A DNA stretch of 34,024 nucleotides. Origin: a virus. The stretch spans positions 1-34,024 of the IMG/VR virus record IMGVR_UViG_3300033141_001026; one strand, 5' to 3'. Made by a program: the position numbers and the translations under genes. The notes below the pieces were generated by a model, which searched no databases, had not been told where the DNA came from, and worked only from the letters and a program-made list of their open reading frames with translations. Positions 1 through 34,024 of this stretch are shown in pieces. Numbering within the stretch: the first letter of the stretch is position 1; every line of letters begins with the position of its first letter.

Positions 1-181
1 TATCTATTAGTTTTTCAAAGTCTACTGAATCCCACTCATTAACATCAACCCAATTTGAACCAGTTAACCTTTCAAATCTCTCTGGATATTTCTTTATCTC
101 TTCAATAATTGTTAAGTCTTCATCTTTCTTCTTTTCTAAGTATTTCTCAATACTCTCTATACTCATATCTTCTATATCCAT
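1..181 (-). CDS. Hypothetical protein, partial (C-terminus beyond the left edge)
   Basis: Reading leftward from an ATG at 181-179, the frame stays open for 60 codons to the window edge. The visible part begins MDIEDMSIESIEKYLEKKKD and is charged and probably helical. It follows the previous gene by a few bases in the same leftward operon, and that gene's tail carries a GAGAGGAT-like ribosome binding site. I recognise no family. Confidence 0.6.
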   Translation of the reverse strand, partial: MDIEDMSIESIEKYLEKKKDEDLTIIEEIKKYPERFERLTGSNWVDVNEWDSVDFEKLID

Positions 182-187
182 TTTCTT

Positions 188-370
188 CTATCCTCTCATT
201 TTTTGTATTGTTTTCAAGTGAGCAAACTCTTGTGCTTTATCAAACAAATCTTGTGCTTCTCTAAGTAAGTCTGCTGTATCTTGTATACTCTCTATTTCTG
301 CTTCTAATTTAACACTAGTAACAACAGCTTTTGATTGTTCATTATATTCAATTCTAACTTTCTTATTCAC
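188..370 (-). CDS. Small hypothetical helical protein (60 aa), GTG start
   Basis: The 60-residue product is mostly helical and charged, with a segment near residues 25-50 that could form a short coiled coil. The start is GTG: its bases overlap the TGA stop of the upstream gene (GTGA), which suggests translational coupling. No family is recognised. It is a middle member of the leftward operon of small genes. Confidence 0.6.
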   Translation of the reverse strand: MNKKVRIEYNEQSKAVVTSVKLEAEIESIQDTADLLREAQDLFDKAQEFAHLKTIQKMRG

Positions 371-537
371 TTTCCCATATCCTCTAATGTTAATCTAACA
401 TTAATTGCTTCTGTAATTAATTCCTTCGCAGGTCTATTAGTTTTTACAACTGCATTAAATATCATTCCACTAAAAGCAGCAGTAGAAATTTTATTCTTTA
501 AGATATCTTGTATTAATTCTTTCTCTCTCTCATTCAT
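367..537 (-). CDS. Small hypothetical protein (56 aa)
   Basis: Reads MNEREKELIQDILKNK and ends ...LEDMGK before a TGA at 369-367. A strong AAGGAGG box lies about eight bases before the chosen ATG. Another in-frame ATG three codons upstream would sit on top of that box, so the downstream ATG is preferred. The composition is helical and soluble. The good ribosome binding site and coupling to the next gene support a real gene. Function unknown. Confidence 0.65.
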   Translation of the reverse strand: MNEREKELIQDILKNKISTAAFSGMIFNAVVKTNRPAKELITEAINVRLTLEDMGK

Positions 538-580
538 TTGTATCATTCCTCCTTGTAATATTATAACACACTACTTATAT

Positions 581-1075
581 TTAAAGCTTTTGGTTATATA
601 GAATATATCCTAGCACTGGTTTTACTTTTGTATACCTTGATTTTAATAGTATGTTAGCTCCACTATTTTTATCATTTAATGCTTTATCGTCGGTAAGATT
701 ATCACTTAATGTTTTTATACTCTCAGACATTAAATAATCTATCTCTTGATAGGTTAAACAATTTGAATCTTTCTGATATATATATAATGCTTTCTTCTCC
801 TCCTTACTTAATACGAGTTGTAACATCTCGTGATCATTCATACCATCTTGTTTAGCTGTCTTTCTTACTAAGATGACTAATTGGTTTAACATCTTCTTTA
901 ATCGTTCCGTTAATTGTCCTAGCATATCCAAATGTCCATAGTTAATCTTACCTGTTTTAAACACCATACAACATTTACTATAATACTGATAATCAACCCA
1001 TGAACCACACGCAATTGTAGTCATACGAGTTATAGGTAATACTTCTCCTGTAATACAACACTGTTCCATATTCAT
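581..1075 (-). CDS. Hypothetical cysteine-containing protein (164 aa)
   Basis: Begins MNMEQCCITGEVLP and has five cysteines within the first 40 residues (CC at 6-7, C23, CC at 35-36), possibly a metal site. A predicted helical middle and a lysine-rich C-terminal end follow. Its ATG overlaps the TGA of the upstream gene (ATGA), and GAGAGGG in that gene's tail serves as ribosome binding site. I do not recognise the family. About 60 bases without a gene separate it from the next leftward gene. Confidence 0.7.
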   Translation of the reverse strand: MNMEQCCITGEVLPITRMTTIACGSWVDYQYYSKCCMVFKTGKINYGHLDMLGQLTERLKKMLNQLVILVRKTAKQDGMNDHEMLQLVLSKEEKKALYIYQKDSNCLTYQEIDYLMSESIKTLSDNLTDDKALNDKNSGANILLKSRYTKVKPVLGYILYNQKL

Positions 1076-1260
1076 CTTACTACCCTCTCTGCTTCACTTG
1101 GAAACCCAAAGCAGAATCTCTTTAATGCTTTGTCTCTGTCATACCTAAACTTAAAGTATCCAAAAGCTATTCCTTCTTTGTCTTTAATTACATACTCAAC
1201 ATTATCTGTTTTAATGTTTGCTAGTTTATGTCCAAACGCTGTATATTTTCTTCTAATCAT
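1072..1260 (-). CDS. Small basic hypothetical protein (62 aa)
   Basis: A 62-residue basic protein beginning MIRRKYTAFGHKL, with alternating charged and aromatic residues (YFKFRYDRDK) that suggest a small beta-rich fold. GGAGAT lies about eight bases before the ATG, inside the end of the upstream gene. Its TGA overlaps the next start (ATGA). No family is recognised. Confidence 0.65.
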   Translation of the reverse strand: MIRRKYTAFGHKLANIKTDNVEYVIKDKEGIAFGYFKFRYDRDKALKRFCFGFPSEAERVVR

Positions 1261-1265
1261 CTTGT

Positions 1266-1382
1266 CTATCTCCTCTTCTTAATCGCATTGTCTGCAATCT
1301 CTTCTGCTTCCTCTTCATTAATACCTATATTAAGGAGGAATGTTTTATATTGTTCCTTTGTAAACTTCTTAACTTCTGACAT
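1266..1382 (-). CDS. Microprotein (38 aa)
   Basis: A 38-residue acidic-helical peptide beginning MSEVKKFTKEQYKTFL and ending in KKRR. GGAGGG precedes the ATG by about seven bases. Its start lies inside the 3' end of the next gene upstream, giving a 14-base overlap in another frame. The spacing and ribosome binding site fit the neighbouring microgenes. Function unknown. Confidence 0.55.
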   Translation of the reverse strand: MSEVKKFTKEQYKTFLLNIGINEEEAEEIADNAIKKRR

Positions 1383-1494
1383 CTTTAACCCTCCAATTAA
1401 TTAAATCTGGATTCTTTTTCTTTGCTTGTGTTATTGAACTATAATCTAACTCAACCATCTTTAAACTAGTCGGATGTCGAGCTATGATTTTCAT
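1369..1494 (-). CDS. Microprotein (41 aa)
   Basis: A 41-residue peptide beginning MKIIARHPTSLKMVELDYSS. The ATG overlaps the TGA of the upstream HTH gene (ATGA), and GGAGGT lies seven bases before it within that gene's glycine-lysine tail. Both signals support translation. No family is recognised. Confidence 0.6.
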   Translation of the reverse strand: MKIIARHPTSLKMVELDYSSITQAKKKNPDLINWRVKDVRS

Positions 1495-1976
1495 TTCTTA
1501 CCTCCAATTATACCTTTCTCTATTTGATACCCTAATATACATTTAGTCTTTCTAACGTGTAATGCTTGTCTTGTAACACCTAAATACTGTGCAATCTCTG
1601 TCATATCTTGACCCATTATAATATTCCTGTAAAACAACTCTTTATGTTGTTTAGGTAACCAATCAAAGAACTCTTTAATTGCTACTTTATCATCAATACT
1701 CTTATGCATTTTATCTGAACGAGAGTTCCAATCTTCAATTCCATCAGATGATTCAGCTCTTGTCAAGTCTGGTTTAACTCTCCTGTTATACCCATTCAAC
1801 ATTGAATAATACATTATACTTAATGGTCTACTCATACTACTTGCATATATATTCTTCATCGCATCTTGTACTATATCATCGTGTGAATACATTGGACTTT
1901 CAATCTGTGTGGCATATGATTTATTATATGCTATGTTGAGTAAGTCTTGTGCCGTTAAATCTTCTTGTTTTTTCAT
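1491..1976 (-). CDS. HTH DNA-binding protein resembling sigma-70 region 4
   Basis: 161 residues. The C-terminal third (about residues 105-150) reads FDWLPKQHKELFYRNIIM, then an acidic turn and EIAQYLGVTRQALHVRK. This is the pattern of the region 4 / LuxR-type helix-turn-helix, in which an early helix is followed by ...IAxxLgvtrqalxxr. The N-terminal part is not recognisable as a sigma core-binding region, so it is more likely a stand-alone DNA-binding regulator than a working sigma factor. In an archaeal setting such folds occur as transcription regulators. Coupled upstream and downstream by ATGA overlaps. Confidence 0.7.
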   Translation of the reverse strand: MKKQEDLTAQDLLNIAYNKSYATQIESPMYSHDDIVQDAMKNIYASSMSRPLSIMYYSMLNGYNRRVKPDLTRAESSDGIEDWNSRSDKMHKSIDDKVAIKEFFDWLPKQHKELFYRNIIMGQDMTEIAQYLGVTRQALHVRKTKCILGYQIEKGIIGGKK

Positions 1977-2113
1977 TCTTCCTCCTCTTCTGGTTCTCCC
2001 CTTGTATTACAACAATACCTTGAATCATTATGTTTATGATACCATCTTTTAGAACCAATGCTATAATCTAAATATTCTATTTCTAAATTACAATGTTGAC
2101 ATTTTATTTTCAT
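1973..2113 (-). CDS. Zinc-binding microprotein (46 aa)
   Basis: Begins MKIKCQHCNLEIEYL and carries CxxC at residues 5-8 and CC at 34-35 with nearby histidines, consistent with a minimal zinc-ribbon-like site. It ends in a run of glutamates. AAGGAGG precedes the ATG, and its TGA overlaps the ATG of the HTH gene, so the two are probably co-translated. Function unknown. Confidence 0.6.
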   Translation of the reverse strand: MKIKCQHCNLEIEYLDYSIGSKRWYHKHNDSRYCCNTRGEPEEEEE

Positions 2114-2214
2114 GGTCTTCTAACCTCCTTAGTTCTTTGACAATATCCTTCATTGTCTGTCTTATTGCATTTATCGTTCCAATAATAAACACAACTTAAA
2201 CACACTTCACTCAT
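2110..2214 (-). CDS. Cys4 microprotein (34 aa)
   Basis: A 34-residue peptide beginning MSEVCLSCVYYWNDKCNK with four cysteines (C5, C8, C16, C25), a plausible single zinc site. Its TGA overlaps the next ATG (ATGA), and its own start lies within the overlapping end of the upstream gene (ATGAGTGA). An AAGGATG context provides a weak ribosome binding site. Function unknown. Confidence 0.55.
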   Translation of the reverse strand: MSEVCLSCVYYWNDKCNKTDNEGYCQRTKEVRRP

Positions 2215-2368
2215 CCTTCAAGGCTATATTAACTACTTCGTTAAAATATTCTTCGCTTATTGTCTCACAACCTTCTAATACTGTTGAATTATCTGTATCA
2301 ATAATATAAAAACTCCTTCCTTTTAACGTATCTAGAATTTTATCTGTTTGTTTTTCTGTTAGTTTCAT
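2207..2368 (-). CDS. Small hypothetical protein (53 aa)
   Basis: Begins MKLTEKQTDKILDTLKGRS and continues with a short strand-helix pattern ending in an acidic helix. No good Shine-Dalgarno sequence is visible; the start lies immediately after the stop of the secreted EF-hand-like gene, so re-initiation is likely. No family is recognised. Confidence 0.55.
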   Translation of the reverse strand: MKLTEKQTDKILDTLKGRSFYIIDTDNSTVLEGCETISEEYFNEVVNIALKDE

Positions 2369-2370
2369 TT

Positions 2371-2730
2371 TTATACATCCAACTTATTTCCAAAGTCTGG
2401 TTTTATCTCTCTCTTTTGAGGATTGTTATATCTAGGGTTTGAATAAACCATCTCATCGGAAGTGAATCGATTATCTTTATTCTTATCCTCATAAACACAC
2501 ATTAACTCACCCTTTAACATACTACCATTATTTGTAGCTCCTTGAATTCTATAGACATACATCTGGTCAGCTACTCCATCGTGGTCAGTGTCATACTGTA
2601 AAGCTATTGCTCCTCGACTACCTTGAAAATACAAATGTTTAAATTTATTATAGTCTTGTTGCTCAGCTTGTGCAACACTACCAAGTGCTATCAAACCGCT
2701 AACTAATCCACATATCGTTTTTATTTTCAT
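2371..2730 (-). CDS. Secreted EF-hand-like calcium-binding protein
   Basis: 119 residues. Residues 1-22 form a classic Sec signal peptide: positive n-region, hydrophobic core, and AQA before EQQ as a likely signal peptidase site. The mature part has two acidic loops, DTDHDGVAD at about 47-55 and DKNKDNRFTSDE at about 82-93, matching DxDxDG EF-hand or dockerin-like calcium loops. It therefore probably acts outside the host membrane. A secreted protein in an early-type viral operon is unusual; it might alter the host surface or bind a surface structure. Preceded by AAGGAGGAAT at good spacing and directly downstream of the Thg1-like gene. Confidence 0.7.
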   Translation of the reverse strand: MKIKTICGLVSGLIALGSVAQAEQQDYNKFKHLYFQGSRGAIALQYDTDHDGVADQMYVYRIQGATNNGSMLKGELMCVYEDKNKDNRFTSDEMVYSNPRYNNPQKREIKPDFGNKLDV

Positions 2731-2745
2731 TTTCTTTATTCCTCC

Positions 2746-3420
2746 TTATAATTCACTTATAAATTCCTTTAATGTCTTATAATTAAACTTCCTACAAGTT
2801 TTCATAACTTCTCTATCCTCCTTTATGAGTATAGTTCCGTTTTTTAGGTTAGGCGACAACTTAGCCCAGTTAACTCCTTTATCCATCATCATATCCATCA
2901 TATCCATTTTATTTTTTTTATACAGTTGTTTCTGACTATATAAAGACCTTGCTAACATCTGAATACTGTTTCTCTTCCAATCCTGCATCCTCCATAAAAA
3001 ATAATTAGGTACTTCATTGTCTGGTAATATAAAGGCTCTTGAATCAAACAATCCTTCTCTATCTATCTCTTTACGAGTTAATTGGTTAAACTTATATGTA
3101 GACATTGAAGCAGTAATACTCGCTAATTTTTGGAGTATATTACCGAAATAACATTCTGTTTCTTCCGTCGCTCTGTCGTCTAATAATAAACTGATTTCAT
3201 CAGACTGAGTATAAACCATTTTACAATTCTGTACATTCTCCAAAAGATACTTGGAAGTTTCTTCCATACATTTAATAAAGAGTTTACAAAAAGGTTTATC
3301 TAACCCTCGTGTTAAAGTATGAAAGGCTTTTCCATCTACCCTTATTATTACTGGATGTTTCTTTGGGAGTTTTACTTTAAACACTTGTTCGTATTCCTTC
3401 ATTCTATTTCCTAATTTCAT
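2746..3420 (-). CDS. Thg1-like 3'-5' nucleotidyltransferase (tRNA 5'-end repair or guanylylation)
   Basis: 224 residues, normal for the family. Thg1 and Thg1-like proteins add nucleotides in the 3'-to-5' direction to tRNA 5' ends. Visible motifs: HPVIIRVDGKAFH (metal-binding D29), YTQSDEISLLL (D74, E75), FDSRAFILP, then NYFLWRMQDWKRNSI. The HINNLYN stretch of eukaryotic Thg1 is replaced by KRNSIQMLA, as in the Thg1-like (TLP) group that repairs truncated tRNAs using a template. A longer in-frame start exists at 3501, but its first 27 residues overlap a real Cys4 microgene, while GGAGGAGGAAT lies just before the ATG at 3420, so that start is chosen. Substrate specificity cannot be read from sequence. 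Confidence 0.88.
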   Translation of the reverse strand: MKLGNRMKEYEQVFKVKLPKKHPVIIRVDGKAFHTLTRGLDKPFCKLFIKCMEETSKYLLENVQNCKMVYTQSDEISLLLDDRATEETECYFGNILQKLASITASMSTYKFNQLTRKEIDREGLFDSRAFILPDNEVPNYFLWRMQDWKRNSIQMLARSLYSQKQLYKKNKMDMMDMMMDKGVNWAKLSPNLKNGTILIKEDREVMKTCRKFNYKTLKEFISEL

Positions 3421-3421
3421 T

Positions 3422-3520
3422 TTATTCCTCCTCCTTACCATCACAATCATCCAAATATCTTGGACAGTTCTCACAACCTTGACCGCTTGGGTCACAATCA
3501 TTTAAATCATATTCATTCAT
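3422..3520 (-). CDS. Acidic Cys4 microprotein (32 aa)
   Basis: Begins MNEYDLNDCDPSGQGCENC, with cysteines at 9, 16, 19 and 27 and an acidic tail KEEE, suggesting a small metal site. AAGGTG precedes the ATG. Its stop is one base before the Thg1-like ATG, and its tail encodes that gene's ribosome binding site. It is the first gene after the promoter at 3564-3585. Confidence 0.55.
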   Translation of the reverse strand: MNEYDLNDCDPSGQGCENCPRYLDDCDGKEEE

Positions 3521-3563
3521 TTTTCACCTTTTTATATTTTGGTATACATTCACTCTAAAAAGC

Positions 3564-3585
3564 AAAGATTTATAAATCTTTCCCC
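3564..3585 (-). promoter_or_regulatory. Leftward archaeal-type promoter with palindromic TATA box
   Basis: On the minus strand GGGGAAAG (BRE-like) is followed by ATTTATAAAT. The core at 3564-3581 is a perfect 18-bp palindrome. Transcription would begin near 3550-3545, about 30 bases before the start at 3520. It probably drives the Cys4 / Thg1-like / EF-hand genes. Confidence 0.6.
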
Positions 3586-3598
3586 TTAAATCGGTATA

Positions 3599-3622
3599 TA
3601 TAACCGAAAGCCTTAAATATAA
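3599..3622 (+). promoter_or_regulatory. Rightward archaeal promoter (TATAACCGAAAG type) facing a leftward gene
   Basis: TATAACCGAAAG followed by CCTTAAATATAA, closely matching the promoters at 6811 and 27959. The predicted start is near 3642. No rightward gene follows: a GGGAGG box at 3644-3649 precedes an ATG whose frame stops after four codons. The transcript would run antisense into the gene at 3719-3979. It may make a small RNA or antisense RNA. Confidence 0.5.
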
Positions 3623-3630
3623 CCTATACA

Positions 3631-3714
3631 CTATAGTATTACAGGGAGGATGGCAACTAAATAATATTGTTAACTGCTCTTTAGGAATAAACCAAGTTAA
3701 CTATAATACTATAG
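3631..3714 (+). repeat. Nested inverted repeats in a 200-bp intergenic segment
   Basis: CTATAGTATTA at 3631-3641 is the exact reverse complement of TAATACTATAG at 3704-3714. Inside it GTTAACT (3669-3675) pairs with AGTTAAC (3695-3701). The arms could form a stem in RNA from the promoter at 3599, or be operator half-sites, since CTATAGTA-like words also crowd the array at 6341-6718. Confidence 0.45.
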
Positions 3715-3718
3715 CACT

Positions 3719-3979
3719 TTAATGTTTATATTCTTGTACCTCATCTGGGTCTCTTTCTGTGTAATATATATCTATCCTACACTTAGCTTTAAGATTATTT
3801 TCTTTAAAGTTCTCTGCTAATTTAAACCTGTAAGAATGGTGCATTTCAAATTCAATTAATCCTGTATCTTTATCCCATTCATTATGTTTAATCTCATGTT
3901 TTTCATTTAAATATTTTGCAATTGTGTTATAACTTTTTTCATCTTTAAAATATATCCTATATTCTACTAAATGTCCCAT
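3719..3979 (-). CDS. Hypothetical protein (86 aa)
   Basis: Begins MGHLVEYRIYFKDEKSYN and has a strand-helix-strand pattern with many charged and aromatic residues, suggesting a small alpha/beta domain. AAGGAGGTG lies nine bases before the ATG, inside the upstream microgene. Histidines at 28, 32, 47, 48 and 86 are scattered. No family is recognised. Confidence 0.65.
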   Translation of the reverse strand: MGHLVEYRIYFKDEKSYNTIAKYLNEKHEIKHNEWDKDTGLIEFEMHHSYRFKLAENFKENNLKAKCRIDIYYTERDPDEVQEYKH

Positions 3980-4093
3980 TTAAAGCACCTCCTTGTTATT
4001 TTCGTTGCAGTTACCGTTCAAAGTACAAATATTAGTATTTGTTTCTTTCTCATATGTTAAAAACATGCAACCCTCACAAATTTCATTGTTCAT
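3980..4093 (-). CDS. Cys4 microprotein (37 aa)
   Basis: Begins MNNEICEGCMFLTYEKET, with cysteines at 6, 9, 23 and 29, spacing like a minimal zinc finger. The stop lies next to the following ATG, and its tail encodes the AAGGAGGTG ribosome binding site for that gene. No convincing Shine-Dalgarno sequence of its own; re-initiation from the upstream gene is likely. Confidence 0.55.
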   Translation of the reverse strand: MNNEICEGCMFLTYEKETNTNICTLNGNCNENNKEVL

Positions 4094-4342
4094 TTAAACC
4101 ACCTCTTTAAGTCTTAGGTCTTCCATATCTTGTACAAACATAAAACCAAACTCTTTTGTTTTAATAATACAACCGCTAGTTTTTCCTTTAATATACTCTT
4201 TACCATCGATAAGACAAAACAAACCTATTAAAGCACTTGTTGAGGTATAAGCTGTTTGTTTATATCCTAAGTTTATTGCAATCATTTCCGCAGTGTCAAA
4301 ATCATCCCCTTTAAATTCTAATTGTGTTATATTTTTATTCAT
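4094..4342 (-). CDS. Hypothetical protein (82 aa)
   Basis: Begins MNKNITQLEFKGDDFDTAEM. The middle is beta-rich (TSGCIIKTKEFGFMFVQD). It overlaps the end of the upstream gene by eight bases in another frame and is followed directly by the Cys4 microgene. No family is recognised. Confidence 0.6.
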   Translation of the reverse strand: MNKNITQLEFKGDDFDTAEMIAINLGYKQTAYTSTSALIGLFCLIDGKEYIKGKTSGCIIKTKEFGFMFVQDMEDLRLKEVV

Positions 4343-4565
4343 CGTCTACAGCCTCTTTTAATTCTTCAAGTGTGTTAATTGGTTCTGATGTTGTGAAAAC
4401 GTCAAAATCGTCTATTTCTTCAACATTTACACCTAAATTTAATTCTTCATATGTTCTATTTACATTTACAGAACCTTCTACTACATACCAATTTTTATAA
4501 CTAAATATAGTGCATGGTGTGTTTTGACTGCCATAATATCCTTTAATCTCGTTTCCTTCTTGCAT
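4335..4565 (-). CDS. Acidic hypothetical protein (76 aa), first gene of the left leftward operon
   Basis: Begins MQEGNEIKGYYGSQNTPCTI and ends with an acidic helix (LEELKEAVDDE). AAGGAGGAAT precedes the ATG at good distance. A long untranslated leader of about 125 bases separates it from the promoter at 4710-4731. Function unknown. Confidence 0.6.
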   Translation of the reverse strand: MQEGNEIKGYYGSQNTPCTIFSYKNWYVVEGSVNVNRTYEELNLGVNVEEIDDFDVFTTSEPINTLEELKEAVDDE

Positions 4566-4599
4566 TTTTTTATTCCTCCTTGTTTGGGGTTACTAAGTT

Positions 4600-4611
4600 G
4601 CCAACGTTGGC
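4600..4611. repeat. 12-bp perfect palindrome in the leader of the left operon
   Basis: GCCAACGTTGGC is a perfect palindrome in an otherwise AT-rich leader, about 35 bases upstream of the first gene of the left operon. It may be an operator for a dimeric repressor or an RNA hairpin in the leader. Confidence 0.45.
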
Positions 4612-4709
4612 TGAAAGTCATTGTATTCTCTAAAATCAATAATCCTACTCCGTAACTAGTATTAGGTGTTGGATTGTCGTCACTTGTTCGCTTAATTAAT
4701 AGTAAGTTG

Positions 4710-4731
4710 CCTTAAATATATAAATGTTTCG
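4710..4731 (-). promoter_or_regulatory. Leftward archaeal-type promoter for the left operon
   Basis: The minus strand reads CGAAACATTTATATATTTAA: a BRE-like CGAAAC directly before a long TATA box. Transcription would start near 4690-4685, giving a leader of about 125 bases before the ATG at 4565 that contains the palindrome at 4600-4611. Confidence 0.6.
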
Positions 4732-4984
4732 TTTTTGCCTCTAAACCAGTATACATTTTAGTATATTCCCTTAATCTAATTAGTATACTAGGAGCCTTTA
4801 AAGTATAATTCGCCTTTAAAGTAAGATTCATTATATTATATATTTTGTTATTCATTTTCTTTTATTTATGTTGTATTATATAGTATACATAATATATACT
4901 ATATTATAGTTGTCACTAATCTTTAGTTAATTAATTTATAAATTATAATGCTAAAAAATAAAATAAAGAAAAATAAAAAGTAAG

Positions 4985-5080
4985 TCATTGGATATATATA
5001 TTAAAGTTTACATATCCTTTGACTTGTTCCCCAATAACTTTTATTGTGTTGGTTGTTGGTACAAATTTTATATAATCCAT
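4985..5080 (-). CDS. Microprotein (31 aa) with its own promoter and terminator
   Basis: Begins MDYIKFVPTTNTIKVIGEQV and ends ...NFNIYIQ. GAGGTGAT lies seven bases before the ATG, a TATA box at 5120-5128 lies about 45 bases upstream, and an A-rich terminator-like tract follows. These three signals make this very short frame a credible independent gene. No family is recognised. Confidence 0.55.
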   Translation of the reverse strand: MDYIKFVPTTNTIKVIGEQVKGYVNFNIYIQ

Positions 5081-5119
5081 TGTATCACCTCTGATATAAT
5101 TATACTTAGGATGAACTAC

Positions 5120-5135
5120 TATATAAACTTATCTA
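5120..5135 (-). promoter_or_regulatory. Leftward TATA-type promoter for the 31-aa microgene
   Basis: Minus strand GATAAGTTTATATAGT. The expected start is near 5098, about 18 bases before the ATG at 5080. The BRE is weak. It lies back-to-back with the rightward promoter at 5197. Confidence 0.5.
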
Positions 5136-5196
5136 CCATTCACTAGTAGTCAGTGTCACAAGATAGTAACAACTTAGCATTTGTTTATTAATACTA

Positions 5197-5213
5197 TCGA
5201 AAGATTTATAAAT
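5197..5213 (+). promoter_or_regulatory. Rightward archaeal promoter driving a leaderless membrane microgene
   Basis: TCGAAAGATTTATAAAT combines a BRE-like CGAAAG and a TATA box. The expected start (about 5230-5238) falls at or just before the ATG at 5238. The longer frame beginning at a TTG at 5181 would place this promoter inside a coding region. Confidence 0.65.
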
Positions 5214-5237
5214 AGGAGTATCATAGTATATAATACA

Positions 5238-5417
5238 ATGATGAAATACAAAGAATTAACATACTGGAATAATAAATCTTATGGCTCAGCTATCAGAATA
5301 ACAAGAGCAAGACTATTATTAATTTTTATTATTGTGTGTATTTGTACACCTGCTACCAATTGGATGATAGTTTTTGCTAAGAAAATAATAAAGAAAGACT
5401 TAGTTTTTAGGTATTAA
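5238..5417 (+). CDS. Small membrane protein (59 aa), probably leaderless mRNA
   Basis: Begins MMKYKELTYWNNKSYGSAI. A hydrophobic segment LLLIFIIVCIC...TNWMIVFA spans about residues 27-49 and ends with lysine-rich FAKKIIKK, suggesting one membrane pass. A TTG start 57 bases earlier is possible, but its first 19 codons contain the promoter at 5197-5213 and no ribosome binding site, so the ATG near the predicted transcription start is preferred. The gene stands alone between oppositely oriented operons and is followed by a T-rich stretch. It might be an early membrane effector or superinfection factor; no family is recognised. Confidence 0.55.
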   Translation: MMKYKELTYWNNKSYGSAIRITRARLLLIFIIVCICTPATNWMIVFAKKIIKKDLVFRY

Positions 5418-5633
5418 TTTCTTTCCTTTTCTTATTATATAGATACTCTAGTATATGCTTTCATAGAGGTACCTAGAATCAACGATAATGTTTTTGATAC
5501 TAGCATACCTAAAACAAATAAAGTCTTCATACAGAGCAAATAAAGGGTACTCAGAAGCAAATTAGAATAATACTACTAGTTACATATTACAATACTAAGA
5601 AATAGAAGTAAGATAAATAAAAAAAGAGTGGTA
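5418..5633. other. Non-coding segment between convergent transcription units
   Basis: A pyrimidine-rich tract at 5415-5440 follows the rightward membrane gene and looks like an archaeal T-run terminator. An A-rich tract at 5611-5627 is a T-run for the leftward operon ending at 5634. The middle 170 bases hold no gene, tRNA or repeat that I can support. Confidence 0.5.
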
Positions 5634-5762
5634 TTAGAGTTCTTTTAGAAAATCCATAACCTTTGGGGAGTTGTGACTATCTTTATATCTCTCCCACTCT
5701 CTTTTTATCTCTTGATTAGTATAAGTTCTGTATTCTGTCATTGTATTATCACTCTGTACCAT
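5634..5762 (-). CDS. Microprotein (42 aa)
   Basis: Begins MVQSDNTMTEYRTYTNQEI and continues as a charged helix (KREWERYKDSHNS). An internal ATG at codon 8 is an alternative start. It begins one base after the stop of the zinc-ribbon gene and is followed by a T-rich terminator. Function unknown. Confidence 0.55.
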   Translation of the reverse strand: MVQSDNTMTEYRTYTNQEIKREWERYKDSHNSPKVMDFLKEL

Positions 5763-5763
5763 T

Positions 5764-5898
5764 TTAAGCACCATTATAAAATAAAGTGTTGTTGCATTTC
5801 TTACAGGTTAAGTGTAACCATCTAAATTCTTCATCATCATCTTTTAATAATTCTGCTTTTAAACTCTTACTTCCACATTTAGTGCATTTAACTATCAT
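5764..5898 (-). CDS. Zinc-ribbon microprotein (44 aa)
   Basis: Begins MIVKCTKCGSKSLKAELL with a second knuckle CKKC at about 32-35: CxxC-x23-CxxC, a classic zinc ribbon. GAGGTAAA precedes the ATG. Such proteins often bind nucleic acid or RNA polymerase, but no specific role is visible. Third gene of a four-gene leftward operon. Confidence 0.65.
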   Translation of the reverse strand: MIVKCTKCGSKSLKAELLKDDDEEFRWLHLTCKKCNNTLFYNGA

Positions 5899-5935
5899 TT
5901 TTTTACCTCGTCAGTTTTAAATAAAAAATAAAAAA

Positions 5936-6079
5936 TTAAATTTTTTCTATTGATACTTGGTCAATATCAATCTGTTTGGTTTGTATCATTATTGCAGGAG
6001 AGTCTCTCTCCTCCATCTTTGATAACATTTCTATTACATCACTTCTGCATACTATCAAACTAAATATTTCTTCTTTCAT
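5936..6079 (-). CDS. Small hypothetical protein (47 aa)
   Basis: Begins MKEEIFSLIVCRSDVIEML and ends ...IDIDQVSIEKI. It starts one base after the upstream stop (TAAAATG), so it is probably translated by re-initiation. About 35 A/T-rich bases separate it from the zinc-ribbon gene. No family is recognised. Confidence 0.55.
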   Translation of the reverse strand: MKEEIFSLIVCRSDVIEMLSKMEERDSPAIMIQTKQIDIDQVSIEKI

Positions 6080-6080
6080 T

Positions 6081-6236
6081 TTAGTCTAATCTCCATTCTT
6101 TATTCTTGCAGAAGGTACCAATTATTAAGCATCTCTCTGTGTCTTCTGCTTCTTTTAACATCTTCTCAAATCCTTCACCCATAAAACTATCTGTTCTATG
6201 TTCTTTTTTTAAATCTGTTGCATATATATCAGTCAT
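6081..6236 (-). CDS. Small hypothetical protein (51 aa), first gene of a four-gene operon
   Basis: Begins MTDIYATDLKKEHRTDSFM. GGGAG lies about nine bases before the ATG, and a TATA box at 6295-6303 lies about 60 bases upstream. The product is a charged helical peptide with two cysteines near the C-terminus (C36, C43). No family is recognised. Confidence 0.6.
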   Translation of the reverse strand: MTDIYATDLKKEHRTDSFMGEGFEKMLKEAEDTERCLIIGTFCKNKEWRLD

Positions 6237-6294
6237 TTTTTATCAACTCCCTAGTTTATTTTTATCTTCTGATAAGTATAATTAAGGGAGTACA

Positions 6295-6308
6295 GTATAT
6301 AAACCTTG
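6295..6308 (-). promoter_or_regulatory. Leftward TATA-type promoter of the four-gene microprotein operon
   Basis: Minus strand ACAAGGTTATATACTG, with predicted start near 6272 and a leader of about 36 bases to the ATG at 6236. It abuts the GTATAC array, so array-binding factors could act on it. Confidence 0.5.
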
Positions 6309-6340
6309 TGTGTCCAGTGGTTTATAAATGGAAATATACT

Positions 6341-6718
6341 AGTATACTAATGTGTATACTGATTATTCATATATATTATTACTATAGTACTATAGTGTAT
6401 AGTACTATAGTATACTGTAGTCTTACTATAGTATACTATTATTGTATTATATATAGTACTATAGTATACTATATACAACTATAGTATACAATATAGTAGT
6501 ATACTAATACCTATTGTAGTATACATTATAGTATAGTGGTATACTACATTGTAGTATACAATATAGTACTACATCATACTATAGTCACTATAATTTAGTA
6601 ACACATAGATTTATAAAGGTATCTATAGTATTATGTTGATATAAAGTAGATTATGTTGACCTAAGCTCAACAGTATAGTGTAGTGTATACTAGTTCAGGA
6701 ATAACCACATAATGTATA
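6341..6718. repeat. Array of GTATAC palindromes (TAGTATAC/CTATAGTA words)
   Basis: GTATAC starts at 6341, 6353, 6409, 6430, 6463, 6483, 6498, 6518, 6538, 6553, 6684 and 6713, mostly within TAGTATACTA or TAGTATACAA. Between 6463 and 6553 the spacing is 20, 15, 20, 20, 15 bases, often near whole or half helical turns. This looks like an iteron cluster for a DNA-binding protein: candidate replication origin or operator array between the early and late blocks. A frame across it codes only for a low-complexity Tyr/Ile/Val peptide and is not a gene. Confidence 0.65.
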
Positions 6719-6810
6719 CTAGGGTAGAGTAGTGAGGACATAGGAGGTAAATATGTAAGTAGTTTTTCACATAGAGATTAAATTTCTACCTAGGGACAGA
6801 ATATACAGTT

Positions 6811-6834
6811 ATATAACCGAAAGCTTTATATATT
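6811..6834 (+). promoter_or_regulatory. Rightward late-operon promoter (TATAACCGAAAG type)
   Basis: TATAACCGAAAG followed by CTTTATATATTA, a strong BRE/TATA pair. Transcription should start near 6852-6858, at the ATG at 6859, giving a leaderless first gene. It is the only clear promoter at the head of the roughly 22-kb rightward block. Confidence 0.75.
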
Positions 6835-6858
6835 AGTATGCTTTCTTGTATATTCAAG

Positions 6859-7089
6859 ATGAAGTTTGAAGAAGAGTTCCCGAGTTTAAAAGAATGTGTA
6901 CCTTTACAACAAGATGAATATTCTAATAGGTTTTATTCAGAACATAAAATTATGGAGCATTGTCTTGACAAGAAAAGAGTTAGAACTATTATTAGTAATC
7001 ATTTAAGACCAATACCAGGTACTGATAAGGTTATTGTTACTGGTCTTCAATTTAGTTTAATGTTACAACAACTGGGGTTGGATGAATGA
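6859..7089 (+). CDS. Hypothetical protein (76 aa), first gene of the late operon
   Basis: Begins MKFEEEFPSLKECVPLQQDE and has a basic central part (CLDKKRVRTIISNHLR). A longer in-frame start at 6838 begins only a few bases after the TATA box and would precede the expected transcription start, so the ATG at 6859 is chosen. Its position ahead of the terminase suggests a packaging or regulatory role, but I see no terminase small-subunit signature. Its stop overlaps the next start (ATGA). Confidence 0.65.
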   Translation: MKFEEEFPSLKECVPLQQDEYSNRFYSEHKIMEHCLDKKRVRTIISNHLRPIPGTDKVIVTGLQFSLMLQQLGLDE

Positions 7090-7199
7090 TAGTATTTGGT
7101 AGTGATCCTCGTATTGATTTAAAAGAAGTTGAGATATTTGGTAGAAAGGTTATATTGGAGAATATAGATGAACGTAGAGATATATTGGACAACGAATAA
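7086..7199 (+). CDS. Microprotein (37 aa)
   Basis: Begins MIVFGSDPRIDLKEVEIFG and ends ...RRDILDNE. The start overlaps the upstream stop by four bases. It looks like a small beta-rich acidic peptide. No family is recognised. Confidence 0.55.
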   Translation: MIVFGSDPRIDLKEVEIFGRKVILENIDERRDILDNE

Positions 7200-7217
7200 A
7201 GTTAGGGTTAATTGGAT

Positions 7218-7535
7218 ATGGCAGTTGTAAAACTTTCCAAGTCAGGGAAACAAGTACAGTTTATTGATGAGGAAGGTAACATGTTTGTAACCTCTTCAAC
7301 ATTTATAGCAGGGTTGTTACAGAATCGTAGTAAATTTGGTTTTGTATTATTAAGTAGATTTCCATTAAAGGTATCAAAAGATAGATTTAAACCTAGTCCG
7401 ATATGGGACCCAGGTGGTTTACTTGAGAAACAAGAGAAGTATGATAAGTTAACTACTGGTAATGATTCAATAAGTCAGAAGACTTTAAAAGGTCAAGAAG
7501 AGAAGAAACAATTTATAGATAAGAAGGTGTGGTGA
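7218..7535 (+). CDS. Hypothetical protein (105 aa) upstream of the terminase
   Basis: Begins MAVVKLSKSGKQVQFIDEEG. The N-terminal half is beta-rich (residues 1-50) and the C-terminal half is charged and helical. A TTG two codons earlier is an alternative start; neither has a strong ribosome binding site. It ends TGGTGATG, overlapping the next start. Possibly a DNA-packaging accessory or small terminase subunit by position only. Confidence 0.6.
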   Translation: MAVVKLSKSGKQVQFIDEEGNMFVTSSTFIAGLLQNRSKFGFVLLSRFPLKVSKDRFKPSPIWDPGGLLEKQEKYDKLTTGNDSISQKTLKGQEEKKQFIDKKVW

Positions 7536-7621
7536 TGATTGTATCTGTTTATTATGTAGAAGGTGTTATACTTACTATAGCTTTAATGATTGTTTTTGGA
7601 AGATTAATATTAATAAGGTGA
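7535..7621 (+). CDS. Single-pass membrane microprotein (28 aa)
   Basis: Almost the whole peptide is hydrophobic (VILTIALMIVFGRLILIR), with a short polar N-terminus. Its ATG overlaps the upstream TGA (TGATG), and AAGGTG lies about ten bases before it. A single-pass protein this small is plausible but hard to prove. Confidence 0.45.
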   Translation: MIVSVYYVEGVILTIALMIVFGRLILIR

Positions 7622-7627
7622 TATATA

Positions 7628-7792
7628 ATGGGTTTAGTAACAGAATTTGAAGTTAAATGTATAAAGTGCGGTGAGATGTATATGAGACCGCGAAGATTAT
7701 TGGAATCAATTAATCAAATGAATGAAAAGGATATTTGTATTAAATGTAGAGGTAGACAGTTATCTCGACATCCAGTAGTAGGAAGGAAGTAA
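7628..7792 (+). CDS. Zinc-ribbon protein (54 aa) adjoining the terminase
   Basis: Begins MGLVTEFEVKCIKCGEMYM, with CxxC at 11-14 and CxxC at 37-40 and a basic C-terminus (CRGRQLSRHP). AAGGTG precedes the ATG. It overlaps the terminase start by one base (TAATG). A basic zinc ribbon here may bind DNA during packaging; that is inference from position. Confidence 0.65.
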   Translation: MGLVTEFEVKCIKCGEMYMRPRRLLESINQMNEKDICIKCRGRQLSRHPVVGRK

Positions 7793-9414
7793 TGCAGGAA
7801 ATAAAAGTAGATGGTGCGTTTATAAGACGTATGGAAGAATATCGTAAACCTGACAAGACAGTAGGTTTAATTGAAGCATGTGCAAAGAATGTAATTGTAT
7901 TTTCTGAGTATATGTTAGGTTTAAGATTATATGCATGGCAAGTATATTATCTAGTTAAGATACAAAAAGCTATGGATTCTGGTAATACAGATAAAGCTGA
8001 AGACCTAATAAGAGAATTTCTTGCATTAACATCTAGACAGATTGGTAAGTCTACAGCTATAGCAGTATTTTCTAATTGGGTATGTGTATTTAATAAGTAT
8101 CCAGGTACGTTATCTGAGAATACATCAGTATTAATTGCATCAGCTTCTGATGTACAAGCTAAGAAGTTATTATATGAAATGAAGAAATGGATGAAGATTG
8201 GTGATAGGTTTATGCAAAGGACTTATAAGGATGACAGTGATAAAGCTGCATTCGGTGAAGAGTTCTTTTCAAAGTTATTGGATGACGGAGAACCTAATAA
8301 TACAACTACTATTACATTTAGACCTTATGATGAAGAGAAACATGGTTTCTTATTAAAAGGTTCACTGAGTGGCTCTACAATTAAATCGTATCCTCCAACG
8401 AGTAGTGTCCTTGGTGAAACCGCTAGTGTGGTGATTATTGATGAAGCAGGTAAAACGGATAAAATCTCAGATCAGTTCTTTTATGATTACTTATATCCGA
8501 CAGGTAACAGTACTAATGCTGTTAGAATATATGTTAGTACTCCTTGGGTTAGTTCTGGTTTTTTCTACCGCATGGTCGACCCAGATAACTTCTATTCAGA
8601 CACCCCTGCTGATGTTGTGGTGTTTACTATTGATGCTATACGTATTGAAGCACCAGACTACTACAAAGTAGTTATGAAGACAGTTAACCAAATGAATAAA
8701 GATGGTAAGACTGATGAAGTGCAAAGAGCTTATTATTGTAGATTTGTTAAAGGTGAAAAGGCTTATTTTAAACCTGAAAAGATATTTAACATGTTTACTG
8801 ATACATACACTCCTTTAGAATCAACTAAAGATTTATGTGACTTAGGAGTAGATTTTGGTGGACAAACAACTTCTAAGACAGTGTTAACTATATCTAAGTC
8901 TAATGAACAAGAAGAAGTTATTAGGTTATATAAAAGGATATATGAAGTTGGAAAAGATAATAATCTTATTGAAGACATTGAAGAGTTAAAAACCAGGTTT
9001 AACATACAACGTATAATACCTGATGAATGTCCTCAAGGTGATTATTTAATTAGACAGATGGTTGATAAAGGTTGGGAAGTACAGCCAATGAATTTTAGAA
9101 GTGAAAAGATTAAGAAGTATGGTGCTTTTAGAAGTATGTTGAATAAAGGTATGATTAAAAGTTTTATAGATGAAGATTTAAAAACTGAAATGTTAGCTAT
9201 GGAGATAATGAGTGGTAGAAGACAGAGTATCATTCAACATGCACCAGGTTATAGTGATGATGAGATTGATAGTTTTATATTAAGTGCCTATTTCTTTTTA
9301 GTAGAAGAAGGTAAAATGGAGTTTTTTGATTATGAAGGAGAAGAAACAGGAAGTATTTTCGATAGATGGAAAAGAGCAAGGGAACCAAAATATGAAGCGA
9401 GAAACAACCTTTGA
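7792..9414 (+). CDS. terL: Terminase large subunit (ATPase-nuclease packaging motor)
   Basis: 540 residues, typical length. It translocates viral DNA into the prohead and cuts concatemers. Visible parts: YAWQ at 47-50 (adenine-binding type motif), Walker A SRQIGKST at 81-88, Walker B VVIIDEAG at 213-220, a C motif region near STPWVSSG (249-256), then the RNase H-like nuclease with GVDFG (D354), IIPDEC (D411) and DDEIDSF (D490/D493). ATPase and nuclease residues all appear intact. GGAAGGAAGT lies just before the ATG. Confidence 0.95.
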   Translation: MQEIKVDGAFIRRMEEYRKPDKTVGLIEACAKNVIVFSEYMLGLRLYAWQVYYLVKIQKAMDSGNTDKAEDLIREFLALTSRQIGKSTAIAVFSNWVCVFNKYPGTLSENTSVLIASASDVQAKKLLYEMKKWMKIGDRFMQRTYKDDSDKAAFGEEFFSKLLDDGEPNNTTTITFRPYDEEKHGFLLKGSLSGSTIKSYPPTSSVLGETASVVIIDEAGKTDKISDQFFYDYLYPTGNSTNAVRIYVSTPWVSSGFFYRMVDPDNFYSDTPADVVVFTIDAIRIEAPDYYKVVMKTVNQMNKDGKTDEVQRAYYCRFVKGEKAYFKPEKIFNMFTDTYTPLESTKDLCDLGVDFGGQTTSKTVLTISKSNEQEEVIRLYKRIYEVGKDNNLIEDIEELKTRFNIQRIIPDECPQGDYLIRQMVDKGWEVQPMNFRSEKIKKYGAFRSMLNKGMIKSFIDEDLKTEMLAMEIMSGRRQSIIQHAPGYSDDEIDSFILSAYFFLVEEGKMEFFDYEGEETGSIFDRWKRAREPKYEARNNL

Positions 9415-9559
9415 AGAATTAGATAGTTCATATATGATTCGTAGGAAGTTTTTTGTACCTAAAGATGAAGTCACTAGGAATTATCGTAATAAAGGTGACC
9501 CTAAAGCTACAGATTTCTTTATTGAAGATAATCCTATGAATGAAGAAGAATGGCATTAG
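9392..9559 (+). CDS. Small hypothetical protein (55 aa) overlapping terL
   Basis: Begins MKRETTFEELDSSYMIRRK and ends ...MNEEEWH. A longer frame from 9326 lies entirely inside terL, so the ATG at 9392 (23-base overlap) is preferred, with an AGGGAA box before it. Acidic and charged; function unknown. It also overlaps the next gene by ten bases. Confidence 0.55.
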   Translation: MKRETTFEELDSSYMIRRKFFVPKDEVTRNYRNKGDPKATDFFIEDNPMNEEEWH

Positions 9560-9792
9560 AGATACGACTATATGGTAACAACAACTGGTTATCTAATTCT
9601 GGTTATACAAAAGAATTTGAAGAACAGATATATCTAGATCAATTAGAGGATGTTTATTGTAACCCGAGATGGTATTTAGACAATTTAGACTATATAGTAG
9701 CTTATAGAGTTAGTTGGAAGAATTACAAGTATAATACCCCCACAATACCTTATTCTATGCGTAAAAGGGTAAAAAAACAGAAACCTTTATAA
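9550..9792 (+). CDS. Hypothetical protein (80 aa)
   Basis: Begins MALEIRLYGNNNWLSNSGY, is rich in tyrosine and tryptophan, and ends with a basic tail (MRKRVKKQKPL). GAAGAAGAA precedes the ATG. Its TAA lies inside the palindrome at 9782-9797. No family is recognised; position suggests packaging or head function. Confidence 0.6.
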   Translation: MALEIRLYGNNNWLSNSGYTKEFEEQIYLDQLEDVYCNPRWYLDNLDYIVAYRVSWKNYKYNTPTIPYSMRKRVKKQKPL

Positions 9793-9893
9793 AGGTTACG
9801 TACCTTAATTACAAGGTAAGTAATTTTACTTATTTCCTTATTTAAGGTTTTTACAGCGGAGCTACGGCTCCTTCTATATACAGGTATACCAAA
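9782..9893 (+). promoter_or_regulatory. Hairpin-rich leader before the portal gene, possibly with an internal promoter
   Basis: AACCTTTATAAAGGTT (9782-9797) is a perfect 16-bp palindrome with a TATA-like centre. It is followed by TACCTT/AAGGTA (9801-9806 with 9813-9818), TAAGTA/TACTTA (9817-9832), CCTT/AAGG (9836-9847), and GGAGC-TACG-GCTCC at 9858-9871, whose C(UACG)G loop is of the very stable UNCG type. The CCTT and AAGG arms could exchange partners, giving alternative folds. Candidate promoter, processing site or cis-acting control of portal expression. Confidence 0.55.
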
Positions 9894-11144
9894 TTGGCTA
9901 GAAAGAAATATATAAAGAGTGCTGATAGTAAGGCAGCATTAACAACATTTACACTGAATACTGACACAGCCACGGTTTATCCAGACTTCTCGATTCAAGC
10001 AACTATTAATGCTATTAATAATGACCCAGTAGCTAGAGGTGCATTTAATCATTTTGTTGATAAATGTATGGAAGGCAATATTAACATTATCAAACGAGAC
10101 TCCAGAAAACTTGACCATGATGAACTGGAAAGATTACAATCTAAATTTAAATACAGAACAGAAATTCTTAGGAAAACATTTGCATTACTATTTCTTAATA
10201 ACAACACCTTTACAGAGATTGTAAAGGATATGAATGATACTAAGTCTTTAAATGTTTTAGATACAGATAACGTAAATCCTATCACAGAACCTAACGGTGA
10301 CCCAATTAAATATAAAAGTAAAGTTCCACATCCAATAACTGGAAATTATGCTGAATGGACTAAAGAAGAAATTGTTTGGACTAAACTAGGTGACATCTCA
10401 AAAGGATGGGCACCAATTGATATAAGAGCATTGTGGGAGAATTTATTAACTAAAAGTTATGTTATGCGTTATACAGCATGGTTATGGAAAACTGGACAAT
10501 ATAGAATATTATATAACTTTAAAAATTCAAGTAAACAAAATGTACAAGATTTCTTAACTTATGCAAGAAAGACTGAGAATAATTTCAAGTTACCTTTTAT
10601 TGCTAATGGTGATATGGAAACTAAGATTCTTAGAGATATGAAAGAAACAGATTCAATTACTCTATTACTTAAATATCTTGATAGTCAAACTTTAATTCTA
10701 ATGAGAGTACCTCCAATTGATGCAGGTATTCCAGACGCTTCAGGTAGAAGTAACGCAGATGCACAAAGTAATAACTTAGTAACTAGAATACATTCAGTTA
10801 AAACTGTTGTTGCAGATTCACATAATTATGATTTATTTCCTAAAATTAATAAGAAGAATAACTTATTAGTATTTGGACCTTCTGATCGATTTCATGAAAA
10901 ACAAGTATTTGAAACAGTACAAATGATGCAAAGTATGACAATGACTCCAGAAGTTATGCAAGAGTATTTTGAATCTAAAGGTATTTATTTTAAAGCTACC
11001 ATGTTTAAAAAAGAAGAACCTATGGAGACAGGTAATCCTAGAGATAAGGATATGGCTCCTAGTAGACTTGGAAAAGGTGCAGGAGAATCAGAAGAAGTTG
11101 TTGGTACTGGAAAAGAATCAACAACAAGAGAGGACCAGTTATAA
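9894..11144 (+). CDS. Portal protein
   Basis: 416 residues, usual for HK97/SPP1-type portals. It would form the dodecameric ring at the capsid vertex through which DNA enters and exits. Recognisable traits are the N-terminal FSIQATINAINNDPVARGAF segment, the central IVWTKLGDISKGWAPIDIRAL region before a helical MRYTAWLWK segment, and a polar, low-complexity C-terminal tail. Location between terminase and protease supports the call. The start is TTG with AGGT eight bases before it; no ATG is available near the N-terminus. Confidence 0.85.
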   Translation: MARKKYIKSADSKAALTTFTLNTDTATVYPDFSIQATINAINNDPVARGAFNHFVDKCMEGNINIIKRDSRKLDHDELERLQSKFKYRTEILRKTFALLFLNNNTFTEIVKDMNDTKSLNVLDTDNVNPITEPNGDPIKYKSKVPHPITGNYAEWTKEEIVWTKLGDISKGWAPIDIRALWENLLTKSYVMRYTAWLWKTGQYRILYNFKNSSKQNVQDFLTYARKTENNFKLPFIANGDMETKILRDMKETDSITLLLKYLDSQTLILMRVPPIDAGIPDASGRSNADAQSNNLVTRIHSVKTVVADSHNYDLFPKINKKNNLLVFGPSDRFHEKQVFETVQMMQSMTMTPEVMQEYFESKGIYFKATMFKKEEPMETGNPRDKDMAPSRLGKGAGESEEVVGTGKESTTREDQL

Positions 11145-11821
11145 TGTCATTTGAAGGACCAAACGATGCTAGTTTACCAGATTATATAATCGAAAGACCC
11201 CCTGCTATCAGAGCTAGATGGGTTATTATATTTAATGATGTATTTGATAGAGAAGGAGAAGAGATGGCTTTTATTGTTGCTAACAAATGGTTAGTAAGAG
11301 AAGTTAATCGAAAAGATTTCGTTAGACAAACATTTACTAAATTAGAATTTGAAGTTAAACAAGGTAAACAACTTATTAAACAAACAGATGGTGGAGATGA
11401 GTATATTGACTTTGTATTAGTTGATACATTACCAGATTCAAAAGGTATATCCTATGAACCAGGAGTACTTAAACAATGGGCTGATGAAATTAATTCAGGT
11501 AAGACTATTGTTGGAGATTTTGATCATTTGTATTATGATAAATTAATGGAAAGTGGTCTTACAGCAAGTGAGATTGAAGAAAAACTTCAAAATAAACCAG
11601 GTATTGCTAAAAGTTTAAAAGCAGTATTTGAAAAAGGTAAATTATGGGTAAGAACCATAATTGATAAAAGATATAAAAAACAGATTGAAAAAGCGAAAGG
11701 TGTTTCGTTAGAAGCGTATTGTGAAAGGGATGAAAATAATAAAGTAATTGAAGGTAACCTATTAGGCTTTACGTTTGGAGTAACAGATACACCTGTGAAC
11801 CCAAGAGCCGTGATAGCATGA
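11144..11821 (+). CDS. Prohead maturation protease
   Basis: 225 residues. Herpesvirus-assemblin-like fold proteases cut scaffold and capsid N-termini before expansion. Visible signatures are EYIDFVLVDT near 86-95, GDFDH with H128, and GVSLEAYCE with S188 as the likely nucleophile, followed by the conserved end LGFTFGVTDTPVNPRAVIA. The order portal, protease, scaffold, capsid supports it. Starts by a one-base overlap with the portal stop. Confidence 0.85.
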   Translation: MSFEGPNDASLPDYIIERPPAIRARWVIIFNDVFDREGEEMAFIVANKWLVREVNRKDFVRQTFTKLEFEVKQGKQLIKQTDGGDEYIDFVLVDTLPDSKGISYEPGVLKQWADEINSGKTIVGDFDHLYYDKLMESGLTASEIEEKLQNKPGIAKSLKAVFEKGKLWVRTIIDKRYKKQIEKAKGVSLEAYCERDENNKVIEGNLLGFTFGVTDTPVNPRAVIA

Positions 11822-12519
11822 AACTACCTAGAGTATTAGTATTTACAATTATATATGAAGCAAAAGAATATTGTCTTGATGAATTTTTAAAACATTCAAA
11901 GGCTATTAATTATCCAAACATAAGACATATATTTGTTGACAATTCAACAACCACAGACTTTTATAAAAAATTAAAAGGTATGGGTTTAGAAGCTTACCAT
12001 GTTGAACGTGGAGCCAATTCACGTGAAGCATTAGCAAGGTCACAAAACTTTGCCAGAAAGATAGCTTTAGATGAAAACTATGATTATTTGTTTTCACTTG
12101 AAAGTGATATTATGTGTCCACCAGATATTATACAAAATCTGATGAAGCATAGTAAAGATATAATATCAGGAGTATATTATATAGGTGATAAATCAAAAGG
12201 TGTGAGAGTACCTTGTATAACATTACCAAAATTTAATGAAGAACTAGGAGCATTTGGAACTCGTTTATTGTTTAAGGAAGAATTTCCACAATACCTTAAC
12301 AAAGGATTAAAACAAGTTCAAGCAGGTGGGATGGGTTGTACATTAATATATAAAAGAGTATTAAAGAGAATACCCTTTACTTACGATCCAAGATTTACAG
12401 GACATAGCGATATTTACTTTTTTAACGAAGCGTTTAGAAAGAAGATACCAGTGTTTGTGGATACAGATATATACTGTGAACATGATAATATAAATTGGGA
12501 CACAGTCGATGATCGCTAA
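11818..12519 (+). CDS. GT-A-type glycosyltransferase inserted in the head module
   Basis: 233 residues. The N-terminus RVLVFTIIYEAKEYCLDEF and IFVDNSTTTDF resemble the nucleotide-binding start of family 2-like GT-A enzymes. LFSLESDIMCPPDII near 91-105 supplies the acidic metal-binding DxD-type motif (ESD), and GHSDIYFFNEAF and CEHDNINWD carry possible acceptor-site residues. It could glycosylate virion proteins or host surface. It begins by ATGA overlap with the protease and is out of place in a head operon, so with the next HNH gene it looks like an acquired insert. Confidence 0.75.
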   Translation: MKLPRVLVFTIIYEAKEYCLDEFLKHSKAINYPNIRHIFVDNSTTTDFYKKLKGMGLEAYHVERGANSREALARSQNFARKIALDENYDYLFSLESDIMCPPDIIQNLMKHSKDIISGVYYIGDKSKGVRVPCITLPKFNEELGAFGTRLLFKEEFPQYLNKGLKQVQAGGMGCTLIYKRVLKRIPFTYDPRFTGHSDIYFFNEAFRKKIPVFVDTDIYCEHDNINWDTVDDR

Positions 12520-12931
12520 GACAGGACCTAAATTAAACAAATATTGTTTAAGAGGTCACAATCAAGATATACATCGTTACTATAAACCAGATGGCAGGTC
12601 TGGTGGATGTAAGGTATGTCGAGCATTAATTAATAAAAAGTGGGAGACAGAAAAGAGACTAAAAGATCCTGATTGGCAAAAGAAAAAAAGATTAAAAGCA
12701 GATTGGGGTTTAACATTAGAAGAATATCAAGAAATGTTGAATCAACAAAATAATAAGTGTGCCATCTGTGGTAGTACGGATTTAAAAGGTAAGCAAAGAG
12801 CAATTGACCATAATCATACAACAGGTAAGATACGTGGTATATTATGTAATAACTGTAATAACGGGTTAGGAAGGTTTAAGGACAATATCAACTTTTTACA
12901 AAATGCAATAAAATATTTAAAAGACAGATAG
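12509..12931 (+). CDS. HNH endonuclease, recombination endonuclease VII type
   Basis: 140 residues. An N-terminal possible zinc site (C13, C34, C37) precedes the endonuclease VII core: CAIC at 84-87, AIDHNHTTG at 99-106, and RGILCNNCNNGLG around 109-121, with two CxxC pairs holding one zinc and the DHNH catalytic stretch. Related enzymes resolve branched DNA during packaging or act as free-standing homing nucleases. It overlaps the glycosyltransferase end by 11 bases. Its place in the head module suits either role. Confidence 0.88.
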   Translation: MIAKTGPKLNKYCLRGHNQDIHRYYKPDGRSGGCKVCRALINKKWETEKRLKDPDWQKKKRLKADWGLTLEEYQEMLNQQNNKCAICGSTDLKGKQRAIDHNHTTGKIRGILCNNCNNGLGRFKDNINFLQNAIKYLKDR

Positions 12932-12940
12932 GTGAAACGA

Positions 12941-13366
12941 ATGGGACAAAGAACAGCAGATGAAGATAAACAAAATAATGCAACAGTAAATGATGAACTG
13001 AGTGCAGACATTGTCAGTGAATTTAAAAGAAACGCTGAATTAGAGATTAAACAATTTAAACAAAATTTAATTGATATTGATAAAGCAATAGCAAATTATT
13101 CCGAACAATGGGATGTTGATAAGAAACTTTTTGAAATTCAATTAGAAGGTGATAATCATCACTTAGTAACTCCAACTTACAAGTATCAAGAACTACCATT
13201 ATATTGGGAACTAGTTAAAAAGAAAATTGCTTTCAGTTTTAAAGAACAAAATCATTTAGCAAAACAGAGATTTAAAGGTTGGGAAATTCAGAAAGAACAA
13301 ATCCAAGAACAAATCGATAGTAGTCAAGCTAAATTAGATGAACTTGAAGAGGAAAGAAAAGAATGA
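12941..13366 (+). CDS. Coiled-coil protein of the head module (141 aa)
   Basis: Begins MGQRTADEDKQNNATVND. Residues about 35-60 and 105-141 are strongly helical with heptad-like charge (EIQKEQIQEQIDSSQAKLD). A GTG at 12932 is in frame, but it forms the AGGTGA ribosome binding site of the ATG at 12941, so the ATG is chosen. It may be a scaffold component or head assembly factor. Overlaps the next gene by four bases. Confidence 0.65.
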   Translation: MGQRTADEDKQNNATVNDELSADIVSEFKRNAELEIKQFKQNLIDIDKAIANYSEQWDVDKKLFEIQLEGDNHHLVTPTYKYQELPLYWELVKKKIAFSFKEQNHLAKQRFKGWEIQKEQIQEQIDSSQAKLDELEEERKE

Positions 13367-13806
13367 GTGCAGACGTTAAAGAAGATAAAGTTACAATCAC
13401 AAAAGAGGAATTAACTTCTATTGAGAAGGATATTGCTGACGCAAAGGCTAAATTGGTATCTAAGGATACTCAAGAAGCAATTACTAAAGCAAAAGAAGAA
13501 GGAAAAGAACAGGCTACAAAAGAGGCTGAACTGCAGAAGAAAGCCGAAGAAGCAGAAAAGAAAACGGAAGAGTTGCAAAAACAACTTGAAGAAAAGGAAA
13601 AACTGGCTTTAGAGAAGTTAGAGAAAATGGAAAGTAAAATTAACGAAATGGTATCGAGTAAACAAATTATTGCTGCTCAAGACCCATTTAACACAGATGT
13701 TGCAATGACTGAAAAAGTTGATAAGATGTCTGATGAAGAAGTTAATAACCTTGAAGAGAGAAGTGCACGACAATTTTTTGGCGTGGATTACGATAACAGA
13801 GCATAA
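13363..13806 (+). CDS. Capsid scaffolding protein
   Basis: 147 residues. Acidic N-terminus, a long Lys/Glu/Ala coiled coil through about residues 20-100, then a less charged C-terminal domain (MSSK... PFNTDVAMTEKV ...ARQFFGVDYDNRA). Composition, size and position just before the major capsid gene match scaffolding proteins, and the preceding protease is their usual processor. Confidence 0.8.
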   Translation: MSADVKEDKVTITKEELTSIEKDIADAKAKLVSKDTQEAITKAKEEGKEQATKEAELQKKAEEAEKKTEELQKQLEEKEKLALEKLEKMESKINEMVSSKQIIAAQDPFNTDVAMTEKVDKMSDEEVNNLEERSARQFFGVDYDNRA

Positions 13807-13823
13807 AAAAACGAGGATTATAA

Positions 13824-14741
13824 ATGAGTACAAAAAAAGAATTTATGAAAGCAGCACTAGATACTAGTAATGCATTTATCTCTACTGACTCAGAAGCAGT
13901 TGCTGTTAACCCTAATATTTGGGATTTCAGACTTAGAGATTACGAAGAAAAACAATTAGTTTTCACCCCACAAACTGAACAATTTGATTTCAGAGGATCA
14001 GGTGTAGACTATAAGGTTACAATTGATGAAGCACCATCAGCTGCTGCTGCATTAGTTGAAACTGACGACGTGTCAATCAGTTCATTTACCACAAGACCAG
14101 TTACCTTTACTCCAACAGAGTATGGTGCAGCTTACCAAATAACCAGAAAAGAAGCAGTTAGAGCATTTTTTAATGTTGCTGAAAGAATGGTTGTTAAGCT
14201 TGGATATTCCATGGCACAAAAGAAAGATTCATTAGGTGTATCAACCGCAGTTGCAGGAGCAACCACAGCACTATTAGTTAATAGTAAGTCCGTTACTTCA
14301 GACCTTGCATCAACAGATACATTAGATTACGCATCCATCACTAAGGGAGCAAGATCAATTGAAGCTTTGCTTTACACACCTGTAGATTTGTTTGTTAATC
14401 ATTATGGTAAACAACAACTATTAGACCTAACCACAGTTCATAAAGCTAATGAGTTTGGTACAAGAGACGCAATTGAAAGAGGACTAGTTGGAGAACTATT
14501 CGGTATCCGAATTTTCGTTAGTCATTCTATCCCTGTTGCATCAAGTGCATCAACCGTTGTTATGATGGGAATGTCTAGAACAGGAGAAAAAGCAGTTGGT
14601 TACGCAATCAAGCGAGACCCTATTATAGAACGTGAATATCACGCACTAGGTAGATTCTGGGATATTGTAGGTCATGAAGAATATGACTTCCAAGTACTAC
14701 ACCCTGGAGCAATTTGCACAATTGAACATTACTCAGCTTAA
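13824..14741 (+). CDS. Major capsid protein, HK97 fold
   Basis: 305 residues. Forms the icosahedral shell. The polar N-terminal arm (about 1-60) is followed by a beta-rich region with FTPTEYGAAYQITRKEAVRAFF (about 95-115), a spine-helix region, ASITKGARSIEALLYTPVDLFVNHYGK (A domain), and EREYHALGRFWDIVGHEEYDFQVL near the C-terminus, typical of HK97-like capsids in uncultured tailed viruses. The sequence is richer in C and G than its neighbours, as often seen in highly expressed genes. ACGAGG precedes the ATG; a T-rich tract follows. Confidence 0.88.
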   Translation: MSTKKEFMKAALDTSNAFISTDSEAVAVNPNIWDFRLRDYEEKQLVFTPQTEQFDFRGSGVDYKVTIDEAPSAAAALVETDDVSISSFTTRPVTFTPTEYGAAYQITRKEAVRAFFNVAERMVVKLGYSMAQKKDSLGVSTAVAGATTALLVNSKSVTSDLASTDTLDYASITKGARSIEALLYTPVDLFVNHYGKQQLLDLTTVHKANEFGTRDAIERGLVGELFGIRIFVSHSIPVASSASTVVMMGMSRTGEKAVGYAIKRDPIIEREYHALGRFWDIVGHEEYDFQVLHPGAICTIEHYSA

Positions 14742-14778
14742 GGCTGTTTAATTTTTTTATTTTTTTTATTTAAATTTT
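14742..14778 (+). terminator. T-rich terminator after the major capsid gene
   Basis: GGCTGTTTAA is followed by runs of 7 and 8 T within about 30 bases, with no GC-rich stem. This matches archaeal oligo-T termination. Partial termination here would raise capsid mRNA relative to downstream genes. Confidence 0.6.
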
Positions 14779-14784
14779 TGAAAC

Positions 14785-15057
14785 ATGGCAGACAAACATA
14801 TATCGGATGAAGAATTAGAGTTTTACGAAGGTCAAACAGGTAGTTCAAATCCAAATAAAGGAGATCAAGAAGGTATTTATTACAGAGGAGAATCAGGTCT
14901 AGTCAAAGCTACACCAGATGTAATGAAAGCAACTTTATTACAATTAGGTTTTGCTGATAGACATATACATGATATGGAGAGATCATTCCTGGAACATAAC
15001 GGTTATTCAGGAGCACTTCAAGATATGAGGAAACAATATTTTATTGATAATAGCTAA
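14785..15057 (+). CDS. Acidic hypothetical head-associated protein (90 aa)
   Basis: Begins MADKHISDEELEFYEGQTG and is polar and acidic, with a helical C-terminal half containing DRHIHDMERSFLEHNG. No strong ribosome binding site is visible after the T-rich tract. It overlaps the next start by one base (TAATG). By position a head completion or minor capsid factor; no family is recognised. Confidence 0.6.
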   Translation: MADKHISDEELEFYEGQTGSSNPNKGDQEGIYYRGESGLVKATPDVMKATLLQLGFADRHIHDMERSFLEHNGYSGALQDMRKQYFIDNS

Positions 15058-16412
15058 TGACAAATTTTCAACTAAATGATATGGAGTATGGTAAGTTTGA
15101 TGAACAAACTACTAAAGGTAAATATTCAATTAGAACTAAATTAGTTAATGATAGTGGTACTATTATAGATGTACAAAATCCAGTTCCAACAGATGGTGAT
15201 AGTGTTTATAGAAAAGATGTATGGTTAGACCAATCGACTTCAACAGATTTTACTGGTGGAGACGTTATTGATTTATTTGATAATTTACATTCCGTTATAA
15301 CTAATACCACAAGTAACAATCCAAAAACTATTTTAGTTCATTTCAATAGAACAATAGTTTCAAACGTAGTAGGATTAGGAGCATACATTGGAGATTTTAG
15401 TAATACTAAGATTGAAATAGGTGTTAGTGGTCACACATTTACAACAGTTATTGATGAATCAGCAGTTAATACTAAGTATACATCAAGAACTTTTCAACTT
15501 CCAATTACAGCAGGTATAAACGCTTTAAGAATAACGTTTAATACAACTGATACAATTTCATTATCAAATATTGTAATGTTAAAGTCTACAAGTGTTGTAG
15601 CAAGATTACAAGCAGCAAAGCCAGATAATACAATAACAGATATTAATGCTACAACAGCAGGTAACCTAAAAGTTGCTATCGAAGAGATGGAACTTGAAGC
15701 TCAAACGCCCTTTTTATTAAGAGTAGCTAAAGGTGAAATAGCAGGTCATACGATAATGTCAAAGTTTGGACAAAACGATGATATTGGAACTGGAGCTTAT
15801 GAAGATATTTGGGATGGTGGTGGAACTTACCCTTATCCTGCAGATGGTACTGCACCAATAACAAGATTAATTAGTGATAATGCAGCTGATACGGAACTTA
15901 TTGAAGTTCAAGGTTTAGATATTAATGGTGATTTAGTTATTCAGACTAAGACTCTTACTGGTACAACGGCAGTTATATTAGATACACCTTTATGGAGAGT
16001 ATTCAGATTAAAAAATATAGGTACTTCGGACATAGTCGGTAAAATATGTGCAATTAATGATGCTGATACAGTTGATTATGCTTGTATAATTGGGGGTAAT
16101 AATCAAACTTTAATGGCTTTATATACCATACCAAACGATAAAACAGGATATTTATTACAAGGAACCAACAGTCTTATAGGACTTACAAGAGCTTATAGTC
16201 TCTCAGGTAAATTAATGATGAGACCTTACGGATTAGTATTTCAATTAAAGAAAACATTTGGTTTAGCAAGTGATGGTTCAGGTTATATGGTTATGCCTTT
16301 TCCTTTACCAGGCAAGATACCTGCAAGAACAGACATAAGAGTAAGTGCAATAAGCAGTTCAAACGGTGGTGGATTAAACACTACATTTGAGATATTATTG
16401 GTTGATAATTAA
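15057..16412 (+). CDS. Head decoration or surface structural protein (451 aa)
   Basis: 451 residues, beta-rich, high in Thr, Asn and Ile and low in Cys. The first 200 residues look like a beta-sandwich domain (VGLGAYIGDFSNTKIEIGV). The second half includes FGQNDDIGTGAYEDIWDGGG at about 238-257, a pattern I know from structural proteins of uncultured marine tailed phages, and ends with strand-rich GLNTTFEILLVDN. Position between capsid and connectors favours a capsid decoration or head fibre role. Confidence 0.65.
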   Translation: MTNFQLNDMEYGKFDEQTTKGKYSIRTKLVNDSGTIIDVQNPVPTDGDSVYRKDVWLDQSTSTDFTGGDVIDLFDNLHSVITNTTSNNPKTILVHFNRTIVSNVVGLGAYIGDFSNTKIEIGVSGHTFTTVIDESAVNTKYTSRTFQLPITAGINALRITFNTTDTISLSNIVMLKSTSVVARLQAAKPDNTITDINATTAGNLKVAIEEMELEAQTPFLLRVAKGEIAGHTIMSKFGQNDDIGTGAYEDIWDGGGTYPYPADGTAPITRLISDNAADTELIEVQGLDINGDLVIQTKTLTGTTAVILDTPLWRVFRLKNIGTSDIVGKICAINDADTVDYACIIGGNNQTLMALYTIPNDKTGYLLQGTNSLIGLTRAYSLSGKLMMRPYGLVFQLKKTFGLASDGSGYMVMPFPLPGKIPARTDIRVSAISSSNGGGLNTTFEILLVDN

Positions 16413-16413
16413 A

Positions 16414-16644
16414 ATGGCTAAAACAGTAACAGAGAGGATGGCAGTGATTGAAACTAGAATGCAAGGGATAAATGATACTCTAAAAGACCATGTAGAAGAA
16501 CAAAGAGAAGATTTTAAGAAAGTATTAGAAAAGTTAGACAACCTAGATAGTAAATTTGCAGGGAAATGGGTTGAGAAAGGAATTATAGTTACAATCTGTT
16601 CAGTTATAGCAGGTATCACATTATTATTAATAGGTAAAATTTAA
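16414..16644 (+). CDS. XhlA-like small membrane protein (76 aa), possible holin partner
   Basis: An N-terminal coiled coil (RMAVIETRMQGINDTLKDHV through KVLEKLDNLDSKF) is followed by KWVEKGIIVTICSVIAGITL, a single membrane helix ending ...LIGKI. This layout matches haemolysin XhlA-like phage proteins. The frame extends upstream to 16387, but the ATG two bases after the previous stop is chosen. A lysis role is inferred only; its position between decoration and connector genes is unusual. Confidence 0.6.
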   Translation: MAKTVTERMAVIETRMQGINDTLKDHVEEQREDFKKVLEKLDNLDSKFAGKWVEKGIIVTICSVIAGITLLLIGKI

Positions 16645-16645
16645 A

Positions 16646-17308
16646 ATGGCATATGAATATACTACAGCAGCAAAAATACAAGAAGAATTAAGATTAAGTA
16701 CAGCATTTGGTACTACAACTCTACCTACGTTAAACGCTGTAACATCATGGATTGAAGAAGATTCAAATCATATTAATGATATTGGTGGAAGAAATTATGG
16801 TGATACTCAGTATACTGAATATATAGATTATGATGGTTCAGAAAGAATCCAATTAGAACATGCACCAATTATTTCAGTTAATTCATTATTATACAGTTCA
16901 GCAGGTGCTTTAGGAACGAGTGCTTACGCTTTAGATGATACACAAGTTGAAGATACAGACTTTGTTGTGTATACAGATAGAGGAGAAATTAAACCTTTAT
17001 TTCAAGTTTGGTCACCAAAAGAAGGTGATAGAAGAATTTATATTGATTATAATGCAGGATATGCAATCACACCATTCACAGTACAAAAGTTAGCTACTAA
17101 AATGGTTGCTAAAAGAGTATTAGATTCAGCTATACAAAATGATATAACTGAGAAAGCTACAGGTAAATCTGTTAGTGTTGGAAGTATTAGTATTGTTAAA
17201 GCAGCAGATGTTGGTGTTGGACAATATAAAGAAATCCAAATGGATATACAAAGTTTAAAATCAGAACTTGTAAAAGGTACTGGTATATTAAGATACACAA
17301 ATTATTAA
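16646..17308 (+). CDS. Head-tail connector (adaptor) protein
   Basis: 220 residues. The N-terminal helical part (YTTAAKIQEELRL ... LNAVTSWIEEDSNHIND) resembles gp6/gp15-type adaptors that dock under the portal, followed by a beta insertion and a helical end with FTVQKLATKMVAKRVLDSA. Order and size match a head completion adaptor. It starts directly after the previous gene (TTTAAAATGGC). Confidence 0.7.
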   Translation: MAYEYTTAAKIQEELRLSTAFGTTTLPTLNAVTSWIEEDSNHINDIGGRNYGDTQYTEYIDYDGSERIQLEHAPIISVNSLLYSSAGALGTSAYALDDTQVEDTDFVVYTDRGEIKPLFQVWSPKEGDRRIYIDYNAGYAITPFTVQKLATKMVAKRVLDSAIQNDITEKATGKSVSVGSISIVKAADVGVGQYKEIQMDIQSLKSELVKGTGILRYTNY

Positions 17309-17309
17309 G

Positions 17310-17678
17310 ATGGCTCTTCAAGACGAAATTAGAAATGATTTAGACACAGAGATATTTGCTGTCATAGGCAAAGAAGTAGTATTAACAAGTTTAACATCTC
17401 CTACCTATAATGATAGAGGAGAAGAAGAAACAGTAGCATCATCATTATCAACTATTACTGTAGTACCTTATGATATTACAAGTGACAAAAGAACACATCA
17501 AGCTTTTGGTAACTTGAATGAAGGTGAAATGGATATGGCTGTTAGATATGATGTAATAATTAACATTGGAGATCAGACAGAAATAGATAGTAATGTATGG
17601 GAAGTATTAAACATCTCAAAGAACTTTTTACCAGACAATGTAGTAACCATTGTAAGGTTAGCAAAAGATCACAATTAA
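17310..17678 (+). CDS. Head closure (stopper-like) protein
   Basis: 122 residues, mostly beta, with FAVIGKEVVLTSLTSPTYND at the N-terminus and a C-terminal NVWEVLNISKNFLPDNVVTIVRLAK. Size, beta content and position after the adaptor fit the SPP1 gp16-like head closure family. Its TAA is the 5' end of a small hairpin. Confidence 0.6.
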   Translation: MALQDEIRNDLDTEIFAVIGKEVVLTSLTSPTYNDRGEEETVASSLSTITVVPYDITSDKRTHQAFGNLNEGEMDMAVRYDVIINIGDQTEIDSNVWEVLNISKNFLPDNVVTIVRLAKDHN

Positions 17679-17690
17679 GGTATAGACCTT
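17677..17690 (+). repeat. Short hairpin containing the stop codon
   Basis: AAGGT (17677-17681), loop ATAG, ACCTT (17686-17690). The stem begins within the TAA stop of the head closure gene. One of several AAGG/CCTT hairpins at gene ends in this genome. Confidence 0.5.
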
Positions 17691-17712
17691 TCTTAGTGTG
17701 TAGGCACAAACC

Positions 17713-18138
17713 ATGACTGTAACAGATGCAAATTTAAGAACAACTGTATGGACAGATATACGTACAGCTATAGTAGGGATAGCTCCATTTGTAACTAATT
17801 CCTCAACTAGTGCAACCACGGTTGCTAGTATAAATGCTCAATATAATGATAAATATACAACGAAGCCACAAGTAGTTATAATACCAATTGAGAGTGATGA
17901 AACGCTTAATAGATTTGGTGGTACTGAAGGTAAGAAAACAATCAATGTATTTGTTGAATGTTATTATAAAAACTCTTTAGGAGTTGACCAATTAGCAGAC
18001 CAGATAACTGCAGGAGTAAAATCCACAGATTTTGATGGTATTGATTTAATAGGTGTAACTTCAGACTATGGGTTTAATACAATTAATGATTCCAAATATC
18101 CAGTTATAAATGTCACGTTTACATTTGACAGAGAATAA
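17713..18138 (+). CDS. Tail completion / terminator protein
   Basis: 141 residues beginning MTVTDANLRTTVWTDIRTAI, an alpha/beta pattern ending VINVTFTFDRE, similar in layout to proteins that cap the tail tube. Position between head closure and the gp10-like gene supports the role. Only AGG lies upstream as ribosome binding site. It overlaps the next start (TAATG). Confidence 0.6.
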   Translation: MTVTDANLRTTVWTDIRTAIVGIAPFVTNSSTSATTVASINAQYNDKYTTKPQVVIIPIESDETLNRFGGTEGKKTINVFVECYYKNSLGVDQLADQITAGVKSTDFDGIDLIGVTSDYGFNTINDSKYPVINVTFTFDRE

Positions 18139-18560
18139 TGGTATATTTAAAGACTAAAGTAGATACTAGTAAAGCTGAAAGAAAATTTAGAAGACTTTTA
18201 CAACAGGTGGATAGAGAAGGTAAAGCTACAATCAATGATTTAGTTGGTCTTGGTAAAAACTTTGCAAAGAGTATCGTACCTGTATGTACAGGAAGAACTT
18301 ATCAGTTTATCATAAGTAGAACAGGTACAGACGCAAAAGGACCCTTCGGTAGAGTAATAGCAAGAAACCCTACAGCAAGTGATGGTCATTTAAGAAAGAT
18401 AAGTAATTTTAATTTAGTAAGGTGGATGCATACATCTGGCAAAGCTCAAAATCATATAAAGAGCGGAGATAGAAAATTCATGTATACAACACGAGATTAC
18501 CTTAATGGAATAAAGAAAAAGACTGCAACAGGCAGATACAAACGAATTAATATAAGGTGA
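18138..18560 (+). CDS. HK97 gp10-like neck protein
   Basis: 140 residues, basic. KTKVDTSKAERKFRRLLQQV at the start and the helix-strand order VGLGKNFAKSIVPVCTGRTYQFI ... GRVIARNP match the HK97 gp10/neck family, in which an early helical region is followed by a PVxTG..... segment. It forms part of the head-tail joint. Confidence 0.65.
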   Translation: MVYLKTKVDTSKAERKFRRLLQQVDREGKATINDLVGLGKNFAKSIVPVCTGRTYQFIISRTGTDAKGPFGRVIARNPTASDGHLRKISNFNLVRWMHTSGKAQNHIKSGDRKFMYTTRDYLNGIKKKTATGRYKRINIR

Positions 18561-18566
18561 AATTAA

Positions 18567-19109
18567 ATGGTAGCAATTAGCAGAAATAAAGTTAATATTA
18601 GCATTGTAGACGCAGATACTAACGCGAGTGCTTTAGCTTCTTCAGATATAGTAGAAGGCGAAATTAAAACATATAACAAATCAGGCGGTGCTCAAGACAT
18701 TGAATCAGACCCAGTATTTGGTGGTTATGTTGACAAAGAAAAACCAAGAGAACAAGTTGAAGTATCTTTTGAAATTATCCCAAAGATAGGAACAGATTCA
18801 GATAGATGGGATTCTATGACTTATGCATTAGATGGTACTGGTGTATACACAATGGCTGATAGTACATCAACACTTCCAAGTAATAAAGCAATATTTATTG
18901 AAGCTGCAGATGGTTCAAATTATAAATCTATGGGTTTTAATAACTGTAACATATCCGTTTTAGACATGGAACATAGTGCTGATGATAACAGAACTTATAA
19001 CATGACATTAAAGTTCAGTCCAACTAATGATAGTAACGTATCAAACTTTATGACATTAGCAACAGCAATAGGTAGTTTACCTGACTGGACAGCTTTGGAT
19101 AACAACTAA
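18567..19109 (+). CDS. Major tail (tube) protein
   Basis: 180 residues, beta-rich, polymerises into the tail tube. Begins MVAISRNKVNISIVDADTN; later EQVEVSFEIIPKIGTDSDRWD and NISVLDMEHSADDNRTYNMTLKFSP give the paired strands typical of tube subunits. AAGGTGAAATTA precedes the ATG. It is followed by a hairpin and T-run, in keeping with abundant expression. Confidence 0.72.
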   Translation: MVAISRNKVNISIVDADTNASALASSDIVEGEIKTYNKSGGAQDIESDPVFGGYVDKEKPREQVEVSFEIIPKIGTDSDRWDSMTYALDGTGVYTMADSTSTLPSNKAIFIEAADGSNYKSMGFNNCNISVLDMEHSADDNRTYNMTLKFSPTNDSNVSNFMTLATAIGSLPDWTALDNN

Positions 19110-19140
19110 GGGGATAAAAACCCTTTTATTTTTTAATTTT
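19108..19140 (+). terminator. Hairpin plus T-run after the tail tube gene
   Basis: AAGGG (19108-19112), an 8-base loop, CCCTT (19121-19125), then TTATTTTTTAATTTT. The stem starts in the TAA stop codon. It resembles an intrinsic terminator and probably attenuates transcription past the tail tube gene. Confidence 0.6.
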
Positions 19141-19152
19141 GAGGAGATAGAA

Positions 19153-19467
19153 ATGGAAGAAAAAATAGAAACAGATATAGATAAAGGCTTAAGAACCTCA
19201 GGTATTCCTGGTTTTACTAGATTTAGTATAAAAGCAGAAGATACAGAAGAGAATATAGCAACACATGCAGGTTTTAAATCGTTTTGTGAACATGAAACAG
19301 CTAACAATTTTACATTAGGCTTAAGAAAATTGTTAGAAAATTGGCAAGGTAACTCTCAAACAGATATGTTATGGGAAATGATTAAAGAAATTAAAGAAGA
19401 AATATTATTCTTGAAACAAGAAATCAATCAAAAAGACGATAAGAAAAAGGAAGAGGTGGCATTTTAG
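19153..19467 (+). CDS. Small protein with possible ribbon-helix-helix-like core (104 aa)
   Basis: Residues about 20-65 (FTRFSIKAEDTEENIATHAG, then FKSFCEHETANNFTLGLRKLL) show a strand followed by two helices, reminiscent of small RHH-type phage proteins. The C-terminal third is a coiled coil (KEIKEEILFLKQEINQK). GAGGAGATAG precedes the ATG. Its place inside the tail operon is odd for a regulator. The function is open. Confidence 0.5.
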   Translation: MEEKIETDIDKGLRTSGIPGFTRFSIKAEDTEENIATHAGFKSFCEHETANNFTLGLRKLLENWQGNSQTDMLWEMIKEIKEEILFLKQEINQKDDKKKEEVAF

Positions 19468-19468
19468 A

Positions 19469-19807
19469 ATGGATGCAGTATTTGAAATATTTACAAAGGA
19501 AGTAGAAATAAAGGTTGGAGATAATGTACATAAGTATACATTGAGACCTTTAAGTGGTAGGTTTTTACCTAAATTATATTCAGTAATTGGAAAACTTCAG
19601 TCTAAGGATGAAGAAGGAATTGGGTCTTTTCTAGAAGAAGATACAATAAAGGTATTACATGAATTAATATTAGAAACTTTCAGGAAGAGTTATCCTAATG
19701 AAGATGAGAATAAACTAGATGAGTTTGTATCTCAAAATATCATGTTATTATTAGAAGCTGTTATTGAAGTTAACATAAACGATAAAGTACCAGAACCGCA
19801 TGTATAA
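19469..19807 (+). CDS. Tail assembly chaperone (gpG-like)
   Basis: 112 residues beginning MDAVFEIFTKEVEIKVGDN; a beta start followed by helices (GRFLPKLYSVIGKL, TIKVLHELILETFRKSY). Location just upstream of the tape measure and a short overlapping helical second frame match the G/GT chaperone pair. The overlap to the second frame is eight bases; the second frame is open from 19779. Confidence 0.6.
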   Translation: MDAVFEIFTKEVEIKVGDNVHKYTLRPLSGRFLPKLYSVIGKLQSKDEEGIGSFLEEDTIKVLHELILETFRKSYPNEDENKLDEFVSQNIMLLLEAVIEVNINDKVPEPHV

Positions 19808-20012
19808 TTTAGATAAAGCATTATCTGAAATAATACCTAACACAAACAAACCAACAAATTTAGAATTAATTTACTATATTTTTTGGAAACAAGGAATAAG
19901 CATTGAACTAATGTGTAAGCTTCCTATACCTTATATATTTAATATAGTAAAAACGCATGGATATATCAAAGAAGAAGAATCCAAAGCAATGAAAAAAGCA
20001 GGTAAAAGATAA
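19800..20012 (+). CDS. Second tail assembly chaperone frame (gpT-like)
   Basis: 70 residues beginning MYNLDKALSEIIPNTNKPT, mostly helical with a basic end (EEESKAMKKAGKR). It overlaps the previous gene by eight bases in another frame. In many tailed phages this frame is reached by ribosomal frameshift; here it has its own ATG and no obvious slippery heptamer, so independent starting is more likely. Ends TAATGGG at the tape measure start. Confidence 0.55.
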   Translation: MYNLDKALSEIIPNTNKPTNLELIYYIFWKQGISIELMCKLPIPYIFNIVKTHGYIKEEESKAMKKAGKR

Positions 20013-21157
20013 TGGGTAATAGTACAGGAAAACCAGATGTTGACATTTCATTAGGTTTAAATCTATCTGAATTAAAGAAACAAGCAGCTGCTGCAAAAAG
20101 GATGCTTCAACGAGCTGTTCCAGGAAGTATAAGAGCAGCAGATTTAAAAGGTTATGAACAAGTTCAGAATAGAATAGAACGAATAAATAAAGCAGTTGGA
20201 CCAGTAAGAAAACAGTTTGCAGGTTGGGCGTTATCTATAATGTTCTTTGGTATGGCATTAACAAGAGCCTTTAATACTATTTGGAAAACTTCTACAAAAA
20301 CATTCCAGGATATCATGCATAGTGTAGAAGGAACTGTAACAAGTTTTGATATAATGCAAGGTTCAATCGCATATCTAGGTTTCGTTGCAGGTCAAGCATT
20401 AGAACCTATAGCAGCTATGTTAGTCCCTTGGATTGATAAAATTGCTGATGTAATATCTGGAAATGAAAGTTTATTTAGAAAGATGGTTATAGGTCTAGGT
20501 GTTGGTGGAACTGTATTAACAGTTATTGGTATGGGAGTACTAGCTTGGAATGGTATGGCTGAAGCGATTAGTATTGTTACTAATTTAGTTAAAACACTTA
20601 ATAAGATGGAAATTATGAATAATCTTATTACTCAGTGGAAGTGGATACGAGCGAATCCATTAAGTGCAGGATTAGTATTTGGTTTAATTACAGGTATTAT
20701 ATTAGTATTAGTTTATATTAACAAATTACAAAACGCTATGGGTGGATGGGGAGAGTTCTTTAAATCTGTCGGTAGAGGTATATTAAGAGTAATTATAATG
20801 ATAGGAGCAGGAATGGCTTGGGTAATGGGTAAAGTTGTTCAAGGTATTGTATGGGCACTCAATAAAATAATTGATGCTTTAAACAGAGTATTAATGAGTG
20901 AATTAGTACAATGGGGAGCAGATAAGATTGGTTTAGATGTTAGTAGAGTTAATAAAATACAATACGAAGCACCTCAGTTTGGTAACATGATGGAAGATTA
21001 TTTTGAGTGGGAGAAACAAAGTGCTTTAGCACCAGACCAAGGTTATGCTACAGGGTTAGCAGCGATACCACAATACGAAGTTAAAGTTCAAATAGATGGT
21101 GAAGAGGTAGCTTCAAAAGTGACTGATATAATAGTTAGTGAAGCGAACGCAAGTTAA
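20012..21157 (+). CDS. Tape measure protein (short)
   Basis: 381 residues. It sets tail length and is ejected with DNA. The N-terminal helical region (LSELKKQAAAAKRMLQRAVP ... VQNRIERINKAVG) is followed by at least four hydrophobic segments: WALSIMFFGMALTRAF (about 72-87), YLGFVAGQALEPIAAMLV, MVIGLGVGGTVLTVIGMGVL and LVFGLITGIILVLVYI. This is the usual membrane-inserting pattern. At about 1.5 angstrom per residue it predicts a tail near 57 nm, short for a siphovirus. No lytic domain is seen. Confidence 0.82.
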   Translation: MGNSTGKPDVDISLGLNLSELKKQAAAAKRMLQRAVPGSIRAADLKGYEQVQNRIERINKAVGPVRKQFAGWALSIMFFGMALTRAFNTIWKTSTKTFQDIMHSVEGTVTSFDIMQGSIAYLGFVAGQALEPIAAMLVPWIDKIADVISGNESLFRKMVIGLGVGGTVLTVIGMGVLAWNGMAEAISIVTNLVKTLNKMEIMNNLITQWKWIRANPLSAGLVFGLITGIILVLVYINKLQNAMGGWGEFFKSVGRGILRVIIMIGAGMAWVMGKVVQGIVWALNKIIDALNRVLMSELVQWGADKIGLDVSRVNKIQYEAPQFGNMMEDYFEWEKQSALAPDQGYATGLAAIPQYEVKVQIDGEEVASKVTDIIVSEANAS

Positions 21158-21158
21158 A

Positions 21159-21638
21159 ATGGCAGACGATTATATAGTAAAGATAAAACATCCAGATATT
21201 AATAGTGGAGATTACGTAAGGATACTTTGTGATAAAGTTACAGCAGCAGGTTCAGTTAATCTAGATGCAAGTCCAGACTTAAATAGTACAACAATATCAG
21301 ATGTACAAACACAAACATTTGAAAACGTAGCTTATTCAATTGCAGGTGTTAGAATAACAGCACAAGCGGATACATTATCATATAGTGATATATTAACATT
21401 GTATAAATCAAAATACAATAGTGATACTAATGTAACACATTTAGTTGTAAACTTTGGTACTACAGATACAGATGGTAATTTTGATCCTACAGTTTATCAA
21501 ACATTAGTTGGTTCAGCTTTAACAGCACCAACAGAAATACCTGTTGTGTTGAAATCATTTTCATTCCCTATTGATGTAACAAGCAGCATAAGAGGACATA
21601 TGCCAATAGGTACATTAAATTTTATAGAAACAAAATGA
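21159..21638 (+). CDS. Distal tail or baseplate structural protein (159 aa)
   Basis: Begins MADDYIVKIKHPDINSGDYV and is beta-rich with no cysteine after C25. The frame extends 21 bases upstream into the tape measure end, but the ATG at 21159 just after that stop is chosen, matching the TAAAATGGC junction used by other late genes. Position between tape measure and hub suggests a distal tail protein. Function is by position only. Confidence 0.6.
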   Translation: MADDYIVKIKHPDINSGDYVRILCDKVTAAGSVNLDASPDLNSTTISDVQTQTFENVAYSIAGVRITAQADTLSYSDILTLYKSKYNSDTNVTHLVVNFGTTDTDGNFDPTVYQTLVGSALTAPTEIPVVLKSFSFPIDVTSSIRGHMPIGTLNFIETK

Positions 21639-22843
21639 GCTTTACGACTTGGAAACTAGATTGGACCCCTTATAATCAGATTGAGGGATGGGATAGTGCT
21701 GATACAGAAACGTTAACATCATATATTGACCCCATCATATCAGCTAAACTAGGAGATAGTAAAGATACATTTAGTTTTAAAGTTAAGAATTTCAGAGGTA
21801 ATTTCGATTCATTTTTTACTAATAACGATAGGGTTATTATAAGTAGAACTGTTAATACTGATACAGCAACAACTGATGATATTATTATGACAGGGTCAAT
21901 ACAAAAGATACCTGAAAATGAAATGACAAATAAGTCATTAGTAAGAGTAGATGGTACTAACTTTTCAGAAGTATTATTAGGAGCTATATTACCAATTTTA
22001 GATGCAACAGCATTAGATATATCTAGTATGTTACAACAAGCCTTAACACAAATGGCTTCAATTAATCCAAACTTTCAAGTTACTTGGCATACAGGAAACC
22101 CATCTACCAAAGAAAATGGAGATGCTTTTCCTACTGTAGCAGAGATATTTTATAATAAGACTATTAAATATATCTTAAAAGAATATAGTGAACCAGAAAC
22201 AACAACTGATGGAACTTTTTATTGGTATGTTGATAGTCAAAATAGATTAGTATGGAGAAAACAAAAAGGTACAACTGAAGGTACATTTGATAAAAATCTT
22301 GATACCTATAAAAAATTACAAATAGGTAAAGATATTTCACAGGTTAAAAATTATATTATTGTAAAAGGTGGGTTGGACCCTAAAGGTAGAACAATACAAA
22401 CAAAAGTAGCTGATTATGCTAGTGTGGCTAAACATGGTAGAAAGTATTATTATTTAATTGATGAAAATAAGAAGGCACAGAATACTATGGAAAAAGATAG
22501 AACTGATTATGGAGTAGGTAGTTTAGATGATTTACCATTTCCTACAACACCTAGTTGGTCAGATTCAGAGTGTTCGGATTTTGATGACTATGCTGATAAG
22601 TTTAAAGTGTACTTGAAAAACTATTTAACTATATTAGGAAAAAATTATGTCGAACAATATAAGTATGGAAAATTACTTGTACAAATTACTTTTCAAGCGG
22701 GTAAGGGTTGGATACTTGGTAATATTATTGATTGTACTATCCCTAGTATAAGCACAACATCCAAATTATTACGTGTAAATGAATATCAATATACAACTAA
22801 TACTGAGATGTATGTATTAGTAGAAGACGAGGGAACACTTTAA
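21635..22843 (+). CDS. Tail hub / baseplate protein (gpD- or Tal-like)
   Basis: 402 residues. The N-terminal DTFSFKVKNFRGNFDSFFTN and DIIMTGSIQKIPENEMT segments, then the long NRLVWRKQKG-containing middle and LLVQITFQAGKGWILGNIID near the end, resemble late-control-D / prophage tail hub proteins, which form the tail tip ring. It starts by overlap with the previous stop (ATGA). No peptidase motif was seen. Confidence 0.68.
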   Translation: MSFTTWKLDWTPYNQIEGWDSADTETLTSYIDPIISAKLGDSKDTFSFKVKNFRGNFDSFFTNNDRVIISRTVNTDTATTDDIIMTGSIQKIPENEMTNKSLVRVDGTNFSEVLLGAILPILDATALDISSMLQQALTQMASINPNFQVTWHTGNPSTKENGDAFPTVAEIFYNKTIKYILKEYSEPETTTDGTFYWYVDSQNRLVWRKQKGTTEGTFDKNLDTYKKLQIGKDISQVKNYIIVKGGLDPKGRTIQTKVADYASVAKHGRKYYYLIDENKKAQNTMEKDRTDYGVGSLDDLPFPTTPSWSDSECSDFDDYADKFKVYLKNYLTILGKNYVEQYKYGKLLVQITFQAGKGWILGNIIDCTIPSISTTSKLLRVNEYQYTTNTEMYVLVEDEGTL

Positions 22844-22844
22844 A

Positions 22845-23213
22845 ATGATTAATGATAATTTATTAACAAATTTAGCAAAAGGGTTGAATAGCGAATCCTT
22901 TCTTGTACCTAGTTTTTTAGCTAGGGGGACTGATGTTATTACAGTTAGTGCTACAGCTACAGAATTAGATGGTGAGATAGGAGATAGAGATACTTTAAGT
23001 GGGTCAAGAGAAGATAATATTGTTACATTTAACGGGCTTATAAGTGGTGCTAATGTACAAGATACAGCTAATGGGGATAATTTGAAAGGTTTAGCTTTAC
23101 TTACAGCGGTTACTGATGGTGAATTACATATTGAATTAAGTCTACCTGGATTATTACAAACAACAGCATTTGATATTGATACAGATTGGGTTTTAACAGT
23201 AGATAGAAGATAA
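22845..23213 (+). CDS. Tail-tip hypothetical protein (122 aa)
   Basis: Begins MINDNLLTNLAKGLNSESF; the rest is beta-rich, with TVSATATELDGEIGDRDTL typical of small tail-tip proteins of marine phages. No assigned family. It overlaps the next gene by one base (TAATG). Confidence 0.6.
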   Translation: MINDNLLTNLAKGLNSESFLVPSFLARGTDVITVSATATELDGEIGDRDTLSGSREDNIVTFNGLISGANVQDTANGDNLKGLALLTAVTDGELHIELSLPGLLQTTAFDIDTDWVLTVDRR

Positions 23214-23566
23214 TGGCAAATACATTAGATACAACAAAAGAATTGGGAAGACTTATTGGTAGTATTAACAATGAACAGCAGATAGTTAAAGAAAATATAG
23301 CTGCTGATGAAGTTGTAGACCAAGAACAGTTAAGAAGTGCAGAATCAATACAGATTCCTGGAACTTTAATAGCTATAAAATGGACATATGGAACAACTAG
23401 TTTTATACTAAATCATCCAGTTTATGGAGAATTAGATAGTGCAGTATTGCAATTAGATGGTGGATATGATTCAACATTAGGTGGATTTAGTTTCCCTGGA
23501 AGTTTTCCTTTAATATTCAGCGAGGGGTCAGCAGCATCATCATTATTATATCAAACAGATTTTTAA
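23213..23566 (+). CDS. Tail-tip hypothetical protein (117 aa)
   Basis: A helical N-terminus (TKELGRLIGSINNEQQIVKE) is followed by a beta-rich, glycine-serine-rich half (GGYDSTLGGFSFPGSFPLIF). Probably a structural component of the tail tip or fibre base. No family is recognised. Confidence 0.55.
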   Translation: MANTLDTTKELGRLIGSINNEQQIVKENIAADEVVDQEQLRSAESIQIPGTLIAIKWTYGTTSFILNHPVYGELDSAVLQLDGGYDSTLGGFSFPGSFPLIFSEGSAASSLLYQTDF

Positions 23567-23578
23567 GAGGTAAATATC

Positions 23579-23779
23579 ATGTCATGGAACGATACTAAAA
23601 TAGAAGACAGTGGAGCAACAGCTGCAGGAAGAATAAGTGCATCAGAATGGAACGTAATGACTCCTTATATAGAGAGTGTTATTAACAACTATAGACCAAA
23701 ACTCAAACGCAATAAGTTTAGATATAGATTCAGAAGCTACCTCAAATACAGTATTTCAAATAAGAGCTGTAGATGCTAG
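23579..23779 (+). CDS. Tail fibre N-terminal fragment, frame-split from the fibre gene
   Basis: 66 residues. MSWNDTKIEDSGATAAGRIS, then ASEWNVMTPYIESVINN, reads like the virion-attachment start of marine-phage fibre genes. After about residue 37 the frame turns into unlikely basic sequence (RPKLKRNKFRYRFRS), whereas the +1 frame continues as the fibre repeat domain. GAGGTAAAT precedes this ATG, while the long frame has no good start. One gene split by a +1 frameshift, programmed or an error, is therefore likely. Confidence 0.6.
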   Translation: MSWNDTKIEDSGATAAGRISASEWNVMTPYIESVINNYRPKLKRNKFRYRFRSYLKYSISNKSCRC

Positions 23780-25682
23780 TTCAGCTTACATGGCAGATTT
23801 TAGAACTAATGATGGTTTAAGAAGGGTTTCAATTGGACATGGTGCTACTGACAGAATGTTATATGTTAAACGTAACTTAGATTCAGGTTCAACAGCAGCA
23901 GCTGTGGTAGAGTTTGTTCAGGACCATGCAACAGATGACCAATCTACATTAAAAATTCAACAAGACGGAACGGGTTACCCTCTTCATATTGATAATTATG
24001 GTACTGGAAGGTCTTTGATGATGGACATTAGCGGCAATTCAAAAGGAATTTATATTGATAGTGCTGCAACCACTCAGGGTACATTCTATTCTACAAGTGA
24101 TTCTGGACAGACTATAGTTAATATAGGAGATTCAAGAGATGCACAAGGAACAAATTGGTTTTTCAGAAATTTAGCAAGTGCTAGTTCAGCAGGACCTGTT
24201 ATGTTTGTGGAACAAGATAACTCGGGTGATGACCAAAATGCTTTGAGGATTCAAAATGATGGTACTGGAGATAGTGTCTTTATTGATACTAATTCAAATG
24301 CTTATTCATTAAACATAGACTCAGAAGCCTCAACAGCAGGAACAGTTTATATAGCATCAACAGGTACTGGAGTATCAACATTAATCAATCAAGATGGTGA
24401 TGGTATAGGTTTACAAATTGATACTGAATCAACTACAAAGCCAGGACTTCAAATACTTGCTGATGGTATTAGAACAGGTACAACTTCATCTGCAGCTTTA
24501 GCAGTCAGACAAGATCATGCTAGTTCAACAGGAACCGCTTCGTATATTCAAAATGATGGAACAGGAATATCTTTTGATATAGCTCATAATGGTAATTCAA
24601 CTGCCGTGGTTTTAGTAAGTCAGGCATCAAGTGCTAATGGATTATTCCTTAGAATGGATAATGCTTCAGCAACAGGTAATGCTATAAATATAGACCATGA
24701 TGGTACTGGAATAGGTATGTTTGCTGATATAGATGGTAATGCTACAGCAATACAGATTGATTCAGAAGCTACTGGAAAACCTTTAATTAGATTCCAACCG
24801 ATAGCAGCTAACACAAGAGGAGATATTGCTTTTGGTACAGCTAGAACAAATGATCCTAGTGGTCCTCTAGAAGGCGATATATGGTATAACGGTACAGACA
24901 ACTATTTGAGATATTATGATGGTTCTGCAACTATTGATATAGGTGGAGCAGGTGCAGGTACAGTAACTTCAGTTGCAGCGGGTAGTGGTTTAGATTTTAC
25001 AACTATTACTTCAACAGGCTCAGTTACTATGGGAACTCCAAGTACAACAACCAACGCTACAATTAATCAAGTAACATCAACAAGTCATACACACGCATTA
25101 GACACAGGTATATCTGATAATAAGATTGTTCAAGTAGACAGTGGTTCGGTAGCTAATTTAGAATATGCTAGATTTACAGCTGATGGTTTATCAAGTAGAA
25201 GTTATTCAGAAGTTGTATCTGATTTATCATTAGACAATGTTGATAATACAAGTGATGCAACTAAGAATGCAGCTTCAGTAACATTAACTAATAAAACAAT
25301 TAGTGCTTCAACTCTTTCAGGAGACATGAATGCGTCAAATAATACAATTGATAACGCTGAAACAGTACAATTTAATAGTGAATCAGATAATGGTTCAAAG
25401 ACCGCAAACTTTACAGTTACATGGAATAACGCACAAAAACAGAAAGTAACATTAACAGCTAATACAATGACTATGACATTAGGTAATCCAACATCAGTAG
25501 GAAACTTCTTATTGAAAATAGTAAATGGTGGACTTGCTACATTAACTTGGGCAGCAACATCAGGTTCAGTATTATTTCCAGGTGGAACAGCTCCAACATT
25601 AACAAGTTCGGGTACAGATATAATTAGTATGTATTATGATGGAACAAACTTTTATGTCGTTGAAAGTTTAGACTTTAGTTAG
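23676..25682 (+). CDS. Tail fibre with beta-repeat shaft (668 aa)
   Basis: Approximately 30-40-residue repeats around IQNDGTG...IDxxxN..LNIDSEA recur over residues 5-360, suggesting a trimeric beta-helical shaft. GDIWYNGTDNYLRYYDGS at about 400 is a collar-like motif common in fibres. The C-terminus WNNAQKQKVTLTANTMTMTL to ...YYDGTNFYVVESLDF is a conserved marine-phage fibre end. The nominal GTG start has no ribosome binding site and a TAG lies two codons before it, so the true N-terminus is probably in the preceding frame. Confidence 0.78.
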   Translation: MLLTTIDQNSNAISLDIDSEATSNTVFQIRAVDASSAYMADFRTNDGLRRVSIGHGATDRMLYVKRNLDSGSTAAAVVEFVQDHATDDQSTLKIQQDGTGYPLHIDNYGTGRSLMMDISGNSKGIYIDSAATTQGTFYSTSDSGQTIVNIGDSRDAQGTNWFFRNLASASSAGPVMFVEQDNSGDDQNALRIQNDGTGDSVFIDTNSNAYSLNIDSEASTAGTVYIASTGTGVSTLINQDGDGIGLQIDTESTTKPGLQILADGIRTGTTSSAALAVRQDHASSTGTASYIQNDGTGISFDIAHNGNSTAVVLVSQASSANGLFLRMDNASATGNAINIDHDGTGIGMFADIDGNATAIQIDSEATGKPLIRFQPIAANTRGDIAFGTARTNDPSGPLEGDIWYNGTDNYLRYYDGSATIDIGGAGAGTVTSVAAGSGLDFTTITSTGSVTMGTPSTTTNATINQVTSTSHTHALDTGISDNKIVQVDSGSVANLEYARFTADGLSSRSYSEVVSDLSLDNVDNTSDATKNAASVTLTNKTISASTLSGDMNASNNTIDNAETVQFNSESDNGSKTANFTVTWNNAQKQKVTLTANTMTMTLGNPTSVGNFLLKIVNGGLATLTWAATSGSVLFPGGTAPTLTSSGTDIISMYYDGTNFYVVESLDFS

Positions 25683-25692
25683 GTGAATTGAA

Positions 25693-26169
25693 ATGAAATA
25701 TGCATATGTAGAAGATAAAAAAATAATTAAGATAGAAGAATGTCCAATAAGTTACAAGAATGTTAGTAACTTTTATTTGTTACCAGACAAAGATAAGATA
25801 ACTTATGGATGGTACCCTATTGAAGAAATAAAGCCAACTCTTAATGATTGGCAAGAGTATTCTGGTACAACAAAAGTGTTAGAAGAAACAAAAGTTATAC
25901 TAACTAATGTTGTCAAAGACCAAACAATAGATGCTTATAGAGATAGGAAGTTAAATATCTTAGATGGTAATACTTCCTTTGCAATTGAAAACCAAGCTCC
26001 TGCTTACCAACAAAGAAATGCAGCTCTTGGTATATACGAAACTGAAAAGTCTAGTGATATTAAAAAGGTAATAACTGATTTTAGAGGAGTCTGTTGTATA
26101 AAAGAAGAATCTTTAAAGAAGGCTTTAACCTATAAAGACATAGAAGCAGTAGATATACAAGTAGAATAA
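25693..26169 (+). CDS. Tail fibre-associated or assembly protein (158 aa)
   Basis: Begins MKYAYVEDKKIIKIEECPIS, with KNVSNFYLLPDKDKITYGWY, a pattern shared by small proteins that follow fibre genes in tailed phages. The C-terminal half is helical (DTQTIDAYRDRKLN-like segment, then NQAPAYQQRNAALG). AGGTGAATTGA precedes the ATG. Probable chaperone or accessory of the fibre. Confidence 0.55.
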   Translation: MKYAYVEDKKIIKIEECPISYKNVSNFYLLPDKDKITYGWYPIEEIKPTLNDWQEYSGTTKVLEETKVILTNVVKDQTIDAYRDRKLNILDGNTSFAIENQAPAYQQRNAALGIYETEKSSDIKKVITDFRGVCCIKEESLKKALTYKDIEAVDIQVE

Positions 26170-26170
26170 A

Positions 26171-26860
26171 ATGGCTTTAAGTGATAATTTATTAAGTTAT
26201 TGGAAGTTTGATACAGACCCTAATGATAGTGTTGGTTCAAATGATGGTACTGTAACTAGTGCTACTCTTACTACAGGAGACGGTGGTAAGGTAGATGAGT
26301 GTTATAATTATGGTGGTTTATCCACAGGTAAGTATATAGTTTTTGGTGACCCAGTAATAGATACAACATCAACAGATTGGTCAGTTAACATCTGGGGAAA
26401 CATGGAAGATGATTCAGGAGATAACTTTTTTATATCAAACGCTGATAGTGACTTTAATAATGGATTTATGATGTATTGGAGAAGTACAAGAACAGTTATA
26501 AAAGTAGATAACTCAAACATGATACCAACACATACTTTTAATGAAGGTACATGGTACATGCATACATTAACATTTAATCAATCAAGTAATCTAATTAGTT
26601 ATTATATAGACGGTACATTTAAACAATCAGCAACACTAACACCAGGTACAGCTACACAAGATTTAGTTGTTGGTACAATGCATCCAAGTAATAATAGAGT
26701 ATGTTCTGGTTTATATGATGAACTAGGAGTATGGGATAAGATATTGACAACAGACGAAATTACTGATTTATACAATTCAGGTAGTGGACTACAATATCCT
26801 TTTGGTGAAGAACCAAGAGAGGATGCAGACAATGCAATATTTCATTCACATAATTTTTAA
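26171..26860 (+). CDS. LamG/concanavalin A-like lectin domain adhesin
   Basis: 229 residues. LLSYWKFDTDPNDSVGSNDG is the classic beginning of a LamG-type jelly roll, and WYMHTLTFNQSSNLISYYID with ...FKQSATLTPG and LYDELGVWDKILTTDEITDL give its typical central strands and end. Such domains bind glycans or glycoproteins, so this is probably a receptor-binding protein or decoration. A short acidic tail ends in HSHNF, with possible metal-binding residues. Confidence 0.82.
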   Translation: MALSDNLLSYWKFDTDPNDSVGSNDGTVTSATLTTGDGGKVDECYNYGGLSTGKYIVFGDPVIDTTSTDWSVNIWGNMEDDSGDNFFISNADSDFNNGFMMYWRSTRTVIKVDNSNMIPTHTFNEGTWYMHTLTFNQSSNLISYYIDGTFKQSATLTPGTATQDLVVGTMHPSNNRVCSGLYDELGVWDKILTTDEITDLYNSGSGLQYPFGEEPREDADNAIFHSHNF

Positions 26861-26871
26861 GAGGTAAATAA

Positions 26872-27423
26872 ATGGCAGTTACAAATACATTTTCAGCAGG
26901 AGTAAACACTTCGTTTTCAAGTGAACTTAATACTAATTTTACTGAAACAACAATACATACAAAAACACATACTGATGCAACAGAAAGGTCACATACAGGT
27001 GATACTGATTGGACAGATACAGCTACTACATTTACTGTATCTGCTAATGGTGGAATCCTAACAGGAATTAGATATGTAGCAGATTTAAAACATTCAGCAG
27101 GTAGTGGTGACCTTACTAGTGTTCGTTTAAAAATAACTGGAACTAATCTTGGAACTTACTATGCAGCAGCATTTCCTGCGGTAACAGGTACAACCCCAGA
27201 TTTATTATTTAATGTGTTTACTACAGATGCAACAAGGTACTTAATGGACAATGGTGGAACCTCCTATGGTACAAGACAGACATCAGTAACTGATATATTA
27301 CTTTTACTAGATGATACTACAACAATAACAGTTCAGATTAAAACAAGTGACGCAGGAGATACAGCTTACGTCGATGAACAAACAATTATAGCTATGTATA
27401 CAAAGGTATATAAAGCAGATTAA
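26872..27423 (+). CDS. Beta-rich tail or adhesin protein (183 aa)
   Basis: Begins MAVTNTFSAGVNTSFSSELN, rich in Thr, Ser and Gly, with SVRLKITGTNLGTYYAAAFP. The pattern suggests a beta-sandwich. Its position after the lectin gene suggests a virion surface protein. AGAGGTAAATAA precedes the ATG. No family is recognised. Confidence 0.55.
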   Translation: MAVTNTFSAGVNTSFSSELNTNFTETTIHTKTHTDATERSHTGDTDWTDTATTFTVSANGGILTGIRYVADLKHSAGSGDLTSVRLKITGTNLGTYYAAAFPAVTGTTPDLLFNVFTTDATRYLMDNGGTSYGTRQTSVTDILLLLDDTTTITVQIKTSDAGDTAYVDEQTIIAMYTKVYKAD

Positions 27424-27424
27424 A

Positions 27425-28012
27425 ATGGAATGGAGTAAGTTATTTCAATTATTTGGATTAGGTAATCCATTTAAGAATATCTGGTACAGATTAGATTGGC
27501 GTAAACCTAATGCTAGTTCTGTTCAAGAGTTCCTTGGAGATAACATATCACAAACAATTCAACTTATGCATGAAGGTAAGTTACCTACATTCACAGGTAC
27601 ACAAGACGAAATTGTATTAAAAATCCTTAGATGGGTTAAGAAGAAATTAATCTATGAAGCGGATTCCAAAAGATTTAAAGTAGCGGAGAAATGGCAAACA
27701 GTTGTTGAAACAATTACATTTAATAGAGGTGACTGTGAAGATGGTGCTATTCTTATTTATTGTATGGCTCGTGCTCATAGAGTATCTGCTTATGCGATTA
27801 GGGTTGTTGCAGGTGATGTACAGAATCCAAACGATAAGGATAAAACTGTTGGACATTGTTGGGTAACCTATTATCCTGATGAATTTTTTGCAACATTCCC
27901 TTATGTTTTAGATTGGTGTTACTATTATGATAAGAATCCCTTTATAAAGGCAGAAGGATATAACCGAAACCTTTATATATCAGAATGGTTTAACATATCA
28001 TATAGTGGGTGA
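27425..28012 (+). CDS. Transglutaminase-like cysteine enzyme (peptidase or amidase)
   Basis: 195 residues. Motifs match the transglutaminase/cysteine protease fold: RGDCEDGAILIYCMARA with C104, GHCWVTYY with H144, and YVLDWCYY with D163, a complete Cys-His-Asp triad. Family members hydrolyse or form isopeptide bonds, and some virus-encoded relatives cut cell walls; archaeal pseudomurein endoisopeptidases use a similar triad. There is no signal peptide and no wall-binding repeat, so wall lysis, DNA entry or virion crosslinking are all possible. The gene carries an embedded promoter near its end. Confidence 0.78.
   Translation: MEWSKLFQLFGLGNPFKNIWYRLDWRKPNASSVQEFLGDNISQTIQLMHEGKLPTFTGTQDEIVLKILRWVKKKLIYEADSKRFKVAEKWQTVVETITFNRGDCEDGAILIYCMARAHRVSAYAIRVVAGDVQNPNDKDKTVGHCWVTYYPDEFFATFPYVLDWCYYYDKNPFIKAEGYNRNLYISEWFNISYSG
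27959..27980 (+). promoter_or_regulatory. Promoter embedded in the transglutaminase-like gene
   Basis: TATAACCGAAAC followed by CTTTATATAT, almost identical to the promoter at 6811. It lies in codons for YNRNLYIS. The predicted start near 28000 precedes the ATG at 28018, so it could drive the two terminal membrane genes. Confidence 0.6.
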
Positions 28013-28017
28013 TTTAC

Positions 28018-28209
28018 ATGGAAATTATAAATATGATTAGTATTGGATTACAGATTATTGGTGGAGCAACTATTTTACTTAGAAGTATTGCACCATTAAC
28101 AAAAACAAAGAAAGATGACTTGATTGTCAAGTACTTGATGAAGTTCTTAAAGGCAGTTAGTTTGAATTTGGAAGATAAAAAGTTAGAAATTAAAGTATCG
28201 AAGAAGTAA
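28018..28209 (+). CDS. Small membrane protein, possible holin (63 aa)
   Basis: One hydrophobic segment at residues 4-26 (NMISIGLQIIGGATILLRSI) followed by a lysine-rich, charged helical tail. AGTGGGTGAT precedes the ATG at 28018; a GTG start at 28009 is possible but would overlap that box. A single-pass small protein next to the transglutaminase-like enzyme recalls a lysis cassette, but no holin family match can be claimed. Confidence 0.55.
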   Translation: MEIINMISIGLQIIGGATILLRSIAPLTKTKKDDLIVKYLMKFLKAVSLNLEDKKLEIKVSKK

Positions 28210-28272
28210 ACTAATTGAATTGTACAAAAATAATGATGATATAGCTGAGGCTATACACAAAGGTGATTTAAA

Positions 28273-28905
28273 ATGGAAGAGAAAACAAAAAAGATATTAA
28301 GTGGATGCCTAATTGGTGTTCTAGGTTTAGGTGCAGGTGGCGTTTGCGGAAGTATTATGTTTCCAAACGAAGTACCCGTAGTGACAGAGAAAATTGTAGA
28401 AGTTGAAGTACCGGTTGAAGTAATTGTTACTGAAACAGTGAAAGAAACAGAGTATATTAACGTAAGTGTTGAGAACCCTCTAAATATTGCTGCAATGGAA
28501 AGAGCACAAGAAGCAGAAATGCAGAATGATGCTATGCTCGACATGCTTCAAGATGAAATTGATGAAGATATTGATGTAGATTACATTATATTTGAAGTTG
28601 ATTCCAAGATGGAAGCTGAAAGATGGATTGAAAATGAACTTGTAGATTTCCTTCAAGACGAAGATTATTTCGACAATGGAGAAGTTCTAGAAGATTATAG
28701 AAAATCTGAAGTGTCAGTTAAAACTATCTACGATGCAGAGATTTTAGACAGAGATTTTGATGATAAAGACTTAGAACTAAGTTATGAAGTTAAAATTAAA
28801 GCTAAAGAATCTGGAGAAGACAGAGAATATTTCTACTTCAATGTAACCATTCCTTTTGAAAATGGTAATATTGAATCAGATGATATTGACGTCGAATTAA
28901 TGTAA
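28273..28905 (+). CDS. Membrane-anchored acidic protein (210 aa)
   Basis: A short basic start (MEEKTKKI) precedes a hydrophobic helix LSGCLIGVLGLGAGGVCGSIM at about 9-29, then a repetitive VTEKIVEVEVPVEVIVTETV stretch and a strongly acidic helical and strand-rich domain (many Asp and Glu). It is probably anchored with the acidic part outside. A spanin-like role or virion surface protein is speculation. AAAGGTGATTT precedes the ATG. Last gene of the rightward block. Confidence 0.6.
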   Translation: MEEKTKKILSGCLIGVLGLGAGGVCGSIMFPNEVPVVTEKIVEVEVPVEVIVTETVKETEYINVSVENPLNIAAMERAQEAEMQNDAMLDMLQDEIDEDIDVDYIIFEVDSKMEAERWIENELVDFLQDEDYFDNGEVLEDYRKSEVSVKTIYDAEILDRDFDDKDLELSYEVKIKAKESGEDREYFYFNVTIPFENGNIESDDIDVELM

Positions 28906-28937
28906 GGGTTTTTCCTTACTTTTTTATTTTATTTTTT
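28903..28937 (+). terminator. Terminator of the late operon between convergent operons
   Basis: TAAGG (28903-28907), loop, CCTTA (28914-28918), then CTTTTTTATTTTATTTTTT. The stem begins with the TAA stop of the last rightward gene and ends on the stop of the leftward gene at 28916. Stem plus T-run resembles an intrinsic terminator. Confidence 0.65.
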
Positions 28938-29218
28938 AAATATTCTACTAATCCCTCATAACTTCTAGACTCTTCAAAAGCACAACAATAAGCTTGATGT
29001 ACTAATTTGTAATCTAAATAATTATGTTTCTTAAACATATGTTCTTGGTTTTTCTTTAATGAAGTACTGAATATTCTATTAGACCAATAATCATAATACC
29101 TAAGTTTCTGATTAATAAAACCTATATCTTCAGAGAGTTCCACAAGATAATCAATACCCTTTGTTCGTTTTAACCTAGTCTCATACTCCTCATGATATTT
29201 ATCTAAAGGACTATTCAT
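28916..29218 (-). CDS. Hypothetical protein (100 aa)
   Basis: Begins MNSPLDKYHEEYETRLKRT. Charged and helical, with YYDYWSNRIFSTSLKKNQEH. Its ATG overlaps the TGA of the glycosyltransferase (ATGA); a TTG six codons upstream is less likely. Last gene of the leftward surface-modification cassette. It might assist the glycosyltransferase; no family is recognised. Confidence 0.6.
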   Translation of the reverse strand: MNSPLDKYHEEYETRLKRTKGIDYLVELSEDIGFINQKLRYYDYWSNRIFSTSLKKNQEHMFKKHNYLDYKLVHQAYCCAFEESRSYEGLVEYLKNKIKK

Positions 29219-29940
29219 TGTCTTGGAGGTAACCAACAGCCATGCTTCTTAATAAAATACTCTTTACCCTTTTCTATATTTTCTTTCCAATCTTCTCTTG
29301 GTCTAATAGAACTGTTATCAATACTGTTTGGTATCTCTTTTAATAGTTTATAGTTTAATATGTTATCAGCAAATGTCCAGAATGGTGTAGTCATACCTGC
29401 CTTACATATTCTGTATGTATGCTCAACATGTTCCCAAGCATTAATAAACTTCTCATCTAAGTAACCTATTTTATCTATACATTCCTTAGTATAATAAGAG
29501 AAAGCTCCAACACAATCAGGGTATACTCTAATACCTTCAATTGTTGATGCACCCTTACCTATATTCATTGGACCGTGTAACGCAAAGTTTAAGTGATGTA
29601 AGTTAAACATCTTAGCATAAGTTACATAAGAGTTACAAGTCTTTGGATACTTCATAAGTATATCATCTTCCATTAAAAACAAATGTTCACACTCAGCCAT
29701 CATTAAAGCTTCTAATCCATTATTCTTTGAATGTGCTATACCACGATTCTCATCTTTAGTAATTATATGTATATTATCTGGTAAGGTCTCTAAGAATTCT
29801 ACTGTACCATCTGTACTACAATCATCAACAACTACAACATAATCAGCACCACCATAATTATTCTCTTTTAGAGATGCTAAACATTGTTTAAGATAATCTA
29901 TTCTGTTGTAAGTCATAATTGCTAATCCTATTTTATTCAT
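29215..29940 (-). CDS. Family 2 glycosyltransferase (241 aa)
   Basis: GT-A fold: MNKIGLAIMTYNRIDYLKQC at the start, VVVVDDCSTDGT at about 35-47 for nucleotide-sugar binding, ENRGIAHSKNNGLEAL, and FLMEDDILM with the metal-binding DD. WEHVEHTYRICKAG fits the later acceptor/catalytic region. It would transfer a sugar from a nucleotide donor to an unknown acceptor. Overlaps genes on both sides; no membrane segment, so cytoplasmic. Confidence 0.85.
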   Translation of the reverse strand: MNKIGLAIMTYNRIDYLKQCLASLKENNYGGADYVVVVDDCSTDGTVEFLETLPDNIHIITKDENRGIAHSKNNGLEALMMAECEHLFLMEDDILMKYPKTCNSYVTYAKMFNLHHLNFALHGPMNIGKGASTIEGIRVYPDCVGAFSYYTKECIDKIGYLDEKFINAWEHVEHTYRICKAGMTTPFWTFADNILNYKLLKEIPNSIDNSSIRPREDWKENIEKGKEYFIKKHGCWLPPRQ

Positions 29941-30229
29941 TTTTCTTATACCACTCTTGTAAATATTTAGGAAACGTATCTCCTGTCAATTTTCTTACAA
30001 CATACTCCTCAGCAAAATCAGTACAAGTTGTTGCATCTTCTATTGCTATATGTATTGTCTCATGTATATAAGTATCCATAAAAATTATTGTAAACTTATC
30101 TACTGTATTAACAGGAGCAATTTGTCTAGCTTTATTCCAACAGTATGTTAAATTAACATATATACTGTCACCATCTCTAAAACCATATAATTCATACTCA
30201 TCTAAATTCTTCACTATCTTTGTTTTCAT
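29933..30229 (-). CDS. Minimal HExxH zincin-like protein (98 aa)
   Basis: Begins MKTKIVKNLDEYELYGFRD and contains IHETIHIAIEDATTCTDFAEEYVV. HETIH is the HExxH zinc-peptidase motif, and a downstream glutamate (EEYVV) could be the third ligand. At 98 residues it is a minimal metallopeptidase domain. Location between two glycosyltransferases suggests processing of a shared substrate, but this is inference. Start by ATGA overlap; a longer GTG start is possible. Confidence 0.7.
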   Translation of the reverse strand: MKTKIVKNLDEYELYGFRDGDSIYVNLTYCWNKARQIAPVNTVDKFTIIFMDTYIHETIHIAIEDATTCTDFAEEYVVRKLTGDTFPKYLQEWYKKNE

Positions 30230-30906
30230 ATATCCCACTTTTTATTATATATTTGTTGACATATAGCCATGTGACCTGTAACACCTAATGCTTTACCTTC
30301 ACTACTAGTTCTATGGTCTAATGTAACATTCTTATCAAGTACTATAGTACCATCACCATATTCATTTCTAATCCTTCTACAATAATCATCATCTGCATAG
30401 TAACCTGCTCCTGTAAGTTTCTCTTCTAAGAATCCTATCTCATCAAATACTTTATAAGGAATTAACCATGCTACTGATGGATACATGTTACAAAAACAAT
30501 GATCTTCATTTGAATCTATGTATAAATGGTTCCTTGCTGTTATAGGTAATTGATCCCTTGGACATATAATAGTACTTTTAGTCTTCTCAGCTGTCTTAAC
30601 TAACTTACCTAACCATCCATTCTCTCTTGGGAATGAATCATTACCAACAAAGAATATGTAATCACTATCAGGAGGTACTGCTGTTAACCCTGCATTTAAT
30701 GTCTTACAAAATCCAATATTTTCTAAAGATACATACCTAGTTACAAAAGGATGTTCAACATGAGACTCTTCTCCTTTAACCCAACCATGTACTAATACAC
30801 ATTCAACTTTAAACTTCTCATCTTTAGTTGTCTCTTGCATCTTATCAAGAAACTCTAATGTTAACTCATACTGAGTATTATATGCTACAACAATCGATAC
30901 TTTCAT
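30226..30906 (-). CDS. Family 2-like glycosyltransferase (226 aa)
   Basis: Begins MKVSIVVAYNTQYELTLEF, a typical GT-A start; ENIGFCKTLNAGLTAV is the conserved helix, and YIFFVGNDSFPREN gives the NDS metal-binding variant of DxD. GAGYYADDDYCRRIRNE supplies later acidic residues, and VTLDHRTSS a conserved histidine. Cytoplasmic enzyme with unknown acceptor. Coupled to the methyltransferase upstream and the zincin downstream by ATGA overlaps. Confidence 0.82.
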   Translation of the reverse strand: MKVSIVVAYNTQYELTLEFLDKMQETTKDEKFKVECVLVHGWVKGEESHVEHPFVTRYVSLENIGFCKTLNAGLTAVPPDSDYIFFVGNDSFPRENGWLGKLVKTAEKTKSTIICPRDQLPITARNHLYIDSNEDHCFCNMYPSVAWLIPYKVFDEIGFLEEKLTGAGYYADDDYCRRIRNEYGDGTIVLDKNVTLDHRTSSEGKALGVTGHMAICQQIYNKKWDI

Positions 30907-31526
30907 TTACTACTCACCTCAAAGAATCCATTACCATATGGATACTTACTAGTCCATTTCTTTTTTACATCTTTAAATTTATAATTAAATCTTAATAACC
31001 TAAATCCTGCATTATTAAACTGATTTATCCACCAATCTTCATCTTTCTTTGTAACATGTGTTACATCAATCTCATACTCTCTAATCCTAAACTTATTGTT
31101 ATCACCTAAAGGTATAACGAAAAAAGCTATCTTACATCTATTTTTTATCTGCTTTAAAATAATAGGTATTTCATCCTCATGTATATGTTCTAAGACATCT
31201 TTACATATAATAAAATCATACTTCTTATCAGTAGGTTTACTAAGATATTTTTTCACAGATGGATGTGCCTGTTTTAATGCATAATCACTTATATCCTCAC
31301 CATAAGCATTTATATTTAATTGCCTCAAAGTATGAACCAAAAATCCTTTAGCACAACCAAAATCTAATACATTATCAGCCAATTGTAATTGTATATTACA
31401 TTTATCCAAAATACTTAACGCTTCCTCATAACTTCTAGTTGGCATATAACTAAAGTTTTCGTAACCAGATACTCCTTTAGTTATACCATTTTCATAATAA
31501 TCTTTATTAAACAAACTTGACATCAT
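30903..31526 (-). CDS. Class I SAM-dependent methyltransferase (207 aa)
   Basis: Rossmann motifs: VLDFGCAKG at 53-61 (SAM binding), YGEDIS near 75-80, and DFIICKDVLEHI near 104-115. The sequence before residue 50 (NKDYYENGITKGVSGYENF) resembles methyltransferases of glycan and small-molecule pathways (YYE.......YEnf type). No DNA-methyltransferase catalytic motif was seen, so a sugar or peptide target is more likely than DNA. Overlaps the radical SAM gene by 20 bases. Confidence 0.85.
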   Translation of the reverse strand: MMSSLFNKDYYENGITKGVSGYENFSYMPTRSYEEALSILDKCNIQLQLADNVLDFGCAKGFLVHTLRQLNINAYGEDISDYALKQAHPSVKKYLSKPTDKKYDFIICKDVLEHIHEDEIPIILKQIKNRCKIAFFVIPLGDNNKFRIREYEIDVTHVTKKDEDWWINQFNNAGFRLLRFNYKFKDVKKKWTSKYPYGNGFFEVSSK

Positions 31527-32472
31527 CTACCTCTACTATTAAACTCTTTAATATTTCATTTTGTTTGGTGTATTTACAATAGCTACACCCTCTATCTTTG
31601 ATTTGAAACTCTTTCTCATAATATCTAACTATATCATCTATAGCACATATTCTAAAAGCTTCAGGTACTGTCTTACCATTCTCTGGTGCTAATTCTGAAC
31701 TAGGACATGAGTATACAAAACCATCTGGGAATACAAATGGTTTAATCATATGTATCATACATTTGTCATCTATTCTGTCGCCTAAATAAGTATTGAAATC
31801 AGATATAAAAGCATATTTATTATCCCATAATTTAGCTTCATAACCTTTTAATTTATCAATTAATTCTTGTATATCTTCTTTAGGTTGAATACAATCAGGA
31901 GTTATTCTAGTTGGTATTTTATTCATATTAGCAAATGAAGTAATATCATAAAATATTGATTCTGTTATATCTTTACTAGCTACATAACATGCAGTAACTT
32001 TGGTAAATTCTTGCATCTCTTTAACTGTACTCTTCCAAGCAGACCTGTCTTTATACTTATCAAATACATTCATAGATACTCTAACCCAATCGAATAATGA
32101 ATAGTCTAAATCAACATTCTTTACTAAACCATTAGTACACATACCAACAGCTAACCCTAAATCTTTAGCTTGTCTAGTTGCATCAGCTAACCCTCTATAT
32201 AATGTGGGTTCACCACCACCTGTCCATTCAATAGCTTCAGCACCTACTATCTTAACCGACTCTAATAAGTCACTTAATTCTTTAGTACTTAATTCTAAAC
32301 TCTTATCTCTACCTTCAAAACAACAATGAGTACATGTCATATTACATTTATTAGTTGGAGCTATATGAAACATTACTGGTTTAGCTACACCATTTTGAAT
32401 ACTCTTCAAGTTATCTAAATGTTTAAACAACTTAACTTCATTACTTGTTATACTATATTTAGTATTCTTCAT
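31507..32472 (-). CDS. Radical SAM enzyme with C-terminal cysteine cluster (321 aa)
   Basis: PTNKCNMTCTHC holds the CxxxCxxC iron-sulfur site (C43, C47, C50); EWTGGGEPTLY is the conserved GGE motif for SAM. The C-terminal part has YSCPSSEL, RICAIDD and CSYCKYTKQN, so at least five cysteines could bind an auxiliary cluster in the SPASM/twitch style. Such enzymes modify peptides, sugars or nucleotides by radical chemistry. AGGTG precedes the ATG at 32472; a GTG two codons earlier is possible. First enzyme of the cassette. Confidence 0.88.
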   Translation of the reverse strand: MKNTKYSITSNEVKLFKHLDNLKSIQNGVAKPVMFHIAPTNKCNMTCTHCCFEGRDKSLELSTKELSDLLESVKIVGAEAIEWTGGGEPTLYRGLADATRQAKDLGLAVGMCTNGLVKNVDLDYSLFDWVRVSMNVFDKYKDRSAWKSTVKEMQEFTKVTACYVASKDITESIFYDITSFANMNKIPTRITPDCIQPKEDIQELIDKLKGYEAKLWDNKYAFISDFNTYLGDRIDDKCMIHMIKPFVFPDGFVYSCPSSELAPENGKTVPEAFRICAIDDIVRYYEKEFQIKDRGCSYCKYTKQNEILKSLIVEVDDVKFV

Positions 32473-32596
32473 TTCCACACCTGCTACATTTAACTCCTAC
32501 GTTCTTCTTATGTTGAAATGCCTTAGAATGACTACATCTAGGACATAACTGTTTAATTATATAGGTTGTAAACTTTCTCTTTCCTCTTCTATTCAT
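32459..32596 (-). CDS. Basic zinc-ribbon microprotein (45 aa)
   Basis: MNRRGKRKFTTYIIKQLCPR opens a basic peptide with CPRC and CSRCGNEEY, a CxxC-x15-CxxC zinc ribbon. A longer frame to 32644 exists, but its first part lies in the overlapping MSPED gene; GAGGAAGAGG lies just before the ATG at 32596, so that start is chosen. It overlaps the radical SAM start by 14 bases. Confidence 0.65.
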   Translation of the reverse strand: MNRRGKRKFTTYIIKQLCPRCSHSKAFQHKKNVGVKCSRCGNEEY

Positions 32597-32720
32597 CCTC
32601 TTCCTCACAACTACAACTGTCATCATCTTGCCATTGATACTCAACTAAGGTTCCACAAGACATACATTCATAACACTGTTTACCTGCAAACCATTTTTCT
32701 CCTCTATCTTCTGGACTCAT
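32589..32720 (-). CDS. Cys-rich acidic microprotein (43 aa)
   Basis: Begins MSPEDRGEKWFAGKQCYECM, with CYECMSC (C16, C19, C22) and a later CSC before an acidic tail. GGTAGGAA lies just before the ATG. It overlaps the next gene by eight bases. A metal-binding role is inferred. Confidence 0.6.
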   Translation of the reverse strand: MSPEDRGEKWFAGKQCYECMSCGTLVEYQWQDDDSCSCEEEDE

Positions 32721-32723
32721 TTC

Positions 32724-32831
32724 CTACCACCAACTCATTATTGTTATTAATCCTATACCAAAAATAAACATAAATAAACCTATTGTGAGTGCTCCTATAA
32801 CCGCACAACCTAATATCACTAAACTATTCAT
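32724..32831 (-). CDS. Hydrophobic membrane microprotein (35 aa)
   Basis: MNSLVILGCAVIGALTIGLF and the remaining residues are nearly all hydrophobic, ending SWW: one membrane helix. Its ATG overlaps the upstream TGA (ATGA). GGTGGAAGAG before the ATG is a plausible ribosome binding site. Confidence 0.55.
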   Translation of the reverse strand: MNSLVILGCAVIGALTIGLFMFIFGIGLITIMSWW

Positions 32832-33001
32832 TCTCTTCCACCTATAATTGTTCTCATTTCCATCTCATCATGTTCCATATACTTTATAATAACTGCGTAT
32901 CTACACGCACCACAATATACTTGTTTATTTAATTCATCATATTCTAATGAACCAGAATAACAGTATGGACAAAGACCTTTCTTTGGTTTTTCATATCTCA
33001 T
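32828..33001 (-). CDS. TFIIB-type zinc-ribbon microprotein (57 aa)
   Basis: MRYEKPKKGLCPYCYSGSLE opens the protein; the pattern CPYC-x15-CGACRYAV is close to the N-terminal zinc ribbon of archaeal transcription factor B (CPxCgs..l.yd...g...C..CG.v). There are no cyclin-like repeats, so it cannot replace TFB. It could bind the RNA polymerase dock and alter transcription, but a plain zinc ribbon is also possible. ATGA overlaps at both ends. Confidence 0.62.
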   Translation of the reverse strand: MRYEKPKKGLCPYCYSGSLEYDELNKQVYCGACRYAVIIKYMEHDEMEMRTIIGGRE

Positions 33002-33345
33002 CTTACTAATTTATACCCCTTAATTATTATCCTTGGTGCTGTAGTACTTGTTGCATACACACCATAACCACTAGACTTATATGTAATATGGTCAGCTAAA
33101 TATACACTACGACCTAATTGTTTCTTTGCTTTATAATATCCTTTCTTAGTATGATTAGTTTTATATTCCCAAGGAGTCCATCCAAGTTCAGTTCTAACTA
33201 ATAAATCAATTTCATATCCATTAATAACTTTGTTTGTTAACACATCATCAACATATGATTTACTTAATAACCTTCTACATAAATCATCTACTCCACTCTG
33301 ATGTTTACTCTCTGCTATCTTATGTGCACCTCTTAATTCTTTCAT
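32998..33345 (-). CDS. PD-(D/E)XK-type nuclease candidate (115 aa)
   Basis: Residues about 41-62 read VINGYEIDLLVRTELGW, then TPWEYKT: the D...ExK arrangement (ID then WEYK) of restriction-like or resolvase-like nucleases. A basic region (KKGYYKAKKQLGRS) follows. At 115 residues it resembles small archaeal-type resolvases and phage nucleases in size. Placed two genes downstream of the DNA polymerase, it may act in recombination or replication. Confidence 0.65.
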   Translation of the reverse strand: MKELRGAHKIAESKHQSGVDDLCRRLLSKSYVDDVLTNKVINGYEIDLLVRTELGWTPWEYKTNHTKKGYYKAKKQLGRSVYLADHITYKSSGYGVYATSTTAPRIIIKGYKLVR

Positions 33346-33836
33346 TTAAATTCACACACTTTATTTTCTTTATAAACTTCTTCTATTATATAGTCTCTAA
33401 ACTCTTTAGCATCAGCTATTGTATCAAATCTTTTTTGAATAAGTTTTTTACCCTCTCTTTGTATGTAAACTTTCCATTTTTCTCTAGCTACATCCCATTG
33501 AATATTTTTATACCCAGTAGTATTGTTACAGTGTAAATCTTTATTTATTTGATTTTGACTTCTAGTTACAATCCTAAGATTAATTTTTCTATTGTCTAGT
33601 ACAATACGATTTATATGGTCTATCTCTTCTCCCACTTTAGCATTTATTATAAACCTATGTAGTCTACCAACAGTAAAATTAAATACATAACCATCAGGTC
33701 TCATACACCAAACATACTCTTTAACTCTATCCAAATCATCTAAATCAATAATTGTTTTACTAACTGTCTCTAATAATCTATTTTGTAAGGATATTATAAC
33801 AGTATTTAATTCTTTATTAATTTTATACTTATTCAT
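33342..33836 (-). CDS. HNH-AP2 endonuclease (homing-type)
   Basis: 164 residues. RLHRFIINAKVGEEIDHINR with VLDNRKINLRIVTRSQNQIN gives the HNH core (H..., DH, N). After a short linker, NTTGYKNIQWDVAREKWKVY begins an AP2-like DNA-binding domain. These enzymes often sit beside or inside the gene they target. Here the ATG overlaps the stop of the DNA polymerase gene, so a cut site in a polymerase allele lacking the insert is plausible. GAGGAAGCTA is the ribosome binding site. Confidence 0.85.
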   Translation of the reverse strand: MNKYKINKELNTVIISLQNRLLETVSKTIIDLDDLDRVKEYVWCMRPDGYVFNFTVGRLHRFIINAKVGEEIDHINRIVLDNRKINLRIVTRSQNQINKDLHCNNTTGYKNIQWDVAREKWKVYIQREGKKLIQKRFDTIADAKEFRDYIIEEVYKENKVCEFK

Positions 33837-34024
33837 TTAGCTTCCTCATATGTTTTACCAACACTTATATCAGCTATTACAGGGACACAAAAAGTAACCA
33901 CACTTTCCATAGCTTTTTTAATACCTATTGTAACTTCTTCAATATATCGATTATTAATCTCTGTAATTAACTCATCATGTACTGTTCCAATAATTTTTAG
34001 ATTCCATTTAGGATTGTCTAACCC
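33833..34024 (-). CDS. Family A DNA polymerase, C-terminal fragment (runs off the right edge)
   Basis: The last 63 codons are visible. IGTVHDELITEI is motif C of family A polymerases (HDE, with the catalytic aspartate), followed by a helix and the usual end VPVIADISVGKTYEEAK, which matches bacterial Pol I ends (vpl.vdvg.G..w.eAK). The rest lies beyond the window. Cellular archaea normally use B and D family enzymes, so a viral family A polymerase would be an independent replication enzyme. First gene of the right-hand leftward operon within this window. Confidence 0.88.
   Translation of the reverse strand, partial: GLDNPKWNLKIIGTVHDELITEINNRYIEEVTIGIKKAMESVVTFCVPVIADISVGKTYEEAK

What the first reader, a model, noticed from the sequence alone, without database searches (positions are those of the whole stretch)
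2746..3420. Virus-encoded Thg1-like protein: possible tRNA repair against host defence
Catalytic aspartates and the TLP-type KRNSI segment are intact. No tRNA gene was recognised in the window, so the natural substrate would be host tRNA. TLPs extend truncated tRNA 5' ends in the reverse direction; a virus could use this to mend tRNAs damaged by host defence nucleases. That purpose is inferred, not shown.
Basis: partly seen in the sequence, partly recalled or inferred. Interest (0 to 1): 0.7.

Follow-up and report, generated by a model that had tools for sequence, protein, structure and literature searches.

The report
Viral reverse polymerase for tRNA ends
A tailed virus, probably of an archaeon, carries a well-formed Thg1-like protein, a polymerase that builds RNA backwards and most likely restores lost 5' nucleotides of tRNAs during infection; the enzyme family is already well known in phages, and the idea that it counters host defence was published in 2010 and is still untested.

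Summary
In detail: window 2746-3420 (-) encodes a complete 224-aa Thg1-like protein (TLP) with all catalytic residues. Its closest solved relative is BtTLP, an enzyme that repairs 5'-truncated tRNAs in vitro. TLPs are common in phages (125 annotated phage records; at least 582 viral-contig stretches), and the 'RNA repair against host defence' idea is in the 2010 literature, so this is a new member of a known kind.

Two points are added here. (1) The virus is probably archaeal: four copies of an archaeal-type promoter element, plus a related virus contig binned in an Aenigmarchaeum genome. The evidence is moderate; that related virus has a family-A DNA polymerase. (2) Comparison of about 90 TLP viruses favours general tRNA end repair. 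Their tRNA genes show no excess of 5' mismatches, and 12 of 15 viral tRNA-His genes already encode G-1. TLP viruses carry CCA-adding enzymes (18/50 vs 2/30) and RlaP (27/50 vs 7/30) more often than TLP-free large-phage controls. tRNA-gene carriage does not differ (43/50 vs 29/30). 'BtTLP' itself is encoded on a phage contig. Activity, substrate and the anti-defence purpose remain unshown.

The parts
2746..3420 (-). Thg1-like protein (TLP), 224 aa, phage-type
3422..3520 (-). 32-aa Cys-containing ORF (MNEYDLNDCDPSGQGCENCPRYLDDCDGKEEE) directly upstream, ending 1 base before the TLP start codon; probably co-transcribed; function unknown
   Evidence: reading of the sequence
3567..3585 (-). BRE/TATA-like promoter GGGGAAAGATTTATAAATC ahead of the two-gene TLP unit
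   Evidence: role inferred
3421..3434 (-). Shine-Dalgarno GGAGGAGGAATAAA of the TLP gene
6813..6833 (+). archaeal-type promoter ATAACCGAAAGCTTTATATAT of the terminase/structural operon, about 26 nt upstream of a leaderless ATG at 6859; same layout in related virus L002
577..597 (-). copy of the same 21-bp promoter motif
3600..3620 (+). copy of the same 21-bp promoter motif
27960..27980 (+). copy of the same 21-bp promoter motif
7792..9414 (+). terminase large subunit (used to find related viruses)
9894..11144 (+). portal protein (weak Pfam match, below cut-off)
13824..14741 (+). major capsid protein, HK97-type

Best explanation
The gene makes a working phage-type TLP, a template-directed 3'-to-5' RNA polymerase. 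It activates a 5'-monophosphorylated tRNA end with ATP or GTP, then adds missing 5' nucleotides opposite the 3' acceptor strand, restoring a full acceptor stem. Carried as an accessory gene by a tailed virus, probably of an archaeon, it most likely keeps the tRNA pool usable during infection. Enzyme class and intact active site are shown by sequence and model. The repair activity is inferred from BtTLP. That the substrates are tRNAs of host or virus is inferred. That the damage comes from host defence is a plausible but untested extension.
For: Identity and active site. BtTLP prefers 5'-truncated tRNA (PMC3701042), and its structure-determined sequence is 202/202 identical to a TLP on a 164-kb tail-sheath-bearing phage contig, so the biochemistry applies to phage TLPs. 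Against tRNA-His maturation or mitochondrial-type editing as the general role: of 560 non-Met tRNA genes from TLP viruses, positions 1-3 have 9/3/7 mismatches versus 9-11 at positions 4-7, and 12 of 15 tRNA-His genes encode G-1. Repair company: CCA-adding enzyme in 18/50 TLP records vs 2/30 TLP-free controls, p=0.003; RlaP 27/50 vs 7/30, p=0.01; PNKP, RNA ligase, RlaP and CCA enzyme recur within 6-10 kb of TLP. These records are not phylogenetically independent.
Against: No activity was measured. The window itself has no other RNA-repair gene and no tRNA. RlaP is close to TLP more often than expected only in the pooled set (9/36 within 10 kb vs 4.4 expected, p=0.02), not in the first set of TLP records alone (4/28 vs 3.2). 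tRNA-gene carriage is not linked to TLP once a large-phage control is used (43/50 vs 29/30, p=0.25).
Confidence: 0.68

Rival explanations
1. Counter-defence proper: the TLP repairs tRNAs whose 5' ends are removed by a host defence nuclease, alone or after kinase treatment of cut ends. (This is a narrower form of the best explanation, so the confidences overlap.)
For: RNA-repair enzymes known or proposed as counter-defence (PNKP, RNA ligase, RlaP, NADAR; in XacN1 and RAS14 also rIIA/rIIB) lie near TLP in other phages; proposed in PMC2904730 and PMC7824862.
Against: No nuclease that trims tRNA 5' ends is identified; anticodon-loop cuts need a ligase, and none is in the window. No defence data for this host.
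Confidence: 0.3
2. tRNA-His maturation: it adds G-1 to host or viral tRNA-His.
For: Thg1 superfamily; bacterial and archaeal TLPs can add G opposite C73 in vitro (PMC6471195).
Against: 12 of 15 tRNA-His genes in TLP viruses already encode G-1; TLPs prefer truncated tRNAs over full-length tRNA-His.
Confidence: 0.1
3. 5' tRNA editing of mismatched acceptor stems, as in protist mitochondria.
For: The same enzyme family does this in Dictyostelium and others (established knowledge).
Against: No excess of mismatches at acceptor positions 1-3 in 604 tRNA genes of TLP viruses; ARAGORN may miss badly mismatched genes.
Confidence: 0.04
4. A non-tRNA role, such as altering or adenylylating 5' ends of other viral or host RNAs.
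For: TLPs accept several RNAs in vitro; the first reaction step makes a 5'-adenylylated RNA.
Against: The genome-level company of the CCA-adding enzyme points to tRNA.
Confidence: 0.1

Closest known systems
BtTLP (PDB 4KGK/4KGM, 'Bacillus thuringiensis' Thg1-like protein)
   Same: 37-42% identity in the structural alignments, same fold, same carboxylates, same N-terminal G(D/N)RMK-YE segment
   Different: The window protein is somewhat shorter (224 vs 245 aa) with a divergent C-terminus, and sits on a long branch of its own
phrog_4717 phage tRNA-His guanylyltransferase (e.g. Bacillus phage G gp378)
   Same: Match over residues 1-210, 270 bits; 50% identity to phage G
   Different: The named examples seen are phages of bacteria, mostly with genomes of 80 kb or more; the window is probably from an archaeal virus
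Methanosarcina acetivorans TLP (5AXK), archaeal TLP
   Same: Same fold and active site
   Different: Much more distant in sequence (57 bits vs 187 for BtTLP): the window gene is phage-type, not the archaeal cellular type
Phage RNA repair sets (T4 Pnkp/Rnl; jumbo-phage RlaP, CCA enzyme, ligases)
   Same: Proposed purpose, and the gene company of other phage TLPs
   Different: None of these partners is in the 34-kb window

Membership tests
Thg1 superfamily / TLP | Thg1 palm domain (PF04446) above the curated cut-off | tested here: met
   98.6 bits vs 29.2
Thg1 superfamily / TLP | Three catalytic carboxylates (BtTLP D30, D75, E76) and nucleotide-binding R28 | tested here: met
   D29, D74, E75, R27; invariant across alignments
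Thg1 superfamily / TLP | TLP rather than eukaryotic Thg1 (sequence nearer BtTLP; no HINNLYN-type segment) | tested here: met
   BtTLP E=2e-54, C. albicans Thg1 E=3e-10; the segment is KRNSI
Thg1 superfamily / TLP | Template-dependent 3'-5' addition to 5'-truncated tRNA | not testable with these tools
   inferred from BtTLP (PMC3701042)
Phage TLP family (phrog_4717) | Near full-length match to the PHROG profile | tested here: met
   residues 1-210, E=3e-80
Viral RNA-repair counter-defence system | Linked ligase / kinase / nucleotidyltransferase partners | tested here: not met
   none found in the window; fragment, so the rest of the genome is unknown
Viral RNA-repair counter-defence system | Protects the virus from a tRNA-damaging defence | not testable with these tools
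   needs infection experiments
Archaeal head-tail virus | Archaeal-type promoters and association with an archaeal genome | tested here: inconclusive
   21-bp BRE/TATA motif in 4 copies, 0 expected, similar element ahead of the terminase in L002; related virus contig binned in an Aenigmarchaeum MAG. But that contig has a family-A DNA polymerase, the assignment rests on one bin, looser motif counts do not separate the window from AT-rich phages, and only this one of 194 genomes of that phylum has a clear terminase match

The most novel reading that the evidence does not exclude
A phage-type TLP has moved into a tailed virus of a DPANN-like archaeon whose host lineage has no TLP of its own (0 of 148 genomes over the cut-off). 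There it acts as a lone tRNA 5'-end repair enzyme that overcomes an archaeal RNA-damaging defence.
Probability: 0.15. Interest if true: 0.65.

Novelty: new member of a known kind. Interest (0 to 1): 0.36.

Why it matters
Thg1 and TLPs are the known backward RNA polymerases, and the biological substrates of the prokaryotic and viral ones are still open. Showing that they are very common in viruses, that the best-studied 'bacterial' TLP sits on a phage contig, and that they travel with CCA-adding and RlaP enzymes rather than with tRNA genes, makes the question testable in ordinary phage genetics. If the archaeal host is confirmed, viral RNA-end repair would extend to archaeal tailed viruses.

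Tried and rejected
(1) 'TLP goes with viral tRNA genes': 43 of 50 TLP records have tRNA genes, but so do 29 of 30 TLP-free large-phage controls, so this was dropped. (2) 5' editing: no excess of acceptor mismatches at positions 1-3. (3) Pairing between base -1 and base 73: 257 observed vs 234 expected, within the range of shuffles. (4) A single-sequence TLP scan of viral contigs found nothing; an alignment scan was needed. (5) The ribonucleotide-reductase control set was dominated by records near 60 kb, a poor size match; for the genome-level tests it was replaced by a DNA-ligase-based control. (6) Loose BRE/TATA counts do not separate the window from AT-rich phages; only the strict and 21-bp motifs do. 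(7) Terminase and capsid have no match in the annotated phage collection. (8) The tree could not place the window within the phage TLPs; long branches, and only the quick tree finished.

Full report
OBSERVATION. Window 2746-3420 on the minus strand encodes a 224-aa protein with a strong Shine-Dalgarno at the stated start. It is a Thg1-superfamily protein beyond doubt: Pfam Thg1 98.6 bits, phrog_4717 'tRNA-His guanylyltransferase' 270 bits, BtTLP 4KGK E=1.9e-54. The catalytic carboxylates D29, D74, E75 and nucleotide-contacting R27 correspond to BtTLP D30, D75, E76 and R28 and are invariant among phage TLPs. The KRNSI segment is at residues 149-153. An AlphaFold2 model (mean pLDDT 87.4, pTM 0.85) finds 4KGM/4KGK first and other Thg1/TLP structures next. 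No tRNA was found in the window by ARAGORN or Rfam, but the record is a 34-kb linear fragment.

SURROUNDINGS. A 32-aa Cys-containing ORF (3422-3520, minus) ends one base before the TLP start; both lie behind a BRE/TATA-like element (GGGGAAAGATTTATAAATC, 3567-3585). The window otherwise holds a terminase, a portal-like protein, an HK97-type capsid protein, tail genes, several glycosyltransferases, a radical-SAM protein, a methyltransferase and an HNH nuclease. No ligase, kinase, RlaP or CCA enzyme was found in it; some small ORFs were not scanned against Pfam.

HOST. A 21-bp motif ATAACCRAAANCYTTAWATAT occurs four times with none expected by chance; it reads as an archaeal BRE plus TATA box. 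The pattern was written from the copies themselves, so its chance expectation is somewhat optimistic. Ahead of the structural operon it sits about 26 nt before a leaderless ATG, and a similar layout is present in related virus L002. Seven related terminases were found in viral contigs. One was found in a genome collection, on a 33-kb contig binned in a Candidatus Aenigmarchaeum MAG with the same gene order. Against this: only one bin, a clear terminase match in only that one of 194 genomes of its phylum, a family-A DNA polymerase on that contig, and loose motif counts that do not separate the window from AT-rich phages. I put an archaeal host at about 0.7. None of 148 genomes of that phylum has a Thg1 match over the cut-off, and none of the seven related virus records or the bin holding the eighth has a TLP, so the gene looks like an accessory acquisition of phage type.

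FAMILY. tblastn finds TLPs in 125 annotated phage records. The rows shown cover all but about two of the organism names counted, and none of those seen is an archaeal virus. The 202-aa TLP stretch of L049 is 100% identical to the crystallised 'Bacillus thuringiensis' BtTLP, and L049 lies on a 164-kb contig with tail sheath, virion structural proteins and endolysin. The paper on BtTLP does not mention phage. Its repair biochemistry is therefore effectively that of a phage TLP.

TESTS OF FUNCTION. (a) In 604 tRNA genes from TLP viruses, acceptor positions 1-3 are no more mismatched than positions 4-7 once Met tRNAs are set aside, and 12 of 15 tRNA-His genes encode G-1. Editing and tRNA-His maturation are thus poor general explanations. 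(b) tRNA genes occur in 43/50 TLP records but also in 29/30 TLP-free large-phage controls, so tRNA carriage follows size, not TLP. The complete 88-kb phage PMBT8 has a TLP and no tRNA gene. (c) CCA-adding enzyme is present in 18/50 TLP records vs 2/30 controls (p=0.003), and RlaP in 27/50 vs 7/30 (p=0.01). (d) Near TLP, PNKP, RNA ligase, RlaP and CCA enzymes recur: 26 of 84 TLP loci have at least one within 10 kb, and L066 and L078 have RlaP, TLP and CCA enzyme in a row. The families for test (d) were chosen because they recur there, a few of the weaker profile matches are cross-matches between kinase and CCA profiles, and positional clustering of RlaP is significant only in the pooled set. 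Records in these tests are related to each other, so p-values are optimistic. The control set was chosen through an NAD-dependent DNA ligase and is not matched record by record.

INTERPRETATION. The best account is a tRNA 5'-end repair polymerase keeping tRNAs usable during infection. The step from repair to counter-defence is plausible and was raised in 2010 (PMC2904730) and again for jumbo phages in 2021 (PMC7824862); nothing here tests it.

VERDICT. A confirmed, intact TLP; a new member of a known viral family. The points of interest are the probable archaeal virus, the phage location of BtTLP, and the controlled link to RNA-end repair enzymes.

Noticed in passing
L049:10001-10606 (contig IMGVR_UViG_2698536665_000003): TLP 202/202 identical to the crystallised 'bacterial' BtTLP (4KGK) lies on a 164-kb phage contig with tail sheath and virion structural genes; a near-identical TLP is also in L051.
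   Followed up: partly
L066:8922-12555; L078:9204-12439: RlaP, TLP and CCA-adding enzyme in a row, a candidate tRNA end-repair cassette; RlaP and CCA genes are neighbours in many other phage records too.
   Followed up: partly
L083:8796-9980, also L025, L058, L035, L066: NADAR-NAD synthase or related proteins recur near phage TLPs.
   Followed up: no
L011:5968-12244 and L010:5974-11890: TLP - rIIA - rIIB - RNA ligase gene order shared by Xanthomonas phage XacN1 and Stenotrophomonas phage RAS14.
   Followed up: no
window 577-597(-), 3600-3620(+), 6813-6833(+), 27960-27980(+): Four copies of a 21-bp archaeal-type promoter motif; the copy at 3600 points away from any obvious gene.
   Followed up: partly
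window 6380-6581: Dense array of TATAGTATACTA-type palindromic repeats in a long gene-poor stretch (about 4600-6800), perhaps an origin or regulatory region.
   Followed up: no
window 3422-3520: 32-aa Cys-containing ORF directly upstream of the TLP, not listed by any tool.
   Followed up: no
window 29215-32478: Cluster of glycosyltransferases, a methyltransferase and a radical-SAM protein beside the structural genes; glycosyltransferase-like genes are also on the related contig (L020, L225).
   Followed up: no
L225:13942-15711: Family-A DNA polymerase on the related virus contig binned as Aenigmarchaeum, which I would not expect in an archaeal virus.
   Followed up: partly
L065:1376-1448: Viral tRNA-His with encoded G-1 but A73, giving a G-1:A73 pair; a tRNA-His in L142 shows the same.
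   Followed up: no

Follow-up and report, generated by a model that had tools for sequence, protein, structure and literature searches.

A radical SAM–methyltransferase pair in a putative glycan-modifying cassette of a small tailed virus

Virion glycosylation and the viral locus

Among prokaryotic viruses, few phages are known to have glycosylated virions, and the literature that we searched describes just glycosyltransferases (GTs) and a methyltransferase in the process. The capsid and tail tube of mycobacteriophages are glycosylated by phage GTs (Freeman et al. 2023, as relayed in PMC11600133 and PMC12363180), and in cluster O mycobacteriophages three GT genes stand in tandem, with an O-methyltransferase gene upstream of them (PMC11600133, PMC12363180). 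The window analysed here is the whole 34,024-nt IMG/VR record IMGVR_UViG_3300033141_001026, from a small tailed virus of microbes. As in the mycobacteriophages Che8, Corndog and Myrna, to the extent that these accounts describe them, soluble phage GTs are encoded in tandem, and the place of a further GT gene (GTh) beside that for the capsid hints at targets on the capsid or tail. Unlike the mycobacteriophage systems, for which the accounts consulted describe no radical SAM enzyme, the window encodes one (rSAM), and its cassettes vary and switch slots among relatives.

Two cultured phages have related arrangements. Synechococcus phage SynMITS9220M01 (MT408532) has the same rSAM–methyltransferase (MT)–GT order with overlapping genes, its rSAM and MT being 39% and 56% identical to those of the window; its GT, however, belongs to another family, and the phage, a large myovirus, also carries heptose and carbamoyltransferase-like genes. 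The heptose cluster was read by the authors of that genome as serving LPS synthesis (PMC7378029). The position of the pair with heptose genes in this phage runs against a virion reading, as glycans of the host surface may be what this pair modifies. Pelagibacter phage HTVC008M (KC465899) carries the same overlapping rSAM–MT pair as the window, but there the next genes are of carbamoyltransferase, NadE-like and UDP-glucose dehydrogenase type, without GT2a or GT2b, the two GTs of the window cassette.

Layout of the cassette

The cassette sits on the minus strand, in an operon that starts with DNA polymerase and lies outside the late operon. It comprises rSAM (31507–32472, ATG at 32472; Pfam Radical_SAM, 6.4e-11), MT, a class I SAM methyltransferase (30903–31526; Methyltransf_23, 8e-13), the GT2-family enzyme GT2a (30226–30906; Glycos_transf_2, 3e-5), a small HExxH protein of 98 aa (29933–30229; motif only, no family) and a second GT2-family enzyme, GT2b (29215–29940; Glycos_transf_2, 3.6e-17; phrog_2456, 7.9e-33). 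All five of the overlapping enzyme-like ORFs claimed in the earlier note were found on this strand, and the overlaps read from the sequence span 4–20 bases: 20 for rSAM/MT (17 with the second ATG as start), 4 for MT/GT2a, 4 (ATGA) for GT2a/HExxH and 8 for HExxH/GT2b. One more 4-base overlap joins GT2b to ORF6 (28916–29218, minus strand; 100 aa, no known family), the final overlapping gene, bringing the coupled ORFs to six. The genes 5′ of it (the polA end, HNH, nuclease and Zn ribbons) mostly overlap as well. Because the early operon is tightly packed throughout, overlaps alone do not define a five-gene unit. Promoter and terminator scans gave no signal above shuffled sequences.

The single five-gene unit proposed earlier was retained in part. 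Linkage beyond chance was found for rSAM–MT, for rSAM–MT–GT2a (in viral locus L089) and for GT2a–GT2b (L229 and L238); neither the HExxH protein nor ORF6 showed it. Searches of Pfam, PHROGs, PDB, phages and viral contigs gave no relatives of the HExxH protein; its single-sequence model reaches a pLDDT of only 41, and it gave no alignment with the small HExxH protein of a related virus (G374). The motif is weak as evidence, since a second small ORF in the window also carries one, and L238 has no HExxH gene between GT2a and GT2b. The protein is a putative zincin by motif, and both it and ORF6 are orphans that may lie outside the cassette. Membership is likewise doubtful for two minus-strand microproteins upstream, a Zn-ribbon microprotein (32459–32596) that overlaps the rSAM start by 14 bases and is absent from the relatives searched, and a Cys-rich one (32589–32720).

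The radical SAM enzyme and its methyltransferase partner

By its CX3CX2C core (C43, C47, C50), its GGE-like motif (GGG(E/D)P), its Pfam match and its model, rSAM belongs to the radical SAM superfamily, which is marked by such motifs in a partial TIM barrel; the core cysteines and the GGG(E/D)P motif are invariant in 59 homologues. The extra C-terminal cysteines remarked on in the earlier note proved to be a conserved twitch-type auxiliary motif, CX12GX4C (C238-X12-G251-X4-C256), followed by C276 and a CX2C (C296-X2-C299), all invariant across the same 59 family members. This arrangement of CX9-15GX4C plus downstream auxiliary-cluster cysteines is that of twitch/SPASM enzymes (motif as defined in PMC6231123). 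A full SPASM domain, with two auxiliary clusters and a seven-cysteine motif that includes CX2CX5CX3C-gap-C, was considered and rejected: rSAM has just the CX2C near its C terminus and no CX5CX3C, which makes it twitch type. The protein ends in a conserved xF[A/V/I] tail. A single-sequence scan of viral contigs with rSAM gave zero matches, and alignments were needed to find homologues.

Structure prediction, proposed in the earlier note as a check, yielded a confident AlphaFold2 model (pLDDT 93). The predicted fold most resembles DesII (Z 21.1), with further matches to SkfB (20.7), BlsE (18.7) and BtrN (15.7) and with SuiB also among the closest. The substrate of DesII is a nucleotide sugar, whereas SkfB and SuiB are RiPP maturases; as SkfB is nearly tied with DesII, the fold by itself is not enough to identify the substrate, and sugar and peptide enzymes were not separable in the Foldseek/VIA match list. 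rSAM shares the predicted fold and the CX9-15GX4C motif with the sugar-acting twitch/SPASM enzymes DesII, BlsE, BtrN and SpeY but is 12–16% identical to them, and we know of none of these four with such an MT partner or C-terminal tail. Viperins also appear among the fold matches (Z about 17), and the PADLOC pVip model matches at 6.9e-15. That rSAM is a viperin-like antiviral or superinfection-exclusion enzyme making modified nucleotides is nevertheless scarcely credible, because the pVip match is limited to the core, the NCBIfam viperin model scores 44.2 bits against a cut-off of 180, the CX12GX4C…CX2C motif is invariant in the rSAM family, and neither the partner MT nor the glycan neighbours suit such a role.

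The rSAM–MT pair recurs widely, with 141 instances in 28 clusters drawn from phages and bacterial sugar loci, and the two genes overlap in 79% of the clusters. When viral loci were seeded with MT, rSAM lay immediately upstream in 72 of 80. The divergence of the two proteins is correlated (rho 0.45, p 0.0005; distances among 25 cluster representatives), and the window rSAM and window MT differ in their nearest relatives. In the tree, the window rSAM groups with chromosomal copies from Nealsonbacteria, in whose phylum the family is rare (2 of 333 genomes). The terminase of the virus had no match in those 333 genomes, in a search run without a positive control, or in GenBank phages.

Viral and cellular copies of the pair share neighbours: GT2 enzymes, NAD-dependent epimerase/dehydratases, UDP-glucose dehydrogenase, DegT aminotransferases and TylF methyltransferases. 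One KSB1 genome has the pair among sugar genes, with flagellin and FlaG 6 kb away on that contig, in keeping with a protein-linked glycan; this locus is a flagellin-glycosylation island holding rSAM–MT. Of 13 genomes with flagellin, this one shows tight linkage and another shows loose linkage (30 kb). The likeness to flagellin islands, of which the KSB1 locus is the one found to hold the pair, goes only so far, as such islands are cellular and have their own NDP-sugar synthesis, whereas the virus of the window has late steps only. The genome of Propionivibrio dicarboxylicus carries the pair and flagellins together on one contig. Two Nealsonbacteria loci (L165 and L167) place the pair within bacterial surface-polysaccharide loci, and in one viral locus (L112) the pair and a GT adjoin the tail tube gene.

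A search for a conserved small precursor ORF near 29 rSAM–MT pairs returned none but shadows inside both genes and, antisense to a gene nearby, one small set. This result bears on a RiPP-like pathway, in which a virus microprotein would be modified by rSAM before receiving sugars and methyl groups, and the HExxH protein would remove its leader. SkfB and SuiB among the nearest folds, the small Cys-rich ORFs just 5′ of rSAM and a gene set that recalls a RiPP cluster are consistent with such a pathway. We regard it as highly improbable, given the missing precursor, an rSAM of 321 aa that has no added N-terminal domain of RRE size, and the HExxH protein not being conserved. The microproteins upstream, one of which the earlier note put forward as a possible substrate, are Zn-ribbon-like and not conserved with rSAM–MT.

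The DNA of the virus is a further candidate substrate, with the GTs glycosylating a modified base whose sugar rSAM and MT alter. The cassette lies downstream of DNA polymerase I, the rSAM–MT–GT2a triad of L089 is found amid replication genes and a GTP-cyclohydrolase-like gene, and one GT2b homologue weakly resembles TET-associated GTs, below the threshold (25.2; cut-off 27.5). However, cellular rSAM–MT pairs occupy sugar loci and not DNA-modification loci, no PF00303 thymidylate-synthase-like hydroxymethylase was found in 17 virus records (fragments) with a search whose positive controls matched, and neither the PF12851 (Tet_JBP) search nor its positive control gave a match. DNA hypermodification appears very unlikely. 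Taken together, the sugar-gene neighbourhoods, the pairing and the DesII-like fold indicate that the substrate of rSAM–MT is most likely a sugar or glycan, rather than a peptide or DNA. Of the three substrates considered in the earlier note, the comparative evidence favours the glycan over a virus-encoded peptide or hypermodified nucleotides.

Proposed cassette exchange and virion glycan

Relatives were retrieved with the terminase large subunit (TerL; 7792–9414, plus strand). GTh, an Anp1/GT2-like enzyme (11818–12519, plus strand; Pfam Anp1, 3.9e-9), is encoded between the prohead protease and the scaffold and major capsid protein (MCP) genes, and occupies the same position in 25 of the 27 relatives in which this interval was covered; it is a core gene of the virus lineage. 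The MCP (13824–14741, plus strand; Phage_capsid_4, 3.7e-9) is a candidate glycan carrier. Che8 gp110 is a GT essential for capsid glycosylation; neither GT2a nor GT2b aligned significantly with it, and GT2b is only distantly similar to Che8 gp109.

The same gene order was sought in other viral genomes, and rSAM, MT, GT2a and GT2b were found to recur linked. A GT2a homologue (48% identity) immediately follows rSAM–MT in L089, the one virus in which the scan found GT2a; L229 was added later, and there and in L238 GT2a stands immediately before GT2b. The GT2b homologue adjoins portal in L238 (55% identity), where GT2a–GT2b lies upstream of that gene, and another is inserted between protease and GTh in the head module of L250 (36% identity). 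In G379 the order is rSAM-MT-MT24-GT2-TerL-portal-protease-GTh-MCP, with the cassette immediately 5′ of the terminase; its rSAM and that of the window fall in separate clades (support 0.988 and 1.0). A different cassette, MT-GT-MT, fills the slot equivalent to that of the window in G364, and LicD and a cytidylyltransferase lie upstream of TerL elsewhere among the relatives. Phage GT genes are therefore linked to structural genes, both through GTh between protease and MCP and through the cassettes upstream of TerL or portal. The earlier note would have abandoned its cassette had the genes been scattered in relatives or rSAM lacked a cluster; rSAM, MT, GT2a and GT2b are linked and the cluster cysteines invariant, whereas the HExxH protein, without relatives and missing between GT2a and GT2b in L238, may fail this check. 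That relatives have other sugar-modifying genes in this or an equivalent position suggests that cassette swaps are how these viruses alter their sugar coat.

The glycan could instead be that of the host, the cassette altering LPS, capsule or another envelope glycan and so, for example, blocking superinfection or adsorption to debris. The Nealsonbacteria polysaccharide loci, the heptose enzymes of the cyanophage cluster (PMC7378029), the early-type operon of the window and the group of GT2b, phrog_2456, which includes GTs catalogued as moron/host takeover, all accord with this role. In related viruses, however, these genes adjoin terminase, portal and GTh, and the cassette has no membrane protein, flippase or membrane-anchored GT, which leads us to consider a host-surface role unlikely. 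Gtr systems of O-antigen conversion use a membrane flippase, GtrA, and membrane-anchored GtrB/GtrC. Conversion of this type was rejected for the window, as maximum hydropathy over 19 residues is 0.22–1.06 across the cassette proteins (0.83 for GT2a), and no transmembrane-like segment is present in any of them.

Exchangeable cassettes that tailor a virion-linked glycan are, in our assessment, the probable explanation. Against it stand the location of the window cassette outside the late operon, the differing nearest relatives of the window rSAM and MT, the near tie of DesII with SkfB, the lack of similarity between GT2b and Che8 gp110, and the scarcity of flagellin linkage. From the observed genes, linkage, positions in relatives, rSAM–MT pairing, glycan-type neighbourhoods and cysteine motifs and from the predicted fold, we infer the glycan, the virion as its carrier, the order of steps and the rSAM chemistry. 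GTh, made in the late operon beside the protease, scaffold and capsid genes, would begin or lengthen a sugar on a protein of the head or tail, and GT2a and GT2b would attach further sugars from host NDP-sugars. Through hydrogen abstraction at a carbon, rSAM, with one auxiliary [4Fe-4S] cluster, would oxidise, deoxygenate or epimerise a sugar, either as an NDP-sugar or within the glycan under construction, and MT would methylate the rSAM product or a neighbouring position. The cassette as a whole would be exchangeable, with other glycan-modifying genes filling the same slot or the position directly upstream of the terminase. The fuller proposal, a fixed head-module GT combined with swappable operon-sized cassettes in which rSAM–MT performs radical chemistry on a virion-linked sugar, is advanced tentatively, as one that may well hold.

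Environmental phage contigs carry the pair in abundance, and it is also present in bacterial glycan loci and in cultured phages. Nothing that we found in the literature searched describes the two genes as a unit, and they make a well-bounded target for enzymology. If the proposal is true, a radical SAM enzyme takes part in virion glycosylation, and cassette swapping provides a route to a new sugar coat. Virion glycosylation in prokaryotic viruses would then be chemically richer, through radical SAM chemistry, and modular, with cassettes replaced at defined slots.

Linkage of a radical SAM–methyltransferase pair

The window, a virus record of 34,024 bases, belongs to a tailed virus with terminase, portal, capsid and tape measure genes on the plus strand. 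In its minus-strand operon, the C-terminal part of a family A DNA polymerase gene (34024-33833, VHDE motif) is followed by HNH, nuclease-like and Zn-ribbon genes and then by the cassette. There, the five overlapping enzyme genes described in the earlier note were all recovered with the overlaps it reported: a radical SAM enzyme (rSAM, 31507-32472), a class I SAM methyltransferase (MT, 30903-31526), the glycosyltransferases (GTs) GT2a (30226-30906) and GT2b (29215-29940) and, between these, an HExxH protein (29933-30229). A sixth ORF (28916-29218, minus strand) adds to them. Genes upstream of the cassette also overlap by 4 bases, so overlap alone does not count as evidence for a functional unit, and comparative linkage does.

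Viral contigs were scanned with the MT and the rSAM alignments, giving 80 loci apiece. rSAM lay just upstream of MT in 72/80 MT-seeded viral loci, and MT just downstream of rSAM in 49/78 rSAM-seeded viral loci and 16/19 cellular ones. The 141 pairs collected form 28 clusters at 65% rSAM identity; the two genes overlap in 79% of clusters, mostly by 4, 14 or 17 bases, and their pairwise distances are correlated (Mantel rho 0.45, p 0.0005; 25 representatives). Because the nearest relatives of the window proteins differ (rSAM, 47% to the Nealsonbacteria locus L165; MT, 60% to locus L114), the pair itself may recombine. Synechococcus phage SynMITS9220M01 and Pelagibacter phage HTVC008M carry the pair; no description of it in phages was found in the literature searched, subscription journals lying mostly outside coverage. 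In two bacterial genome bins (L170 and L174), pairs adjoin genes resembling phage structural genes and are probably in prophages or phage contigs within the bins; the two L174 proteins that were scanned had no Pfam match.

Elsewhere in the window, where no tRNA genes were found, this small tailed virus encodes a tRNA-His guanylyltransferase (Thg1; 2746-3501, minus strand; phrog_4717, E 2.4e-80); a transglutaminase-like protein near the late-operon end (27425-28012, plus strand; Transglut_core, 2.5e-8), kept in the relative G364; and a protein weakly resembling a sigma factor (1491-1976, minus strand; phrog_1740, E 3.8e-4), which may hint that the host is bacterial.

Motifs and fold of the radical SAM enzyme

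The invariant positions among 59 rSAM homologues are C43, C47, C50, C238, C256, C296, C299 and a GGG motif, and G251 is nearly invariant; the resulting CX12GX4C agrees with the SPASM/twitch motif CX9-15GX4C (PMC6231123). Since the rest of the SPASM motif, its second half, is absent, one auxiliary cluster is expected. The closer subfamily conserves C276 as well. In 103/105 rSAMs from pairs, the C terminus reads xF and then a single small or aliphatic residue (residue 320 in the window), a tail that perhaps closes the active site or docks MT. The folds closest to the structure model (pLDDT 93.3, pTM 0.91) are DesII, SkfB, SuiB and BlsE. The substrates of DesII and BlsE, a TDP-amino sugar and a cytosyl sugar respectively, suit the genomic context, but SkfB and SuiB, with about equal fold scores, act on peptides.

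Neighbourhoods and substrate

Pfam scans of three genes on each side of the pair, viral and cellular, returned GT2, epimerase, UDP-glucose dehydrogenase, TylF and DegT families. In Nealsonbacteria, as judged by eye, the pair lies among aminotransferases, epimerases and a cytidylyltransferase-like gene. A KSB1 genome has it inside a sugar cluster that ends in flagellin and FlaG, with 6.4 kb between rSAM and flagellin, and the Propionivibrio contig with the pair also carries two flagellins, ~30 kb from it. These sugar-gene neighbourhoods, with the flagellin linkage, point to glycans as the substrate, protein-linked at least once. Of the options in the earlier note, the neighbourhoods thus favour a glycan, and not a virus peptide or nucleotides. 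GT2 is a broad superfamily in which sequence-based target prediction is unreliable, and the GT2b family resembles TET-associated DNA GTs weakly, at a score below threshold.

Long phage glycan-type cassettes (L087, 390-9931; L088, 3338-11955) hold, alongside GTs and MTs, two relatives of the twitch-type rSAM and another large protein whose start resembles a B12-binding rSAM.

A fixed head-module gene and variable sugar genes

Relatives, mostly fragments, were retrieved by GTh and terminase alignment searches; since any of the records may be incomplete, gene absence is weak evidence. The glycosyltransferase gene GTh (11818-12519, plus strand) lies between protease and capsid genes in 25/27 terminase-retrieved contigs covering the interval, the GTh-retrieved set being left out as circular. 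One GTh homologue (L135, 5241-7217, plus strand) seems to be interrupted, in frame, by an intein-like segment several hundred residues long that begins CFQGDTQIETINGAKKI and ends AVHNC.

Relatives carry other sugar genes at recurrent positions. Directly upstream of terminase are rSAM-MT-MT24-GT2 (G379/L270), a GT (L244/G381), a homologue of the G364 GT (L246) or LicD with a cytidylyltransferase (G367/L239); upstream of portal, contiguous GT2a-GT2b lacking the HExxH gene between them (L229/L238); between protease and GTh, a GT2b homologue (L250, 36% identity); and in the slot that the cassette occupies in the window, from polA-HNH to the convergent late-operon end, MT-GT-MT (G364/L236). That slot holds no recognisable glycan cassette in G374; the cargo is thus variable within the lineage. 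The rSAMs of the window and of G379 fall in different clades, the former with Nealsonbacteria (support 0.988) and the latter with L089 (support 1.0); two gains of the pair by this lineage are therefore most likely.

The LicD and cytidylyltransferase genes, which adjoin terminase on its upstream side in L226, L227 and L239 (5650-6629), suggest phosphocholine- or glycerol-phosphate-type decoration. Just upstream of the G379 rSAM (L270, 958-1658, plus strand) are one HExxH-containing and one Cys-rich small protein that recall those around the window cassette, to which no homology was found. L236 (11212-12114, minus strand) and L272 (7225-8103, minus strand) encode proteins whose SG(G/S)KSYHxH stretch recalls archaeo-eukaryotic primases; the one scanned had no Pfam match.

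With GTh fixed in the head module and mobile cassettes beside it, sugars would be attached to virion proteins while particles assemble. GT2a and GT2b would extend the glycan, and rSAM and MT would cap or convert a sugar. The window cassette contains no NDP-sugar synthesis genes or membrane proteins and so would use host NDP-sugars in the cytoplasm. Mycobacteriophage capsid and tail tube proteins are glycosylated by phage GTs, and cluster O members carry an O-methyltransferase gene upstream of GTs (PMC11600133, PMC12363180). The candidate substrate narrows to a glycan, and attachment to the virion is favoured over modification of the host surface.
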